Shown here in pieces: positions 1 through 64,000 of a stretch of DNA of 64,000 bases. Numbering within the stretch: the stretch's first letter is position 1; the number at the start of each line of letters is the position of its first letter. The notes under the pieces are model-generated. The model was given only the letters and a program-made list of their open reading frames with translations. It did no database searches and was not told the DNA's origin. The DNA lies in NCBI RefSeq assembly GCF_000422245.1, contig NZ_ATHI01000026.1, positions 62,001 through 126,000 of the forward strand, given 5' to 3'. A program made the position numbers and the translations under genes. Source of the stretch: Alkalidesulfovibrio alkalitolerans DSM 16529. Its GTDB lineage: Bacteria; Desulfobacterota; Desulfovibrionia; Desulfovibrionales; Desulfovibrionaceae.

Positions 1-975
1 TCCTTGTGCCCCTGGTGCCGCAAGCCCTTCACCTCGCGCATGCAGCACCTCGTCTCGGGCTTCATGCGCGTCCTGCCGGGCGAGCCGGACGCCTTCGCGC
101 CGACCCCGGCTGGCGAGGGCGCTCCCGAGCCCGAGTTTCCGGTCTGGTGGCCGGGCCGCTTCGCGCCCCGCGAGGACGACGGCGTGACCGTCCTGGCCCG
201 CTACGGCGGTCCCGGTTCCGAACTGTGGGTGGCGGACATCCGCCTGGACAACCTGCCGGTCTCGGCCTTCGACGACTGGCAGGCGGAATACGGCCTCACG
301 CTCTGGCCGAGCTTCATGCAAGGCCAGCCGTGCCTGGTGCGCGGCCAAGTGGGCGAGGGCAGCTATGTGCTCTCCTACGCCCATCTGGAGACGCCAGGCG
401 CGCCCGAGGCCAACCGCTGGCTCGCGCACATCCTCTCGCGCCTGCTTGGCCGCGATGACGCGTCGCTCCAGGCGTCGTCCCTGGCTGTCCCGGCCTGGGA
501 CGTGGCCGCCGAGCCCGTGCTTTGGGACGATCCGGTGCTGGCCCGGGCGTGGCGCGTCGTGGAGGAACTGGTCCGGCTCGGTCAGGAGCACTTCCTGCTC
601 TTCGAGCGCACGCCCTGGCTCATCGGCTGGCGGCGAGGGTTGCCGGGCCTGCAACTGAACGCCCTGCGCACCCTGGTGCGCGCGGTCCAGGCCCGCGAAC
701 CCGGCCACGAGGCGCGGCGCTTTTGGGCCGCAAGGGCCGATGATTTCGCCCGCGACCTCGATCTCTACGGCCGCGCCGTGACCGGCTACCTTCTGGCCGA
801 ACGGCTGGACATGACGCTCTCGCATTCGCCCGGCGCGCCCGCCGTGACCGGCCTTTCAGACCGCCGCGCCGCGCTCTTCGGCCCGCCCCAGGGCATCAGG
901 CAGGCGGGCGGCGGGCTGCACGCGCGCCTGCAAGGCCCCCTGGAAGAACTGGCCCGGCTGCTGCTCACGGCCTGA
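1..975 (+). CDS. BPL-N-like domain protein, C-terminal part
   Basis: The frame is open to the left edge of the window, so the N-terminus is missing; the TTG at position 4 should not be taken as the start. The visible part is about 324 residues. Residues 60-150 (GSELWVADIRL, QPCLVRGQVGEGSYVLSY, HLETPGAPEANRWLAHIL) resemble the end of a biotin-ligase N-terminal (BPL-N, glutamine-amidotransferase-like) domain. The remaining 170 residues look alpha-helical and are unrecognised. No membrane segment is seen. It ends 67 bp before sdaA on the same strand. The family call rests on remembered motif resemblance and is tentative. Confidence 0.5.
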   Translation, partial: SLCPWCRKPFTSRMQHLVSGFMRVLPGEPDAFAPTPAGEGAPEPEFPVWWPGRFAPREDDGVTVLARYGGPGSELWVADIRLDNLPVSAFDDWQAEYGLTLWPSFMQGQPCLVRGQVGEGSYVLSYAHLETPGAPEANRWLAHILSRLLGRDDASLQASSLAVPAWDVAAEPVLWDDPVLARAWRVVEELVRLGQEHFLLFERTPWLIGWRRGLPGLQLNALRTLVRAVQAREPGHEARRFWAARADDFARDLDLYGRAVTGYLLAERLDMTLSHSPGAPAVTGLSDRRAALFGPPQGIRQAGGGLHARLQGPLEELARLLLTA

Positions 976-1042
976 TGGACACGTTGACATCGCACGGGCT
1001 TTCGGCAAGGCATGTCCCATTGCCCCACACGCGGAGGCGCGC

Positions 1043-2410
1043 ATGAACGGCATCAGGCTCAGCATCTTCGACCTCTTCAAGATCGGCCCTGGGCCGTCCA
1101 GCTCGCACACCATCGGCCCCATGCGCGCGGCGCGCGACTTCAGCGCCGAGGCCGCGCGCCTCGGTGACGAGACGCTTTCCCGCGCGGCGCGGATCGAGGT
1201 CAGCCTCTTCGGCAGCCTGGCCGCCACGGGCCGGGGGCACGGCACGGTCAGGGCGGTGCTCGCGGGGCTCTTGGGCATGGAGCCGGAGAACTGCCCGCCC
1301 GAGTTCCTGGACGATCTGGCCGCCGATCCCGACCGGGTGCGCGAGATCGCCATCGGCCCGGCCCGACTCACGTTTTCCCCTACGTCCGTGATCTTCGACA
1401 CCGAGCGCCGCGACATCCCCCACCCGAACACGCTGGCCTTTCGCCTTCTCGACGCCGGAGGCCACGGCCTCTTCGAGAAGGAGTATTATTCCGTGGGCGG
1501 CGGGTTCGTGCAATGGAAGGGGTTTGAGCCGCCCGCGCGCGGCGAGCCGCAATACCCCTACGCGACCATGCGCGGCCTGCGCGAGCAACTCGACACTTAC
1601 GGCCCAGGGCTGGCCCGGCTGATGCTGGAGAACGAGAGCGCCGTGACCGGCGCGTCCGAGGTGGAGGTCATGGCCGGGCTGGACACGGTGCTCGGGGTCA
1701 TGGAGGCCTCGGTGCGAAACGGCCTCGCGGCCGAGGGCGTCTTGCCGGGCGCGCTTGGGCTGCATCGCAAGGCCAGGACGCTGCTCACCCGTTCAGGGAG
1801 CAAGCAGCGCGAGGCCGACCGTTTCATCGCCGAGTTGTGCGCCTGCGCCTTCGCCACGGCCGAGGAGAACGCGGCCGGGCACGTCGTCGTCACAGCGCCC
1901 ACCTGCGGCGCGGCCGGGGTGGTTCCGGCCGTGGCCCACGTCATGCGCGGCCGTCTCGGGTTGTCCGAGCAGTCCATTCGCGAGGGATTGCTGGCGGCGG
2001 CCGCGGTGGGCTTTCTGGCCATTTCCAACGCCACCATCGCGGGCGCGGAGGCCGGGTGTCAGGCGGAGATCGGCGTGGCCTCGGCCATGGCCGCGGCCAT
2101 GCTCGCGCAGGGCATGGGGCTTGGCGCGCGGGCCGTGGAGAACGCGGCCGAGATCGCGCTTGAGCATCATCTGGGCATGACCTGCGACCCGGTGGGCGGC
2201 TACGTGCAGATCCCATGCATCGAGCGTAACGCCATGGGCGCGGTGAAGGCGTATGCGGCCTACGTCATCGCCTCGGTGGCGTTGCCCGCGCACCACAAGG
2301 TGGGGCTGGACGAGGCGCTGAAGACGATGCTGGAGACCGGGCGGGACATGTGCGCCAAGTACAAGGAGACCTCGCGCGGCGGCCTGGCCGTGAACATCGC
2401 GAACTGCTGA
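1043..2410 (+). CDS. sdaA: L-serine ammonia-lyase, iron-sulfur-dependent, single chain
   Basis: Deaminates L-serine to pyruvate and ammonia in the cytoplasm using a [4Fe-4S] cluster. The 455 residues match the one-chain form of the family. The N-terminus carries SIFDLFKIGPGPSSSHT, the serine-binding signature. Candidate cluster cysteines lie in APTCGAAGVVPAV, AGCQAEIGVASAM and MTCDPVGGYVQIPC. The start ATG has a GGAGG ribosome-binding site 6 nt upstream. No obvious terminator follows; the DNA turns abruptly AT-rich within 20 bp of the stop codon. Confidence 0.95.
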   Translation: MNGIRLSIFDLFKIGPGPSSSHTIGPMRAARDFSAEAARLGDETLSRAARIEVSLFGSLAATGRGHGTVRAVLAGLLGMEPENCPPEFLDDLAADPDRVREIAIGPARLTFSPTSVIFDTERRDIPHPNTLAFRLLDAGGHGLFEKEYYSVGGGFVQWKGFEPPARGEPQYPYATMRGLREQLDTYGPGLARLMLENESAVTGASEVEVMAGLDTVLGVMEASVRNGLAAEGVLPGALGLHRKARTLLTRSGSKQREADRFIAELCACAFATAEENAAGHVVVTAPTCGAAGVVPAVAHVMRGRLGLSEQSIREGLLAAAAVGFLAISNATIAGAEAGCQAEIGVASAMAAAMLAQGMGLGARAVENAAEIALEHHLGMTCDPVGGYVQIPCIERNAMGAVKAYAAYVIASVALPAHHKVGLDEALKTMLETGRDMCAKYKETSRGGLAVNIANC

Positions 2411-3400
2411 CGATATTCTTGTGACGTGAGTCTTTCTAGGGTTTATATTCGGTAAGTTTGTAAATAATATTTCAATTCTTTCTTCTCATCATGATTTATT
2501 AAGTATTTTTTATTATTCATAAAGGAATGCGATAGAGTCTGGGTAGATCACAAATTTTTTCCCTGAAAGTTCGATAACGTATTCATTTCCCATTTTGAAT
2601 AGAATTTTTCCAAAAAATGTATTTTCATTGCATGAAATATTGCTATCTATTTTGCAAATACTTTCTCTTGTTCGTTCATCTAGATGGAATGTGACATTAT
2701 CTTTTCGGATGCCCGTCAACTCCATTGATCTATCAATAATATATCCTGTCAGCCTCAATGAAACTAGGGCGGGGAGAAGAAGTATTAAAACACAAAATAT
2801 ATGCTTATTTTCCATGTTTGTATTTGTTTTGTGCAATAAAATAATGAACAATATAAACATGACTAAAAATATTGTCGATATATCGCCTATATAATCATAT
2901 AGAAAATAGGAATTTGTGAGAAGGAGAAGAAAATAGGGGGAGAAAGCAAGGGAATGAGAAGCGAATGTTGATATTGTTTTGCGTAGAAATAGTTCTTTGT
3001 TTGCTATCCTGTTGAAGATTCCAAGGAAAAACCTGGCCGCAAAATGTGCCGTTACGACTATCGGGATAGAGAGAAGTAAGTAGATAATTGCAAATGAAAA
3101 AGAACTGGTAGCAAAAATAAAAGAGTCACCAATGGCAATCGATGTAGGAAAGTGTTTAATGCGAAAAAGATATATAACAACAACTGCGAGGCCGAGTGAG
3201 ACCGTTACTTTAGCTAAAAGCGAGATTGTATCTGTTGTCAAAGGTGTGGTTTTTTTTATTTTTATCATATTTTTTCATTGCTCGCATCATGTCTTTGTTT
3301 AGGATTCACTTTGTGGCGAACATGTAAGCTTGTATAAAATTTTTTGTAGTGCCAATTATTTTTTGATTCCACCGCGATATTCGTGAGCGGGGGCACTTTG
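2411..3400. other. AT-rich island
   Basis: From just after the sdaA stop to about 3380 the base composition drops sharply, to roughly one third G+C by eye, against GC-rich flanks. The island holds only the unknown membrane protein gene below. No transposase, integrase, direct repeat or tRNA is visible at either edge. Composition and codon use suggest acquisition from a low-GC source, but the mechanism cannot be seen. Confidence 0.75.
2513..3268 (-). CDS. Unknown five-helix membrane protein in AT-rich DNA
   Basis: I do not recognise this 251-residue protein. Hydrophobic segments at about 18-36, 52-76, 103-125, 130-146 and 157-178 predict five membrane helices. A hydrophilic C-terminal tail of some 70 residues contains two cysteines (ESICKIDSNISC). 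Codons are strongly A/T-ending, unlike every other gene here. The start ATG has no clear Shine-Dalgarno sequence, only an A-rich leader. It stands alone, upstream of nothing on its strand. The long frame despite low GC argues that it is a real gene; function is unknown. Confidence 0.7.
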   Translation of the reverse strand: MIKIKKTTPLTTDTISLLAKVTVSLGLAVVVIYLFRIKHFPTSIAIGDSFIFATSSFSFAIIYLLLSIPIVVTAHFAARFFLGIFNRIANKELFLRKTISTFASHSLAFSPYFLLLLTNSYFLYDYIGDISTIFLVMFILFIILLHKTNTNMENKHIFCVLILLLPALVSLRLTGYIIDRSMELTGIRKDNVTFHLDERTRESICKIDSNISCNENTFFGKILFKMGNEYVIELSGKKFVIYPDSIAFLYE

Positions 3401-3411
3401 CGCGCCCCCGC
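3387..3411 (-). terminator. GC-rich inverted repeat downstream of ycaO
   Basis: GCGGGGGC at 3387-3394 pairs with GCCCCCGC at 3404-3411 around a 9-nt loop. It lies 11 bp after the ycaO stop on the minus strand. There is no T-run after the stem, so it is a weak candidate terminator or an mRNA 3'-end stabiliser. Confidence 0.4.
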
Positions 3412-3422
3412 CCGTCTCTCGT

Positions 3423-5111
3423 TCAAATCCCCACGAGCCCCTTGATGCGGGACATCAGGCGCGGGCTCACGCGCCGCGCGGAGCTGAAGTCCGGGGCCAG
3501 TTCGAGCCCCGGCACGAAGCACTTGGCCACGGGAATCTCCAGGTCCGCGCGCGTGAGGTCCACGTAGATGGGCTCGTAGCCGCTGCGCGCCAGGGTCTCT
3601 TCGAGCAGGGCGAGGTCGTGGTCCGGGTGGCCCGTGGCGTAGTTGGGCAGGTCCTCCCAGGCGATTTCGGGCAGGCCCTCGGGCCAGGGCTTGGTGGCCG
3701 GGCCGCCGGGGTAGGGGTGCATGGTCTCCAGAAGCGCCGAGAGCGCGGCCTTTTGTCCGTTCAGGGAACAGGCCGTGCCGCGCGTCACGCTGCCGTCCTC
3801 CAGGACCACGAAGGCCTTGTAGCAGGGCACGCCGAACTCCGTGGCGATGTCCTGGAATACGACGTGCGCGCCCTGGGCCTCGTGGTCGGCCAGAAGCTTG
3901 GCCAGGGCCGGGTCGCGGGCCGTGAGCCGAAAACAGCGCGCGGGGTCGTACAGGCCCAAGGATTCCGCGTCGCGCTCCAAGACCTCGCACAGGGCGGCGG
4001 CGCGCGCCTGCGGCATGGTCACGCCCGAGGCCAGGCCCGTGGAGTCGAGCGAGGCGTAGAGCGTGGGCTCGTCCAGGTTGCAGAAGAGGAAGACGAGTTG
4101 CGGCGGCACGTACACGGCGCGGCCGTCCGGGGCCTGGCCCTGCATCCAGTAGAGCATCTGGCCCGCATAGGGCGCGTCCGGGCTCATGGCGCTCAGGTCG
4201 AGCGTCTCCAAGCCCTCTGCGGCCAACTCCTCGCGGCCGCCGATTTCCAGCGGATAGGGCCGCGTGCGGCCGAGCACGCCGTCAGCGCCGAAGCTCGCGT
4301 AGCTGCTCACGCGCTCGGCGATCTCCATGTTCAGCGAGGCGCGGGCCACGTCCAGGCTCAGACCCTTGCCGTAGCTGATCTGCACGCCCTCCATATGGTA
4401 GTCCAGGCGGCCGTTTTGCACGTGCACGTCCATGTTCCAGCGCCGCATGAGCGCGATGGGCGAGAGCGAGGCCGTGTGCCGCTGCTCCACGTCGGCGTAC
4501 ACGTCGAGCCGCGTGAGCCGCTCTAAGGCCATGCGGTGCACCTCCTCGGCCGAGGGCAGCGAGGCCGCCTGGGGCAGGCCCGCGCCGTAGCGCTCGGCAA
4601 AGACCTGGGCCACGGTCGCGGCCGGAGAAAGCGCCCTGGCCAGGGCCTCGTCGTCCACCACCTGCGGCAGATCGGCGGCGATGGCGCGGGGGAAGGGCTC
4701 GTGCGAGGTGACGTTGTCCTCCACCAGCCTGAGCCAGCAGCGGTGGTCGTCGCGGTCGGGCAGAAGGCTCGCGGCGATGAGCGGAAGCGGCGTGAGCCGG
4801 GCCAGGGCGGCAAGGTCCACGCTCTCGAAGAGCGGCCGGAACTGCGCGTAGTCGGGGTGCATGAGGCAGGCCTCGTAGAGCAGCGCCTGGAACTCGGGCG
4901 GGTCCTCGCGCACGGCCCGCTCGCACAAGCCGTAAAATTCTTCCGGCCCCACGTGGCCGAGCATCTTCAGGAGGAAGCGGCGCATGAACTCGTCGTCGGG
5001 GTGCTTCTTGACGTAGGCGATGGCCTGGCCGGGATTGGTGACGCCGCCCGGAACGGCGGAGAAGAAGCCGACGCCCGCGGCCGTGGATTCGCGTTTCAGT
5101 CTGTAGCGCAT
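3423..5111 (-). CDS. YcaO-domain protein with helical N-terminal region
   Basis: YcaO proteins use ATP to activate backbone amides, as in azoline-forming cyclodehydratases and thioamidation enzymes. The gene encodes 562 residues. Residues 30-230 look helical, possibly TPR-like; the YcaO domain covers about 235-562. Visible motifs are SLDVARASLNMEIAER (252-267), of the family S-x(n)-E-x2-ER type, and EVLERDA (376-382). The start at 5111 is chosen because AGGAG lies 7 nt upstream; the frame stays open farther upstream but has no such site. No precursor peptide, E1-like partner or dehydrogenase is adjacent, so the substrate is unknown. The C-terminus lacks a PxPxP ending. It is divergent from msrAB. 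Confidence 0.85.
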   Translation of the reverse strand: MRYRLKRESTAAGVGFFSAVPGGVTNPGQAIAYVKKHPDDEFMRRFLLKMLGHVGPEEFYGLCERAVREDPPEFQALLYEACLMHPDYAQFRPLFESVDLAALARLTPLPLIAASLLPDRDDHRCWLRLVEDNVTSHEPFPRAIAADLPQVVDDEALARALSPAATVAQVFAERYGAGLPQAASLPSAEEVHRMALERLTRLDVYADVEQRHTASLSPIALMRRWNMDVHVQNGRLDYHMEGVQISYGKGLSLDVARASLNMEIAERVSSYASFGADGVLGRTRPYPLEIGGREELAAEGLETLDLSAMSPDAPYAGQMLYWMQGQAPDGRAVYVPPQLVFLFCNLDEPTLYASLDSTGLASGVTMPQARAAALCEVLERDAESLGLYDPARCFRLTARDPALAKLLADHEAQGAHVVFQDIATEFGVPCYKAFVVLEDGSVTRGTACSLNGQKAALSALLETMHPYPGGPATKPWPEGLPEIAWEDLPNYATGHPDHDLALLEETLARSGYEPIYVDLTRADLEIPVAKCFVPGLELAPDFSSARRVSPRLMSRIKGLVGI

Positions 5112-5322
5112 GGGAAAGCTCCTGGACGATATGGGGTGTTGCCGCCGCGCGGCCTGGGGCGGTGCGGCATGATCCGGACCGGGCCTGCCACGGCCCCGCC
5201 CGGTATTTCCGACTATCCTGGTTTGCAATCGCGGGCAAGGCGAGAAAATCTCGCGCACGTCTCGCCAGCGCGGCCCGAAGTGTGGTATTGCGGAAACGAG
5301 AATCCTGCAAGCGAGGTGGGGC

Positions 5323-6441
5323 ATGAGTGTTTCCATTTTCGGCGCGGTCTGCGCGGCGGTCTGCCTGGGGCTGGCGGGAGCGGCCCTGGCGGCGGAAGGC
5401 AAGGTTCCACAGGACGCCAAGAGCGCGGTTTTCGCGGGTGGCTGCTTCTGGTGCACCGAGGCGGACTTCGAAAAGCTGCCGGGCGTGTACGAGGTCGAGT
5501 CGGGCTACGCGGGCGGCGCCACTCCCTATCCCACTTACGAACAGGTGGGCACTGGCGAGACCGGGCACCTGGAGAGCGTGCGCGTGTTCTACGATCCGCA
5601 GCGCATCTCCTACGCGGAATTGGTGGAGGCGTTTTGGCGCATGATCGATCCCACGGACGCGGGCGGGCAGTTCCCGGACCGGGGCGAGCAGTACACCACG
5701 GCCATCTTCTACGCCGACGCCGAGGAACTGGCCGTGGCCGAGGCCTCGCGCAAGCGGCTCGAAGCCTCGGGCAAGTTCAGGAAGCCCATCGCCACGGCCA
5801 TCCGCAAGCTCGAAACTTTCTATCCCGCCGAGGACTATCACCAGAACTTCTACAAGACCAATCCGGGCCGTTACTCGCAGTACCGCGATTTTTCGGGCCG
5901 CGACCGGTTCATGCGCGGCCATTGGGGCGATAAACCCTTCGCGGATCTCGGCGCGCCGGTCGTCATGAGCCCGGCCGAAGGCAAAAAGAAGGGATCGTGG
6001 AGGGATTTCGTGAAGCCCGACAAGGACGAACTGAAAAAGCGCCTTACGCCCATGCAGTACAAGGTCACGCAGGAGGACGGCACGGAACCGCCGTTCCGCA
6101 ACGAATATTTCGACAATCACCGTGAGGGCATCTACGTGGACGTGGTCTCGGGCGAGCCTCTCTTCGCCTCGGTGCACAAGTTCGATTCCGGCACGGGCTG
6201 GCCGAGCTTCTGGCAACCGCTGGACAAGGACAATGTGGTCGAGCGCACGGACAGGAGGCTGTTCATGATCCGCACCGAAGTGCGCAGCCGCCGCGCGGAT
6301 TCGCATCTGGGCCACGTCTTCGACGACGGCCCCGCGCCCACCGGGCTTCGCTACTGCATCAACTCGGCCGCGCTACGCTTCGTGCCGCGCGAGGAGATGG
6401 AGCGCGAGGGTTACGGCGAGTATCTGAAGCTGTTCGACTAA
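5323..6441 (+). CDS. msrAB: Periplasmic MsrA-MsrB fusion, methionine sulfoxide reductase
   Basis: Repairs both epimers of methionine sulfoxide in oxidised proteins. The protein has 372 residues. Residues 1-24 form a signal peptide ending ALAAE, so it acts outside the cytoplasm. MsrA follows with the catalytic GGCFWCTE motif at about 40-47. MsrB occupies about 225-372, with GTGWPSFW and the catalytic cysteine in [11 protein letters not shown]. The zinc CxxC pair of some MsrB proteins is absent ([13 protein letters not shown]), as in the zinc-free subgroup. GAGGTGG precedes the ATG. A palindromic repeat begins 6 nt after the stop. Confidence 0.95.
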
Positions 6442-6445
6442 ACGG

Positions 6446-6574
6446 CCCAGGCCGCTGAAAAGACGCCGTCTGCGGCGTTGCTGAGAAAGCGCCGATCCCT
6501 CGTGTATTTTTTGATGCACGTCGGGCCCGGCGCTTTTTTGCGCCTTGCATCCGATGTCTTTTCAGCGGCCTGGG
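6446..6574 (+). repeat. Palindromic 3'-end element, copy A (full length)
   Basis: This 129-bp element has perfect 18-bp terminal inverted repeats: CCCAGGCCGCTGAAAAGA at 6446-6463 and its complement at 6557-6574. Inside are AAAGCGCCG/CGGCGCTTT and an apical CGTGTAT/ATGCACG stem. The left unpaired segment contains GTCTGCGGCGTTGC; the right one contains TTGCGCCTTGCATC. The core CAGG begins 6 nt after the msrAB stop codon and is oriented with that gene. Confidence 0.9.
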
Positions 6575-6715
6575 AAACGGAATCTGCCAGCAACCTCGGA
6601 CCACGCTGAAACTCTCTGCAGTTGGGGGATTACCCCGAAAAAATGGGGTTGCCCTGTGTGTTCGTTTCCAGATACGGTTTGTCCACTTTTTCGTAAAAGC
6701 AGATCGGGCGGGAAC

Positions 6716-8788
6716 ATGCGGCGTCTTTTGGAGCATTTCGAGAAGACCTCCGAACATCATGGCCGTTGGGCTGCGCAGCCCGCGTTTCTGGCCACGGCGG
6801 GCCTCGTCGTCATGGGCGTGCTGGTGGCGCTGGGCCATTTCGACTTCCTCCTCTTCCACGCCCTGACCGAGCTCTTCTCCGCCGCCGTCTGCCTGGCCGT
6901 CTTTCTGCTTGCTTGGAACACCCGGGGCATGATGTCCAACGGCGGATTGCTGGTCATTGGCATTTCACTGGCTTTCGCCGGCTTCGTGGACGTGCTGCAC
7001 ACCCTCGCCTACAAGGGTATGGGGTACATGACCTGGGGCGGATCCAACCTGCCCACGCAGCTTTGGATCGCGGGCCGAATCGTCCAGACCCTGGGTCTTT
7101 TGGCCCTGCCGTTCGCCGTGACCCGGCGGGTCCACGCGAAAAGCACCTTCCTGGCCTTCGCGGTCGTGACCGTGGCGCTCCTTGGGGTCATCTTCACCGG
7201 CGTCTTCCCGGACTGTTTTGTGGAAGGGCAAGGGCTCACGCCGTTCAAGAAGAACATGGAATATCTGCTTTTATCGGCCATGCTGCTGTCGGCGGGGCTT
7301 TTGTGGCGGGTGCGTTTCTCCTTCGACCAGCAGGTCTTCGAGCTTCTCGCGGCCTCCATCCTGCTTACGGCCGCCTCGGAGCTGTTCTTTACCTTCTACG
7401 TCAGCGTGTACGGCATATCCAACATCGCCGGGCACCTGCTCAAGGTCGCGGCCGTCTATCTGGTCTACAGGGCGCTCATCGAAACCGGCCTGACCAAGCC
7501 CTTCGCGCTGCTTTTCCGGGAACTCAAGCAACGCGAGGAGGAACTGACCTCGGCCAGGGACGCGGCTGAACGGGCCAACCAAGCCAAAGGCATGTTTCTG
7601 GCCAACGTCAGCCACGAGGTCCGCACGCCGCTCTCCGGCGTCATGAACCTGCTCAAGCTGCTCGACGCCACGCGCCTCGATCCGGAGCAGCGCGAGTACG
7701 TCCGCTTGGCGACCGCCTCCAGCCGGGGGCTCCTACACATTCTCAACGACATCCTCGATCTTTCCCGCATCGAGTCCGGGCGCATGCCCATCGAGGAGTC
7801 CGACTTCGCGCTCAAGCCCTTCCTCGGGGAGATACGGGACGTCTTCGCGCACCAAGCCAGACAGCGCGGCATCGACTTCTCGCTTGAAATCGACCCCACC
7901 CTGCCGGAGACGCTGCACGGCGATCCGCTACGCATCCGGCAGATCATCTTCAATCTCGCGGGCAACTCAGCGAAGTTCACCGAACAGGGTCGGATAGCGA
8001 TCCGGGCGGAGAAGGACGGGATCGCCGACGATGGGCGGATCATCCTGCGCCTGACGGTCTCCGACACCGGGCCGGGCATCCCCAAGGCCCAGCAAGAGAG
8101 CATCTTCGAGCCGTTCGTACAGGCGGATGGCGGGCCGGGCAGAAAGCACGGGGGTACTGGGCTTGGGCTGGCCATCGTGCGTCGCCTGTGCGACGCCATG
8201 GGGGGCGACATCGAGCTTGAAAGCGAGCCTGGGACCGGGACGACGTTCACGGTCCGCCTGCCGCTCCGGGAAGGGAGTGAGCTTCAGGCAGACGTTCGGG
8301 CAGAGGAGTTTCCGGCCGAAAGTGCAGCGCGTTCCCCCGACCATGCCGGACAGCACAAAGAGTCGTCGAGTCTGGCCGATCTGCCGCCCATGCGTCTTCT
8401 CCTTGCCGACGATAGCCGGGTGAACAATTTGGCGCTGCGAAGGCTTCTGGAGAAGCGCGGGCACGAGGTTTTGCCCGTCTGGTCGGGACAGGAGGCGCTC
8501 GACGCGCTTGCGGTCGAAGACGTGGATGTGGTGCTCATGGACGTGCAGATGCCCGGCATGGACGGCATCCAGGCCACCCAGGCCATTCGGGCCGGAAAGG
8601 CCGGACGGGCGGACGTTCCCATCCTGGCGCTGACGGCCCATGCCGCGAGCGGCGACAGGGAGCGCTTTTTGGCTGCGGGCATGAACGACCACGTGGTCAA
8701 GCCTGTGGAAGAAGACGACCTCGCCCGCGCCCTGGCCGCGTTCGGGCCCGGCGCGGCTATTCCCGGTAATCGACTAGTTCGGCCGTGA
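6716..8788 (+). CDS. Membrane hybrid histidine kinase, MASE-type sensor
   Basis: A sensor kinase of 690 residues. About 25-235 hold seven or more hydrophobic helices of MASE3-like type (HALTELFSAAVCLAVFLLAW, DVLHTLAYKGMGYM). A short coiled coil leads to HisKA with SHEVRTP (His300), an HATPase domain ([19 protein letters not shown]), and a C-terminal receiver with Asp609 (VLMDVQMPGMDG) and the conserved Lys in VVKPVEE. The ATG at 6716 is preferred because membrane helices start soon after it; the frame is open upstream into repeat A. The last 32 bp overlap the convergent DUF3108 gene. The output partner is not evident. Confidence 0.88.
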   Translation: MRRLLEHFEKTSEHHGRWAAQPAFLATAGLVVMGVLVALGHFDFLLFHALTELFSAAVCLAVFLLAWNTRGMMSNGGLLVIGISLAFAGFVDVLHTLAYKGMGYMTWGGSNLPTQLWIAGRIVQTLGLLALPFAVTRRVHAKSTFLAFAVVTVALLGVIFTGVFPDCFVEGQGLTPFKKNMEYLLLSAMLLSAGLLWRVRFSFDQQVFELLAASILLTAASELFFTFYVSVYGISNIAGHLLKVAAVYLVYRALIETGLTKPFALLFRELKQREEELTSARDAAERANQAKGMFLANVSHEVRTPLSGVMNLLKLLDATRLDPEQREYVRLATASSRGLLHILNDILDLSRIESGRMPIEESDFALKPFLGEIRDVFAHQARQRGIDFSLEIDPTLPETLHGDPLRIRQIIFNLAGNSAKFTEQGRIAIRAEKDGIADDGRIILRLTVSDTGPGIPKAQQESIFEPFVQADGGPGRKHGGTGLGLAIVRRLCDAMGGDIELESEPGTGTTFTVRLPLREGSELQADVRAEEFPAESAARSPDHAGQHKESSSLADLPPMRLLLADDSRVNNLALRRLLEKRGHEVLPVWSGQEALDALAVEDVDVVLMDVQMPGMDGIQATQAIRAGKAGRADVPILALTAHAASGDRERFLAAGMNDHVVKPVEEDDLARALAAFGPGAAIPGNRLVRP

Positions 8789-9539
8789 AGTAGCCCACCA
8801 GCACCTTCGATTTGACCATCACCGGCAGGCGGCGTTCGTCGGCCGTCACCCAGATGAGCAACGCCGCATCCGGGCTCTTGGCGAAGACTCCGCCCAGGTC
8901 GCGGATGTCGGGCACCACGCAGAAGGCGTCGAACTCGCCAGCGGGCGTCTTGACCGTCTCGCGCGCAACCACCGTGGCCTGCCCCAGGACGTACTTCTTG
9001 CCGTCCGTCACGGCTTGGCGGATGACCGTGCCCACCGTAAGTGGCGCGGGATGCGCGCGGAAGGCGAAGAGCACCGAGAGCGGGTCCAGGGTGCCGGGGT
9101 AGATGCGCACCGTGTTCTTGTGCAGGCCGGTCTCGCGGCTCCACAGTTCGGCCGTTCCGTTGTGCGCGAAGAAGCGAAGCTCGAAGTCGCGGCGGTACGA
9201 GCCTTCGCTGATGTCCGTGATGTAGAGGTAGGAGCCTTCCACGTCCGGATCGGTCCAGGACTCGTTCACGTCGCGGACCTTGTAGAAGGCGTCGGCGAAG
9301 GAGTTGGTGCGCGCGGTCATGCGAAAGCCGCGCGCGGGCCTGCCGTCCAACTCGCGCGGTTCGAGAACCTCGATGACCGCCCGGCCGACGTTGAAGATGC
9401 CCCAGCGCACGTTGTATTCGAAACGCTCGCCGGGCTGGAACCAGCGTTCGCGCTGGGCGTCCTCGACAGACGCCGAGACCGAGCCCGGCCAAAAGGGTAC
9501 CAACAGCGCCAGGACAAGGGCCATGCATATCGTTTTCAT
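8757..9539 (-). CDS. DUF3108 domain protein, exported
   Basis: The 260-residue protein begins with a clear signal peptide (about 1-24, ending VSASVED), so it is periplasmic or outer-membrane associated. The mature part opens with GERFEYNVRWGIFNVGRA, typical of DUF3108 proteins, and carries the beta-rich pattern seen through VSDGKKY-like and AGEFDAFCV segments. Function in the family is not established. The gene converges on and overlaps the hybrid kinase end by 32 bp. It is divergent from cobA-hemD, with about 140 bp between the two starts. Confidence 0.8.
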   Translation of the reverse strand: MKTICMALVLALLVPFWPGSVSASVEDAQRERWFQPGERFEYNVRWGIFNVGRAVIEVLEPRELDGRPARGFRMTARTNSFADAFYKVRDVNESWTDPDVEGSYLYITDISEGSYRRDFELRFFAHNGTAELWSRETGLHKNTVRIYPGTLDPLSVLFAFRAHPAPLTVGTVIRQAVTDGKKYVLGQATVVARETVKTPAGEFDAFCVVPDIRDLGGVFAKSPDAALLIWVTADERRLPVMVKSKVLVGYFTAELVDYRE

Positions 9540-9679
9540 CCAGGGATCATAAGCACCCCGCGCCTGGCGTCAACGGCGGCGCGCGCCGTGCGGCGTTGCA
9601 CATTTCGCCCGAACCCTGTAAGGCCATGGCACTTTCACGCACGCCGCGAAAGGCGCATCATTACCGAAGGAAGCCACGC

Positions 9680-11197
9680 ATGAGCATCGTCTATCTCGTG
9701 GGCGCGGGGCCCGGCGATCCCGGCCTCATCACCCTGCGCGCCAAGGAACTGATCGAACGGGCCGACATCCTGGTCTACGACTATCTGGCGAACAAGGAAT
9801 TTCTCGACTACGCAAGCCCCGATTGCGAGATCATCTATGTGGGCAAGAAGGGCGGCGACCACACGCTGCCGCAGGAAGGCATCAACGCCCTGCTCGTGGA
9901 GAAGGCCCTGGAGGAGGAGGGACGGATCATCGTCCGCCTCAAGGGCGGCGACCCTTATGTCTTCGGGCGCGGCGCGGAAGAGGCCGAGGAACTCGTCGAG
10001 GCGGGCGTGGCCTTCGAGGTCGTGCCCGGCGTGACCAGCGCCGTGGCCGCCCCGGCCTATGCGGGCATTCCCATCACGCACCGCCGTTTCGCCTCGTCCG
10101 TATCCTTCATCACCGGCCACGAGGATCCCACCAAGGAGGATTCGGCCATCAACTGGGCCGCGCACGCCTCCTCGGGCGCGACCCTGATCTTCTTCATGGG
10201 CGTGAAGAACCTGCCGACCATCGCCAGCCAACTCGTCGCCCACGGCATGCGGTCCGACATGCCCTGCGCCTTGGTGCACTGGGGCACCACCTGCCGTCAG
10301 AAGAGCTTCGTCTCCACGCTCGCCAACGTGGCCAGCGACGCCGAGGCCCTGGGCTACAAGGCCCCCTCCCTGATCATCGTGGGCGAGGTCTGCTCGCTCA
10401 AGGACAGCCTGGACTGGTACGAGATGAAGCCGCTTCTGGGCGTCGGCGTGGTCGTGACCCGCGCCCGCGAACAGGCTTCGGACCTTTCGGCCGGGCTGCG
10501 CGAACTCGGCGCCTGCTGCATCGAATTTCCGACCATCGAGATCGCGCCGGTCGAGGACGACAGTCTGGCCCGCGAGGCCGTGGGCCGTCTGGCCGACTAC
10601 GACTGGCTGGTCTTCACCTCGGTCAACGGCGTGCTGCGCTTTTGGGACATCCTCGACGAGGCGGGCCTTGACGCGCGCGCCCTGGCCACGGCCAAGGTCG
10701 CGGCCATCGGCCCGGCCACGGCCCAGGCCCTGTGCGCGCGGGGCATCCGCCCCGATTTCGTGCCCGAGCGCTACGTGGCCGAGGACGTGGTGGAGGGGCT
10801 GCTCGCCATGGGCGTTTCCGGCGCGCGCGTGCTCATCCCCCGCGCCCAGGTGGCGCGCGAGGTGCTGCCCGAGAAGCTGGCCGAGGCCGGAGCCGAGGTC
10901 ACAATCGCCCCGGTCTACGAGACGCGCCTGACAAAGGCCGATCCCGAGCCGGTCCTGAAAGGGTTGGACAAGGGCGAAATCCAGTTCGTGACCTTCACCT
11001 CGTCCTCCACGGTGGAGAACTTTTTTGCGCGCATCCCGCCCGAAACCTTCGCGCCCTACCGGGAACGGGTCAAACTGGCCTGTATCGGCCCGGTGACCGC
11101 GAAGACACTCTCGCGCTTCGGCTACACGCCGGACGTGGAGGCCGAGGAATACACCATCCCCGGCCTGATCGAGGCCCTCATGGCCTCTGTGTCGTAG
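9680..11197 (+). CDS. cobA-hemD: Uroporphyrinogen-III C-methyltransferase / uroporphyrinogen-III synthase fusion
   Basis: This bifunctional enzyme of 505 residues first closes hydroxymethylbilane to uroporphyrinogen III (HemD), then methylates it at C2 and C7 to precorrin-2 (CobA), feeding siroheme, cobalamin and heme d1-type pathways. Residues 1-245 are CobA: VGAGPGDPGLIT, YVGKKGGDH, RLKGGDPYVFGRGAEE and GVTSAVAAPAYAGIPITHR. Residues 255-505 are HemD (VVVTRAREQA, LVFTSVNGV, FTSSSTVENF). The chosen ATG follows GAAGGA and matches the family N-terminus. purN starts 9 bp downstream. I saw no cobalamin riboswitch upstream. Confidence 0.95.
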   Translation: MSIVYLVGAGPGDPGLITLRAKELIERADILVYDYLANKEFLDYASPDCEIIYVGKKGGDHTLPQEGINALLVEKALEEEGRIIVRLKGGDPYVFGRGAEEAEELVEAGVAFEVVPGVTSAVAAPAYAGIPITHRRFASSVSFITGHEDPTKEDSAINWAAHASSGATLIFFMGVKNLPTIASQLVAHGMRSDMPCALVHWGTTCRQKSFVSTLANVASDAEALGYKAPSLIIVGEVCSLKDSLDWYEMKPLLGVGVVVTRAREQASDLSAGLRELGACCIEFPTIEIAPVEDDSLAREAVGRLADYDWLVFTSVNGVLRFWDILDEAGLDARALATAKVAAIGPATAQALCARGIRPDFVPERYVAEDVVEGLLAMGVSGARVLIPRAQVAREVLPEKLAEAGAEVTIAPVYETRLTKADPEPVLKGLDKGEIQFVTFTSSSTVENFFARIPPETFAPYRERVKLACIGPVTAKTLSRFGYTPDVEAEEYTIPGLIEALMASVS

Positions 11198-11206
11198 GCG
11201 GCGCGC

Positions 11207-11884
11207 ATGACGCTCGATCTCGCGGTTCTCGTCTCCGGCTCGGGTTCGAACCTGCAGGCCGTCATCGATCGGATCGAGTCCGGCGCGCTCGATGCGCGCC
11301 TGCGCCTCGTCCTCTCGAACAAGCCCCAGGCCTACGGCCTTGAGCGGGCGAGAAAACACGGCGTCCCAGCCCTGTGCCTGGAGCACGGAAGCTTTCCCGA
11401 CCGCGAGGCATTCGACGCGGAGATGGTGCGCCTGATCCGCGAACACGGCGCGGACACCGTGGCCATGGCGGGCTTCATGCGCATGGTCACGCCACGCTTT
11501 CTGTCCGCGTTCCCCGGCCGGGTGGTGAACATCCACCCCGCGCTCCTGCCGTCCTTTCCCGGCGTGCACGGGCAGCGCGACGCGGCCGACTACGGGGTGC
11601 GCTTCTCCGGCTGCACCGTGCACTTCGTGGACGAGAAGATGGACAACGGGCCGATCATCATCCAGGCCGTGGTGCCCGCCTACCCCGGCGACGACGGCAA
11701 GAGCCTGGGCGCGCGCATCCTCGAACTCGAACACCGCATCTACCCCCAGGCGCTGCAATGGCTGGCCCAGGGCCGACTCACGGTGAGCGGTCGCAAGGTG
11801 CTGCTCGCAAACGAGGGTCAGGCCCCGACCGTTGCCCTGCCCTCAGGGGCCATGGTAAACCCCCCCCTGGAACCGGGCTTCTGA
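11207..11884 (+). CDS. purN: Phosphoribosylglycinamide formyltransferase
   Basis: Transfers the formyl group of 10-formyltetrahydrofolate to GAR in purine synthesis. The 225-residue length is normal with a slightly long tail. It has the GAR-binding VLVSGSGSNLQ at 8-18 and the catalytic triad Asn108, His110 (NIHPALLPSFPG) and Asp146 (DEKMDNGPI). It starts 9 bp after cobA-hemD and is probably co-transcribed. The 54 bp after the stop contain an eight-G run before the next gene. Confidence 0.95.
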   Translation: MTLDLAVLVSGSGSNLQAVIDRIESGALDARLRLVLSNKPQAYGLERARKHGVPALCLEHGSFPDREAFDAEMVRLIREHGADTVAMAGFMRMVTPRFLSAFPGRVVNIHPALLPSFPGVHGQRDAADYGVRFSGCTVHFVDEKMDNGPIIIQAVVPAYPGDDGKSLGARILELEHRIYPQALQWLAQGRLTVSGRKVLLANEGQAPTVALPSGAMVNPPLEPGF

Positions 11885-11938
11885 CGACGGGAGATCGAGG
11901 GGGGGGCCGCCCGCGCGCCCGGATCAAAAGGCGGCCGC

Positions 11939-12517
11939 ATGACCGGACACGACGACTCGGGCTTTCGCTTTTCGCTCTCGGACGAGGAGAAGACCTACCT
12001 CCTGGACCTCGCACGACTCTCCATCCTGCGTTGCCTTTGTGGCGGGGACGACGTGGTCGGCGAGGGGCCCCCGCCGCCGTCCAGCCAGACGCTTCAGGCG
12101 CACCTCGGGGCCTTCGTGACCCTGAAGATCAAGGGTTGCCTGCGTGGCTGCATCGGCCACGTCGTGGGCGACAGGCCGGTCTACGAGACGGTCTACGCCA
12201 TGGCCCGCCAGGCGGCGTTCCACGATCCGCGTTTCATGCCGCTCACGGCCGCCGAGGCCGAGGAGTTGGACATCGACATCTCCATCCTCTCGCCGCTCAC
12301 GCCCTGCCCGGACCCCGCGCGCATCGAGCCCGGCCGCCACGGTCTTCTGATCTCGCGCGGCAATTGTTCGGGCCTGCTTTTGCCCCAGGTGGCCACGGAA
12401 TACGGCTGGGACCGCGAGACCTTCCTGGCTCAGACCTGCCGCAAGGCGGGCCTGCCGCCGGATTGCTGGCGCGACCCCGCTACCCGCATATACTGGTTCG
12501 AAGCCGTCGTCTTTTAG
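11939..12517 (+). CDS. amrA: AMMECR1-domain protein (AmmeMemoRadiSam system protein A)
   Basis: The 192-residue cytosolic protein matches the AMMECR1 fold: FVTLKIKGCLRGCIGHV at 60-76 includes the signature LRGCIG, followed by FHDPRFMPLT, LDIDISILSPLTP, and GLLLPQVATEYGWD. In many prokaryotes it is encoded with a Memo-like protein and a radical-SAM enzyme; neither is present here. The biochemical role is not settled. It forms a run with cobA-hemD and purN. Its TAG stop is followed without a gap by palindromic repeat copy B. Confidence 0.88.
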   Translation: MTGHDDSGFRFSLSDEEKTYLLDLARLSILRCLCGGDDVVGEGPPPPSSQTLQAHLGAFVTLKIKGCLRGCIGHVVGDRPVYETVYAMARQAAFHDPRFMPLTAAEAEELDIDISILSPLTPCPDPARIEPGRHGLLISRGNCSGLLLPQVATEYGWDRETFLAQTCRKAGLPPDCWRDPATRIYWFEAVVF

Positions 12518-12577
12518 CAGGTCGCTGAAAAGACGCCGTTCGCTGCATTGCCTCGAAGACGCCTTTCAAACGATCTG
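12518..12577 (+). repeat. Palindromic 3'-end element, copy B (deletion form)
   Basis: A 60-bp derivative begins immediately after the amrA TAG stop. The left arm CAGGTCGCTGAAAAGACG pairs imperfectly with the right arm ending AACGATCTG (G-T wobble at one position). The left conserved segment is present as TTCGCTGCATTGC. The middle and apical stems are deleted. Confidence 0.75.
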
Positions 12578-12634
12578 TTGCGCGAGGCGTGGGAATCTGG
12601 CTGACGCACTGGTGGCGAGTTGAACAGAAATCAC

Positions 12635-12922
12635 TCACTTGAATCGTGATGCCGCAGACTTCAGGGCCGTTCCCAGCGTGCTCCACGCTTTCTCGGCTCC
12701 ATCTTTCAAATCCTCCCAGGCGTCGCCGCGCGCCTTCTTGATCTCCTCCATCTTTTCCAGCGCCTGCGCCTGCATCGAGCGAAGCTCCTGGATCTGCTTG
12801 TGATGCTTGATCTGCGCTTCGGCGGTCGCCTTGTCTGCCTTGGCCTTGAGCTTGTCGATCTCGGCGCTCCACTCGCGCAACTGGGCCTCAAGCTTCTTTA
12901 TGTATGCGTCCTTCATGCTCAT
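12635..12922 (-). CDS. Small coiled-coil protein
   Basis: A 95-residue, charged, almost wholly helical protein. Residues 3-70 give a continuous heptad pattern (KKLEAQLREWSAEIDKLKAK, IQELRSMQAQALEKMEEIKK); the tail contains WEDLKDGAEKAWSTLGTAL. No signal peptide or membrane segment is seen. Similar small coiled-coil proteins are common in related bacteria, but I know of no established function. The start ATG at 12922 has AAGGAG 7 nt upstream; a TTG two codons earlier is less likely. It is transcribed alone on the minus strand. Confidence 0.75.
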   Translation of the reverse strand: MSMKDAYIKKLEAQLREWSAEIDKLKAKADKATAEAQIKHHKQIQELRSMQAQALEKMEEIKKARGDAWEDLKDGAEKAWSTLGTALKSAASRFK

Positions 12923-13017
12923 GGGCAAACTCCTTCATGAAATAATATATCTTATCATTAAATGCGTTGCAAAGGCAAAGCTCAGCTCGCACATCAGCAT
13001 CACGCGTTCTGGCGCGA

Positions 13018-13138
13018 TCAAGAAAGCGGATGGGCGATCGCCCTCCGCTTACGAATAGCCTGGGCAATGCATTCCGGGGTCGGTGTTTTTTTGTCAGTGG
13101 AGATAGACATGCTTGCCATTGCCCGCGATGTCGTGCAT
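13018..13138 (-). other. Possible micro-ORF or frameshifted small gene
   Basis: On the minus strand a strong AAGGAGG (13145-13151) lies 6 nt before ATG 13138, which opens a frame of only 14 codons (MHDIAGNGKHVYLH). A second frame, shifted by one base, starts at ATG 13110 and gives 30 residues containing STDKKTPTPECIAQAIRKRR. The near-ideal ribosome-binding site suggests that something is or was translated. Either a short peptide or a decayed gene would fit; there is no recognisable product. Confidence 0.25.
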
Positions 13139-13187
13139 AGACTCCCTCCTTCGATCATGAACGCCGTTTACACGGCCGGAGAATCTC

Positions 13188-14543
13188 ATGCTTGCCAGAT
13201 ACGCCGCCCCGGGCGGTTACCGCGATGTCCTGCGCATCGGCCTACCCCTCGTCGCCAGCCTCGGTTCCGTGACCGTTATGCATTTCACGGACCGGGTTTT
13301 CCTGGCCCACCATTCGCTGGACGCCCTGGCCGCATCCATGCCCGCGGGCATCGCTGCCTTCCTCTTCACCTGCTTCTTCATCGGGCTCGTGTCCTACGTC
13401 AACGTCTTCGTGGCCCAGTACACCGGCGCGGGCAGGCACGAGGAGGTCGGCCCAGCGCTGTGGCAGGGCATCTGGCTTGCCCTTTTCGCCTGGGCCGCGC
13501 TCATCGGACTGTCCTTCATCGGGCCGTGGCTGTTCGGGTTGGCGGATCACCCGCCCGAGGTGCGCGCCCTGGAGGAGACCTACTTCGCGATCCTGATGTG
13601 GGGCGGCGGTGTTTTCGCGCTGGAGAGCTGCCTGGCCTCGTTCTTCACTGGCCGGGGGCTGACGCGCACGGTGATGGTCGTCAATTTCTGCGGCATGAGT
13701 CTGAACGTGCCGCTCAATGCCTGCCTCATCTTCGGCCTGGGGCCCTTCCCGGAGATGGGCATCGCGGGTGCGGGGCTGGCCACGGTGCTCTCCTGGGGAG
13801 CCATCGGCGCGGTTTACGTTGCGCTCATCTTTCGAGCTGCCAACGAACGGCAGTGGCGCGTGCGCTCGGGTTTCGCGCTCAAGCCGAAACTCATGGCGAA
13901 TCTTCTGCGCTATGGCACGCCCGGCGGCGTGCAGTTCTTCCTGGATCTCTTCGCCATCACCTTCTTCAGCCTGATGCTCGGCCGCGTGGGCGCGGTGGAA
14001 CTGGCCGCGAGCAACCTCGCCCTGGCGCTCAACCAACTCGCCTTCCTGCCCATGATCGGCATATCCATCGCCGTGAGCACCATGGTCGGCCAGGCCATCG
14101 GCGCGGGCAGGCCCGACGAGGGGGCCTACGCCACGGACAGCGCGACTCATCTCGCGCTCATATGGATGGGGGGCATGGCGGCGCTCTACGTGCTCGTGCC
14201 GGGGCCGCTTCTCTCCTTGTTCGGCGAGCCGGGCGCGGACCCGGCCACGGCGGCGCTCGCCAGGAACATGCTGCTCTTCGTGGCCTTCTATTCGCTCGTG
14301 GACGCCGTGGCCATCGTCTCCTTCGGCGCGCTCAAGGGCGCGGGCGACGTCTTCTACGTCATGACGGTCATTGCCGTGGCCGCGGTCTGCGTGATGATCC
14401 TGCCGGGACTCCTGGCCGTGGAGGTTCTGGGACTTGGCGCGTACACCCTGTGGGGGATATTGGCGGTCTACGTGCTGGTCCTGGGCACAGTCTTCAGGCG
14501 GCGTTGGACGTCGGGCCGCTGGCGCGAATTCAAGGTGATCTGA
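13188..14543 (+). CDS. MATE family multidrug/toxin efflux transporter
   Basis: An inner-membrane antiporter of 451 residues with about twelve hydrophobic helices in two related halves, as in NorM-like MATE proteins. Family features include the opening IGLPLVASLGSVTVMHFTDR, FVAQYTGAGRHEEVGPAL in the first half, and the matching VSTMVGQAIGAGRPDEGA in the second. The substrate cannot be predicted. The ATG is preceded by CGGAGAA. Its TGA stop is followed directly by repeat copy C, and mnmE converges from the other side. Confidence 0.9.
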   Translation: MLARYAAPGGYRDVLRIGLPLVASLGSVTVMHFTDRVFLAHHSLDALAASMPAGIAAFLFTCFFIGLVSYVNVFVAQYTGAGRHEEVGPALWQGIWLALFAWAALIGLSFIGPWLFGLADHPPEVRALEETYFAILMWGGGVFALESCLASFFTGRGLTRTVMVVNFCGMSLNVPLNACLIFGLGPFPEMGIAGAGLATVLSWGAIGAVYVALIFRAANERQWRVRSGFALKPKLMANLLRYGTPGGVQFFLDLFAITFFSLMLGRVGAVELAASNLALALNQLAFLPMIGISIAVSTMVGQAIGAGRPDEGAYATDSATHLALIWMGGMAALYVLVPGPLLSLFGEPGADPATAALARNMLLFVAFYSLVDAVAIVSFGALKGAGDVFYVMTVIAVAAVCVMILPGLLAVEVLGLGAYTLWGILAVYVLVLGTVFRRRWTSGRWREFKVI

Positions 14544-14601
14544 CGGACCGTCCCGAAAGCCCCATCTGCGGCGTTGCATACGGCGCGTTTTGAACGGCCT
14601 G
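14544..14601 (+). repeat. Palindromic 3'-end element, copy C (deletion form)
   Basis: A 58-bp derivative starts directly after the MATE stop codon (TGA). It has the left arm CGGACCGTCCCGAAAG, the intact left conserved segment ATCTGCGGCGTTGC, and a right arm ending TTTTGAACGGCCTG. The middle and apical stems and most of the right conserved segment are missing. Confidence 0.75.
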
Positions 14602-14623
14602 TGGCGCGGCGCTGTGCGTGCGG

Positions 14624-16090
14624 CTACTTGCCGATGCAAAAGTCCGCGAAGACGCGGTTCAGGACGTCCTCGGCCGTCAGGCGGCCGGTGATCTCGTCCA
14701 GAGCGTCGCAGGCATGCTCCAGGTGCAGGCCCAGAAGGTCGTAGGGCAGCCCCTGGTCCACGGCCCGGACCAGCTCGTCGAGTTCGGCGGCCGCGCGCGT
14801 CAGGCAGCGCTGCTGGCGCAGGTTGGGCGCGGGACGTCCCTCGTCGGGCGGCAGCGCGGCCAACAGCCGCTCGCGCGCAGACCGCGAAAGCTCGTCAAGC
14901 CCAAGGCCCGTGGACGCGGCCACGCGCACGGCCAAAACGCCCGACTCCGTCAGACGGGGCAATGGATCGTCCGCGCAGGGCGAAAGATCGGCCTTGTTCA
15001 CGCAGGCCAAAAGCCGCTCGCGCGGCACCTCGCGACACAGCGCGACCTCGGCCGCGCCAAGCGGCCGTGAGCCGTCCACCACCAGCAGCACGAGATCGGC
15101 GCGTTGCAGCAACTCGCGGCTTTTGCGCACGCCCACGAGCTCCACGTGGTCCTCGGTCTCGCGTAGCCCGGCCGTGTCCACAAGGCGCACCAGAAGACCA
15201 TCCAGCGACAGCGGCTCCTCAAGGTAGTCGCGGGTTGTGCCCGGAGCATCCGAGACGATGGCCCGCTCGCGGCCGAGCAGGGCATTCATGAGGCTCGATT
15301 TGCCCGCGTTGACAGGGCCCGCCAGGACGGCCAGCGCGCCTTCGCGCGCCAGGCGGCCGCGCGCGAAGTTGGCCGCAAGACTCGCCAATTCGTCCTTCAC
15401 GGCCAGCGCCTCGGCTCGGAATTCGCCGGGCGGCAGGCATTCCACGTCCTCGTCGGGAAAGTCGATGGCCAGGCAGGCCCTGGCCCGCAGATCGGCCAGC
15501 CGTTCGCGCAGGGCCGAAACGGCCGTGGAGAGCGCGCCAGAGAGTTTTTCGCGCGCCAGCCGGGCCGCGTCGGCCGTGGGCGCGGCCGCGAGCTCGGCCA
15601 CGGCCTCGGCCTGGGAGAGGTCGAGGCGACCGGCCAGGAAGGCGCGCTTGCTGAATTCGCCCGGCTCGGCAGGCCGCGCTCCGTGCGCGCAGCAGGCAGT
15701 CAGGGCCTCGGCCAGCACGGCCGGGCTCCCGTGGCAGTGCAGTTCGGCCATGTCCTGGCCACAGAAAGTGCCCGGTCCGGGCATGAACACGGCCAGCACA
15801 TCGTCCAGCGGCCTGCCCGAGACATCGAGCAGTTCGCCGTGGTGCAGCCTGAAGGGCGAAAAGCCCGAGAAGCTTGGGGAGAGCGGTCGGAACACGGCCG
15901 AAAGGATGGCTGCGCAGCCGGGGCCAGCGAGGCGCACGATGCCGATGGCCGCGCTGCCGGGCGCGGTGGCGATGGCCGCGATGGTGTCCTCGGATGACGA
16001 TCCGGACACGGGCGCGTGCTCGTGCCTGCCAGGACAGTCGGTGCCGCAAGCGTCGTCTGGGAGAAGTTCGGGGATTGTGGTGCGGGACAT
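14624..16090 (-). CDS. mnmE: tRNA modification GTPase MnmE
   Basis: With MnmG it forms cmnm5U at the wobble position of certain tRNAs. The 488 residues include an N-terminal folate-binding domain, a helical domain, an inserted G domain and the C-terminal FCIGK whose cysteine is conserved. G-domain motifs are GPVNAGKSSLMNALLG, SDAPGTTRDY, DTAGLRE and NKAD. The first G motif has GPVNAGKS instead of the more usual GRPNAGKS. The start at 16090 has GGAGGA 7 nt upstream; a longer frame to 16159 would run into the upstream hairpin. It is last in the rpmH-rnpA-yidD-yidC-jag-mnmE run. Confidence 0.95.
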   Translation of the reverse strand: MSRTTIPELLPDDACGTDCPGRHEHAPVSGSSSEDTIAAIATAPGSAAIGIVRLAGPGCAAILSAVFRPLSPSFSGFSPFRLHHGELLDVSGRPLDDVLAVFMPGPGTFCGQDMAELHCHGSPAVLAEALTACCAHGARPAEPGEFSKRAFLAGRLDLSQAEAVAELAAAPTADAARLAREKLSGALSTAVSALRERLADLRARACLAIDFPDEDVECLPPGEFRAEALAVKDELASLAANFARGRLAREGALAVLAGPVNAGKSSLMNALLGRERAIVSDAPGTTRDYLEEPLSLDGLLVRLVDTAGLRETEDHVELVGVRKSRELLQRADLVLLVVDGSRPLGAAEVALCREVPRERLLACVNKADLSPCADDPLPRLTESGVLAVRVAASTGLGLDELSRSARERLLAALPPDEGRPAPNLRQQRCLTRAAAELDELVRAVDQGLPYDLLGLHLEHACDALDEITGRLTAEDVLNRVFADFCIGK

Positions 16091-16121
16091 GAAAGCGTCC
16101 TCCCGCGTTGCAAGGCGGCGG

Positions 16122-16155
16122 GCGTCCGGAGCGCACATGGCGGCGCTCCGGACGC
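16122..16155 (-). other. Perfect 13-bp hairpin between jag and mnmE
   Basis: GCGTCCGGAGCGC at 16122-16134 is complementary to 16143-16155 with an 8-nt loop. On the transcript it lies 9 nt after the jag stop and about 31 nt before the mnmE start. No T-run follows, so full termination is unlikely; it may be an attenuator, a processing site or a stabiliser of the upstream mRNA. Confidence 0.55.
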
Positions 16156-16164
16156 TCAAAACGC

Positions 16165-17097
16165 CTACTGGCGCGGCTGGCCGCGCTCGCGGCGCGGCAT
16201 GATGAGCACGCGCTTGAGCGGACCTTCGCCCTTGGAGCGGGTGCTGATGCCCGCGTCGCTCTGCAAGGCCAGGTGCACCACCCGGCGGTGGTAAGAGGAC
16301 AGGGGCTTGGTGCTCTGCGCGCGGCCGAGCTGGCGGGCCTTGTCGGCCAGGTACAGGGCCATCTGGCGCAGCTTGTCGTCCTGGCGCTCGCGATACTGCC
16401 CCGCGTCGAGCTGGATCTTGATCTGTTCGTCGGGGCGCTGCTTGGCCACGATGCGGCTGACGAGGTACTGCAGCGCGTTGATGGTCTGGCCCTCGCGGCC
16501 GATGAGCAGCCCGGCCGATTCCTCGCCCAGGATGATGACCTTGATGCGGTCGCGGGTCTGGATGATCTCCAACTCCTGCGGTCCGACTATGGGTTCGATC
16601 AGGCGCTGCACGGCCTCGGTGATCAAAGCCTCCAGGGCCTTGTCGTCCAGGGGCCGCTCCTCGTCGTCCGGGGCGCGGTTGTAGTTGATCTCGTCGGCCT
16701 CCTCGTCGAACTCGTCGTAATCCTCGACGTCGTCCGAGGGAGCAGCCTGCTGGGGAACGGGCTTTTCGGCCTGAGCCTTGGGGCGTTCGGGCTCCGCTGG
16801 AGCCGGAGATCTTTCGACCTGCGCCTGCTCGGCTTTCTTCGGTTCGGGCTTGTCGGTCTTCGGCTTGCCGCCCTGCCGTCCCTGGGGCTCGGCGCGGCCC
16901 TGGCCGCCCATGGCGGGCGCGGTGCGGGGCCTGGCCTTGACCATGGCCTTCTTCTTGCCCACCAGGCCGAAGATACCCGACGAGCCGCCGCTGACGATCT
17001 CGATTTCGAGCTTGCCCCGTTCGAGGCTGAAGTGCGAACAGGCCGCCTCGATGGCCTCATCGAGTGTCTTGCCCGTGAATTCCTTGTAGTCGCTCAT
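16165..17097 (-). CDS. jag: Jag/KhpB-type RNA-binding protein
   Basis: A cytoplasmic RNA-binding protein of 310 residues. Residues 1-52 form the Jag-N domain (SDYKEFTGKTLDEAIEAAC). About 53-140 are a low-complexity linker rich in Lys, Pro, Gln and Glu. A KH domain follows, with the GxxG-containing GLLIGREGQTINALQYL at about 205-221. The R3H domain includes DAGQYRERQDDKL and SSYHRRVVHLAL at about 280. In related organisms the protein is encoded next to yidC and linked to cell-envelope control. It starts 42 bp after yidC. Confidence 0.92.
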   Translation of the reverse strand: MSDYKEFTGKTLDEAIEAACSHFSLERGKLEIEIVSGGSSGIFGLVGKKKAMVKARPRTAPAMGGQGRAEPQGRQGGKPKTDKPEPKKAEQAQVERSPAPAEPERPKAQAEKPVPQQAAPSDDVEDYDEFDEEADEINYNRAPDDEERPLDDKALEALITEAVQRLIEPIVGPQELEIIQTRDRIKVIILGEESAGLLIGREGQTINALQYLVSRIVAKQRPDEQIKIQLDAGQYRERQDDKLRQMALYLADKARQLGRAQSTKPLSSYHRRVVHLALQSDAGISTRSKGEGPLKRVLIMPRRERGQPRQ

Positions 17098-17139
17098 GTG
17101 GTCGGCTCCTTAGTGCGATTCCGGTGGAGTCCGAACTGC

Positions 17140-18753
17140 TCACGCCTTGCGCATCATCAACCACTGCTGGAAGATGGAAAGGACGTTGTTCACCAGCCAG
17201 TAGATGACCAGTCCCGAGGGGAACGAAAGGAAGAGCGCGGTGAAGATGATGGGCATGAAGAGCATGATCTTCGCCTGGACGGGATCGCCCGGCGCGGGGG
17301 CCATCTTTTGCTGCAGGAACATGCTCGCGCCCATGATCAGCGGCGTGATGTAGAAGGGGTCCTTGGCCGAAAGGTCGGCCAGCCAGATGATGTCGGTGAA
17401 GGGGATGTGCGAGATGAACGCCGCGTGACGCAGTTCAGTGGACAACAACAACGCCTGATACAATCCGAAGAAGACGGGGATCTGCAGCAGCATGGGCAGA
17501 CAGCCGCCCAGGGGGTTGACCTTGTAGGTCTTGTAGAGCTGCATGATTTCCTGGTTCATCTTCTGGCGGTCGTCCGCGTGCTTCTCGCGGATCTTCATCA
17601 TCATGGGCTGCAGTTTTTTCATCTGCAGCATGGACTTGTAGCTCTTGTGCGAAAGCGGCCAGAAGACGATCTTGATGACCACGGTCAGCAGAATGATGGC
17701 CACGCCCCAGTTGCCGACCATGCCGTGGAAGAAGTCGAGCAGCCACAGCAGCGGCTCGGCGATGAAGCTGAACATGCCATAGTTCACGGACTTGTCCAGT
17801 TCGAAGCCCGCCGGGGCGAGCAGCTTCGGAGACTTGGGGCCGAAGTAATAGGCCACCTCCGCCACGCCGTCCACGCCGGGAGCGGCCACAATGCCGTCCT
17901 TCTCGACGGCCATGCGGTAGATGTCCTCCTCGTACTTGCCCTTGAAGACCGCGCCCTCGAAGGTCGGGGCCAGGGCCACCAAGAAGTAGTTGCTGGACAG
18001 GCCGCCCCAGGAAAGCGCCTCGGAGGCGACTATGCCCTGGGCCAGGTCGGAGATGTCGCCTTCCTCGTGGAGCTTGCCCAGGGAGAACCACTCCATGCGC
18101 GTGGGGTTGTAGGAGTCTCCCTTGCTGGAAAGTCCGGTGGAGGCCATGGTGAAGGCCAGGCGGCCCACGGCGGCCTGGTCACCCAGGCTTTGCACGCGCA
18201 CGGTCTCGCGCACCAGATAGCTGTCGCCCGAGAAGGTTAACTCACGCAGGAGCCTGAGCCCGGCGAACTCGAGGGCGAAGCGCAGCATACCTTCCTCGCC
18301 GGAGGCGAGGTTCAGGTCCGAACCTTCGAAGGACCAGCCTTCGGCCATCCAGGTGGGCTGGCCGGACCAGATCAGGCCCATGGGGGCCTTTTGCATGGCG
18401 GCGGAGGAGACAAGGTTGATGTTCGCGGAGCCGGGTTGAATGGTCTCGCGGAATTCGGACAGCGTGAAGTTTTCGAGCAGGCCGCCTTGCGCGTTCAGGC
18501 GGGCCGTGAACAGCGGCGTGGTCACGGTTATGCGCTCGCCCGTGGCGATGGTGCCCGTGAACTCGGGCGCGCCGGGCACTGGAACGCCGGGAATCAGGGG
18601 TTGGGCCGCGCCCTCGATGGGCTGGACGGTCTGCGTCGTGGCGGGTGCTGTTGCAGGGGCCTGCTGGGGGGGCGGCGGCGGAAAGAGATAGGTCCATCCA
18701 ATGATGACGATGAACGAAAGGACCGTGGCCAGGATGACTCTGTTCTTTTCCAC
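17140..18753 (-). CDS. yidC: Membrane protein insertase YidC
   Basis: Inserts and folds inner-membrane proteins, alone or with Sec. The 537-residue length is that of the Gram-negative type: TM1 at 5-24 (VILATVLSFIVIIGWTYLF), a large periplasmic beta domain at about 60-330, then the conserved five-helix core (NWGVAIILLTVVIKIVFWPL, LGGCLPMLLQIPVFFGLYQA, and SGLVIYWLVNNVLSIFQQW). A proline-rich segment follows TM1. It starts 7 bp after yidD in the rpmH operon. Confidence 0.97.
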   Translation of the reverse strand: MEKNRVILATVLSFIVIIGWTYLFPPPPPQQAPATAPATTQTVQPIEGAAQPLIPGVPVPGAPEFTGTIATGERITVTTPLFTARLNAQGGLLENFTLSEFRETIQPGSANINLVSSAAMQKAPMGLIWSGQPTWMAEGWSFEGSDLNLASGEEGMLRFALEFAGLRLLRELTFSGDSYLVRETVRVQSLGDQAAVGRLAFTMASTGLSSKGDSYNPTRMEWFSLGKLHEEGDISDLAQGIVASEALSWGGLSSNYFLVALAPTFEGAVFKGKYEEDIYRMAVEKDGIVAAPGVDGVAEVAYYFGPKSPKLLAPAGFELDKSVNYGMFSFIAEPLLWLLDFFHGMVGNWGVAIILLTVVIKIVFWPLSHKSYKSMLQMKKLQPMMMKIREKHADDRQKMNQEIMQLYKTYKVNPLGGCLPMLLQIPVFFGLYQALLLSTELRHAAFISHIPFTDIIWLADLSAKDPFYITPLIMGASMFLQQKMAPAPGDPVQAKIMLFMPIIFTALFLSFPSGLVIYWLVNNVLSIFQQWLMMRKA

Positions 18754-18760
18754 GTGCGGC

Positions 18761-19024
18761 TCACTTTGCTTCGGGGCGCGTATGCACCCGGTCGTTCTCG
18801 GGCGCGGGTCCGGTCCCGGGCACGGGGTCGAAGCCGCCTTCGCACAACGGGTGGCACCTAGCGATCCGCTTGGCCGTCAACCAACAACCCTTGAGTGCTC
18901 CGTGCGTCCGGATGGCCTCCAGCGCATATTCGGAGCAGGTTGGCAGGAAACGGCAACGAGGCGGGAAAAGGGGAGAAATTCCAAGCTGGTAGCAGCGAAT
19001 GAGGAAGGTGAGGAGCCGCTTCAT
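18761..19024 (-). CDS. yidD: Membrane protein insertion efficiency factor YidD
   Basis: A small (87-residue) membrane-associated factor that assists YidC-dependent insertion. It carries the family signature [17 protein letters not shown] at 22-38 and [12 protein letters not shown] near 58-69, with the three conserved cysteines. The start overlaps the rnpA stop as ATGA. It lies in the standard position between rnpA and yidC. Confidence 0.93.
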
Positions 19025-19590
19025 GACCCATGGTCCGAAGCGGGCGTGCAGTGCCGGCTTCGGGCATTCTCGGCCGAAACGGCTCGTTTCGCCCTTTCGG
19101 CCAGGGTCTCGCGCCGAATGCGGGTGAGCACCGGCAGGAGTTGTTCCGTCACCATGTCCAGTCCGACCTGCCGCGGGTCCAGAATCTTTTTGGGGACCAG
19201 CACGTAATCGTGCGGCGGGTCACATTCGTTCTGATGCAGCCTGAAAAATTCCCGCAAAACCCGCTTCACCCGGTTTCGCAGCGGGGCCGACCCGGTCTTG
19301 CGGGTCACCGTGAGCCCCAGGCGCCACGGCTCGCGCGGATCGCGCGGCAGGGCGAAGACGACAAAATGTTTCGTAAAATACCGGCGGCCAGTCTCGAAGC
19401 AGGACTGGAATTCAGACCGCCGGAGCAACCTGTTGCGTCGTGAAAACCCTAGGCCGAAAGCCTTTTGCGGCCCTTGGCGCGGCGACGGGCGATCACCTGG
19501 CGTCCGGCCTTGGTGCTCATGCGGGCACGGAATCCGAGGGTCCTTTTGCGCCTGATCTTGCTCGGCTGATATGTGCGTTTCATTGTTCAA
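19021..19590 (-). CDS. rnpA: Ribonuclease P protein component, probable N-terminally extended form
   Basis: The protein subunit of RNase P, which matures tRNA 5' ends. The core is clear: [40 protein letters not shown] and the RNR box [13 protein letters not shown]. The start is unusual. No ATG or GTG exists in this frame upstream of the core. The first downstream TTG (19428) would delete the conserved GFSRRN segment and has no ribosome-binding site. TTG 19590, 4 nt after AGGAG and 7 nt before the rpmH ATG, gives 189 residues and would nest rpmH inside rnpA in another frame. TTG 19602 is a further option. yidD overlaps the stop. Confidence 0.85.
19449..19583 (-). CDS. rpmH: 50S ribosomal protein L34
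   Basis: The 44-residue protein is [18 protein letters not shown]... followed by [20 protein letters not shown] and RLSA, a near-perfect L34. AGGAG lies 12 nt before the ATG. The gene is wholly contained within the open rnpA frame. It is first in the operon with rnpA, yidD, yidC, jag and mnmE. Confidence 0.97.
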
Positions 19591-19622
19591 ATCGCTCCTC
19601 AATGAAAAGTGGAACGCAACTC

Positions 19623-19649
19623 ATTATCCACCTTCCCCGGAACCGTCAA
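19623..19649 (-). promoter_or_regulatory. Probable sigma-70-type promoter of rpmH
   Basis: On the minus strand TTGACG (19649-19644) and GATAAT (19628-19623) are separated by 15 bp, with rpmH starting about 40 bp farther on. The boxes match 5 of 6 consensus bases each; the spacer is a little short. Confidence 0.55.
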
Positions 19650-19729
19650 GGCCATTTTCATTCGTCTTCGGCCTTGAAGCCGCCCGCCCGCCCGGATATG
19701 CTCCCACGATCCGCGAACAGGAGCGAGAC

Positions 19730-20383
19730 ATGGATAACTTCATCGAGAACTACTGGACCAAACGGCTGGACGACGTCAAGGAGGCATTGGAGGCCAACAA
19801 TTTCGATGCGCGTGTGGTGTCCGACAAGGCGGCCGCACTGGGCCTGGTGCGCGACGAGTTCCTGCCCCAGTTCCAGGGAGGGGTAATTTCCTTCGGCGGC
19901 TCCATGACCATCGGTCTTTCTGGCATCCACGGTCTTGTCAAGGCGGCCGAGGGCATCACCGTGCTCGACACCTTCGACCGTTCCATCTCCCTGGAGGATG
20001 CCTACGAGCGCCGCCGCCAGGCTTTGCTGTGTGACCTTTTCCTGACCGGGACCAACGCCGTGACCGAGGACGGCTGGCTGGTGAACCTGGACATGATCGG
20101 CAACCGCGTGGGCGGCTTGAATTTCGGGCCGCGCAAGGTGGTCGTGGTCGCGGGGCGCAATAAAATCTTCCCGGACCTCGACTCGGCCATGCTGCACATC
20201 AAGAGCTACACCGCCCCGGCCAACGCCATGCGGCTGGACAAGAAGACGCCTTGCGTGACCACCGGGCGCTGTATGGACTGCAAAAGCCCGGAGCGCATCT
20301 GCAATATCTGGACGATCACCGAGAAAAGTTTCCCCAAGGCCCGCATCAGCGTGATCCTTGTCAATCAGGATCTGGGACTCTAG
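19730..20383 (+). CDS. LUD-domain protein (LutC/DUF162-like)
   Basis: A cytoplasmic protein of 217 residues. Residues 1-180 follow the LUD fold pattern (FIENYWTKRLDDVKEALEAN, VISFGGSMTIGLSGI, ALLCDLFLTGTNAVTEDG, VVVVAGRNKI). The C-terminus has four cysteines, CVTTGRCMDCKSPERIC, typical of this subgroup and suited to metal or cluster binding. LUD proteins are often tied to lactate oxidation, but no lactate genes lie nearby, so its role is open. ACAGGAGCG precedes the ATG. The PAP2 gene starts on the base after its stop. Confidence 0.85.
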   Translation: MDNFIENYWTKRLDDVKEALEANNFDARVVSDKAAALGLVRDEFLPQFQGGVISFGGSMTIGLSGIHGLVKAAEGITVLDTFDRSISLEDAYERRRQALLCDLFLTGTNAVTEDGWLVNLDMIGNRVGGLNFGPRKVVVVAGRNKIFPDLDSAMLHIKSYTAPANAMRLDKKTPCVTTGRCMDCKSPERICNIWTITEKSFPKARISVILVNQDLGL

Positions 20384-20995
20384 ATGACGTTCCTCACACC
20401 CGCCTGGGACCACGCCCTGCTTGTGCTTCTCAACCAGCAGTGGCGCACGGGGTTTTTCGACCTCATCGCGCCCGTGCTCTCCGCCACTTGGCTCATCTGG
20501 GTGCTGGGCGGCGTCGGGCTCGTCCTGGGCGTGCGCGCCGTGGGCTTTCGGCGCATGCTGCCCGCCCTGTGCGTGATCCTGGCCGTGGGCGCGGCCGATG
20601 GCATGACCGCCGTGCTCAAGAAGGAGATCTGCCGTCAGCGCCCCCTGAACACCGTGCCCGGCACCTGGCTGCACGAGTCGGGCGGCTGGTCGCAGCGCCC
20701 GGCCGACTACGAGCCCAAGGGGGGCTGCGGCTCGTCCTTCGCCTCGGCCCACGCTTCCAACACCATGGCCGTGGCCCTTTCCATCGTCCTTTTGTGGCCG
20801 CGCAGGGCCACCTTTTGCCTCCTGCTCCTGCCGTTGCTCACGGGCTGGTCCCGGGTCTATCTGGGCAAGCATTATCCCACGGACGTGCTGGCGGGGTGGA
20901 TCATCGGCCTTGTGGCCGCGTTGGCCGTGTGGGGGCTTTGGAGACTTTTGGAAGGATACTGGCGGCGTTTCATTCCTCCAGGCGGACGAGCCTGA
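20384..20995 (+). CDS. PAP2-family membrane phosphatase
   Basis: An integral membrane phosphatase of 203 residues, likely acting on lipid or isoprenoid (di)phosphates. The three acid-phosphatase motifs are present: KKEICRQRP (about 79-87), SSFASAHASN (about 118-127, equivalent to PSGH) and SRVYLGKHYPTD (about 152-163). Five to six hydrophobic helices surround them. It begins immediately after the LUD stop, suggesting translational coupling, and its last 26 bp overlap the convergent formylglycine-type gene. Confidence 0.85.
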   Translation: MTFLTPAWDHALLVLLNQQWRTGFFDLIAPVLSATWLIWVLGGVGLVLGVRAVGFRRMLPALCVILAVGAADGMTAVLKKEICRQRPLNTVPGTWLHESGGWSQRPADYEPKGGCGSSFASAHASNTMAVALSIVLLWPRRATFCLLLLPLLTGWSRVYLGKHYPTDVLAGWIIGLVAALAVWGLWRLLEGYWRRFIPPGGRA

Positions 20996-22007
20996 AGGTC
21001 GAGGTAGCGTCGCGCATGTCCGGGGCGCGCTCGTAGCGGTTGGCGCAGCGAGAGTTGCGCAACGGGCTGCCGATGCGGCCGCCGCGCAGGACGCCCGCGA
21101 GCCCCTCCTGTCCCGGCCGGGCGTTTGCCGTGTACAGGGGGTAGGGCAGGTAGTCGTCGGCCATCCATTCCCACAGGCCTCCGGACATGTCCTCGCAGCC
21201 GAGCAGATTGGTTCCCGAGTTCTCCTGCTGCGGGGAGTTCAGATCGCCACCCATGCGGCCCGTGACCGAGCCGAAGGGGAAAAGCCGCCCGCCCGAGCGA
21301 CAGGCGTACTCCCACTGCGCCTCGTCGGGCAGGGCGAACCGCTCACCGGTCCTGCGCGAAAGCCAAGCGGCGAACGCCTCGGCGTCTTCGCGACTGACCG
21401 CGCTGACGGGTTCTTCCTCCAGACCCGGACTGGCCGTATGACGGCCGTTTGCGAAGACGACGCCTGGCGGCGCGGCCGTATGGCCCGTGTCGTTCATGAA
21501 CGCGGCGAAGGCGGAGTTGTGAACTGGGCTCACGCTCAGGGCGAAGGGACCGGGGCAGGCCACGAATACGGGCAGTTCGTCCGGTTCGCAGTATTCGTTC
21601 CACTCGCCGCAGCCCATCTCGAAGCACTCGCCCGCAAGGCTCGCGAACAAAAGGCCGCTTACTGGTTCGCGTGAGACGTCCACAGCCGTGATCTCGAAAT
21701 CCACGGGGCCTGCAAGTCCCGCTGGGTAGTCCGCCCCGGCGTCCCAGACGATGCGCTTGCCCGGCCCGGGCTCGACGAGGCCGACGTCGCCGGAAAGAGA
21801 AAGGCGGTTCGGGGCGAGAGCGCGTTCGCCAAAACGCGGCAGCAGGCTGACGAAGCTTTTCTCCGTGGCTCCCGCGAGGTCGAATTCTACGATTACCCTC
21901 GCGTCGTCCTGCTGCGCGACCACGTTGTCGATCCGTGCGGCCCAAAGGGCGGCAGGCGCCAGCAGCCAAGCCAGGAGGAATATGGAGCGGGTGAGACGCA
22001 GGCTCAT
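20970..22007 (-). CDS. Exported SUMF1/formylglycine-generating-type domain protein
   Basis: The 345-residue protein starts with a signal peptide (about 1-23, ALWAAR). Residues 24-115 form a beta-rich domain. Residues 118-345 are an FGE-sulfatase-type domain: ECFEMGCGEWNEYCEPDE, FAAFMNDTG, VSREDAEAFAAWLSRRTG, LPDEAQWEYACRSGG, MSGGLWEWMADDY and LRGGRIGSPLRNSRCANR. Such domains are often adaptor or enzyme modules. The upstream zinc-ribbon gene overlaps it by ATGA, so they are probably made together. The converted target is unknown and no sulfatase is nearby. Confidence 0.85.
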   Translation of the reverse strand: MSLRLTRSIFLLAWLLAPAALWAARIDNVVAQQDDARVIVEFDLAGATEKSFVSLLPRFGERALAPNRLSLSGDVGLVEPGPGKRIVWDAGADYPAGLAGPVDFEITAVDVSREPVSGLLFASLAGECFEMGCGEWNEYCEPDELPVFVACPGPFALSVSPVHNSAFAAFMNDTGHTAAPPGVVFANGRHTASPGLEEEPVSAVSREDAEAFAAWLSRRTGERFALPDEAQWEYACRSGGRLFPFGSVTGRMGGDLNSPQQENSGTNLLGCEDMSGGLWEWMADDYLPYPLYTANARPGQEGLAGVLRGGRIGSPLRNSRCANRYERAPDMRDATSTFRLVRLEE

Positions 22008-22480
22008 GGGCGTTCTCCGGCCGAGGGGGGGATGTTCAGATGCAGGCGCGTGAACGCCGTGGCCGGGCGCTGCGAAACGGGCGCCTCTCGCATCTCGGCG
22101 GGAGGAGCAGGCGGTGCCGGTTCCTGAACCGCCTCGGACGGCGTGGCCTCGGCCTCGGGCACGGGGGTCTCGGCTGCGGGAGGCGGAATTACGGATTCTG
22201 TCTTTGTTTCGGGGCGAAAGTCCGTGAAAAACCGATCACCAAGCGCGAGGGGATCGAAATACAGGAGCGCCGCGCCGCCGATGGCGATCAGGATGACCAC
22301 TGCGAGGGCAGGAGCGAGCCAAGCCTTGAAACGGACGTATCGCTTGAGGCAGGTGCGGCAACGGAACGGGCGATAGGGAAGAAGAGGGCCCATAAGCGAC
22401 TCGGGCAGGCGCTTTCGTGACGGCCAGAACTCGCGGCTGCCGCAGTACGGACATGTGGCGACGGGGCTTTTTCCCTGCAT
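22004..22480 (-). CDS. Zinc-ribbon single-pass membrane protein
   Basis: About 158 residues. The N-terminal zinc ribbon has CPYCGSREF and FRCRTCLKRY, two CxxC pairs. One membrane helix follows (WLAPALAVVILIAIGGAALL), then an acidic, proline/alanine-rich tail of about 90 residues that should lie in the periplasm. I do not recognise a named family. The start is uncertain: ATG 22480 is used; ATG 22519 would add 13 residues. It overlaps the SUMF1-type gene and probably works with it at the envelope. Confidence 0.65.
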   Translation of the reverse strand: MQGKSPVATCPYCGSREFWPSRKRLPESLMGPLLPYRPFRCRTCLKRYVRFKAWLAPALAVVILIAIGGAALLYFDPLALGDRFFTDFRPETKTESVIPPPAAETPVPEAEATPSEAVQEPAPPAPPAEMREAPVSQRPATAFTRLHLNIPPSAGERP

Positions 22481-22574
22481 GGTTCCCGTTCCCTGGCCTG
22501 ACGGCAGGGCTATTTGCATTCACATCTACAGGATTCTCGTGACGATATCCAGATGTCCAGGAACGGAAGTCGCA

Positions 22575-23429
22575 TCATTTCGTGACGTCTGCAACGATTT
22601 TGCCACCCTGCCCGGCCATGAGCCGCAGGTAGCCGATGAAGTCCTTTTCTCCCAGGAGTTTGCAACGTACATAGTGGGTCGCGTATTCGGCGAATGTCAT
22701 ATCCTGACCGTAGACGCGGTAGCGGGTGTCTGTGCCGGCGAACGCCAGCCCTCGGCGTGCGGCGATGGCCGGATGGATGGGCAGGCTGATCTCGTCCAGT
22801 TCCTCCGGGACATTCGCGATCTGCTCGGGAGTGAGCGGGGTCAGGCCGAGCAGGGAAAGAACGCCGTTGGCCGCGTGGGCCAGCAACTCCTTGCGCGGGT
22901 GGTTGACGGTGAAGAAGAGCTGCGACTCCTTTTGGCGTGCCAGGAGGTAATCCAAGTACGGCACGTCCGATTGCATCTCCTTGGACCGTTCGTGGTCAAG
23001 CGAGGCGGTCGCGAGCGAGTCGAGGTCGAAGTATCTGGCCGGATCGGTGCGCAGGAAGAGGTGCAGTGTCTCGGCCGCGCTCAGGCCGCGCGCGAGCAGC
23101 GCGTCGAGCAGCATGTCGGAGTAGTCGAAATCCGGGGCCGAGGTCCAAAGCGGCCAGTATCCCTTGAAGAACATGTTGGGGATGGCCACGGCCCTGGCCG
23201 AGGGATTCAGGCGGGCGCGAAGCGCGTGCGAGGACAACTCGCCCCACTGCGGCCCCAGATGCTGGTGCAGAAAAAGCGTACAGGCTGCCAGCGCGCCCTC
23301 GGGCACCGCCTCGCGGGTGTAGTTGGTCACCAGCAGGCAGCGCCAGCGGGCGTGAAAGTCGGGATGGGCCATGAGCAGGCCGATCAGGGGCTCGCCTTGG
23401 CAGTTGGCGTGGACGAGGCAAAGCTCCAT
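22575..23429 (-). CDS. WcbI-like polysaccharide biosynthesis domain protein
   Basis: A 284-residue protein opening with CLVHANCQGEPLIGLL, which matches the start of WcbI-type domains (acetyl-CoA-binding proteins of capsule modification). Other recognisable parts are VAIPNMFFKGYWPLW and DARYRVYGQDMTFAEY-like sequence near the end. It has no signal peptide. It starts 19 bp after the transporter lipoprotein gene and may be read with the MCE operon, although no polysaccharide genes are present. Family assignment is moderate; the acceptor is unknown. Confidence 0.65.
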   Translation of the reverse strand: MELCLVHANCQGEPLIGLLMAHPDFHARWRCLLVTNYTREAVPEGALAACTLFLHQHLGPQWGELSSHALRARLNPSARAVAIPNMFFKGYWPLWTSAPDFDYSDMLLDALLARGLSAAETLHLFLRTDPARYFDLDSLATASLDHERSKEMQSDVPYLDYLLARQKESQLFFTVNHPRKELLAHAANGVLSLLGLTPLTPEQIANVPEELDEISLPIHPAIAARRGLAFAGTDTRYRVYGQDMTFAEYATHYVRCKLLGEKDFIGYLRLMAGQGGKIVADVTK

Positions 23430-23448
23430 GCGGTCCCGCGCGAAACCG

Positions 23449-24072
23449 CTAGTTCGCGTCGTCCGCGGCCATGCGCTCGATGGCCCAAGTCACGCCGCGT
23501 TTGAGCACCTTGCCCAAGGCCGTATCGAAGGCCTCGACCAGATCGAGCAGGGAGCCGCGCCGTGTGGCCGCGACCTCGGCCCCGAAGCCCTCGGATGCCA
23601 CGATGCGGGCCTCGGGGAGGCGTACGAGCTTGAGTGTCAGGCGCACGTTGGCCCGTGGCGCGTTCTCCCCGAAGTCGTCGGCCTGGAATTCGCGCAGGTC
23701 CACGAGCAGCAGATAGTCCGAGCGGGGGATGTTGGTCTCCCGATCCACGGCCCGAAGCGCCCTGGAGTTCTCGAAGGACTCCATGAGCAGGGTCTGGATC
23801 ATGTCCGGGGCCGTGCCCGCCCAGCGTGCGTCCTTGACGTAGCGGAACTCCAGAGGAGCGGGCCGAAGCGCGATGCGGTCGGTCTGCAACGCCCGCCCGG
23901 CGTGGGGTTCGGCAATGGCGAGTTGCAGGTCGAGTTTCTCTGTGGGGTGATTGAAGTTCGTTTTGGGAGTGAGTGAGAACAGGCGCGGGGGATCGCCGGG
24001 CTTGGGCAGGGCGCAGGCGGAGAGGACGAAACCGAGCGCGAGAACGAGAACGAGCTTGAGCAGGCGCGTCAT
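23449..24072 (-). CDS. PqiC-like ABC transport auxiliary lipoprotein
   Basis: A lipoprotein of 207 residues with the lipobox LSAC at about 17-20. The mature region matches the ABC_trans_aux/PqiC pattern: RLFSLTPKTN, IALRPAPLEFRYVKDARWAG, PDMIQTLLMESFENS and YLLLVDLREFQADD. Proteins of this kind work with MCE lipid transporters at the outer membrane. The start overlaps the mlaD-like stop by ATGA, which fixes it as part of the transporter operon. Confidence 0.82.
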   Translation of the reverse strand: MTRLLKLVLVLALGFVLSACALPKPGDPPRLFSLTPKTNFNHPTEKLDLQLAIAEPHAGRALQTDRIALRPAPLEFRYVKDARWAGTAPDMIQTLLMESFENSRALRAVDRETNIPRSDYLLLVDLREFQADDFGENAPRANVRLTLKLVRLPEARIVASEGFGAEVAATRRGSLLDLVEAFDTALGKVLKRGVTWAIERMAADDAN

Positions 24073-25055
24073 CTGAGTTCCTCCTCGGGCACGCGAACGC
24101 CGAAGAACAGCGACTGGGGATCTGATTCGATGCGCCAGGCCAGACGTTCCAGAGATGCGGCCAGCTGCGAGGCATCGCGCAGCAGGCGATTCAGGTTGGC
24201 CAAGCCCTCGTTGGAGAAGGCGGCCAGACCGGGGCTCGCCTCGTCCACGGCGTTGTTGATGTTCTCGGCCAACTCGCGGAATGATTGGGCGGCCTGGGCC
24301 AAGTCATGGTCGATGAAGACGCCCGCGCGATCGAAGGTTTCCCGGGCCGAGGCCATGGCGCTGTCGGCCTTCTCGAAGGTCGATTCGGCGCGGGTGAAGA
24401 TTTCGTCCAGCCGTCCGGACGCGGCGGCGAAATTTCTGGCCGCGACCGAGGCATCGTCGATCGTGTCGGCGATGGCCCCGCGTTGCGCGGCCAGGCTGGC
24501 GCTCAGGTCGCGCACGTTGGCCAGGGTTTCGCTCAAGGCTTGCCGATTGTCCGGGCCGAGCACCTCGTTCAGGTTCTCCATGACCTCAATGGCCCGCTCA
24601 AAAAGGCGCGGGGCGGACGAGAAGAGTTCGGCCAACTCCGAGCGCATGGAGGGAATGACGGGCACGGGGCGCTCGTTCGTGGCCGCGAGGGACGGACTGT
24701 CCACGCTGCCGCCGAGAATCTGCACGAAGGTCACACCAGTGATGCCCTTGGGTTCGAGCTTGGCCACCGAGTCCTGGCGCACCGGGGTGTTCTCGTCGAT
24801 CTCCACGCGGACCCGGACCTTGTCCGGGCGGTCCGAGACGACGGCGATCTCCTTGATCTGGCCGACCTTGATGCCGTTGAACTGCACCTCGCCCGCCATG
24901 GTCAGCCCGGAGACGGGCGCGTCGAAGTAGATGTCGTACAGCGCCGTGGAGCGGTCGAACCCGGCCTTGGTCTTCCAGAAAACGTATCCGAAGCCCGCCA
25001 TGACCACGAGCACGGTGAAGAGGCCCACGGCCACGTAGCGCGCGCTGATCTCCAT
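24069..25055 (-). CDS. mlaD: MCE-family (MlaD-like) lipid transport protein
   Basis: The 328-residue protein has an N-terminal membrane anchor (about 8-27, YVAVGLFTVLVVMAGFGYVF) and one MCE domain at about 40-118 (GLTMAGEVQFNGIKVGQIKE, VRVRVEIDENTPVRQDS, GITGVTFVQILGG). About 130-310 are helical, suitable for a periplasm-spanning tunnel. It moves lipids between membranes with the MlaE/MlaF-like partners encoded just upstream. TGATG overlaps the ATPase stop. Confidence 0.88.
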   Translation of the reverse strand: MEISARYVAVGLFTVLVVMAGFGYVFWKTKAGFDRSTALYDIYFDAPVSGLTMAGEVQFNGIKVGQIKEIAVVSDRPDKVRVRVEIDENTPVRQDSVAKLEPKGITGVTFVQILGGSVDSPSLAATNERPVPVIPSMRSELAELFSSAPRLFERAIEVMENLNEVLGPDNRQALSETLANVRDLSASLAAQRGAIADTIDDASVAARNFAAASGRLDEIFTRAESTFEKADSAMASARETFDRAGVFIDHDLAQAAQSFRELAENINNAVDEASPGLAAFSNEGLANLNRLLRDASQLAASLERLAWRIESDPQSLFFGVRVPEEELR

Positions 25056-25834
25056 CAGCGTGCCTCCTTTGTCCGCGAGGCCGCGCGGCCGCGCGGCCCA
25101 TGGAAGTATTCCTTGATCCAGGGCTCGTCCACGTCAAGTATCTCCTGAAGGGTTCCAATAGCATAGATGCGGCGTTCGGCAAGCACCGCGACCCTGTCGC
25201 AGACCGCGTGCAGCGAGTCGAGGTCGTGGGTGACCATGAACACCGTGGGATTGAGCGATCCGTGAAGATCGCGGACCAGGTCGTCGAAAGCCGCCGCGCC
25301 GATGGGGTCCAGGCCCGAGGTGGGCTCGTCCAGGAACAGGATTTCCGGGTCCAGGGCCAGGGCGCGGGCTAGTCCGGCGCGCTTGCGCATGCCGCCCGAA
25401 AGCTCGGAGGGGTACTTGGCCCCGGCCTCGGGCGGCAGGCCGACCATGGCCAGTTTTATGGCCGCGAGTTCGTCCATCAGATTTTTGGAGAGGCGCAGAT
25501 GCTCGCGCATGGGAGCCTGGATGTTCTGGGTCACGGTCAGCGAGGAGAAGAGCGCGCCGTCCTGAAAAAGCACCCCGAAGCGCCGCGTCAGGGCCATGCG
25601 TTCCTCCGCGTCCGCGGCCAGCACGTCCGTGCCGAGCACCCGCACCGTGCCGCGATGCGGGCGGCGAAGCCCGATGATGGTCTGCAGGAGCACGGACTTG
25701 CCCGAGCCCGAACCGCCGATGACCCCGAGAATCTCGCCTGGCCGCACGGCGAGATCCAGGTTCTCGTGCACGATTTGGCGACCGAAGCGGTTCGTGACCC
25801 CGCGCACCTCGATGACCGGCCGCACGGCGTCCAT
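25055..25834 (-). CDS. mlaF: MCE transporter ATPase, MlaF-like
   Basis: The ABC ATPase that energises the MCE lipid transporter. The 259 residues contain Walker A GGSGSGKS (40-47), the Q-loop FQDGALF, signature LSGGM, Walker B EILFLDEPTSGLDP and the switch MVTHDLDS. The family usually has FQxGALF here, as seen. It starts on the base after the permease stop and overlaps the mlaD-like start. Confidence 0.92.
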   Translation of the reverse strand: MDAVRPVIEVRGVTNRFGRQIVHENLDLAVRPGEILGVIGGSGSGKSVLLQTIIGLRRPHRGTVRVLGTDVLAADAEERMALTRRFGVLFQDGALFSSLTVTQNIQAPMREHLRLSKNLMDELAAIKLAMVGLPPEAGAKYPSELSGGMRKRAGLARALALDPEILFLDEPTSGLDPIGAAAFDDLVRDLHGSLNPTVFMVTHDLDSLHAVCDRVAVLAERRIYAIGTLQEILDVDEPWIKEYFHGPRGRAASRTKEAR

Positions 25835-26977
25835 CTAGACTCCCACCATGCTGAAGAACGAGGCGAAGAAGGCGTTGAACACGATTATCCAGAAGATAGA
25901 CTCGACCACGGACTGGGTGGTGCGCTCGCCAACCGAGGCCGAGGAGCCGCTGACCTCGAAGCCTTCGAAACAGCCGATGACCGCGATGACCAGGGCGTAG
26001 AAGGGAGCCTTGATGAGGCCCACCCAGAAGTGCCAGGGCCAGGTCAGGGCCCGGAAGCGCTCCAGGAATTCCGCCGGGCTTATGTCCAGGTACAGCCAGC
26101 ACATCAGTCCGCCGCCGACGATGCCCATCATGTCCGCGAGGAAGGTCAGCAGCGGCAGGGTCACGAGCAGGGCCAGACAGCGCGGCAGAACGAGCATTTC
26201 CATGGGGTCGAGGCCCATGGCGCGCATGGCGTCCACCTCTTGGTTGACCTTCATGGAGCCGATCTGGGCCGTGAAGGCGCTGCCCGAGCGTCCGGCCACG
26301 ATGATCGCCGTGAGCAGCACGCCCATCTCGCGGAAGACCGCGATTTCCAGAAGGTTCACCGCGAAGACCTGGGCTCCGAAGCGTTCGAGCTGCTGCGCGC
26401 CCACGAAGACCATGACCGTGCCGATGAGAAACGAGAGCAGGGCCACGATGGGCACGGCGTTGATTCCGGTGGTCTCCATGTGGTGCACGGCCGAGGTCAG
26501 CCTGAGCCGTGCGGGGCGCGCCAGGGTGCGGCCCAGGGTCTTGAGCAGCAGGCCGAAGAAGCCCACTTGGCGCAAGGTGTGGCGCACCCCGGCGGTGAGT
26601 TCCCGGCCGGAGCGGTCGAGCATTTCGAGGATGTACAGGCGAGGCGTTGGCGCGGGCGGCGGCCCTGGCGAGGCATGAGCCACGCGCGCGAGCACGAGGT
26701 CGTGTTCGGGACTGGCCGTGAGCATGCGCACGTCCTTGCCCCTGGACATCCATTCGTCGCGCAGGCGCACCGCAAGCCAGGCCCCGGCGGAGTCCAGGCG
26801 CGAAACGCCCGTAAGGTCGAACACCACCTGTTCAGCGCTCGGCGCGGCGAGCGCGGCGAGTTCACGCTCCAGGGCTCCCAGGCGGGCCACGGTCCAGTCG
26901 CCCGCGAGGACGAGGCGCGCCTCGGCGTGAGGACGATCGCCGGGCGTCAGAAGGAAGGAGGGGGAAGGCCCGCCCAT
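25835..26977 (-). CDS. mlaE: MCE transporter permease, MlaE-like, with N-terminal STAS domain
   Basis: An inner-membrane permease of 380 residues. Residues 15-110 form a STAS-like domain (VVFDLTGVSRLDSAGAWLAV), a function supplied by separate MlaB in E. coli. About 130-380 are the MlaE permease with the signature segments EIAVFREMGVLLTAIIVAGR, SGSAFTAQIGSMKVNQEVDA and MRAMGLDPMEMLVLPR. The start at 26977 has GGAGGG just upstream and is preferred to the longer frame to 27076. It heads the mlaE-mlaF-mlaD-lipoprotein operon. No MlaC-like gene is seen. Confidence 0.9.
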   Translation of the reverse strand: MGGPSPSFLLTPGDRPHAEARLVLAGDWTVARLGALERELAALAAPSAEQVVFDLTGVSRLDSAGAWLAVRLRDEWMSRGKDVRMLTASPEHDLVLARVAHASPGPPPAPTPRLYILEMLDRSGRELTAGVRHTLRQVGFFGLLLKTLGRTLARPARLRLTSAVHHMETTGINAVPIVALLSFLIGTVMVFVGAQQLERFGAQVFAVNLLEIAVFREMGVLLTAIIVAGRSGSAFTAQIGSMKVNQEVDAMRAMGLDPMEMLVLPRCLALLVTLPLLTFLADMMGIVGGGLMCWLYLDISPAEFLERFRALTWPWHFWVGLIKAPFYALVIAVIGCFEGFEVSGSSASVGERTTQSVVESIFWIIVFNAFFASFFSMVGV

Positions 26978-27289
26978 CACGACCCTCCGAGAGCATGGGG
27001 CAGGCGCAAGGCGCGCGAAAGGCCCGGACCCGACGCGCGCCTCACATGCGCGAAGGGTCGAAGCTTTTGCGGCCATGCGGTGGATGGGGCTCTCTCGGCA
27101 GCCAGTTGGCGCTCCATCGTTTCTCTCTACATGCGCACGGGTTTGGGGGCAAGGCGCGGAAAGAAGGGGCGAGAAAAGATACCCCCCTCCTTGTCAGGTT
27201 GCGCCGGTAACGATAAGAAATGCATGATCGTCATTCCAGAAGCCGTGGACCCGCTCGTGGCGTGAGAGGGTGCGGCGTGCGGAGGTTTT
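26978..27289. other. Divergent intergenic region, no gene recognised
   Basis: This 312-bp region separates the MCE operon (minus) from a histidine kinase (plus). It should hold both promoters. I could not identify convincing -35/-10 pairs, a sigma-54 site or a riboswitch, and no small ORF with a good ribosome-binding site. Confidence 0.5.
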
Positions 27290-28498
27290 GTGAGCGAGCT
27301 TGAGCGCCTGGGGACTCCGGCGAAATTGGACTGCCCAAGCGGGGCGGATTGCGCGACGTGTCCGGGGTGTCCGCGTCAGGTGCGCCAGCTCGACGAGGCT
27401 GCCCGAGCCGGGCGGCTCGGACTCTGGGAATACGACGCAGCGCTTGGGCGGGTCATCCTCGGGGCGGGCATGACCTTGGTCCTCGATCTTCCTCCCGACG
27501 CCAAGTCCCTTGATCTCAATGAGTTCGCTGCGCTCATCCATCCGGCCGACCGCAGTCCGGTCATGGCCGAACTGGAAGATGCCCTGCGAGGTGCGACGCC
27601 GCGCTTCGAGGCTGTGTTCCGGATTCTTCGCGGAGGGGAAGAGCCGCGCCACGTGGCCTTCTCCGGCTCGCCCGCCGTCGCGGACAGCCGCGTGCTCGCT
27701 TTTTCGGGAACCTGCGTGGACATGGACAGTCGGGTACGGGCCGAGTCCGCGCTGCGCGAGGCGCGGGAGGCGGCTGCGAGGGCCGAGAAGGCGCGCGACG
27801 AGTTTTTGGCCAACGCCAGTCACGAGCTGCGCACGCCCCTGCACGGCATCGTCGGCATGCTCCAGATGTCCCAGGACGCCAGGTCGCTCGACGAGGCGCG
27901 CGAGCTCGTGGGGCTTGCGCAGCAGGCGGCACGGCAGATGCAGCAGATCGTGAGCCGTCTGCTCGACCTGGCGCAGGTGCAAGCCAGGCCGCCGTCGGGC
28001 CAGTGTATCGAGTTCTCTCCGGCGAGCCTGCTTTCGGACATCGCCCGGAACGTGGCCGAGCGGTGCGCGGCCAAGGGGCTTTCCTTCGACGTGCGGCTGG
28101 ACGAATCGCTGCCGCCGGTGCTCGCGGGCGACGCTCACGGCATTGACAGAATCGTGCGCCACCTGCTGGACAACGCCGAGCGCTTCACCAGCGCGGGAGG
28201 CGTCAGGCTCGAAGTCTCCATGCACGGCCATGGAGGGGACGAGGCCGCGAACCTCCTGGTCGTCGTCTCCGACACGGGGCCGGGCATAGACTCCGGGCGC
28301 GTGGAGCAGATATTCGAACCCTTCGTGCTCGGCGAGGACGTGCTGACCAAGAGCGGCTCCGGCCTTGGCCTCGGTCTTTCCCTGGCCCGCCGCCTGTCCG
28401 AGAACATGGGCGGCCGCCTGTGGTGCGAAAGCGCGCCGGGCGAGGGCTCCACATTCTTCCTGCTCGCGCCCGTGCGCCGCGCCTCCTGCGGGGTGTAG
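27290..28498 (+). CDS. Soluble PAS-type histidine kinase with N-terminal cysteine cluster
   Basis: The kinase has 402 residues and no membrane segment. Near the N-terminus is C-x5-C-x2-C-x2-C (Cys15, 21, 24, 27). A PAS-like region covers about 30-150 (GRLGLWEYDAALGRVIL, FSGTCVDMDSRVRAE). HisKA has SHELRTP with His178; the ATPase domain has DNAERF, DTGPGID and GSGLGLGLSLARRL. The GTG start has GGAGG 5 nt upstream. No partner regulator is adjacent. The TAG stop abuts repeat copy D. The cysteines could bind a metal or iron-sulfur cluster, which is inference. Confidence 0.85.
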   Translation: MSELERLGTPAKLDCPSGADCATCPGCPRQVRQLDEAARAGRLGLWEYDAALGRVILGAGMTLVLDLPPDAKSLDLNEFAALIHPADRSPVMAELEDALRGATPRFEAVFRILRGGEEPRHVAFSGSPAVADSRVLAFSGTCVDMDSRVRAESALREAREAAARAEKARDEFLANASHELRTPLHGIVGMLQMSQDARSLDEARELVGLAQQAARQMQQIVSRLLDLAQVQARPPSGQCIEFSPASLLSDIARNVAERCAAKGLSFDVRLDESLPPVLAGDAHGIDRIVRHLLDNAERFTSAGGVRLEVSMHGHGGDEAANLLVVVSDTGPGIDSGRVEQIFEPFVLGEDVLTKSGSGLGLGLSLARRLSENMGGRLWCESAPGEGSTFFLLAPVRRASCGV

Positions 28499-28580
28499 CA
28501 GACCGTCCCCAAAGCGCCTCTGCCGCGTTGCTGCGGAAAGTTCAACACGCCTTGCATCTGACGCCTTTGGAACGGTCTGC
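28498..28580 (+). repeat. Palindromic 3'-end element, copy D (apical stems deleted)
   Basis: An 83-bp element whose first base is the last base of the kinase TAG stop. Arms GCAGACCGT and ACGGTCTGC pair perfectly, followed by CAAAG/CTTTG. Both unpaired conserved segments are kept: CTCTGCCGCGTTGC on the left and CGCCTTGCATCTG on the right. The middle and apical stems are replaced by a short AAAGTTCAAC loop. Confidence 0.85.
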
Positions 28581-28606
28581 GATACGGATTTCAGCGATTT
28601 GTCAGG

Positions 28607-28849
28607 CTACCAGAATCGCCACCACGGCCGGGCGGGCTTTGCGCCGCCCGCCAATTCCTCCGAAACGGCGGCGAAGGTGCGCTCGTCGAAAACGTGGCCG
28701 AACTCGCGGCCGAGCCCCACCACGTCGCGCAGCCACGCGGTGCGACCCCGCGAAGGGTCCAGGGCCTCGAAGGCGGCCCGAAGCCTCGGCTCGCGGGAAA
28801 GGTCGTCGTAAAAGGCCTTCACGGCCTCGCGCATGGAAGCGGCGTTCAT
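28607..28849 (-). CDS. Nif11-like small protein with GG motif and Trp-rich tail
   Basis: An 80-residue protein resembling Nif11 domains: MREAVKAFYDDLSREPRLRA near the start, then GREFGHVFDERTFAAVSEEL. It ends in a Gly-Gly followed by the 11-residue tail AKPARPWWRFW. In Nif11-derived RiPP precursors a leader of this kind ends at GG before the core. Here the tail lacks Cys, Ser and Thr, and no lanthionine, radical-SAM or protease/transport gene is adjacent, so a peptide precursor role is only a possibility. GGGAGA lies 6 nt before the ATG. It is monocistronic and divergent from cca. Confidence 0.65.
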   Translation of the reverse strand: MNAASMREAVKAFYDDLSREPRLRAAFEALDPSRGRTAWLRDVVGLGREFGHVFDERTFAAVSEELAGGAKPARPWWRFW

Positions 28850-28927
28850 GGCGTTTCTCCCGTCTTTGCCGTAGGGTGCGCCTATGTGGCGTTTGGCAAA
28901 GGTCAGTCAATATTACTGGACCATGGC

Positions 28928-29938
28928 ATGGAAATCTATCTCGTTGGCGGCGCGGTGCGCGACGAACTCATGGGGCGGCCCAGGGGAGACCGCGATTTCG
29001 TGGTGCTGCACGCCACGGCCGAGGAGTTCGCGGCCGCCCACGAAGGGGCCAGGATCGTCGGTCGCAAGGGCGTGACCTTCATCTGGCGCGGCGAGGAGTA
29101 CACCCTCTCCGAGGCCCCGGACATCGAGGCGGATCTGGCCTGCCGCGACCTGACCGTGAACGCCCTGGCGCGCGACTCTGGGGGGCGGCTGCATGCGCTG
29201 CCGTCCGCACTGGACGACCTTGAGAGGCGCGCGCTTCGGCCCGTGTCGCGCGAAAATTTTCTCGCCGACCCCCTGCGCGTGCTGCGCGCTGCGCGCTTCG
29301 CGGCCTGCCTGCCGGATTTTTCTTCCACGCCGGAACTCGTCTCGGCCATGCGCGCGGCCGCGCCCCTGCTTGGCGAGCCTGCTGCCGAGCGCGCGGGCGT
29401 GGAGTTGCGCAAGGCCTGCGCCTGCCCCGCGCCGCACCGTTTTTTCGATCTGTTGGCCGAGGCCGGGTGCCTCGCGCCCTGGTTCGTGGAGTTCGAGGAA
29501 TCGCCACGCGCGCATGACGCGGCCCGCGCGGCCGAGGCCGTTGCTCATGAGGCGTCGGGCGACCCCCTGACCGTGTGGATGGCCATGTGTCACGTCCTGG
29601 CCCCGGCCCAGGCCGAGGCCCTGGGCGAGCGTCTGATGCTGCCCATCGTCTGGCGCAAGGCGGCCCGCGCGGCCAGCGAGGAGTTGCCGCTTCTCATGCG
29701 ATACGCGGAGCTTTCGGCGCGCGAGAAGGCCGAGCTCCTGCCACGCCTGCACGTGCTGGAGCTTTTCGATCAGGCCGTGGCCGTGGCCCAAACACTCGTT
29801 TTGGGCTTTGAGGCCGGACGGGCGCGCGCGGACAAGGCGGCCGTGCTGGCCGTGCGGCTGCCCGCGCGCGAGCGGGGCAGGGGGGCGGCCTCGGGAGAAT
29901 TGCTCAGGTTCTTGCGCGAGCGGGCCCTGTCGGGTTGA
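28928..29938 (+). CDS. cca: tRNA nucleotidyltransferase / poly(A) polymerase family protein
   Basis: The 336-residue protein belongs to the class II CCA-adding/poly(A) polymerase family. Nucleotidyltransferase motifs are VGGAVRDELMGRPRGDRDF at 6-24 (catalytic Asp pair DRDF), CRDLTVNALARD and DPLRVLRAARFAA (about 113-125). No HD domain is present. CCA-adding is the likeliest role; the A- versus C-adding specificity cannot be read here. The start ATG has only a weak upstream site. Its stop codon forms part of the hairpin at 29936-29956. Confidence 0.85.
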   Translation: MEIYLVGGAVRDELMGRPRGDRDFVVLHATAEEFAAAHEGARIVGRKGVTFIWRGEEYTLSEAPDIEADLACRDLTVNALARDSGGRLHALPSALDDLERRALRPVSRENFLADPLRVLRAARFAACLPDFSSTPELVSAMRAAAPLLGEPAAERAGVELRKACACPAPHRFFDLLAEAGCLAPWFVEFEESPRAHDAARAAEAVAHEASGDPLTVWMAMCHVLAPAQAEALGERLMLPIVWRKAARAASEELPLLMRYAELSAREKAELLPRLHVLELFDQAVAVAQTLVLGFEAGRARADKAAVLAVRLPARERGRGAASGELLRFLRERALSG

Positions 29939-29956
29939 CCGCCTGCCGCGCGGTCA
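29936..29956. terminator. Bidirectional hairpin containing two stop codons
   Basis: TGACCGC (29936-29942) pairs with GCGGTCA (29950-29956) around a 7-nt loop. The outer TGA on the plus strand is the cca stop; the outer TGA on the minus strand is the stop of the convergent P-II gene. The plus strand continues with CGATTTTCTTT, suiting termination of cca. Confidence 0.55.
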
Positions 29957-30307
29957 CGATTTTCTTTCGCGCTCGGGCAAGGGGCAGTTCAGGTGGCAAA
30001 TGCCCGCCACGCCCTTGACCGGCAGCATGAAGGCGATGCCCGTGCCTGGCGTCTCAAGCCTGCCCGCCTCCACGATGGCTTCCAGCACCTGCCTGCTGAT
30101 GCTTTCGTGTACCAGGGTCAGGAGGATCTCCTTTTCCGGTTCGATGGAGATGCCGAAGATGGATTTCATTTCCCGGATGCCCGCGCCCCGGCCGAAGATG
30201 ATGGTTCCCCCCTCGGCCCCGGCCTTGCGCGAGGCCGTGAGAATGGGCTCGGAGAGGCCCTTGTTGACGATGGTCACGATGCAGTCGAAACCTTCGAGCA
30301 AATTCAT
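29954..30307 (-). CDS. P-II-like regulatory protein linked to DUF1538 transporters
   Basis: A 117-residue P-II-fold protein: FDCIVTIVNKGLSEPIL, KAGAEGGTIIFGRGAG (T-loop region), IEPEKEILLTLVHESISRQV and GTGIAFMLPVKGVAG. It lacks the canonical uridylylated tyrosine motif, so it probably senses nucleotides or another ligand without GlnD control. The start overlaps the stop of the upstream DUF1538 gene by ATGA. The trio suggests a membrane transporter gated by a P-II-like subunit. Confidence 0.82.
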   Translation of the reverse strand: MNLLEGFDCIVTIVNKGLSEPILTASRKAGAEGGTIIFGRGAGIREMKSIFGISIEPEKEILLTLVHESISRQVLEAIVEAGRLETPGTGIAFMLPVKGVAGICHLNCPLPERERKS

Positions 30308-31035
30308 GGGGTCGTGCTCCTTTTGCGGGAGAGAAACATTCCAAGGATCATGATGGACAGGATCGGGGCCAGGGCCACCAGGGCGATGAGCCCGAAGCCG
30401 TCCAGCACCGGGTTTCGGCCTTCCAGGGCCCCGGCCGCGCCGAGCACCACGGCCATGACGAAGGTCACGGTCATGGGGCCTGTGGCCACGCCGCCCGCGT
30501 CGAAGGCGGCGGCGATGAACTCGGGGGTGGAGAAGCGGGTCATGAGCAGGGCCAGGGCGTAGCCCGGAACCACGAAATAAAGGATGGACAGGCCGAGCAG
30601 GAGTTTGACCATGCCCAAGGCCACGAACAGCCCCACGCCGACGGAAAGCGTCACGAGCACGGGCCGCTGGCCCACCGATCCGCCCGAGGCCTTTTCCATC
30701 TCGATGGCCAGCACGCGCACGGCGGGCTCGGCCGCGGTGGCCGCGAAGCCGAAGAGAAAGCCCAGCGGGACGAGGGCCATGCGCCAGGGGGCTTCGCCGA
30801 TGATCCGGCCGATCTCCGTGCCTGCGGGCAAAAAGCCCTTGGTCACGCCCTGCAGGAAGAGCACGAGCCCGAGGAAGGAGAGCAGCACGCCCTTCAAGAG
30901 CTTGAGCACGTAGGACCGGGGCAGGCGCAGGCTCTTGTACTGCATCCAGGCGAAGAAGCCGACTAGCGGCGTGAAGGCCAGGAGAAGCTCCATGACCACG
31001 TGGCGCATGTCGAGGAAATCGAGCAGCACGTTCAT
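30304..31035 (-). CDS. DUF1538 membrane protein (second subunit)
   Basis: A 243-residue inner-membrane protein with about six or seven hydrophobic helices. The diagnostic segment FIAAAFDAGGVATGPMTVTF lies near residue 175, and TAAEPAVRVLAIEME earlier. It shares both with the preceding gene, so the two are paralogous halves that probably form one transporter. Its start overlaps the stop of the first subunit (ATGA), and its stop overlaps the P-II start. The substrate is unknown; DUF1538 proteins are of undetermined function. Confidence 0.85.
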   Translation of the reverse strand: MNVLLDFLDMRHVVMELLLAFTPLVGFFAWMQYKSLRLPRSYVLKLLKGVLLSFLGLVLFLQGVTKGFLPAGTEIGRIIGEAPWRMALVPLGFLFGFAATAAEPAVRVLAIEMEKASGGSVGQRPVLVTLSVGVGLFVALGMVKLLLGLSILYFVVPGYALALLMTRFSTPEFIAAAFDAGGVATGPMTVTFVMAVVLGAAGALEGRNPVLDGFGLIALVALAPILSIMILGMFLSRKRSTTP

Positions 31036-31727
31036 CCGTAGAACATCCCCAGAAACATGACCCCGATCACCGGGCCGATGGAGGCCAGGCCGATGAGGCC
31101 GAAGCCGTCGCTGAACGAGCTTTTGCCGCCGAGCACGCTGACCGTGCCGAGTCCCAGGGCCAGGATGAAGGGCACCGTGACCGGCCCCGTGGTCACGCCG
31201 CCCGCGTCGAAGGCGATGGGCAGAAAGTCTTCGGGCGTGAGGAAGGACAGGATCAGGATCAAGGCGTAGCCCGCGATGAGGATGCGGGCGATGGGCACCC
31301 CCACGAGGATGCGCAGCACCGCGCCAGCCACGCAGATGCCCACGCTCAGGGCCACCACCCAGATGAGCAGGCCGCGCGAGACCAGCCCCTCGGAGACGAA
31401 GTCCACTTGGTGCGCCAGGACGCGCACGTCCGGCTCGGCCAGGGTGATGACCGTGCCCAGCACGAAAGCCATGGCCAGCAGATAGGCCACGGAGCCGCTC
31501 TTGGGCAATTCCGCGCCGATGGTCTCGCCCATGGGCAAGAGGCCGGACTTGACCCCGATCAGGAAGAGCAGGAGGCCCGAGAAGACGAACAGCGCGCCCA
31601 AAGCGAAGCGGGCGAAGACGTCCCACGGCATGTGCAGCAGCGTGAACTGCAAGAGGCAGATCACGAGGCTTATGGGCAGCACCGCGAGGGTGACTTCGTG
31701 CAGGAGTTCCTTCAATTGTGCGGACAT
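31032..31727 (-). CDS. DUF1538 membrane protein (first subunit)
   Basis: A membrane protein of 231 residues with six or seven helices, paralogous to its downstream neighbour: ITLAEPDVRVLAHQVD matches the neighbour's AAEPAVRVLAIEME, and LPIAFDAGGVTTGPVTVPFI matches its FDAGGVATGP segment. The start is placed at ATG 31727 (MSAQLKELLHEV); a GTG at 31760 would add 11 residues. It heads the three-gene DUF1538-DUF1538-P-II operon. Confidence 0.84.
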   Translation of the reverse strand: MSAQLKELLHEVTLAVLPISLVICLLQFTLLHMPWDVFARFALGALFVFSGLLLFLIGVKSGLLPMGETIGAELPKSGSVAYLLAMAFVLGTVITLAEPDVRVLAHQVDFVSEGLVSRGLLIWVVALSVGICVAGAVLRILVGVPIARILIAGYALILILSFLTPEDFLPIAFDAGGVTTGPVTVPFILALGLGTVSVLGGKSSFSDGFGLIGLASIGPVIGVMFLGMFYG

Positions 31728-32049
31728 GGCGCTTGGGGTTGCTGGTTGTCCAGAAAACACCGTTTAGCACGCCTCGGCCGTCCGTGTCCACCTGCAAACC
31801 CAATGGCGAAGCGCTGTTGCGGGCCGCGGCGATGTCTGTGGCGCGGCCGCCGTGCCCGGGCGCGTTGCGAAAGCTCGCCATTTCCCCTGCAAGAGTTCGT
31901 TGATTCCCGCCCGGCAAGGCGCGCGGGGCGGGCCATCCAGATTCCCCTTTACAATTTGGTCATGAAGCCCTATCCGCTTGACCCCGGCGTTTGAAAACCC
32001 CGGGTGGTCGTGTATAGTCTTGAAAGCCGCAGGGTTCACGGAGGGTCGC
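31728..32049. other. Divergent intergenic region carrying the speA promoter
   Basis: A 322-bp gap between the DUF1538 operon and speA. The right part contains the speA promoter described separately. The left 230 bp contain no ORF with a ribosome-binding site and no recognised structured RNA. Confidence 0.55.
31991..32018 (+). promoter_or_regulatory. Probable sigma-70-type promoter of the polyamine operon
   Basis: TTGAAA at 31991-31996 and TATAGT at 32013-32018 are separated by 16 bp. Transcription would start near 32025, leaving a leader of about 25 nt that contains the GGAGG site of speA. Confidence 0.6.
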
Positions 32050-33969
32050 ATGGTCAAGAAGGACGCGCTGGAGCGCTGGACTGTCGAGCAGTCGGCGGAG
32101 GTCTACGGCATCCGCAACTGGGGCGCGGGCTATTTCGACGTCTCGCGCGAGGGCCACGTGGTCATCACGCCCTTTCTCGACAACAAGAAGGTGCGCGTCT
32201 CCATCCCCAAGATCATCAAGGGCCTGCGCGAGCGCGGCCTGGATATGCCCGTGCTGTTGCGCGTCGAGAACATCCTCGACTCCCAGATTTCGCTTCTGCA
32301 CCACTCCTTCCGCGCGGCCATGGACAAGGTGGGCTACAAGAACGTCTTTCGCGGCGTGTACCCCATCAAGGTCAACCAGCAGGAACAGGTCATTGAGGAG
32401 ATCACGCGCCACGGCGGCAAATACCACCACGGCCTGGAGGCCGGCTCCAAGGCCGAGCTCATCGCGGCCCTGGCCATGCTGCGCGACCCCGAGGCCTGCC
32501 TGATCTGCAACGGCTACAAGGACGAGGAGTTCATCGACCTGGGCCTCTTCGCCCGCAAGATGGGCTACAACATCTTCTTCGTCCTGGAGATGCCCTCCGA
32601 GCTCGAACTGATCCTCGAACGCGCCAAGGCCCTGGGCATCGAGCCCCTGCTCGGCGCGCGCATGAAGCTCGCGGCCAAGGCGGGCGGGCACTGGACCGAA
32701 TCGGGCGGCGACCGCTCCATCTTCGGCCTGGACACGGCGCAGCTCGTGCAGGTGGTGGACAAGCTCAAGTCCGAGAACATGCTCTCGTGCCTTCGTCTCC
32801 TGCACTACCACCTGGGCTCGCAGATCCCCAACATCCGCGACATCCGCACCGCCGTGCTCGAAGCCTGCCGCGTCTACTGCGGCCTGGTGGACGAAGGCGC
32901 GCCCATGGGCTACCTGGACCTGGGCGGTGGCCTGGCCGTGGACTACGACGGCTCGCACACCAACTACGTCAACTCCCGCAACTACACCCTGGACGAGTAC
33001 TGCGCCGACGTGGTCGAGGCGGTCATGGAATCCCTCGACGAAAAGGGTGTGGAGCACCCGGTGATCATCACCGAGTCGGGCCGCGCGCTCGTGGCCTACT
33101 ACTCGGTGCTGCTCTTCAACATCCTGGACACCTCGCGCTTCGAGGCCGCGCCCCTGCCCAAGAAGCTGCCCGAGGACACCCCGACGCTCATCGAGAACCT
33201 TTACATCGCGGCCAAGTCCATGTCCGTGCGCAACGTGCAGGAGAGCCTGAACGACGCGGTCTACTACCGCGACGAGATCAGGGGGTTGTTCCGCCACGGC
33301 CACGTGACGCTGCGCCAGCGCGCCCTGGCCGAGAACGTCTTCTGGCACATGGTCAACCAGGCCGCCGTGCTCCTGCGCCAGCTCAAGCAGGTGCCGCCCG
33401 AGCTCGAAGACCTCGAAGAGGCCATCGCCGACATCTACTACGCCAACATGAGCGTCTTCCAGTCCGTGCCCGACTCCTGGGCCATCGGCCAGGTCTTCCC
33501 CATCATGCCGGTCCACCGCCTGGACGAGATGCCCAGCCGCCGCGCCATCCTGGCCGACATCACCTGCGACTGCGACGGCAAGATCGACCGTTTCATCGAT
33601 CCCCACGGCGTGGCCAAGGTCCTGCCCGTGCACGACCTGAAGGACAACGAGGAGTATTTCCTGGGCGCCTTTTTGGTGGGCGCCTACCAGGAGACGCTTG
33701 GCGACCTGCACAACCTCCTTGGCGACACCAACGTCGTGTCCCTGCGCATCCGCGAGGACGGCAGCTACGACTTTGTGCGCGAGGTGGAGGGCGACACCGT
33801 GGCCGACGTGCTGGCTTACGTGGAGTACAACCCCAAAAAGCTGCACACCAAGTTCCGCGAAACCGCCGAGAAGGCCGTGCGCGAGGGCCGCATCACTGCG
33901 CGCGAACGGCGCGAGATCATGCGCGCTTTCGAGGACGGCATGCGCGGCTATACCTACTTCGAACGCTAG
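32050..33969 (+). CDS. speA: Biosynthetic arginine decarboxylase
   Basis: A PLP enzyme converting arginine to agmatine. The 639 residues match the biosynthetic SpeA family. The PLP lysine is Lys107 in GVYPIKVNQQ; GLEAGSKAELIAAL, LLHYHLGSQIPN and YLDLGGGLAVDYDG are further barrel motifs. The active-site region of the C-terminal domain includes DITCDCDGKIDRFID. GGAGG precedes the ATG. It is the first gene of an operon supplying spermidine through carboxyspermidine. Confidence 0.96.
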   Translation: MVKKDALERWTVEQSAEVYGIRNWGAGYFDVSREGHVVITPFLDNKKVRVSIPKIIKGLRERGLDMPVLLRVENILDSQISLLHHSFRAAMDKVGYKNVFRGVYPIKVNQQEQVIEEITRHGGKYHHGLEAGSKAELIAALAMLRDPEACLICNGYKDEEFIDLGLFARKMGYNIFFVLEMPSELELILERAKALGIEPLLGARMKLAAKAGGHWTESGGDRSIFGLDTAQLVQVVDKLKSENMLSCLRLLHYHLGSQIPNIRDIRTAVLEACRVYCGLVDEGAPMGYLDLGGGLAVDYDGSHTNYVNSRNYTLDEYCADVVEAVMESLDEKGVEHPVIITESGRALVAYYSVLLFNILDTSRFEAAPLPKKLPEDTPTLIENLYIAAKSMSVRNVQESLNDAVYYRDEIRGLFRHGHVTLRQRALAENVFWHMVNQAAVLLRQLKQVPPELEDLEEAIADIYYANMSVFQSVPDSWAIGQVFPIMPVHRLDEMPSRRAILADITCDCDGKIDRFIDPHGVAKVLPVHDLKDNEEYFLGAFLVGAYQETLGDLHNLLGDTNVVSLRIREDGSYDFVREVEGDTVADVLAYVEYNPKKLHTKFRETAEKAVREGRITARERREIMRAFEDGMRGYTYFER

Positions 33970-34006
33970 ACGCATCCCCCGCGCGGGAGAAAAAGGAGGA
34001 CGCACG

Positions 34007-35183
<1,177 letters not shown>

Positions 35184-35191
<8 letters not shown>

Positions 35192-36362
35192 GCCCGCGCT
35201 GCGCGAGGGCCTGCGCTTCGATCCGGGCCGCGTTCCCACCCCGTGCTACGTGGTGGACGCGGCCCTGCTCAGGCGCAACGCCGAGATCCTGAACGCCGTG
35301 CGCGGCCGCACGGGGTGCAGGATTCTCCTCGCGCTCAAGGGCTTCGCCATGTGGAGCGCCTTCGATCACCTGCGCTTCGCCCTCGATGGCACCTGCGCCA
35401 GCTCCCCGCACGAGGCCAGGCTCGGCCGCGAGGAGTTCGGCGGCGAGGTGCACGCCTTCGCCGCGGGCATGAACGAGGCGCACGTGCGCGAGTTCGCGGC
35501 GCTTGCGGACCACATCGTTTTCAACTCCTTTCGTCAGTTCGAGAAATTCCGGGACATCGCCCGCGAGGCGGCCCATGAGAAGGGCCGCGAGGTCCACTTC
35601 GCCCTGCGCGTGAACCCCGAGCATTCCGAGGGCCACACGCCCATCTACGACCCCTGCGGCCCGTGCTCCAGGCTCGGCATCCACCGCGCCGAGTTCGCGG
35701 GCAAGAGCCTTGCTGGCGTCACGGGCCTGCACTTCCACACCCTGTGCCAGCACAACGCCGACGCGCTCAAGCGCACGCTCGAAGCCTTCGAGGCCAGGTT
35801 CGGCGATCTGATCGGCGGGCTTGCCTACGTCAACTTCGGCGGCGGGCACCACATCACCCGGCCCGACTACGACGTGGAGCTTCTTTGCCGCCTGATCGAG
35901 GATTTCAAGGCGAGGCACGGGGTGCAGGTCTATCTGGAGCCGGGCGAGGCCGTGGCCCTGAACGCGGGCTTTCTGGTCGCCGAGGTCATGGATGTGGTCA
36001 CGCGCGGCATGCCGTTGGCCATCCTGGACACGGCCGTGCCCTGTCACATGCCAGACGTCATCGAGATGCCCTACCGGCCCGAGATCATCGGCGCGGGCGC
36101 GCCGGGCGAGAAGGCCCACACCTACCGCCTGGGCGGGCTCTCGTGCCTCGCGGGCGACGTGGCGGGCGACTACTCCTTTGACGAGCCGCTTTCGCCGGGC
36201 GACAGGCTGGTCTTTTGCGACATGGCCATCTACTCCATGGTCAAGACCAACACCTTCAACGGCGTGAACCTGCCCGCCATCTGCCTGCTCGAACCGGGCG
36301 AGGAGACGCCGCGCGTGGTCAAGACGTTCGGCTACGAAGACTTCAAGGGACGGCTGTCATGA
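35184..36362 (+). CDS. nspC: Carboxynorspermidine/carboxyspermidine decarboxylase
   Basis: A PLP enzyme that decarboxylates carboxyspermidine to spermidine. The 392 residues belong to the alanine-racemase-fold group: TPCYVVDAALLRRNAEIL, LLALKGFAMWSAFDHL with the PLP lysine near 52, RVNPEHSEG, GLHFHTLCQHNADAL, FGGGHHITRPDYD and VEL-type EPGEAVALNAG. It uses a TTG start 6 nt after AGGAG, overlapping the preceding stop by 8 nt. The speB start overlaps its own stop. Confidence 0.93.
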
Positions 36363-37213
36363 GCCCCATGCCCCATTTCCTGTCCACGGAGACGCTGAAC
36401 GCGCCGCCCGCGGCCGCGCTCTTTCACGTCATTCCCGTGCCCTTCGAGGCCAGCGTGTCTTACGGCGGCGGCACGGGCGACGGCCCCGCGGCCATCCTCA
36501 CGGCCAGCGGCCAGCTCGAAGCCAACGTCGGACGGCTCGTGCCGTCCGCGCGCGGCATCCACACCACCGCGCCGGTGGACTGCGAGGGCGAGCCCGAGGC
36601 TGTTTTGGCGCGCATCGAGGCGGCGGTCAGCCGGGTTTTGGCTGGAAACAGGATTCCCGTGCTTCTGGGCGGCGAGCATACGGTCTCGGTGGGGGCGTTT
36701 CGCGCCCTGGCGCGGCTTGGCAAGCCCGTGGGCGTGGTGCAGTTCGACGCTCACGCGGATCTGCGCGACGAGTACGAGGGCACGAAGCATTCGCACGCCT
36801 GCGTCATGCGCCGGGCGCACGAGCTTGGTCTTTCCATCTACCAGATAGGCGTGCGCGCGCCCTCGATCGAGGAGTTGGACTACCGCCAGGCCCACGCCAT
36901 CCCGCATCTGGACGCTCGGGCGATCTGGGAGTCGGGCCTTCCGGACCCGATCCTGCCGCCGGATTTCCCCAACGACATCTACGTGACCTTCGACGTGGAC
37001 GGCCTGGACCCGAGCGTGATCGGGGCCACGGGCACGCCGGTTCCCGGCGGCCTGACCTGGCGCGAGGCCGTGACGGCCATCGAGCGCGTCTGCGCGGGCC
37101 GACGCCTCGTGGGCTGCGACGTGGTGGAGCTTGCCCCGCGCGCGGGCGACCACGGCTCGAACTTCGCCGCCGCGCTCCTCGCCCAGACGCTCATGGTTCA
37201 AGCCGTTTCGTAA
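36359..37213 (+). CDS. speB: Agmatinase
   Basis: A binuclear-manganese ureohydrolase that splits agmatine to putrescine and urea. The 284 residues contain GGEHTVSVGAFRA, the metal site DAHADLRDEY, and TFDVDGLDPSVIGATGTPVP. The ATG overlaps the nspC stop. With speA, the dehydrogenase and nspC it completes a route from arginine to spermidine within 5.2 kb. Confidence 0.95.
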   Translation: MSPMPHFLSTETLNAPPAAALFHVIPVPFEASVSYGGGTGDGPAAILTASGQLEANVGRLVPSARGIHTTAPVDCEGEPEAVLARIEAAVSRVLAGNRIPVLLGGEHTVSVGAFRALARLGKPVGVVQFDAHADLRDEYEGTKHSHACVMRRAHELGLSIYQIGVRAPSIEELDYRQAHAIPHLDARAIWESGLPDPILPPDFPNDIYVTFDVDGLDPSVIGATGTPVPGGLTWREAVTAIERVCAGRRLVGCDVVELAPRAGDHGSNFAAALLAQTLMVQAVS

Positions 37214-37216
37214 GGC

Positions 37217-38758
37217 TCACTTCCCCCGCAGGCGGCTGCGGCGCTCCTGGACCATGGATTCAAGGTTGAATTTCTTGATGCGGTAGCCCATCTGGCGCAG
37301 GGTGATGCCAAGCTCGCGCGCCGCGCGCGACTGGATGAAGCGGTGCCGCTCCAGGGCCGAGACCACCTCGCGCTTCTCGATGTCCAAAAGCGAGGCATGC
37401 TCCTCGCCCTCGTCCGCCCGGGCCGCGCTGCCCTGCGCGAGCAGCGGCACGTCGCTCACGTCGATGGTCTCGCCCTCGACCATGATCGCGAGGCGCTCCA
37501 CCAGGTTCTCCATCTCGCGCACGTTGCCCGGCCAGTCGTGGCGCATCAGCGCCTCCAAAGCCTGCGGCGTGAAGACCAGCCGCCGCGAATACTCCTTCTC
37601 CATGGTGTCCAGGAAGTGGTTCAAAAGCGCGGGGATGTCGTCGGGCCGCTCGCGCAGGGCCGGAACACGGATGGGGAAGACGTTCAGGCGGTAGAACAGA
37701 TCCTCGCGGAAGCGCCCCCTCCGTACTTCCTCGGCCAGATCCTTGTTGGTCGCGGTGATGATGCGCACGTCCACCTTGCGGGTCTTGGCCGATCCCAGGC
37801 GTTCGAATTCCTTCTCCTGGATGACGCGCAACAGCTTGGACTGCACAGCCAGGGTGAGTTCGCCGATCTCGTCGAGAAAGATCGTGCCGCCGTCGGCCTC
37901 CTCGAAGCGGCCCGCCTTGGGCGCGACCGCGCCGGTGAAGGCCCCCTTCTCGTGGCCGAACAACTCGGATTCGAGCAGCGTCTCGGGCAGGGCCGCACAG
38001 TTGACCTTGATGAAGGGCTGGGCGTGGCGCTCGGAGAGTTCGTGGATGATTCGCGCGGTCAGCGTCTTGCCGGTGCCCGACTCGCCGAGCAGGAGCACCG
38101 TGGCCCGCGTGGGCGCGACCTTCTCGATCATCTGGCGCACACGCTCCATGGGCTGGCTCTTGCCCACGATGAAAAAGCGCTGGTAGCTGCTGGAAAGCTT
38201 GGAGCGAAGCTGTGAGATTTCCTTCCTGAGCGTCAGCTCGCGCTCCTGGAAATGGCGGTTGAGCTGGATGAACTGGCCGAACAGGGTGGCCACCACGCAC
38301 AGGAAGCTCACGTCCTCCTCGAAGTGCACCTCGTCCTCGAAGAGGCGATCCACGTTGAGCACGCCCACGGGCTGTTGCCCCACCAGGATGGGCACGCCGA
38401 TGAAGGAGATGCGGCCGCGCTCAAGCCCCCTGGACCTGGTTTTGTCCAGGAACAGCGGCTCCTTGGCCACGTCGGGCACGATGAAGGGCTTGCCGGTCTG
38501 GAAGATGTGGCCGGTGACACCCTCGTTCATGCGATAGACGCCGCGCTCGCGCTCCTCCTTGGAGAGGCCGTGCGAGGCGCGGATGGCGAGCTGGCCGGAG
38601 TCGTCGAGCAGGGTCACGGTGGCCCGCTTCATGGAAAGCGTATCGGAGAGGATGAGCAGCACGCGCTCCAGAGTGCCGTTCAGGTCGTGGGCCTGTCCGA
38701 TGATCTGGGATATCTCGCGCAGGACATTGAGTTCGAGAGCGCCGACCTGTGATTTCAT
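37217..38758 (-). CDS. NifA-type sigma-54-dependent activator (GAF-AAA-Fis)
   Basis: An enhancer-binding protein of 513 residues. An N-terminal GAF domain (about 28-165) follows the NifA layout. The AAA+ domain (about 198-430) has Walker A GESGTGKT (225-232), the sigma-54 contact GAFTGA (272-277), and FLDEIGEL. A Fis-type helix-turn-helix ends the protein ([31 protein letters not shown]). No nif genes are present, so the regulon is unknown. A sigma-54-type promoter lies directly upstream, suggesting autoregulation. It converges with speB, 3 bp away. Confidence 0.9.
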
Positions 38759-39053
38759 GAGTTCTCCGGCCGGTGGAGAAGCAAGGAGCGTGCCTCGCTC
38801 CGACGGGCAGGGCGGGAGCTGCTGGTCTTTGATCTAATGCCCTGGAATGATTTGGCTTGAAAATCGAAAGCAAGAGGGCACAGGACATCGGGGCGGATGT
38901 TACCTTTGCGAAAGATTTACCATTCTGCAAAATTTGTCATTGGAAGACCATGTTTTTCTGCTCTATTTCTCAATTTTGAAAACAGAGGGGTGGGGGGAGC
39001 GGCTCCGGCCTCGAGAAACAGTCCCGGAACCGGGCGCGAAGAATGCTGGTAGG
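38759..39053. other. Leader of the sigma-54 activator plus AT-richer noncoding DNA
   Basis: The first 40 bp hold the likely sigma-54 promoter of the activator gene. About 38830-38985 is noticeably AT-richer than its surroundings. It shows no ORF with a ribosome-binding site on either strand and no clear TGT-N10-ACA activator site. It could encode a small RNA or carry regulatory sites, but nothing specific can be assigned. Confidence 0.4.
38781..38794 (-). promoter_or_regulatory. Probable sigma-54 (-24/-12) promoter of the NifA-type gene
   Basis: The minus strand reads GGCACGCTCCTTGC from 38794 to 38781: GG and GC are separated by exactly 10 bp, and CACG and TTGC match the consensus. The -12 GC is 23 nt before the ATG, giving a very short leader that still covers the CGGAGA site. 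Confidence 0.6.
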
Positions 39054-39087
39054 CGCGGCAGCGCAACAGACGGCGGCTTAGGGACGG
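39054..39087 (-). repeat. Palindromic 3'-end element, half copy next to copy E
   Basis: The minus strand has a second left arm, GCCGTCCCTAAGCCG followed by CCGTCTGTTGCGC, closely matching the left half of copy E and in the same direction. No right arm follows. It is a remnant in tandem with copy E. Confidence 0.6.
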
Positions 39088-39112
39088 CTTTCTCGTAAGT
39101 AGGTGTCCTTGC

Positions 39113-39238
39113 GCAGGCCGTTCAAAAGGCGTTGGACGCAAGGCGCAAGAAAGCGCCGGGCCCGCCGTGTATTTCTGATACACGAGGATCCGGCGCTTTC
39201 GCGGTAACGCAGCAGACGATGCCTTAGGGACGGCCTGC
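39113..39238 (-). repeat. Palindromic 3'-end element, copy E (full length)
   Basis: A 126-bp element beginning on the last base of the ald TAG stop. Arms GCAGGCCGT and ACGGCCTGC close the structure (the outer part GCAGGCCGTCCC against GTTCAAAAG-side sequence is imperfect). The middle stem is AAAGCGCCGG/CCGGCGCTTT and the apical stem CGTGTAT/ATACACG. The conserved segments are TCGTCTGCTGCGTTACC and TTGCGCCTTGCGTCC on the minus strand. Confidence 0.9.
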
Positions 39239-40344
39239 TAGGCCAGCGCCTCGGCCGCATCGCAGCAGGGCAGATCGAATGCCTCGGCCACGGCCTGGCA
39301 GGTCAGCGTTCCGCCGAAGGTGTTCAGGCCCAGGCGCAGCGGCGCGCTCTCGCGCAGCGCGTCCAGCCCCTTGTCCGCGAGCTTGAGCGCGTAGGGCAGG
39401 GTCTGGTTGACCAGGGCGAAGGTCGAGGTGCGGGGCACCGCGCCGGGCATGTTGGCCACACCGTAGTGCACCACGCCGTCGATGACGTAGGTCGGCTTGT
39501 CGTGGGTGGTGGCGTAGATGGTTTCCACGCAGCCACCCTGGTCCACGGCCACGTCCACGACGACCGAACCTTCCTTCATCTGGGCGATCATGCCGCGCGT
39601 CACCAGGTGCGGGGCCTTGGCGCCGGGGATGAGCACCGCGCCGATGACGAGGTCGGCCTTCATGACCATCTCGCGCACGTTGGCCTCGGTCGAGTTCATG
39701 GTCACGATGCGGCCGCCGAAGACGTCGTCGAGGTACTGCATGCGCGCGTGGTTGATGTCCAGGACTGTGACTCGCGCGCCCAGGCCCACGGCGATCTTGA
39801 TGGAGTTGATGCCCACCACGCCGCCGCCCAGGATGACGACCTCGGCCGGGGGCACGCCGGGCACGCCGCCAAGCAGCATGCCGCGCCCACCCTGGCGCTT
39901 TTCCAGATGGTGCGCACCGACCTGCGGCGCGAGGCGGCCGGCCACCTCGCTCATGGGCGAGAGCAGCGGCAGGCTGCCGTCGGGCAGTTGCACGGTCTCG
40001 TAGGCCACGCCCGTGACCTTGCTCGCGAGCATGGCGTCGGTCAGGTCGCGGGCGGCCGCGAGGTGCAGGTAGGTGAAGAGCAGCAGGTCTTCGCGCAGGT
40101 ATTTGTACTCCTCGGGCAGCGGTTCCTTGACCTTGATGACGAGCTGCGCGCCCCAGGCGCCTGCGGCGTCGGTCAGGGTCGCTCCCGCGGCCTCGTATTC
40201 CTCGTCCGTCAGGCCCGAGCCGAGGCCCGCGCCCCGCTCGACCAGCACGGTGTGGCCGCGCCGGGTCAGCGCCTCGACGCCGCCGGGCGTCATGGCCACG
40301 CGGTTCTCCCAACTCTTGATCTCCCTGGGCACTCCGACGATCAT
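39238..40344 (-). CDS. ald: Alanine dehydrogenase
   Basis: An NAD-dependent enzyme interconverting alanine and pyruvate plus ammonia. The 368 residues are the normal length. Visible are the N-terminal [33 protein letters not shown] with the catalytic lysine, [20 protein letters not shown], the Rossmann [15 protein letters not shown] and [13 protein letters not shown]. The start at 40344 has AAGGAG upstream; the longer frame is rejected. The TAG stop abuts repeat copy E. It stands alone and shares nitrogen/serine-type metabolism with sdaA only by inference. Confidence 0.96.
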
Positions 40345-40519
40345 GGCAATCTCCTTGGCTTGATCAGGAAAAGTCTCGCCGTGCTCTAACGCTGTCCGTG
40401 CAAACAATCAATATGCCATTGAATCGACGGCGTGTTCCTGGGTTGCGAGAACGATCCCCGTAAGACGGCAATTTCGTGAGAAAATCGGGGGAAACGCGGC
40501 AGCACAATGAACGCACGGC

Positions 40520-40621
40520 CGCGTCGAGGCGCAAAAAAATCACGTCCCCGCGCCGGGCGGAAACGTGGCGGCGCGAAACCGGACGGGGAATCACGAGGAT
40601 GGCGCTATCGGGAACGGCCTG
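40520..40621 (-). repeat. Degenerate palindromic 3'-end element after the PilZ gene
   Basis: On the minus strand, 6 nt after the PilZ TAG, the sequence CAGGCCGTTCCCG resembles the left arm of the family, followed by ATAGCGCCATC. About 75 nt on, TTTTTTGCGCCT matches the right conserved segment of copy A. The rest has diverged and no closed stem is evident. The boundaries are approximate. Confidence 0.35.
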
Positions 40622-40627
40622 CGAGCG

Positions 40628-41632
40628 CTAGGTTTCCCGTTTCTGTTCCTCGGCCTTGGCTTGGCGGTGGGCGATGAGGTGGTAGCGGAAGACCCATTCG
40701 CCGAGCACTGGCACTTCCTCGCCTGTGGGAAGCCTGCGCCATTGGAACCCGTCGATTTCTTCCTCGCCGTAGGCCACGATGCGCAGTCCCACGTCCAGAA
40801 GGCCCTGCTGCAGGCGGTTCTCGTTGCGTACCTCGCAGGTCAGCCAGTGCGAGGTCGGCTCGCCGCCCGAGGGGTCTTTCAGATCCAGGTGCACGATGAG
40901 CATCTGCTTTTCAGCCACCAGATCCCGCCCGGCCGTTGGAATGGAGAGGCCACCGAGGCGAAGCCCGTTGCCCGAGAGGTCGAGCAATCTGACTGGAGGC
41001 TTGCCGGGCAGGGCGTCCTCGGCCCGCCAGGCCTGGGCCGGGGTGCCGAGCGCCTCTGGCGTGAAGCTCTCGGGCAGGGTGGAGTCCTCGGGCACCCAGA
41101 CCATGAGCCCCACGAAGAATCCGTCCGGCACTTCGGTGCGCAGGGCCGAGCGGCGCGAGAAGCGTTGCAGGAGCGAGGGCATGGAGAGGTCCAGCCGTGC
41201 GGCCTTGTGTTCGGTCTTTTCGACCGAAAGGATGGTGGCGGGAAAGCTGTAGAACGTCTTTCCCTGTGTGCCTGAACCCGTGACATAGGCCTCCACTCCG
41301 AGACCCACGAGGGCCTTGCCGGGGCGGATGTTGGCGGGCAGTTCGATGGTCAGCCGTGTGCGATTCACCGCGACTACCTGCGAGGAGAGCAGTTTGTCGA
41401 TGAGCATGCCGTGCTGGATGCGGATTTCGAAGCGGCTTTGGCGGTCGGCGGCTTGATCGAGGATTTCGCGTATCGCCTTCGGATCGCTGACCACCAAGGG
41501 GTCGTCATCGGTTCCGCGGCGGCCCAGGATCATGCGGGCGATCATGTACAGGACGAAAAGCAGCAGGATGATCCCGAGGATCCAGACCAGGATCTCGAAC
41601 TGCGGCGCAATCTGATACCATTCCGTTCTCAA
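40628..41632 (-). CDS. Membrane-anchored PilZ (YcgR-like) c-di-GMP protein
   Basis: The protein has 334 residues when started at TTG 41632, which follows a GAGGGGGG site. An N-terminal helix at about 13-33 (FEILVWILGIILLLFVLYMI) anchors it. A YcgR-N-like flagellar-brake domain covers about 70-180, then PilZ from about 185: the RFSRRSALR region supplies the RxxxR motif and DLSGNGLRLGG the D-x-S-x-x-G motif. It should bind c-di-GMP at the membrane and may act on motility. A longer frame to 41779 exists but lacks a good start. Confidence 0.8.
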   Translation of the reverse strand: MRTEWYQIAPQFEILVWILGIILLLFVLYMIARMILGRRGTDDDPLVVSDPKAIREILDQAADRQSRFEIRIQHGMLIDKLLSSQVVAVNRTRLTIELPANIRPGKALVGLGVEAYVTGSGTQGKTFYSFPATILSVEKTEHKAARLDLSMPSLLQRFSRRSALRTEVPDGFFVGLMVWVPEDSTLPESFTPEALGTPAQAWRAEDALPGKPPVRLLDLSGNGLRLGGLSIPTAGRDLVAEKQMLIVHLDLKDPSGGEPTSHWLTCEVRNENRLQQGLLDVGLRIVAYGEEEIDGFQWRRLPTGEEVPVLGEWVFRYHLIAHRQAKAEEQKRET

Positions 41633-42092
41633 GCTGTTTCCCCCCTCGCGCTGCGACTCGTCCGCCCCGGATTCCGCCTTTGGCCATCCCACGCCGGACA
41701 CGGCACAACTAGCTGGAATTCCGGATATTGCAAGAGCGCGGCTCCTGGATTTCATACCCAGGAATGAACACAACTTCATGACATTCCACAGGCAAGGGCG
41801 TCGGTCAAGGAGCCTTTCGCGGTTTTTCGCGTAAAATATTCATGTAGCAGGGGAAGATGGCGGCGTTTTGCGGTCAGCGGCGTACCCCGCGCACATGGAC
41901 GTGGATATGAAACACGGATAGGGAAGATAGCCGCCCCGTGTGATCTCGGGGCCGTTTCTGTAGATGGTTTTTTCGGTTTTCGGGGTGGGGCGTGTCTTGG
42001 TCCGCACGGCACGTTGCGGATGCGCGCGTCTCTTGGGAATGTCAAACGGCTTTGAGGTTGGTGTGAACCCGTAACTTGTCTGGAGGCGTGTG
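41633..42092. other. Intergenic region between PilZ and a secreted-protein gene
   Basis: A 460-bp stretch between divergent genes. Open frames here are short and lack ribosome-binding sites; part could be an N-terminal extension of the PilZ gene. Promoters of both neighbours must lie here, but I could not pick convincing boxes. No structured RNA was recognised. Confidence 0.4.
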
Positions 42093-42506
42093 ATGAAGGG
42101 TCTTCTTTTCGCCGGTGCGTTGTTGGTCACGATGTTCTCAGCCGTTCCCGCCTTTTCCGCCGATCTCGTCGGCGAATGGGTATCGCAGCCGGGCAAGGGT
42201 TCCGGGGCGCTCTCCGGTGCTCCGCAGCACGGCACCCGCCCTGCCGGAAAGCATTTCAACGCCGGAGACCTGTCCTGGGTCCTGAAAGTCTCCAGCCAGG
42301 AAGGGTCCGGCTTTCACGGCGAATGGTGCAGCGCCAGAAAGTGCGAGGAACTGGTCGGCGTGGTGCGCCGGGACGGCATGCTGCTCATGGCTGACGAGGA
42401 CAGCACCTTTTTCGCGACCATGCACGGCGACGAGATGGAACTGTGCGTCGTGGAGCCGGGCAAGGATTTTCGCGTGGCCGCCTGCCACGTCATGAAAAAG
42501 AAGTAG
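42093..42506 (+). CDS. Small secreted protein of unknown function
   Basis: The 137-residue protein has a signal peptide (about 1-23, VPAFSADLV). The mature region begins DLVGEWVS, then has a cysteine pair in GEWCSARKCEELVGVV and single cysteines in MELCVVEPG and VAACHVMKKK. The pattern (LVGEW..., GVVRRDGMLLMADE) suggests a small beta-barrel, lipocalin-like fold with disulfides. I do not recognise a named family. GGAGG lies 6 nt before ATG 42093. A strong terminator follows. Confidence 0.7.
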   Translation: MKGLLFAGALLVTMFSAVPAFSADLVGEWVSQPGKGSGALSGAPQHGTRPAGKHFNAGDLSWVLKVSSQEGSGFHGEWCSARKCEELVGVVRRDGMLLMADEDSTFFATMHGDEMELCVVEPGKDFRVAACHVMKKK

Positions 42507-42537
42507 TGCCGTCGGCCCGGACGGGAGTTTGGAGCAG

Positions 42538-42572
42538 AAAAAGCGGGAGTCCCGGTCGGGGCTCCCGCTTTT
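42538..42572. terminator. Rho-independent terminator, probably bidirectional
   Basis: AAAAGCGGGAG at 42538-42548 pairs with CTCCCGCTTTT at 42562-42572. It has a T-run on the plus strand for the secreted-protein gene, and the A-run gives T residues on the minus strand for metK. Confidence 0.85.
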
Positions 42573-42593
42573 CGCGTCATGACGGCGGGGAAT

Positions 42594-43763
42594 TTAGATC
42601 TTGCAGGCCGTGCGCAGGTCGTCCGCAGCGTCGGTCTTTTCCCAGGTGAACTCGGGAAGCTCGCGGCCGAAGTGGCCGTAGTTGGTGGTCTTGCCGAAGA
42701 TGGGGCGGCGCAGGTCGAGCCGCTTGCTGATGAAGTAGGGGCGCAGGTCGAAGACTTCGCGCACGGCACGGGTCAGGGTTTCGTCGCAGACCGGGCCGGT
42801 GCCGTAGGAGGTGGCCAACACGGAGACGGGCTCGGCCACGCCGATGCAGTACGCGATCTGGACCTCGCACTTCTCGGCCAGCCCGGCGGCCACGATGTTC
42901 TTGGCCACGTAGCGGGCCATGTACGCGCCGGAGCGATCCACCTTGGAGGGATCCTTGCCCGAGAACGCGCCACCGCCGTGCGCGCCTGCGCCGCCGTAGG
43001 TGTCCTGAATGATCTTGCGGCCCGTGAGGCCGCAGTCGCCCATGGGGCCGCCGATGACGAAACGTCCCGTGGTGTTGATGTAGATCTTGGTGTCCTTGTC
43101 CAGCAGATCGGCGGGCAGGGTTTCGAGGATGACTTCCTTTTTGATGGCGTCGCACAGATCCTGGTAGTCCAACTTGGGGCTGTGCTGCGAGGAGACGACC
43201 ACGTTGTCGATGCGCACGGGCTTGCCGTCGATGTACTCGATGGCCACCTGGGTCTTGCCGTCGGGCCGGAGGAAGTCGAGGATGCCTTCCTTGCGCACGA
43301 AGGTCAGGCGGCGGGAAAGCTTGTGGGCCCAGTAGATGGCCGAGGGCATGAGCGTCTCGGTCTCCCTGGTGGCGAAGCCGAACATCATGCCCTGGTCGCC
43401 CGCGCCCTGCTCCTCGGGCTTGGTGCGGTTCACGCCCTGGGCGATGTCGGGCGACTGCTTGTCGATGGAGGACATGACGCCGCAGGTCTCCCAGTCGAAG
43501 CCCATGTCCGAGGAGTTGTAGCCGATCTCCTTGATGGTCGAACGCACGATATCCGGGAAATGGGCGTAGGCGCTGGTGGTGATCTCGCCCGCGATGACCG
43601 CGAGGCCGGTGGTCACGAGCGTCTCGCAGGCCACGCGGCAATCGGGGTCCTGAGCCATGATGGCGTCGAGGATGTTGTCGGAGATGGCGTCGGCCACTTT
43701 GTCCGGGTGGCCCTCGGTGACGGACTCGGATGTGAACAGGTACTTACCCTTGCATTGGATCAT
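42594..43763 (-). CDS. metK: S-adenosylmethionine synthetase
   Basis: Makes SAM from methionine and ATP. The 389-residue enzyme includes [20 protein letters not shown], the ATP motif [13 protein letters not shown], and [19 protein letters not shown] with the P-loop-like region. AAGGAGG lies 9 nt before the ATG. It is downstream of panC and panD on the same strand. I saw no SAM riboswitch in the 39-bp gap. Confidence 0.97.
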
Positions 43764-43802
43764 GAAAAAGCCTCCTTGGGATGGCGCGATATGGGCTCCG
43801 GG

Positions 43803-44156
43803 TCAGCCGACCTGGAGGATGACGTTATCGGGGCCGAGGATGGCCACGCGCGGGGCGTGGGATGCGATCTCGTCCTCGGAGAGCCAGACGTAGCTGCAGA
43901 TGATGACTCGTTGTCCCGGCTCGGCCAGGAGCGCGGCCGCGCCGTTCAGGCGCACTTGGCCGGGCTCGCCCGGGATGGCGTAGGTGGTGAGCCGGTTCCC
44001 GTTGTCGCGGTTGTACACTTCCACCTGTTCGTTGGGCAGGATGTCCACGGCGGCCAGAAGCGCGGGATCGATGGAGATGGAACCCTGGTAGTCGGCCTCG
44101 CAGCCGGTGAGCGTGGCTAGGTGCAGTTTGGAGCGGAGAAAGCAGCGTTGGGGCAT
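43803..44156 (-). CDS. panD: Aspartate 1-decarboxylase proenzyme
   Basis: Produces beta-alanine for pantothenate. The proenzyme of 117 residues self-cleaves at the Gly-Ser bond in ADYQGSISIDPALL, where Ser becomes the pyruvoyl group; KLHLATLTGCEADY precedes it and NGAAALLAEPGQRVIICSY follows. It is 97 bp downstream of panC, so beta-alanine synthesis and its use are encoded together. Confidence 0.95.
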   Translation of the reverse strand: MPQRCFLRSKLHLATLTGCEADYQGSISIDPALLAAVDILPNEQVEVYNRDNGNRLTTYAIPGEPGQVRLNGAAALLAEPGQRVIICSYVWLSEDEIASHAPRVAILGPDNVILQVG

Positions 44157-44253
44157 GTCGTATGGCCGTTTCAGGCGTGCGCGCGTTGCGCGCGGAAATG
44201 GTTGATGGTGTCGGGCACGGTGTCGCTTTTCAACTCGCGTCGGTTCGTTTTGA

Positions 44254-45102
44254 CTATGACGGCGTCAACTCGATGTTGTCGATCAGCCGGGCTCTGCCCA
44301 GGCGCACGGCCACCGCGGCCACGGCAGGGCCGGTGACCATGGAAAGCGGCGTCATGGTTTCGGGATGCACGATCTCGACGTAATCCACCTCGCCCAAGGG
44401 AAGTGTCCGGCCGTAGCGCTCGCGAAGGCGTGCGAGAAGGGTTTTCACGTCGCGTTCGCCAGCCGCCAGATCGTCGCGCAGGGCCGTAAGGCCCCGGTGG
44501 ATCATGGGCGCCATGGCGCGTTCGTCAGCGGAGAGATAAACGTTTCGCGAACTCATGGCAAGGCCGTCGGCCTCGCGCACGATGGAGTGCCCCTTGATGA
44601 TTGTGGGGATGAAGAGCTGACGCGCCATGGTCCGGATCACGGCGAGTTGCTGGCGGTCCTTTTCGCCGAACACGGCCAGATGCGGCATGGCCAGGAGCAG
44701 GAGCTTGGCGACCACCGTGGCCACGCCTCGGAAATGGCCGGGTCTGCTCGCGCCGCACAGGTGCCTGGAGACCTCGGGCACGTCCACCCAGACCTCGGGG
44801 CCCTGGTACATGGCCTCGGGTGAGGGAGTGAAGAGCACGTCCGCCCCGCGCTCGCGGGCCAGGGCCGTGTCGCGCTCCATGTCGCGGGGGTAGGCGGCCA
44901 GATCTTCGCTCGGCCCGAATTGCGTAGGGTTGACGAATATGGAAACGGCCAGTCTGTCCGTTTCGGCGCGGGCCGCGTCCATGAGGCTCAGGTGCCCGTC
45001 GTGGAAGTAGCCCATGGTGGGCACGAAACCCAGACGCACGCCCTTGGCGCGCCAGTCCAGGCAAAGACTCTGGAATTCTGCGGGATCGGTGATGGTGCGC
45101 AT
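44254..45102 (-). CDS. panC: Pantothenate synthetase
   Basis: Joins pantoate and beta-alanine with ATP. The 282 residues contain the nucleotidyltransferase motifs GFVPTMGYFHDGHLSLM, SIFVNPTQFGPSEDLAAYPR, GKDR-type FGEKDRQQLAVI, and the KMSKS-equivalent MSSRNVYLS. The start at 45102 has GAAGGAA upstream and matches the family N-terminus, rejecting the longer open frame. It heads panC-panD-metK. Confidence 0.96.
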   Translation of the reverse strand: MRTITDPAEFQSLCLDWRAKGVRLGFVPTMGYFHDGHLSLMDAARAETDRLAVSIFVNPTQFGPSEDLAAYPRDMERDTALARERGADVLFTPSPEAMYQGPEVWVDVPEVSRHLCGASRPGHFRGVATVVAKLLLLAMPHLAVFGEKDRQQLAVIRTMARQLFIPTIIKGHSIVREADGLAMSSRNVYLSADERAMAPMIHRGLTALRDDLAAGERDVKTLLARLRERYGRTLPLGEVDYVEIVHPETMTPLSMVTGPAVAAVAVRLGRARLIDNIELTPS

Positions 45103-45179
45103 GGCTTCCTTCTCGTTGTTCACGCAGAGCAATAGGAGATGGGCGCGCGGGTGTAAAGGGGCGGTGGGATATGGGCCGT

Positions 45180-46865
45180 TCAGCCCAGGGCGTCCCACAG
45201 GCAGCTTCGCAGGTCGTTGTCCAGGGCGGATGCGCGGGAGGCGAGGCGCGCGGGCAGGGGATCGACGAGGAACCGGCCGGGATCGCCGGTAAGCGCCTTG
45301 TCGAGACGCGAACGCCACCGGGTCACGAGGCCCGAATCCTCCTCCGCCAGGAGTTTGCGGCCGCGCTCGGGGTTCTCGCGCAGGGCGCGCTCAAAGGCTT
45401 CGTCGTCGATGACCAGATCGCCGCGCCGCGAAAGGCGCAGGCCCATGCCCGCAAGCCCGGTCTCGTTTTCACGCAGCGGCTCCTCGAAGGACGCGGCCAA
45501 AGCGGGCTTCCACAGGTCCGCCTCGACGCGCAAAAAGGAGTTCAGGTCGTTGTAGGCCAGGGCCGCCTCGGCCATGCGGCGCGCGGCGAAATCCTCCAGC
45601 GGCGTGGTGCGAAGCGCCCCGCGCCCGCCGAACTGCTCCACGGTTTCGATGGCCAGCCGTCCCTTATCCTCCAGGAAGAGGCCGGGGTTTCGCACCCGTT
45701 GCCTGCCGTTCACGCCGAGTTCCGCGTCCGCGCCCGGCGTCGCAGTGACGTTCAGCCCGAGCCGGGCCAGAAGGCTCGACGCACCGTCGGGCGAGGCCGC
45801 GACATCCTCGCTCAGGCGCAGCCGGTCGCCGGGCTTGGCGTCCTTGGCCGTCACCTCGGTCACGAGCCGGGCCACGCTGGTCATGCCGCCCGCAAGGCGC
45901 GGGTCGTAGAAGGGCTCGTTCACGACGCGGGTCGCGGCGCGCAGGAAATCGGCCGAGGAATCGAGGCGCGCGGCGACCCGTTTGGCCACGTCGCCCACGG
46001 TGTCGGCCGCGCCCACGTTCACGGAAACGTCGGCGGTGCGGCCGCCAAGCTCCGCGCGCAGGGTATAGAGCCCTGCGGGCAGTCCGGCCGGGGCATTCGG
46101 GTCCAGTCCCCGGCCGCTGTAGGTCGTGGGAATCGCCGGGCGCGGCTGCGCGAGGTCGTAGCGCCGCGCCACGGGGGCCGCGACGGGCTGATCCGTTGCG
46201 CGCAGATCGAGGGGGCGCAGCAGACGGCCCGGCGAGTCGTCGAGGCGCACCTCCAAGTCGTTGTAGGCTCCGTTCGCGGCCAGGGCCAGAGTCAGGCCCG
46301 TGGTCACGAGACCCTCGACCTTCTGTCCCGGCGAGGACTGGCGGATGAGTTCGGCCTGCACGGGCAGGGAGCTTTCGTTCACGGCCCGGGCCAGGGCGTC
46401 GAGCACGTCGCGGTTGGCCGCGCCCTGCTCCACGACGATTTCGAGCTTCTCGGACCGGCAGCCCGCATGCAGGGTCACGACGTGCGTGCCCGGCCTTCCG
46501 GCGTAGCGGGCAAGGGGGTCGAGGCCGCGCGAGAAGGCGCGGTAGTAGTCCCTGGCCTCGCCGCCGCTCCTGATCTCGCCCCTCACCCGCCCCGTAAGCG
46601 CGGGGTCGAGTTCCACGGCCAGGCCCGTCCTGACGGCGCTTTCGGACAACTGGAAATTGTTCAGGGTTTCGGCGAAGGCGTTCAGGCGCGAGACCAGGCC
46701 CGAGACGAGGAGGGAGCGAAGACGGGCCAGCCGCGCCGCCTCGCCCCGGCCCTGACCGGGGTCGAAGCCGAACCGCTCGCCTGGGGAGCGGATGCTGGGC
46801 GTGCCAGGGGGCTCGTCAGCCGTCGTCCGGGGCAGGGCCAGCCGGGTGCCGTCGATGATGACCAA
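45180..46865 (-). CDS. FliD-like flagellar cap protein (tentative)
   Basis: A protein of 561 residues, helical at the N-terminus (RLARLRSLLVSGLVSRLNAF) and C-terminus, with beta-rich repeats between. Segments such as DVLDALARAVNESSLPVQAE and GDVAKRVAARLDSSADFLRA recall the FliD/flagellin IN-type motif, and ALAYNDLNSFLRVEADLW with GLRLSRRGDLVIDDEAFERA recall the FliD C-terminal domain. There is no signal peptide, as expected for flagellar type III export. MotE- and FliJ-like genes lie just upstream. The first 50 bp overlap truA. The family call is uncertain. Confidence 0.45.
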   Translation of the reverse strand: MVIIDGTRLALPRTTADEPPGTPSIRSPGERFGFDPGQGRGEAARLARLRSLLVSGLVSRLNAFAETLNNFQLSESAVRTGLAVELDPALTGRVRGEIRSGGEARDYYRAFSRGLDPLARYAGRPGTHVVTLHAGCRSEKLEIVVEQGAANRDVLDALARAVNESSLPVQAELIRQSSPGQKVEGLVTTGLTLALAANGAYNDLEVRLDDSPGRLLRPLDLRATDQPVAAPVARRYDLAQPRPAIPTTYSGRGLDPNAPAGLPAGLYTLRAELGGRTADVSVNVGAADTVGDVAKRVAARLDSSADFLRAATRVVNEPFYDPRLAGGMTSVARLVTEVTAKDAKPGDRLRLSEDVAASPDGASSLLARLGLNVTATPGADAELGVNGRQRVRNPGLFLEDKGRLAIETVEQFGGRGALRTTPLEDFAARRMAEAALAYNDLNSFLRVEADLWKPALAASFEEPLRENETGLAGMGLRLSRRGDLVIDDEAFERALRENPERGRKLLAEEDSGLVTRWRSRLDKALTGDPGRFLVDPLPARLASRASALDNDLRSCLWDALG

Positions 46866-47631
46866 AGCCGTCCTCCCCGTAGTCCACGCGCATCAGGCAA
46901 AGCCCTTGCGGCGGCGCGGTCTCGGGCGCCTGCTCGCGATTTCGCGCTTTCAGTACGGATCGGACGTCGGCCAGGGAAAGTTTACCCTTGGCGGTCTGCA
47001 CCAGGCAGCCGACGAGGTTGCGCACCATCTGCTTGAGGAAGCCGTCGGCCGTGAAGGAGAGCACGATCTCGCCCGGCACGTTGGGAGCGACGGGCGGCAA
47101 TTCCACCACCTCCAGACGCATGAGGTGGCGCATGGTGTTTTTCACGGGCGTGCCCTGGTTCATGAAAGCCGCGAAGTCGTGACGGCCGGTGACGAGCGCT
47201 GCGGCTTCGCGCAGCGCGTCGATGTCGAGCGGCCCGCATTTCCAGACGAAAGGGCTGCGCTGCGGCAGGCAGAAGGCGCGCTCGGGCCACAAGGTGTAGG
47301 AATAAGTCTTGTTCAGGGCGCACAGTTGGGCGTGGAAGCGCTCCGGGGCCTCGCGCACGTCGAGGACGTTGATGGTCGGCGGGAGGAGGGCGTTGAGCGC
47401 CTTGCGCCAGTCGATGCCGCGCCGCCGCTCGGGCACGTCGGCATGGGCCGTCTGCCCGATGGCGTGCACCCCCGCGTCGGTGCGGCCCGCGCCGTGGCAG
47501 CGCACCGGCTCGTCCGCGATCTTCGAGAGCGCGGCTTCAAGCCGGTCCTGCACGGTGTTTCCGCCGGGCTGGCTCTGCCAGCCCGCGAGGGACGTGCCCA
47601 CATAGGCCAGGGTCAGCTTGATGCGCGGCAT
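46816..47631 (-). CDS. truA: tRNA pseudouridine(38-40) synthase
   Basis: Isomerises uridines 38-40 in the tRNA anticodon stem. The 271-residue protein has RIKLTLAYVGTSLAGWQSQP and the catalytic Asp52 in GAGRTDAGVHA. NKTYSYTLWP, HDFAAFMNQG and FLKQMVRNLVGCLV are further family motifs. The ATG at 47631 is selected by homology; the frame extends to 47676. It overlaps the FliD-like gene by 50 bp and lies downstream of the MotE-like gene. Confidence 0.96.
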   Translation of the reverse strand: MPRIKLTLAYVGTSLAGWQSQPGGNTVQDRLEAALSKIADEPVRCHGAGRTDAGVHAIGQTAHADVPERRRGIDWRKALNALLPPTINVLDVREAPERFHAQLCALNKTYSYTLWPERAFCLPQRSPFVWKCGPLDIDALREAAALVTGRHDFAAFMNQGTPVKNTMRHLMRLEVVELPPVAPNVPGEIVLSFTADGFLKQMVRNLVGCLVQTAKGKLSLADVRSVLKARNREQAPETAPPQGLCLMRVDYGEDGFGHHRRHPAGPAPDDG

Positions 47632-47669
47632 GGGGCAAGCAATAGACCAAAGCGGGCCGGGCGGAAAGC

Positions 47670-47708
47670 CCCGCAAACGCCGCAGACGGTGCCTTTGGAA
47701 CGGCCTGC
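47670..47708 (-). repeat. Palindromic 3'-end element, copy F (left half only)
   Basis: On the minus strand the motE TAG is followed without a gap by CAGGCCGTTCCAAAGGC and ACCGTCTGCGGCGTTTGC, the left arm and left conserved segment. The right arm is absent; a GC-rich inverted sequence (about 47648-47670) follows instead. Confidence 0.7.
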
Positions 47709-48379
47709 TAGCTGCCGAAGGGCATTTGCATGCGCGTCAGGGCCTGGGAGAGACGCGCGGCCTTGGCCGCGGGCACAAAATTCAGGATTTCGCCGGCCTG
47801 ACGACCGCGCATGCCCGCCAGAATCTTGACGGCGGTTTGCTCATCGAGCTTGTCCAGGGTCTCGGCCGCGTTCTTGGCCTTCATGTTCGCGTACACGTCC
47901 ACTAGGTGGCGGAATTTTTCGTCGCGCATGGCCCTGGCTTCTTCGAGCATCTGTTGCAGGTTCTTCTCAAGTGTCGCGAGTTGTTCGAGCTTGGCGTTGA
48001 CTTCGGCTTCGAGGATGTTCAGTGACTGCTCGCGTCGGTTCAACTCCTCTTGCTTGCGCATCAGGATGTCCCAACTCGGCGGCGGCGTTTGAGCCGTGGC
48101 CTGTTGTTCCTGGGCGGGTTGCTGGGCCTGGGCGGGTTGCTGGGCCTGGGCCGGGGCCGCCGCCATGGCCTCGCCCGAAATGTCGGTATTCTGGCCGCTC
48201 ACGCCAGCCACCCGGGCCACGCTCTGAAAGCCCGCCTGTGGCAGGGCCAGGGGATCGAAGCCCGCGAGCAGGGCGACGAGAACGGTCGTCTTGACCACGG
48301 CCAGCGCGGCCACGGCCTTCAGAAGCCGTGAGATGCGCGTCGCGGCCGGGGCCGGATGCCTAGACGGCTTCGCGGCCAT
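47708..48379 (-). CDS. motE: MotE-like flagellar motor protein
   Basis: A 223-residue protein. An N-terminal helix (about 15-38, LLKAVAALAVVKTTVLVALL) crosses the inner membrane. A Gln/Ala/Pro-rich linker contains PAQAQQPAQ repeats. A coiled coil follows (RKQEELNRREQSLNILEAEV), then an MgtE-N-like domain (NMKAKNAAETLDKLDEQTAV, ILAGMRGRQAGEILNFV). In other bacteria MotE helps the stator protein MotC in the periplasm. It overlaps the fliJ stop by 20 bp. ATG codons farther upstream exist, so the start is uncertain. Its TAG abuts repeat copy F. Confidence 0.75.
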   Translation of the reverse strand: MAAKPSRHPAPAATRISRLLKAVAALAVVKTTVLVALLAGFDPLALPQAGFQSVARVAGVSGQNTDISGEAMAAAPAQAQQPAQAQQPAQEQQATAQTPPPSWDILMRKQEELNRREQSLNILEAEVNAKLEQLATLEKNLQQMLEEARAMRDEKFRHLVDVYANMKAKNAAETLDKLDEQTAVKILAGMRGRQAGEILNFVPAAKAARLSQALTRMQMPFGS

Positions 48380-48800
48380 GGCGGATGGTGCTGAGTTCGT
48401 CGTAGTCCTTCTGTTCCTGTGCATGGGCATCCCTGACATGGCGTGCCGCCTGTTGTTGCTTGAGTTTTTCCAGGAGTTTTCGGTCCGTCGCCCGGGCCAC
48501 GAGGTCGAGCCGGGCTCGTTCGACGTCCGTTTCGTCAAGTCTGATTCTGGCCACGGCCTGGCCGATGTCAAGCGCCAGCCGTTCGCGGTAGCGTTGCCAC
48601 AGCCACAGGTCGGCTGCGTTCATGTCGCCAAGCCGGGCATAGGCCGCTTCCCGCTCGTCGCGCTCGCGTTCGAGCGCGGCCAGACGCTCGCGGCTCTCAG
48701 TCAGTCTGCGCCTGGCAGAGGCCAGGGCCATCTTGGCCTGGTCCTCGGCCTGCCTGCGGAAATCCAGGACCTTTTCGAGCTTGAACCGAAACGGCGTCAT
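48360..48800 (-). CDS. fliJ: Flagellar export protein FliJ
   Basis: A 146-residue, fully helical coiled-coil protein beginning FRFKLEKVLDFRRQAEDQAK, the typical FliJ N-terminus. FliJ couples the FliI ATPase to the FlhA gate in flagellar type III export. Alternating Arg/Glu/Leu heptads run to the end. GAGGAAGG lies upstream of the ATG. The remaining fli genes are not in the window. Confidence 0.82.
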   Translation of the reverse strand: MTPFRFKLEKVLDFRRQAEDQAKMALASARRRLTESRERLAALERERDEREAAYARLGDMNAADLWLWQRYRERLALDIGQAVARIRLDETDVERARLDLVARATDRKLLEKLKQQQAARHVRDAHAQEQKDYDELSTIRHGREAV

Positions 48801-48912
48801 CGTCGTGCCTTCCTCGCTGGGTCTCGGTTTAGCAACAACCATGCCGAGAGCGCCGCGGAAGACCGTTGCCGGGGCGACGCTTGCCGTGTAGGAAGTCGTG
48901 CAGGGAATATTC

Positions 48913-51723
48913 ATGGAGCAATCAGGCACGAACAGCGACGCACGCAAGACGCTCGACCGGCTGCGGGAGCTTCTCGGCCCCGTGCATGGGGAAGCGGCGG
49001 CCGCGCTCGACGATCTGGCCGCGCTGGTCGAGGTCGGGGCCGAGGCGCGGGCGGTGAGCGAGCATTTCCACGAGATGCTCACCCACTCGTCGACCGTGCA
49101 CTACCGCCTGAACGTGGCCCAGGACCGCTACGATTACGTCAGCCCCTCGATCACGGAATTGACGGGCATCTCCCGCGAGCGCTTTTTGCGCATGCGCATG
49201 GAGGAAGTGGTCGAACTCTTTCATCCCCAGGACTTTGCGGGCCTGATGCAGGCCGTGGAGCAGGTCGCCCCCAAGGGGCCCGGCCGCGTGCCTGTGGCGC
49301 ACGAATACCGGGTGCGCGACTCCCAAGGGCGCTGGCGCTGGTGCAGCGACCACGCCACGTATTTCTTCGACGACTTCGGTCATGTGACGGCTGTGGTGGG
49401 CACGGTGGTGGACATCACCCGCCAGCGCGAGGCCGAGGCCGCGCTGCGTGAGTCCGAGCAGCGCTATCGTCTGTTGGCGGCCAACTCCGAGGACGCCATA
49501 GCCATCTTCGACCTCGATATGCGGCTGACTTATGCCAGCCCGTCGGTGGAGCGGCTGATGGGTTGGCCGCCGGAAACGCTCCTGGCCATGCGCTTCGAGG
49601 ACTTCATGACCGATCAGGCCCTTCAGGTCGCCAGGGAGGGTTTCGGCCGCCGCATGGCCATGGAGCGCGCGGGCACGCCTCTTGTTGGATCGCAGCGCAA
49701 CGAGATGCTCTTTAGAACCAAGGCGGGGAGCACGGTCTGGACCGAGTGCGTGACCACCCCGCTTCGCGACGAACAGGGCAGGCTCAAGGGCGTGCTGGTC
49801 GTGGCGCGCGACATCGGCAAGCGCAAGGAGGCCCAGGAAGCCCTGGCCCGCGAGGAGGCCAAGTACCGCCTGCTGGTCGAGAACCAGACCGACCTCGTGG
49901 TCAAGGTGGATACAAAAGGCCGCTTTCTCTACGTCAGTCCGTCGTACTGCCGTGCCTTCGGCAAGAGCGAAGAGGAGTTGCTGCAAGGCACCTTCATGCC
50001 GCAGGTGCACCCCGAAGACCTTCCGGAAACGCTGGCTGCCATGGAGGCTCTATACGAACCGCCACATTCCGCCGTCATGGAGCAGCGCTGCAACACGGTC
50101 GATGGCTGGCGTTGGTTCTCCTGGACGGACACGGCCGTGCTCGACGAGTCGGGCCAGGTAAGTGCGATCATCGGCGTGGGCCGCGACGTGACGGAAAAAA
50201 AAGTCATGGAGGCGACTCTGCTTGCCGCCAAAGAGCAGGCCGAGGCCGCAAGCCGCGCCAAGGACGAGTTTTTGGCGAACATGAGCCACGAGATCAGGAA
50301 CCCGCTCAACGCCGTGCTCGGCCTAGCCGATCTCATGCTGCTCGACGACCTTTCCGCAGCCCAGCGCGAGCGGGCCACGCTGCTCAAGAATTCCGGCTCC
50401 ACCCTGCTTGGCATCATCAACGAGATTCTCGACTTCTCAAAGATCGAAGCCGGAAACGTAGTCCTCGAGCTGGAACGGTTCGATCCGGTCGCGCTTGTCT
50501 CGGGGTTGTGTGCCGAGCAGCGGGTGCTGGCCGACGAGAAGGACGTGGAGCTTCGCCTGAGCATCGACCCCCGGTTGCCCCGCGAGGTCGTGGGCGACGG
50601 TGGCAAGGTGCGCCAGATACTGCTGAATCTGGTGGGCAACGCCATCAAGTTCACGGACGAGGGATTCGTGGAGGTCATTGCCAAAGTCCAGGAGCGGGAT
50701 GGCAGCGCGGCGCGGCTGCTCTTCGCCGTGGCCGACTCGGGCATCGGCATTCCCAAGGACAAGCAGGACGCCGTCTTCGAGAGCTTTCGCCAAGTGGATT
50801 CGGGCCTGCGCAAAAGGCACGCGGGCACTGGACTCGGGCTTGCCATCTGCAAGCGGCTCACGGCCATGCTCGGCGGGGATATCTGGCTTGAGAGCGAACC
50901 GGGGCAGGGGTCGATATTCTGCTTCGCCGTGCCGGTGGAGGGCGTCAGCGCCGTGGAGAACGGTTCGTCAATCGGCCCTTTTCCGGCCGACATGCCGTCC
51001 ATGACAGTGCTCGTGGTGGACGACGACTGGGTCAATCGCCGTTTCACCTGCCAGTTGCTGCAACGCCACGGCCACGGCGTGATTGAGGCTGGAAACGGTC
51101 TCGCGGCGCTTGAAAAGTTGCGCCAGGGCGGCGTGGACATGGTCCTTTTGGACATGCAGATGCCGGTCATGGACGGTATCACGGCCACCCGGGCCATCCG
51201 TGGCGGCGCGGTGCGCTCCATGGCCCAGGTGCCGATCATCGGGCTGACCGCCTACGCGGCGAGCGAGGACCGGCAGCGATTTCTGGCCGCCGGGGTGAAC
51301 GCCTGCCTGGCCAAGCCGCTGCGCATGGAACGGCTTTTGGCTGTCATGCGCGATCTTTTCGCCGGGCAAAGCGTGACAGAGGGCGACGTGGAGGCGCAGG
51401 ACGAGAACGGCCAGGGCCAGGAGTTCCTGGATGAGCGGCTCGTGGCCGATCACCTCCATTATGGGCGGGAGTCCTTCGCGGAATTGCTCGACGCCTTCGA
51501 GAGCGACGCGCGCGCGCACTTGGCGGGCATGTCTCCCGGTTCGGCAGCGGCCTCGGACGGGGGGCCGCCACATCCCTGCATCTTCTGGCCGGTGGGGCGG
51601 CCGTTGTCGGGGCGCGTGCCTTGTGGCGGCGGTGCTGCGAGTTGGAGTGCGCGGCGCGGGCCGGGAACGTTCCCGCCGCAGGCGAGACCGGAGCGCTTGC
51701 GGACCTTTTGCGCAAGAGCCTGA
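48913..51723 (+). CDS. Three-PAS hybrid histidine kinase, frameshifted before its Hpt domain
   Basis: A soluble sensor kinase of 936 residues as read. Three PAS/PAC units cover about 60-450 ([50 protein letters not shown]). HisKA has SHEIRNP with His459, then HATPase ([19 protein letters not shown]) and a receiver with Asp747 ([11 protein letters not shown]). After [13 protein letters not shown] the frame becomes unlike any domain. Adding one G to the GGGGGG at 51559-51564 restores an Hpt domain ([16 protein letters not shown]) ending at 51746, one base before the convergent cobS stop. This is a sequencing error, phase variant or recent mutation. Confidence 0.88.
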
Positions 51724-51746
51724 AGGCCTTGCGCGCGCGGCTGTGA

Positions 51747-52484
51747 TCAGGTTGTGAGGCAGTAGCCGAGCCAGAGCGCGGTTTCCGAAAGGATGATGGC
51801 CGCGCCCAGGAAATCCCCGTTCAGCGCGCCTTGAACGCGCGCCAGGGCGTAAAGCCCGGCCGTGCAGACGGCCGCAAGCGCGATCCCGGCGAACAGCGCG
51901 GGCGCGGGGCAAAGGACGAGCCCGGCAGCCAGGGTGCAAAGCCCCGCAAACCACAGCGCCCCAGGGGTCGCGCCTGACAAAGCCAGCGCGCCCAGTCCCG
52001 GCCGCGCCAGGGCTTTTCCCCGCCAGGCCAGGGCCACGGCCGCGAAACGGCCGAGCACGAAGCCGAAGACCGCGACCCCGAAGGCGTTTTCCGCCAGCAC
52101 CTCGGCCAGAAGAGCGCTCTGGGTGGCAAAGGCGGCCACGCAGCCAAGAACCCCGAAGGCCCCGACCCGGCTGTCCTTCATGATCGCGAAAAAGCGCTCG
52201 CCGCGTGCGCCCGAGCCCCAGGCGTCGGCGAGGTCCATCAATCCGTCCCAGTGCAGCCCGCGCGTGAGCACGGCGGAGAGGATCACGACCGCGATCCCCT
52301 GCGGCAGGGGGCGGCCGTGCAACAGTCCGAGCCAGACCGGGACTGTGGCCGCAAGGCCGATGACCAACCCGGCCAGGGGATAGGCGCGAAGGCTCCTGGC
52401 CATGACCTCGGGCGTCTCGGTCCGGGCCGGGCTCAGACGCGAGAGGAAGGACAGGGCGACGCGCAGGTCGCGGACAAGGCTCAT
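51747..52484 (-). CDS. cobS: Adenosylcobinamide-GDP ribazoletransferase
   Basis: Cobalamin synthase joins adenosylcobinamide-GDP and alpha-ribazole in the inner membrane. The 245 residues have the N-terminal LRVALSFLSRLSPARTETPE, the family motif LHWDGLMDLADAWGSG and FAIMKDSRVGAFGVLG, with six or seven hydrophobic helices. The ATG overlaps the stop of the upstream membrane-protein gene. Other cobalamin genes are absent except cobA-hemD. Confidence 0.93.
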   Translation of the reverse strand: MSLVRDLRVALSFLSRLSPARTETPEVMARSLRAYPLAGLVIGLAATVPVWLGLLHGRPLPQGIAVVILSAVLTRGLHWDGLMDLADAWGSGARGERFFAIMKDSRVGAFGVLGCVAAFATQSALLAEVLAENAFGVAVFGFVLGRFAAVALAWRGKALARPGLGALALSGATPGALWFAGLCTLAAGLVLCPAPALFAGIALAAVCTAGLYALARVQGALNGDFLGAAIILSETALWLGYCLTT

Positions 52485-52924
52485 TTGCGGCCCGAGGCCT
52501 TCTTCTTGCGTGGCGCGCGGCGCGCGGCGGGTTTGGCGGGCGCGGCCACGGGCCCGGCGAAGAGCGGGCCGAAGAGCAGCGCCAGGGGCACGAGCGGCCA
52601 GAGCCTGCCCTCGCTCAGGTTCCAATCGGCCATGAGTTGCTCCCAGGTCATGCCCAGGGCGCGCCCCAGGGCGAATTCGGCCAGCACCGTGGCCACGCAC
52701 AGGCAAAGACCGAGCGCCAGGCGCGAGCCGAAGTCGGCCAGACCCAGCATGCGGGTGAAGCCGCGTGCAAGCACGAAAAAGAGCGCGGCCAGGAAGACTG
52801 TGTGGGCCAAAAGGGCCGTGGCCTCGCCGAACATCTCGGCGGTCACCATCTGCCTGGCCACGCCGTTGAGGACGGCCAGGACGAAGAGCAGGCACCAGAA
52901 AATCGCGGCTTTGAGGGCTATCAT
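52481..52924 (-). CDS. Unknown small membrane protein with basic tail
   Basis: A protein of 147 residues that I do not recognise. Four hydrophobic segments lie at about 3-23, 36-55, 63-85 and 103-122. The C-terminal 20 residues are strongly basic (AARRAPRKKKASGRK). It overlaps the SAM hydrolase stop at one end and the cobS start at the other by ATGA, so all three are translationally linked. Its role may be tied to cobalamin or SAM metabolism, which is inferred only from this linkage. Confidence 0.7.
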   Translation of the reverse strand: MIALKAAIFWCLLFVLAVLNGVARQMVTAEMFGEATALLAHTVFLAALFFVLARGFTRMLGLADFGSRLALGLCLCVATVLAEFALGRALGMTWEQLMADWNLSEGRLWPLVPLALLFGPLFAGPVAAPAKPAARRAPRKKKASGRK

Positions 52925-53778
52925 ATCGTGTCTCCAGGAATTTTTCGGGCCGTAGGCAGGCCTTGGGACTCGGCCTGGACGATACGCGCGAGGCTGCCAG
53001 GGGAAAGCCCCAGCCGGGCCCTGGCCGAGCCGCGGTTGACGGCCAGTTCCAGAAAGCCTTGGCTGCCTGGCAGAAGGCCGACGCATCCCCCCGGCAGAAC
53101 GCCGTAGGTTTCGCAGGCGATCAAGGGTTCGTGGCGCGGATGGGCCAGGGCCAGACCGTCGCGGCCGCGAAGCTTGGGCCACCATGTATCGATGTCCAGG
53201 TTCAGGGTGCAATTGCCGAAACGGTCGGCGTGCAGCACGTGGGCCACGATGCCGCCGGGGGCCTCGCGCGGAACGGACCATTGGGCGCGCAAAAGCCCCT
53301 CGTGGCGTATGTGGTCGGCCAGGGTTTCGGGAGCCTCGCCCAGGGCGAGACGCGCGGCCACCGGGGCGAAAACGTCGCGGCCGTGGAAGGTCTGTGAGGA
53401 GCCCTGGGCCTTGCCGGTGATGAGATATGCCTCGGTGTCCGGCGCGTCGTGGGCCAGAACGAGGGTCAACAGGCCGTTGTCCGGCCCCACGAACCAGCGC
53501 TTTTCCGCGCGCACGGCCACGGCGCGGCGCGGCGTGCCCACGCCTGGGTCCACGATACCCATAAACACGCTGCGCTCCGGGAAATGCCGCCAGCTTGCGG
53601 CCAGGAAGTATGCTCCCTGCACGATGTTGTAGGGCGCGACCTCGTGGCTCAGGTCGATTACGCAGAGGTCCGGCGAGACGCGCGCGAGCGCCCCCTTCAT
53701 CTGGCCCACATACTGGTCGGCCAGGCCGAAGTCCGTGAGCAGGACGACGAGACCCCGGCCGGCGTGCTGGGCGCTCAC
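52921..53778 (-). CDS. SAM hydrolase / SAM hydroxide adenosyltransferase (DUF62)
   Basis: A cytoplasmic enzyme of 285 residues that, in its family, splits S-adenosylmethionine to adenosine and methionine using water. Motifs are LLTDFGLADQYVGQMKG, IDLSHEVAPYNI, GIVDPGVGTPRRA, FVGPDNGLLT and TFHGRDVFAPVAARLA; the C-terminal domain begins near VAHVLHADRFGNC. The Asp-Arg-His water-activating set fits the HGRDVF region. It heads the operon with the small membrane protein and cobS. Confidence 0.92.
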   Translation of the reverse strand: MSAQHAGRGLVVLLTDFGLADQYVGQMKGALARVSPDLCVIDLSHEVAPYNIVQGAYFLAASWRHFPERSVFMGIVDPGVGTPRRAVAVRAEKRWFVGPDNGLLTLVLAHDAPDTEAYLITGKAQGSSQTFHGRDVFAPVAARLALGEAPETLADHIRHEGLLRAQWSVPREAPGGIVAHVLHADRFGNCTLNLDIDTWWPKLRGRDGLALAHPRHEPLIACETYGVLPGGCVGLLPGSQGFLELAVNRGSARARLGLSPGSLARIVQAESQGLPTARKIPGDTI

Positions 53779-53857
53779 GGGGCGGATCTCCAGAAGGTGT
53801 CGCGGCCGGACGCGGCGTACGCCGTCAAGGCCGGGATACGTAGTATGGTCGCCATGG

Positions 53858-54721
53858 CTAGTATTTCTTGCGCTCGGAGAAACCCTGGTCGAGGACGTTC
53901 AGGGTGCTCTCCACGATGGTGAAGGCGTTCGGGTCCGTGGTGAAAACCAACTCTTCGAGGCGTTTGACCTGGACGTTGTTGACCACGGTCATGACCACTT
54001 CGCGCTCCTTGCCGGTGTAAGCTCCCCGACCGTGCAGGAATGTGCAGCCCCGGCGCATCTCGTTCAGGATGCGGCGCGCGATATCCTCGGGCTTGTCCGA
54101 GATGATGAGCACGAGCCTGCGTTGGTTGAACATGCCCAGGAAGTATTCCATGACCCAGGCTGCCACGAAGACCATGGCCAGGGAATAGAGCACCTCGTCC
54201 AGGCTGAAGAGGGCCAGGCCCAGGCAGAAGACCGTGAAGTTGAAAGCGAAATTGGTCTGGCCGGGGCGGACGTTGTAGCGCTGGGAGAGGATGATGGCCA
54301 GGATGTCCGTGCCGCCGAGGCTGCCCAGCGAGCGCAGGGCGATGCCCGTGCCCGCGCCCATGATGGAGCCCGCCGCGAGCACGGCCAGCCCCTTGTTCTC
54401 TACGGCCACGGTCCAGGGCATGATCTCGATGAGCAGCGAGAGGCAGAGCATGCCGAAGAGGCTGTAGAGGAAGAAGCGGCGGCTGACCATGAGCCAGGCC
54501 ATGACGAAGATCGGGGCGTTGATGATCAAAAGCCACACGCTGACCGGAAAGATGCCGAGCCAGTAGGAGACGAGCAGTGAAAGGCCCGCCACGCCTCCGG
54601 AGAAGAATTGGTGCGGGATGACGATGGCCTTGAAGGCCCAGGCCCAAAGGCTGGCCCCCACGACCATCAGCAGCAGGTTCCACCAGATGGAGTAGGTGAA
54701 GGCGTACGGCTTTTTCTGCAT
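53858..54721 (-). CDS. YitT-family membrane protein
   Basis: A 287-residue protein. About 12-190 contain five or six hydrophobic helices of the YitT type (VIPHQFFSGGVAGLSLLVSY, NKGLAVLAAGSIMGAGTGIA, GGTDILAIILSQRYNV). Residues 200-285 form the cytosolic DUF2179 domain (RRLVLIISDKPEDIARRIL, YTGKEREVVMTVVNNVQV, IVESTLNVLDQGF). Family function is unknown. The ATG at 54721 lies 10 nt after GGAG. Confidence 0.87.
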   Translation of the reverse strand: MQKKPYAFTYSIWWNLLLMVVGASLWAWAFKAIVIPHQFFSGGVAGLSLLVSYWLGIFPVSVWLLIINAPIFVMAWLMVSRRFFLYSLFGMLCLSLLIEIMPWTVAVENKGLAVLAAGSIMGAGTGIALRSLGSLGGTDILAIILSQRYNVRPGQTNFAFNFTVFCLGLALFSLDEVLYSLAMVFVAAWVMEYFLGMFNQRRLVLIISDKPEDIARRILNEMRRGCTFLHGRGAYTGKEREVVMTVVNNVQVKRLEELVFTTDPNAFTIVESTLNVLDQGFSERKKY

Positions 54722-54802
54722 GCCCAAGGCTCCTACAGGGAAACGGTGCGTCAGCCAAGCCTTGGCCGGGCCTTGGTCAGGACACGGCCAACCGCAGGGC
54801 GC

Positions 54803-55936
54803 TCATCGCGCCGTATCGGAGTCGGCGGCGGTCTGGCCGGACGCGGCGCGAAGGCCGAGGAAGAAGACGCTGCCCCGGCCGGGCGAGGACTCCAGGCTCA
54901 GCCGGGCGTTCATGCGGGCGGCCAAGCTGCGGGCGATGAACAACCCCACGCCCGCGCCGGGCGTCGCGTCCGCCGGGGAGAGCTTTTCGAAGCGGCCAAA
55001 AACGCGCTCTTGGTCCCTGGGGTCGATGCCCGGCCCCTGGTCGCGCACCGAGACCACGACCTCCCCCTCTTCGCTGGCCGCGCGGACCTCCACCAGCCCC
55101 GAAGGAGTGAAGGCCACCGCGTTGTCCACGAGCTTGCGCAGGATGTCGGCCAGTTTCATGGGCTCGGCCATGACCTCGGGCAGAAGGTCGGGTACGAGCC
55201 AGCGAAGCTCCAGGCCCTTGGCCAGGGCCTTGGCTTCGGCTTCGGGACGCACGGCGGCCAGCGCCTCGCGCAGGTTGACCCGAAAGAGCGGCAGGGGCGG
55301 CAGACCATCCTGGGCGGCGAGTTCTATCAGGTCGTCCACCACCTTGGCCACGTCCATGATACGCACGCACAGGCTGCCCACGGCGTCGGGATCGGGCGGG
55401 ACGCCGCGTCGCGCCGCCTCGGCCAGCCGGGTCGCCCCATTCACGGCGGCCTGCATGGGGTCGCCGAGTTCGCGGGCCATGAACGAAAGGAAGACGTCCT
55501 TGAGTCGGTCCGACTCCTCGGCGGCCTCGCGCCGCACGGCCTCCGCGCGGCTGCTGTCCTCGATGCGCCGCGTGGCCATGGCGCGCTCGATGCGCAGGTG
55601 CAGGATGTCGAAATCCGTGACCGGTTTCTCCACGAAATCGGCGCCTCCGACTTTCATGAACTCCACGGCCAGATGCGTGCTGCCCTGGCCGGTGATCATC
55701 ACCGTCGGGGGGCAGGCGTCGCCGAGGGTCGCTCGCATGGCCGCGAAGCACTCCAGGCCGCTTTGTCCGGGTAGCATGTAGTCCAGGAGCACGATGTCGG
55801 GAGGGTTGCCGCGCACCGCCTCCAGGGCGTCGCGGCAGTCCTGGGCCTCGATGACTTCGTGGCCCTTCCGGGTCAAGTTGCGTTGGCAGATCGAGCGGAC
55901 GTAGGGGTCGTCGTCTACCACGAGGATGCGGGCCAT
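54803..55936 (-). CDS. Receiver domain fused to a histidine-kinase-like domain lacking the phospho-histidine
   Basis: The cytoplasmic protein has 377 residues. A receiver domain (1-120) has VDDD, Asp52 in VLLDYMLPG and Lys104 in EKPVTD. A helical H-box-like region follows, but where kinases have SHELRTP this protein reads MARELGDP, with Arg155 in place of histidine. The ATPase domain (about 250-365) is intact, with LVDNAVAFTPSG, DQGPGID and GVGLFIARSLAAR. It may bind ATP or regulate another kinase rather than autophosphorylate. GGGAGA precedes the ATG. Confidence 0.85.
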   Translation of the reverse strand: MARILVVDDDPYVRSICQRNLTRKGHEVIEAQDCRDALEAVRGNPPDIVLLDYMLPGQSGLECFAAMRATLGDACPPTVMITGQGSTHLAVEFMKVGGADFVEKPVTDFDILHLRIERAMATRRIEDSSRAEAVRREAAEESDRLKDVFLSFMARELGDPMQAAVNGATRLAEAARRGVPPDPDAVGSLCVRIMDVAKVVDDLIELAAQDGLPPLPLFRVNLREALAAVRPEAEAKALAKGLELRWLVPDLLPEVMAEPMKLADILRKLVDNAVAFTPSGLVEVRAASEEGEVVVSVRDQGPGIDPRDQERVFGRFEKLSPADATPGAGVGLFIARSLAARMNARLSLESSPGRGSVFFLGLRAASGQTAADSDTAR

Positions 55937-56261
55937 GCGTGTTCTCCCTGGTCTGGGGCGGTTTGCGGTCTGGCCTCGGACGTCTGCGCGCGTGGTCGGG
56001 CGTGGCGATTCAATCGACCATACGGCAGCAGGGCATATGGTGCAATGCATTCTCTAGAGGCGAGGCAATGTTGGCCGCGCAGCAGGACGGGAGGATAAAA
56101 TTGGCGACGTACAGGCTGCCGAAAAAAGGCAGCAAGCCCATCGTCGCCATTATGGTGTCTCGCGCCGACGTCAAAGCCGTGCTATGGGGTATCCACGGTC
56201 CGTGCGCCATGGGGCGCGCGACGCCGCAACGACGACAGCCAAACGGCAGGGGACAAACCGC
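55937..56261. other. Divergent intergenic region
   Basis: A 325-bp gap between the receiver/pseudokinase gene and the lipoprotein gene. It contains a small dyad CTGCC/GGCAG around GAAAAAA (about 56117-56133). Frames across it look like shadows. No promoter pair stood out. Confidence 0.4.
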
Positions 56262-56660
56262 ATGCTGGCGAGAACCATCCTTTCGACGCTGCTTGCGTTC
56301 GCGCTTTTGGGTTGCGCGGCGCACAGGCAGGATCAGGACGTGGAGCGCGAGATCGAGGAGCTTCGGGCCGCGCAGGAGACCATGGCCGCGCAACTGGCCG
56401 GGCTGGACGAGCGCTCCGCCCGCTCCGAGGCGCGCATCGCGGCCGAGGTGGAGGCGCTGCGCGAACAGATGGCCGAGTTGGCCGGGCTGCTGCGCAAGGC
56501 CCTGGAGGGCTTCACGGCCGAGGCCAAGGGCGACGCCGAGCGGATCGGCAGGCAGGCGCGGGAGAGCGCCCTGAAGAACCTGGAGGAATTGCTCAAGGCC
56601 TCCACCAAGCTCCTCGAACGGCTGAACCGTGAGTTGGAAGGTTCACTGGCCGAACCCTAG
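56262..56660 (+). CDS. Small coiled-coil lipoprotein
   Basis: The 132-residue protein has a lipoprotein signal with the lipobox ALLGC (Cys at about 18). The mature part is one long coiled coil (REIEELRAAQETMAAQLAGL, AEVEALREQMAELAGLLRKA, LLKASTKLLERLNRELEGSL). It could be a periplasmic spacer or peptidoglycan-associated lipoprotein; no specific family is recognised. AGGGGA lies upstream of the ATG. Its TAG stop overlaps the first base of repeat copy G. Confidence 0.75.
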   Translation: MLARTILSTLLAFALLGCAAHRQDQDVEREIEELRAAQETMAAQLAGLDERSARSEARIAAEVEALREQMAELAGLLRKALEGFTAEAKGDAERIGRQARESALKNLEELLKASTKLLERLNRELEGSLAEP

Positions 56661-56785
56661 CAGACTGTTGAAAAATCACCATCTGCTGCGTTGCCGCGAA
56701 AAATTCAGTCCCTCGCGTATTGGCAATACGCGTCGGGCCTGAATTTCTCTTGCGCCTTGCATCTGGTGCTTTTTGAACAGTCTGC
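56660..56785 (+). repeat. Palindromic 3'-end element, copy G (full length)
   Basis: A 126-bp element beginning on the last base of the lipoprotein TAG stop. Arms are GCAGACTGTT and AACAGTCTGC. The middle stem is AAATTCAG/CTGAATTT, and the apical stem CGCGTATT/AATACGCG around GGC. The conserved unpaired segments are CATCTGCTGCGTTGCC and TTGCGCCTTGCATC. All three stems differ in sequence from copies A, E and H but still pair. Confidence 0.92.
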
Positions 56786-56818
56786 AGCGCAGTCGTTGAC
56801 AGCATTTTTTTGACAGGC

Positions 56819-56886
56819 CCAGACTGTTTCGAAAAACACCCTTTGCCGCACGCAGTGGAGACGTTTTTTTCAGCCTCCTGAAACAG
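56819..56886 (+). repeat. Degenerate palindromic 3'-end element between copies G and H
   Basis: CAGACTGTTTCGAAAAAC resembles the left arm of copy G. CTGTTTC (56824-56830) pairs with GAAACAG (56880-56886), and a T7 tract lies inside. The conserved unpaired segments are mostly lost (CTTTGCCGC remains). It makes this gap a cluster of three related elements. Confidence 0.5.
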
Positions 56887-56897
56887 AATCCCACCCA

Positions 56898-57024
56898 GCA
56901 GGCCGCTCAAAAGGCGTTGGATGCAAGACGCAAGAAAGCGCCGGGCCCGACGCGTATAATGATATACGCGAGGGGTCGGCGCTTTCGCGGCAACGCAGCA
57001 GACGGCGTCTTTTCAGCGGCCTGC
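56898..57024 (-). repeat. Palindromic 3'-end element, copy H (full length)
   Basis: A 127-bp element oriented with uspA on the minus strand, 5 nt after its stop. Arms are GCAGGCCGCT and AGCGGCCTGC. The middle stem is AAAGCGCCG/CGGCGCTTT and the apical stem CGCGTATA/TATACGCG. On the minus strand the left conserved segment is GTCTGCTGCGTTGCCG and the right one TTGCGTCTTGCATCC. Confidence 0.92.
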
Positions 57025-57028
57025 CCAC

Positions 57029-57502
57029 TCAGGTTACGACCCAGACAGCACAATCCTTGGCATGGTGGACCACCCGCTTGGACACGCTGCCCAAAAGAAG
57101 CTCCTCGCGCGCGTTCTTGCCCTGGCGGCCGAGCACCAGGATGCTCGCGCCCAGGCGCTCGCGCTCGGCCAGGATGCAGGCCGAGATGGACGGGCAGTCC
57201 ATCTCCTTGACCAGCACGGTGACGTTTTCGGCCGGATGGCCGGTCTCCACCAGGAAGTCCCGGTATTCGTCGAGGTATGTCTGGGCCTCCTTGCGCTGCT
57301 CGGCCATCCAGCCCAGGCGCTTGGCTGGCTGGCCGCCGAAGTAGTCTGGATCGGGCTCCGCGATGACGTGCAAAAGGGTGATTGTGAAGTCGCGGCAGCC
57401 AAAGAGCACGCCCGCCACGTGGCCCACGGCCCGGCGCGAGTTGTCCGAGCCGTCCAGGGCGCACAGGACGTGCCGGTTGAAGGTCTCGTAGGTCGTACGC
57501 AT
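57029..57502 (-). CDS. Universal stress protein, UspA type
   Basis: A 157-residue single-domain Usp: HVLCALDGSDNSRRAVGHVA at 11-30 and ASILVLGRQGKNAREELLLG near 117-136, which fits the ATP-binding pattern G-x2-G-x9-G-S. It is therefore probably of the nucleotide-binding class. It follows the protein-kinase-like gene by 3 bp and is likely co-transcribed and co-regulated with it. Repeat copy H begins 5 nt past its stop. Confidence 0.9.
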   Translation of the reverse strand: MRTTYETFNRHVLCALDGSDNSRRAVGHVAGVLFGCRDFTITLLHVIAEPDPDYFGGQPAKRLGWMAEQRKEAQTYLDEYRDFLVETGHPAENVTVLVKEMDCPSISACILAERERLGASILVLGRQGKNAREELLLGSVSKRVVHHAKDCAVWVVT

Positions 57503-57505
57503 GCG

Positions 57506-58492
57506 TCACCTCCCAAGGTCCGCGCGCGCCGCTTCGAGATCGTCGAGCATCTGCCCGGCGTGTTCGTAAGTCAGCGTGGCGCGGTTGGAGAACTGGTCCA
57601 GGATGCGGCTCAGCGAATCCGGGATGTAGGGGAAGACCTTGACCAGATTGGCCACCCTGTTTTGCCAGACCAGGGAGATGTCCTCCCAGTACAGCCGCTC
57701 GAAGGCCTCGGGATCGTCCCGCTTGAGGCGGGAGACGATGACGTCGCCCTTGCCAGCCAGGAAGATCAGGGTGTTGCCCAGACCGAAGACGTCCAGGCTG
57801 TAGATGTTTTCACCGTGCATGAAGTTGTAGTCGAAGTCGATCCAGCGGAAGCGGCCCGTGACTGAATCCACGAAGATGTGGTCGCGGCGCACGTCGCCGT
57901 GCTTCTCTTTGTGCTCGTGCAGCAGCGCCATGGCCCGCGTGGCCTCGACGAAACCGTCGAAAAAGGCCGGAAAATGGTCGTGGAAATAGGTCTCGTGGTC
58001 GCAGTCCAGGTCCAGCACCCGGTCGGGCAGGGCCTTGCCGGGCACTATTTCGAGGATTCTGACCACGTTGCCCGCCGTATCTGGCAGGGAGATGCCGTGC
58101 ATGAAGTTGGGATGGTCGCGCACGAGATCAAGGATGCGGGCCTCCTTGCCGGGGCTGCGGAAGCACTCGAACTTGATGCCGCCCACGGTGGCGTCGAAGG
58201 TCTCGTAAAAGGCCAGCTTGACGATGCGGCGCTCGCCCGTGACCAGGTCCGTGGCCCGCTTGACCCAGTACTTGACCTCGTCGTCCAGGCCGAAGCGGCC
58301 CTCGCGGGTGTTGTTGCCCATGAGCAGGCGGTGTTCGCCCTCGCCGAGCACAACCACGTCGCCAGCGTTGATGTCGTAGAAGTTCGAGGTGTCCGCGAAG
58401 ATGCGCGTCTTCGCTGCGTCGCGGCCGGGAAAATGCCGGGCCATGTCGGCCAGCACGAGCTGGCGCAGGTCGTCGGGCGTGGTGTCGTCCAT
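57506..58492 (-). CDS. Protein-kinase-like fold protein
   Basis: A 328-residue cytosolic protein with an atypical protein-kinase or phosphotransferase layout. An ATP-binding lysine is probable in RRIVKLAFYETFD; the catalytic loop reads LHEHKEKHGDVRRDHIFVD (HGD-type), and the metal-binding loop is FRWIDFDYNFMHGENIYS. The substrate lobe is unfamiliar. Coupling to uspA (3-bp gap) suggests a role in stress signalling, perhaps phosphorylation of the partner, which is inference. Activity cannot be judged from sequence alone. Confidence 0.7.
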   Translation of the reverse strand: MDDTTPDDLRQLVLADMARHFPGRDAAKTRIFADTSNFYDINAGDVVVLGEGEHRLLMGNNTREGRFGLDDEVKYWVKRATDLVTGERRIVKLAFYETFDATVGGIKFECFRSPGKEARILDLVRDHPNFMHGISLPDTAGNVVRILEIVPGKALPDRVLDLDCDHETYFHDHFPAFFDGFVEATRAMALLHEHKEKHGDVRRDHIFVDSVTGRFRWIDFDYNFMHGENIYSLDVFGLGNTLIFLAGKGDVIVSRLKRDDPEAFERLYWEDISLVWQNRVANLVKVFPYIPDSLSRILDQFSNRATLTYEHAGQMLDDLEAARADLGR

Positions 58493-58703
58493 GCTGCATA
58501 GTTCCAGCAGCCGGGGCGCGTGTCAATGGCGCGCGTGCGTTTTCGTTTCGCGAACGATGTTCAGTTCCAAGCCGCTGGAAAAGCCGCACAATCCTTGCCA
58601 GATAAGGTTTTCTGGGCCGGGCGGCGGGGCTTGGCCTTTGTCGCGCGGTGGTGTATGAGCCCGGCGTTTGCCGGATCGACACCAAACAGCCAAGGAGCGA
58701 ACC

Positions 58704-59270
58704 GTGGATCAGTCCAAACTGGGACCGCGCGTCAAGATGTTCCGCGAGCGCGCGGGGCTTTCGCGCGCCGAACTGGCCGAGAAGGCCGGTCTCGCCGAGA
58801 CGTTCGTGACCGCGCTCGAAGAGCGCGACATCTATCCTTCCCTGACGCCCCTCCTGAAGCTCGCCAGGGCGCTTGGCGTGCGCATGGGCACCTTCCTCGA
58901 CGACGTGCAGACCGCTGATCCGCTCATCGTGCGCTGCGGCGAGCGGCGGCCCGAACTCGTCACCCACACCGGCGGCGCGGCCCGCGAGGCCCTGAAATTC
59001 TATTCCCTGGGCCGGGGCAAGAGCGATCGCCACATGGAGCCCTTCTTCATCGAGTTGAACCCCGACGACGGCAGGCACGAGCATTCCTCGCACCAGGGCG
59101 AGGAGTTCATCGTGGTGGTCTCGGGCCGCGTGGTGCTGGAGCACGGCAACGAGCGTCACGTGCTCGACACGGGCGACAGCCTCTACTTCAACTCCATCGT
59201 GCCCCATTATATCGGGGCCGCGGACGGCAAGCCGGCCAGCATCTACGCCGTGCTCTACTTCCCGGAGTAG
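58704..59270 (+). CDS. XRE-family regulator with C-terminal cupin
   Basis: A 188-residue transcription factor. Residues 8-62 form an XRE helix-turn-helix (MFRERAGLSRAELAEKAGLA, PSLTPLLKLARALG). Residues 105-186 form a cupin (EHSSHQGEEFIVVVSGRVVL, LDTGDSLYFNSIVPHY), the likely effector-binding part. It uses a GTG start 6 nt after AAGGAG. It lies 3 bp before the AMP-dependent ligase gene, which it probably regulates. A paralogue starts at 63494. Confidence 0.88.
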   Translation: MDQSKLGPRVKMFRERAGLSRAELAEKAGLAETFVTALEERDIYPSLTPLLKLARALGVRMGTFLDDVQTADPLIVRCGERRPELVTHTGGAAREALKFYSLGRGKSDRHMEPFFIELNPDDGRHEHSSHQGEEFIVVVSGRVVLEHGNERHVLDTGDSLYFNSIVPHYIGAADGKPASIYAVLYFPE

Positions 59271-59273
59271 GCC

Positions 59274-60935
59274 ATGGACCACAACGCCCGTCCGCCAGTG
59301 CGCGACATCACCCTGGGCCAGCTCCTCGACGAGACCGTGGCCCGCTTCCCCGACAACGAGGCCGTGGTCTACGTGGACCGCGACTTCCGCCTGACCTGGC
59401 GCGAATTCGCGGCCCTGGTGGACCGTCTGGCCAAGGGCCTGATGGCCCTGGGCGTTCAACGCGGCGAGAAGGTCGCCGTGTGGGCCACCAACGTGCCCTA
59501 CTGGGTGGCGCTGCAGTTCGCCACGGCCAGGATCGGCGCGGTGCTGCTCACGGTGAACACCAGCTACAAGCGCGAGGAACTGAAGTACCTGCTTTCGCAA
59601 AGCGAGTGCGAGAACCTGTTCGTGATCGATGGCTTTCGCGACACGGACTACGTGCAGGTCGTGAACGAGCTTGTGCCCGAGCTTCGCACCTGCGAGCGCG
59701 GCAGGCTGAGGAGCGCGGCCTTCCCGCACCTGCGGCGCGTCTTCTTCCTGGGACAGGAAAAGCACCGGGGCATGTACTCCGTGCCTGAACTGCTCTCCCT
59801 GGCCTGCATGACCACGGACGAGGACTACGCGGCGCGCCAGGCCGATCTCGACCCGCACGACGTGGTCAACATGCAGTACACCTCCGGGACCACGGGCTTT
59901 CCCAAAGGCGTGATGCTGACGCACGCGAGCATCGGCAACAACGGCTACTGGATCGGGGCCAACCAACGCTTCACGGAGAAGGACCGGGTCTGCATCCCGG
60001 TACCGCTCTTCCACTGTTTCGGCTGCGTGCTCGGCGTGCTGGCCTGCGTGAACCACGGGGCCTGCATGGTCATCTTGGAGACCTTCAAGCCGCTGGACGT
60101 GATGGCCGCCGTGGACCAGGAGAAGTGCACGGCGCTGTACGGCGTGCCGACCATGTTCATCGCGGTGCTGGAGCACAAGCTTTTCGAGCGCTTCGACTAT
60201 TCGAGCCTGCGCACCGGCATCATGGCCGGATCGCCCTGCCCGGTGCCGATTATGAAGAAGGTCATGGAAGTCATGAACATGCGCGAGATCACCATCTGCT
60301 ACGGGCTCACCGAGTCCTCGCCGGTGATGACCCAGACGCGCGTGGACGACGACATCCGCCGTCGCACCGAGAGCGTGGGTCGGGCCATGCCCGCCGTGGA
60401 GGTGCGCGTCGTGGACCCCGAGACGGGCGAGGTCTGCCCGCCGGGCGTGCAGGGCGAGGTCTGCTGCCGGGGCTACAACGTCATGAAGGGCTATTACAAC
60501 CGGCCCGAGGCCACGGCCGAGGCCATCGACAAGGATGGCTGGCTGCACTCCGGCGACCTCGGCGTCATGGACGAGGACGGCTATCTGGCCATTACCGGGC
60601 GGCTGAAGGACATGATCATCCGGGGCGGCGAGAACATCTACCCGCGCGAGGTGGAAGAGTTCCTCTACACCCTGCCCGGCGTCTCGGACGTGCAGGTGGT
60701 GGGCGTGCAAAGCCGCAAGTACGGCGAGGAAGTGGCCGCCTTCGTCATCCAAAAGCCCGGCGTCGACCTTGCGCCCGAGGACGTGCGCGACGCCTGCCGC
60801 GGCAACATCGCCTGGCATAAGATTCCCAAATTCGTGGCCTTCGTGGAGGGCTACCCCATGACGGCCAGCGGCAAGGTCCAGAAGTACAAGCTCAGGGAAA
60901 TGGCCGTCGAGTTGTTCCCCGAGACCATGCAGTAG
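59274..60935 (+). CDS. AMP-dependent acyl-CoA synthetase
   Basis: An ANL-superfamily ligase of 553 residues that activates a carboxylic acid as acyl-AMP and then as CoA thioester. The P-loop is YTSGTTGFPKG at about 202; further motifs are TICYGLTESSPVMTQT, HSGDLGVMDEDGYLAITGR, and the C-terminal TASGKVQKYKLRE with the catalytic lysine. It looks most like medium/long-chain fatty-acid ligases; the substrate is not certain. CGGAG precedes the ATG, and the XRE-cupin gene is immediately upstream. Confidence 0.92.
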   Translation: MDHNARPPVRDITLGQLLDETVARFPDNEAVVYVDRDFRLTWREFAALVDRLAKGLMALGVQRGEKVAVWATNVPYWVALQFATARIGAVLLTVNTSYKREELKYLLSQSECENLFVIDGFRDTDYVQVVNELVPELRTCERGRLRSAAFPHLRRVFFLGQEKHRGMYSVPELLSLACMTTDEDYAARQADLDPHDVVNMQYTSGTTGFPKGVMLTHASIGNNGYWIGANQRFTEKDRVCIPVPLFHCFGCVLGVLACVNHGACMVILETFKPLDVMAAVDQEKCTALYGVPTMFIAVLEHKLFERFDYSSLRTGIMAGSPCPVPIMKKVMEVMNMREITICYGLTESSPVMTQTRVDDDIRRRTESVGRAMPAVEVRVVDPETGEVCPPGVQGEVCCRGYNVMKGYYNRPEATAEAIDKDGWLHSGDLGVMDEDGYLAITGRLKDMIIRGGENIYPREVEEFLYTLPGVSDVQVVGVQSRKYGEEVAAFVIQKPGVDLAPEDVRDACRGNIAWHKIPKFVAFVEGYPMTASGKVQKYKLREMAVELFPETMQ

Positions 60936-60941
60936 CGCTTG

Positions 60942-60972
60942 GGCGGGAGGCCGCGTGGTCTCCCGCCTTTTT
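60942..60972 (+). terminator. Rho-independent terminator after the acyl-CoA synthetase
   Basis: GGCGGGAG at 60942-60949 pairs with CTCCCGCC at 60960-60967 and is followed by five T residues. It begins 7 bp after the stop codon. Confidence 0.9.
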
Positions 60973-61166
60973 CTGCCGCGCGGCTATCATCATGCGGCCG
61001 TGATCGGCATGCGCCATGTCATGACCTTGTAATGATTTCGGAGTTAGCTACTCCGAAACAGCCGTGCCGACCCACGTTATATCAATTTACAGCCGACGAT
61101 TATATCGGTAACGCCTGCCGGATACGTGCAAGGCTGCTCTGGCCTGTTCACTTTTCAGGGGGTATC

Positions 61167-63341
61167 ATGCGAAATTCTTTGCGAATCAAGATGATCGTCT
61201 TTTGTCTGCTCATCGGCATCACGCCGTTTCTGGCCATGACCGCATACTCCGTGCGCGTGGCCTCGGACACCATCCATAACATGGCTTTCAGCCAACTCGA
61301 AGCCATCCGCGACGTGAAGAAACACGCCGTACAGGAGATCACCGGTCGCTGGTTTTCGGACCTTGCCACGCTCGCGGGGGACGCGGCCGCGCCCAAGGCG
61401 TTCGAACGCCTGACGCTCCATGCCCTTCTCGAATCTCCGGGCAAAGGCAGGCGCATGGACGTGAATGCCACGAGCTATCAATTGCTGCACGCCGAGATCG
61501 ACGCGCAGTTCCACAACTACGTCACCGAACTCGGCTATTACGACGTCTTCCTCATCGGCCCGGACGGGCGGGTGCTCTACACCAATACCTGGGAGGACGA
61601 CATCGGCGAGGACCTCGGCGCCGGTTCCCTGGCCGGCAGCGGCCTGGCCCAGGCCTGGCGTGAGGCCATGCAGGGCCACACCGCCTTCGTGGACTTTCGG
61701 CCCTACGCCCCGTCCAACGGCGAGCCCGCGGCCTTCATGGCCGCGCCGGTACTGGACGGCCGCCGCGTGGTGGGCGTGGTAGCCCTGCAGTCCTCGCTTG
61801 CGAGTCTCAACGTGCTGCTCACGCAGCGCAGCGGCATGGGCGAGACCGGCGAGACCTACCTCGTGGGGCCGGACAAGCTCATGCGCTCGGATTCCTTCCT
61901 CGATCCGCAAAACCGCACCGTGACGGCCTCCTTCGCCGATCCCTCGCGCGGCAGCGTGGACACCGAGTCCTCCCGCGCCGCCCTCTCGGGCCGCACGGGC
62001 AGCGGCATCGTTCTCGACTACAACGGCACGCCCGTGCTCTCGGCCTATGCGCCGGTGGAGGTCGGGACGGTGCGCTGGGCGCTCGTGGCCGAGATCGACG
62101 AGGCCGAGGCCTTCGCGCCGGTGAACGGGCTCGTGCGCTCCACGGTGTTCGCGGGACTGGGGATCGCCGCCGTGGTCGCGCTTGTGACCCTGGTGTTCCT
62201 GCGCCGCGAACTGCTGCGGCCCATCGAGGCGCTCATGAGCTTTGCCGGGTGCGTGGCCGGGGGCGATCTCGCGGCCAAGTGCTCGGGACGCTTCAGCGGC
62301 GAACTCGCCGCCCTGCGCGGCAGCATCGACACCATGGTCGCGAGCCTGCGTGAGAAGATGGACGAGGCCCAGGCCAAGAGCCGCGAGGCAGAGGCGCAAA
62401 GCGCCAAGGCCAACGCGGCCCTGGAGGAGAGCCGCAGGCAGGAGAAGGTCGTGGCCGAACTCCTGGAGCGCATGCGCGGCGCGGCAGACCAGGCCGCCGG
62501 GATCGCCGAGCGGGTCTCCTCGGCCTCGGCCGAGCTGTCCGCCCAGGTGTCCCAGATCGAGGCCTCGGCCTCGGTGCAGCGCGACAGGGTGGCGGAGACC
62601 GCCACGGCCATGGAGCAGATGAGCGTTTCGGTCATCGAAGTGGCGCGAAACGCCGCTGCTTCCTCGACCCTGGCCGAAAACGCGCGCTCCGAGGCCAAGG
62701 GCGGCGAGCGGGTGGTGGGCGAAGCCCTCGCCGCCATCGGCGCGGTGCGCGCCACAGCAGCCGACCTGGAGCGGCACATGAGCGAGCTCGGACGCCTCGC
62801 CACGTCCATCGATCAGGTCATGACCGTGATCAGTGACATCGCGGACCAGACGAACCTTTTGGCGCTCAACGCCGCCATCGAGGCCGCGCGCGCGGGCGAC
62901 GCGGGCCGGGGTTTCGCCGTGGTTGCGGACGAAGTGCGAAAGCTCGCCGAGAAGACCATGGGCGCGACCCGCGAGGTGGGCGAGACCATCGACGCCATCC
63001 AGGGCGCGGCCCAGCGGAACATGGCCTCCATGGGCCAGGCGCTCGACGCCATCAAGAGCGCCGAGAAGCTGGCCGACGAGTCGGGCGGGGCGCTTGGCCG
63101 CATCGTCACCCTGGTGGACGAGAGCACGCAGCAGGCCCAGGGCATCGCCACGGCCGCAGAGGAGCAGTCCGCTGCCTCGGAGCAGATCAGCGGTTCGGTG
63201 GACGAGATCAGGCGCATGATCGCCGAGATCGCCGACAGCATCCGCGAATCGTCCGCCGCCGTGCACGAAGTCAGCCAGATGGCCGCCGACCTGAACCGGG
63301 TCATCTCCGACCTGAACGAGGCCGGACGGGACGCAGCCTAG
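61167..63341 (+). CDS. Methyl-accepting chemotaxis protein with periplasmic Cache-type sensor
   Basis: A chemoreceptor of 724 residues. TM1 is at about 8-27 ([19 protein letters not shown]); a double-Cache-like periplasmic domain follows to about 320 ([35 protein letters not shown]). TM2 is at about 325-345, then a HAMP-like segment ([20 protein letters not shown]). The signalling hairpin [20 protein letters not shown], then [16 protein letters not shown], is at about 557-600. No C-terminal CheR-binding pentapeptide is seen. AGGGGG precedes the ATG. It signals to CheA/CheW, which are encoded elsewhere. Confidence 0.94.
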
Positions 63342-63361
63342 CGGTCTGAACCGCGTTTATC

Positions 63362-63440
63362 GGACCGCGCGCTCCCCTTGCCCTTGGACGCCTGGGGGGG
63401 TATATCCCCCAAGCGCCGACGGGCCGGGAGCGCGCGGTCC
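63362..63440. other. Long nested inverted repeat between the chemoreceptor and an XRE-cupin gene
   Basis: GGACCGCGCGCTCCC at 63362-63376 is perfectly complementary to 63426-63440. Inside are CTTGG/CCAAG and an apical GGGGG-TATAT-CCCCC at 63396-63410. It lies 20 bp after the chemoreceptor stop and 53 bp before the next start. There is a partial T-run (CTTTTC) after the right arm, so termination is possible; an operator or cruciform site is an alternative. Confidence 0.7.
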
Positions 63441-63493
63441 CGCGCTTTTCCCGGAAAGCCGTGCAGGCGCGCAAGGAATCGAAAGGAGTCCCC

Positions 63494-64000
63494 ATGGACA
63501 AGGCATACAAAGAGATTGCCCCCAGACTGCGAGCCCTGCGCGAGGCCGTGGGTATGAGCGTGGAGGAAATGGCCCGCGCCGCCGAGATCGACGCGGACGA
63601 GGTGCGCCGCTTCGAGTCCGGGCAGCACGAAATCCCGGTCAGCTTCCTCTTCAAGGCCGCCAAGGCCTGCGGCGTGGACACAACGGAACTCATTTCCGGC
63701 GCGGGCGCGCACCTGCGCTCCTACTCGGTGGTCAGGAAGGGCGAGGGGCTCGCGGTGGAGCGCCGCGCCACCTACGACTACAAGTCCCTGGCCTATCGCT
63801 TCGCGGGCCGTAAGATGGAGCCCTTCCTCGTCACCGTGCCGCCCAAGGAGCCCGGCGAGCTCGACTTCAACGCCCATTCGGGCCAGGAGTTCATCCATGT
63901 GATGGAGGGCCGCCTGGAACTGACGCTGGGCGACTCCGTGCTCGTCCTCGAACCCGGCGACAGCCTCTATTTCGACTCCCACGTCCGCCACGCCCTGCGC
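63494..64000 (+). CDS. XRE-family regulator with cupin domain, C-terminus beyond the window
   Basis: The frame starts at ATG 63494, preceded by AAAGGAG, and stays open to the window end (169 codons). Residues 7-60 are an XRE helix-turn-helix (RLRALREAVGMSVEEMARAA, DADEVRRFESGQHEIPVSF). From about 110 a cupin is visible (FNAHSGQEFIHVMEGRLELT, LEPGDSLYFDSHVRH). It is paralogous to the regulator at 58704 but clearly diverged. A ligase gene may follow outside the window, by analogy. Confidence 0.85.
   Translation, partial: MDKAYKEIAPRLRALREAVGMSVEEMARAAEIDADEVRRFESGQHEIPVSFLFKAAKACGVDTTELISGAGAHLRSYSVVRKGEGLAVERRATYDYKSLAYRFAGRKMEPFLVTVPPKEPGELDFNAHSGQEFIHVMEGRLELTLGDSVLVLEPGDSLYFDSHVRHALR

Follow-up and report, generated by a model that had tools for sequence, protein, structure and literature searches.

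The DNA analysed here, a 64,000-nt stretch of the Alkalidesulfovibrio alkalitolerans genome (the window), carries two complete copies of a hairpin repeat, G and H, arranged head-to-head between a + strand ORF (56184-56660) that ends in a TAG stop codon and a - strand ORF whose stop codon begins at 57029 (Table 1). Judged from its sequence, the latter is what we take to be a universal-stress-protein-like gene. The TAG of the upstream ORF shares its last base with the first base of G, and as G and H are in opposite orientation, 56660-57024 as a whole is itself a large inverted repeat. A copy is called + when CTGCTGCGTTGC lies within its 5' half, and scores refer to model R2, which was built mostly from elements of other lineages, yet had the cores of G and H among its input. 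A first-pass annotation had read three stems from these copies, and all of the stems it quoted were found in the window copies where it had placed them: the terminal arms pair as AGACTGTT/AACAGTCT in G and as AGGCCGCT/AGCGGCCT in H and A, the middle stem as AAATTCAG/CTGAATTT in G and as AAAGCGCCG/CGGCGCTTT in A, E and H, and the three variants of the apical stem are likewise present.

Table 1. Copies of the repeat in the window and the parts of copy G (positions of the window).
Feature	Positions	Strand	Basis
Copy A, complete	6447..6573	+	R2 match
Internally deleted copy, abutting a TAG stop codon	12514..12583	+	
Internally deleted copy, abutting a TGA stop codon	14541..14603	+	R2 match
Degenerate copy	26997..27104	-	R2 match
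Copy from which the middle and apical stems are deleted	28498..28580	+	R2 match
Fragment adjoining copy E	39016..39092	-	R2 match
Copy E, complete; first base of its left edge is part of the neighbouring gene's stop codon	39113..39238	-	R2 match
Single-arm fragment	47676..47707	-	
Copy G, complete 126-nt hairpin element	56660..56785	+	R2, 82.5 bits
G outer stem, 5' arm (terminal arm, A-run, sub-terminal pairs); also the left terminal inverted repeat	56660..56681	+	
G left conserved core TCTGCTGCGTTGCCGC, mainly unpaired, invariant between lineages	56682..56697	+	
G middle stem, 5' arm; covaries with 56739-56749	56698..56708	+	
G apical stem-loop CGCGTATT GGC AATACGCG	56714..56732	+	
G middle stem, 3' arm	56739..56749	+	
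G right conserved core TTGCGCCTTGCATC	56750..56763	+	
G outer stem, 3' arm	56764..56785	+	
G-H spacer, holding a degenerate piece of the same arm (CAGACTGTTTCGAAAAACACC...)	56786..56897	.	sequence
Copy H, complete 127-nt hairpin element	56898..57024	-	R2, 71.7 bits

The proposal that compensatory base changes maintain this fold was borne out by a covariation check on a larger set of copies. RNAalifold, given a structure-free alignment of 49 copies, predicted 40 pairs, 21 of which show changes on both sides. For 130 aligned copies with a FastTree tree, covariation was compared with a simulated null in which tree, composition and the substitutions on each branch are retained, a home-made version of the R-scape approach with ancestral states assigned by Fitch parsimony. 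Against this null 11 of the 44 proposed pairs reached E<0.05, compared with 0-1 when the 3' partner was slid by 1-3 columns, and an unrestricted test over all column pairs returned six pairs at E<0.05, five of them helix pairs. Watson-Crick cells made up 87% at the proposed pairs and 21-32% after sliding in the same 130 copies, 112 branch events replace one Watson-Crick pair by another with both sides changed, and middle stems of unrelated sequence (GCGCCGG, AGTTCAA, AATCCAG and CCGGTCAA) each pair. The copies have a mean pairwise identity of 73% and a median nearest-neighbour identity of 89%, which excludes copying from one recent ancestor as the cause of the conservation. Between lineages (33 elements) 78% of cells pair, and the covariation score is 0.40 versus 0.16 in shuffled data, with none of 500 shuffles reaching 0.40 and slid alignments scoring 0.06-0.17. 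We conclude that the fold of this repeat family is real and selected, and no artefact of copying. Its unpaired core, CTGCNGCGTTGC / TTGCGCCTTGC, is fixed between lineages, and together with the tree-aware and the cross-lineage covariation this is in agreement with the earlier suggestion of a selected structure recognised at its internal loops.

The two strands of the element are not equivalent in this fold. Mismatches that are G-T wobbles on the strand opposite G's + outnumber those that are G-T wobbles on the + strand: mapped on the tree and read on the + strand, pairs were lost to A-C 172 times and to G-T 119 times, and were regained from A-C 90 times and from G-T 29 times, these counts being of non-independent events because kin copies share history. 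The opposite strand was the more stable in 111 of 137 copies with RNA parameters and in 120 of 137 with DNA parameters, and among elements of other lineages in 70 of 74 and 74 of 74, respectively; the preference kept its direction when the fixed core was masked. All seven ERIC copies compared were also more stable on the same strand as the family. The opposite strand is therefore stabilised by G-T wobbles in every lineage, ERIC included, which argues that selection acts on one folded strand. Relative to the gene that ends with its stop codon at the element, this preferred strand is the antisense one, and selection is therefore not on a 3' UTR hairpin of that gene; the part of the first-pass annotation that envisaged an RNA under selection, such as a transcript that ends in G, is thus not favoured. 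The bias itself fits both single-stranded DNA and RNA of the preferred strand. A preference for one replication strand (of 119 copies, 78 have + on the G-rich one, p 9e-4) was set aside as uninformative, since orientation is tied to the upstream gene.

Pairing of this kind could in principle arise by mutation, with the arms of a palindrome corrected against each other via template switching and no selection on the fold. The copy at about 194950-195080 of G000:C27 (L342 2950-3080) agrees with such a process, as near 194980-195076 each of its arms has a core of the left type, CATCTGCCGCGTCGCCGCG ... CGCGGCAACGCAGCAAATG, which would result from copying one arm onto the other. However, arm correction would merge the two sides of the core, which are non-complementary yet intact in all lineages, and it predicts no strand bias between G-T and A-C mismatches where the observed bias is strong, and we consider a mutational origin very improbable.

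The repeat has the anatomy of a mobile element. A covariance-model search of the 3.2-Mb genome, with a model from 49 copies, found at least 145 full-length copies of about 126 nt above 60 bits among the 150 matches listed, so that, in the manner of MITEs, the unit is short (about 126-150 nt), non-coding, dispersed and present in high copy number. Contig G000:C14 starts within a hairpin element (L341 1-60); such hairpins may break assemblies, and copy number is perhaps underestimated. In 137 copies with flanks, the left flank is unconserved except for TA, which stands at the left edge of 33 copies versus 2.7 expected and on both sides in only a few. On the right side only there is a conserved extension, about 25 nt in length, that repeats the left arm in inverted form, and this right terminal inverted repeat peaks 25-26 nt past the hairpin. 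The element thus consists, in this order, of a left end, the core hairpin, an inner copy of the end and the right end. Terminal inverted repeats are clear in 19 of the 137 copies and decayed in the others. Direct repeats of 11-26 bp flank about six copies, mostly at palindromic, terminator-like targets, while shuffled pairings of flanks never gave duplications above 12 bp. At L068 1501-1626 the duplication is a palindromic, terminator-like sequence whose loop appears to be inverted (CGGGGGCCG-CACGG-CCCCCG versus CGGGGGCCG-TGCGG-CCCCCCG).

Some copies stand in larger arrangements. Direct tandem arrays were seen at G002:C64:313127-314126, C4:32423-32800, C62:25508-25969 and L030 2346-2717; some of their junctions share 2-5 bp, and other copies are spaced about 168 or 292 bp apart. 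At L011 2331-2845 a 260-bp unit has been tandem-duplicated that combines the element with a palindrome of another type (ends GGCGAGGCGT/ACGCCTCGCC). This second palindrome, perhaps a subfamily of its own, is found again at L014 2554-2678 and L051 2726-2850. A CRISPR-like array with repeat end GTGGATTGAAAC lies at the start of contig G000:C18 (L333).

The positions of the copies relative to genes bear on whether the host uses the fold. Of 130 upstream neighbour genes 81 read into the element, and in 29 of these the stop codon overlaps it by exactly one base, its first. Five further genes end at distance -12, where the element's own TGA (positions 10-12) seems to supply the stop codon. Such a bias towards gene 3' ends is what would be expected if cotranscribed copies formed a hairpin controlling the 3' ends or the stability of mRNAs and it were the RNA fold that is selected. 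Control of this kind, with an RNase E site, is reported for ERIC in Yersinia. ERIC is also reported to alter the stability of transcripts containing it (PMC2229807, PMC10969869), which likewise favours a function at the RNA level. However, insertion at the TA of a TAG or TAA codon regenerates TAG because the element starts with G, and this explains the abutment of stop codons without a host role. Against an RNA-level function we also count the better-pairing strand being antisense to the abutting gene, the absence of any match to the element in Rfam even at E<=1, and the fate of G and H in congeners: in G001 the site is empty, with the upstream TAG and the facing universal-stress-protein stop codon about 15 bp apart, and no copies were found at the corresponding site of G002. 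Furthermore, compensation is weaker on terminal branches of the tree, with double compensations to breaks at 36:82 on internal versus 71:290 on terminal branches (Fisher p 0.016), and breaks that leave no wobble on either strand at 22 of 82 and 113 of 290, respectively. The better-kept compensation on internal branches suggests selection for propagation rather than host use, the pattern expected of selection at the time of propagation followed by decay after insertion. An RNA-level function is therefore, in our judgement, rather unlikely.

What moves the element was sought in the genome itself and in its relatives. Y1_Tnp, DDE_Tnp_1, DDE_Tnp_1_2, DDE_Tnp_1_6 and DDE_3 are all absent from the host genome (searched with several small contigs masked). 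Among 15 relatives, four of these five families do not track copy number; PF01609 was searched in the host genome only. An end-pattern search of the host genome and 58 other genomes of the family found no element ends paired around a gene, and self-similar arms in 149 other loci marked further copies only, apart from one 780-bp candidate. Two candidates for an autonomous element were rejected: this one, from Brachymonas, contained no more than a small ORF next to another, decayed copy, and the interval between partial copies at 12517 and 14601 of the window is occupied by a large membrane-transporter-like ORF, the two copies being separate and internally deleted. These searches weigh directly on the possibility of a REP/RAYT- or IS200/IS605-type element moved by a Y1 HUH transposase that reads a strand-specific hairpin. 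Such a hairpin, the high copy number and the intergenic location all agree with it; however, besides the lack of Y1_Tnp in the host genome, Y1 genes occur mostly in copy-poor or copy-free relatives and in none of the copy-rich genomes G000, G002, G006, G011 and G029, and target duplications with inverted ends are unlike IS200/IS605. We regard this assignment as very improbable.

The same lack of the five transposase families would be expected if the mobilising enzyme had since been lost and the copies were neutral debris, with covariation that stems only from old master copies. Most right ends are decayed and the median nearest-neighbour identity of 89% is likewise in keeping with relics. In contrast, L041 and L225, and L051 and L228, are pairs of copies at different places that are 97-98% identical, L041 and L051 retain intact target duplications of 17-25 bp, and the insertions of G and H are species-specific. 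Near-identical copies with intact duplications, together with the species-specific G and H, argue for fairly recent movement, and complete decay to relics is improbable.

The family is widely but unevenly distributed. Copies were found in 35 of 59 related genomes, in a patchy manner that ranges from 0 to more than 59 copies, even between genera of one family. An exact search with the core pattern matched at least 120 stretches of DNA, which include the isolates Desulfospira joergensenii and Desulfobacter vibrioformis and metagenome-assembled genomes (MAGs) assigned to Desulfobacteraceae, Geobacteraceae, Gallionellaceae, Burkholderiales, Gammaproteobacteria and Bacteroidales, MAG assignments in which contamination is possible. 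The core thus recurs, fixed between lineages, in Desulfobacteraceae, Geobacterales, Beta- and Gammaproteobacteria and Bacteroidales MAGs. Matches at L105, L112, L146 and L178 have no convincing hairpin arms and are probably due to chance. Three queries against plasmids and one against phages gave no match to the element, which rejects a plasmid or phage home. In the open literature, searched by core letters and keywords, no description of the family was found, and for the multicopy classes of Geobacter metallireducens the repeat motifs given in the legend differ from the core (PMC2700814).

A relation to ERIC is apparent in the core. Copies of ERIC in E. coli and other enterobacteria were located with the published ERIC-PCR primers. 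On the strand equivalent to G's +, ERIC reads TGCGTTGgCTGCG, TCACTTAC-loop-GTAAGCTCC and CTTGCcGCCTT, where the family has TGCGTTGCTGC, TCACGTAC-loop-GTACGCTCC and CTTGCGCCTT. A structure model of 33 elements, built free of ERIC, matched six of seven ERICs over the repeat and on the same strand, with the Pantoea copy and one from Klebsiella matched over their full length at 25.6 and 19.5 bits, respectively. The ERIC of E. coli K-12 ranked second within a 50-kb stretch (13.4 bits, E 0.054), below a chance match of 15.2 bits, and as such the K-12 copy is by itself no proof of kinship. In the reverse direction, a sequence-only ERIC model run against 91 kb of foreign loci placed its four best matches within Desulfobacter and Bacteroidales elements, on the right strand and in the right register; the window copies, which are more diverged, were not found by it. 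In an hmmsearch of ERIC against the family, the scores of four of seven ERICs were equalled by 0-5 of 1500 shuffles and that of one by 17, and two were not significant. Since the link passes through Desulfobacter-type intermediates, we claim kinship and not membership of ERIC proper, and we consider it likely that the family and ERIC are homologous. The hairpin family to which G and H belong thus probably includes ERIC. The first-pass annotation, which is partly supported, had overlooked this likely kinship, as well as the TA edge, the extra inverted end, the target duplications and the empty sites.

On balance, we favour the reading that G and H are copies of a high-copy, non-autonomous, MITE-like element that moves by means of a folded strand read at the core. 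Pairing that is kept in changeable stems, a core that is unpaired and fixed, preference for one strand and selection at the time of propagation together favour a non-autonomous mobile element. An enzyme acting in trans would move it, inserting at TA sites, often those of TAG stop codons in this GC-rich genome, or in hairpin terminators. For propagation, the strand opposite G's + would fold into the three-stem hairpin and be recognised via the conserved unpaired core, and because recognition of the folded strand would go through the core, the stems would be free to change as long as pairing is kept, the core remaining fixed. The folded form would be DNA, either a transposition intermediate or a docking site, and the reader of the core would be a transposase. 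The absence of the five searched transposase families from the host genome and the decay of right ends in many copies stand against this mobile-hairpin model, and the length of the target duplications suggests a mechanism on double-stranded DNA, which has no obvious need for a strand-specific hairpin. A bolder extension, to which we give only a minor chance, would unite ERIC and these elements in one ancient, cross-phylum class of mobile hairpins whose folded single strand is read at the internal loop by a new enzyme; if true, such hairpins would represent a transposition route new to description. The findings also carry a caution for the automated discovery of non-coding RNAs, as multicopy, covarying intergenic hairpins can reflect selection for mobility and not host RNAs.

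Several known systems share part of these features. RUP, a pneumococcal MITE driven by IS630-Spn1, and other bacterial MITEs are likewise short and non-autonomous with inverted ends and a TA edge; RUP shares its ends with a cognate IS, whereas none was found for this family, and we are not aware of any MITE whose interior has a covarying core that is conserved between phyla. REP and REPIN sequences with their RAYTs are also intergenic hairpin repeats in hundreds of copies, but are 20-40 nt in length in contrast to the 126 nt of the family, in which no GTAG/CGTC tag was seen and whose host genome has no Y1 transposase. Integron attC sites resemble the family by analogy of working only, as imperfect hairpins that fold preferentially as the bottom strand, but no R/L boxes or cassette arrays were seen here and the conserved part is internal and not at the ends. 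Known since 1990-91, ERIC serves around the world as a tool for strain typing; to our knowledge, neither a mobiliser of ERIC nor a reason for its fold is known. In a cross-phylum family whose core is fixed, whose fold is strand-specific and whose presence is patchy, these questions become testable, by way of a core-reading protein or a gene that tracks copy number. ERIC (IRU or RU-1, about 127 bp) is like the family in length, as an imperfect palindrome with TA termini, and in its intergenic position near gene 3' ends (PMC2229807, PMC10969869), as well as in the core letters TGCGTTG[G]C, TCAC-TA-loop-TA-GCTCC and CTTGC[C]GCCTT. The arm and middle-stem sequences of ERIC are unlike those of the family, which has in addition an inner arm copy and a one-sided terminal repeat. 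ERIC is described from Enterobacteriaceae and Vibrionaceae (2024 review, PMC10969869), while the host range of the family extends far beyond Enterobacterales and Vibrionales. The family is ordinary as one more high-copy, palindromic, MITE-like repeat, and unusual in its cross-phylum core, its strand-specific fold and its probable kinship with ERIC.
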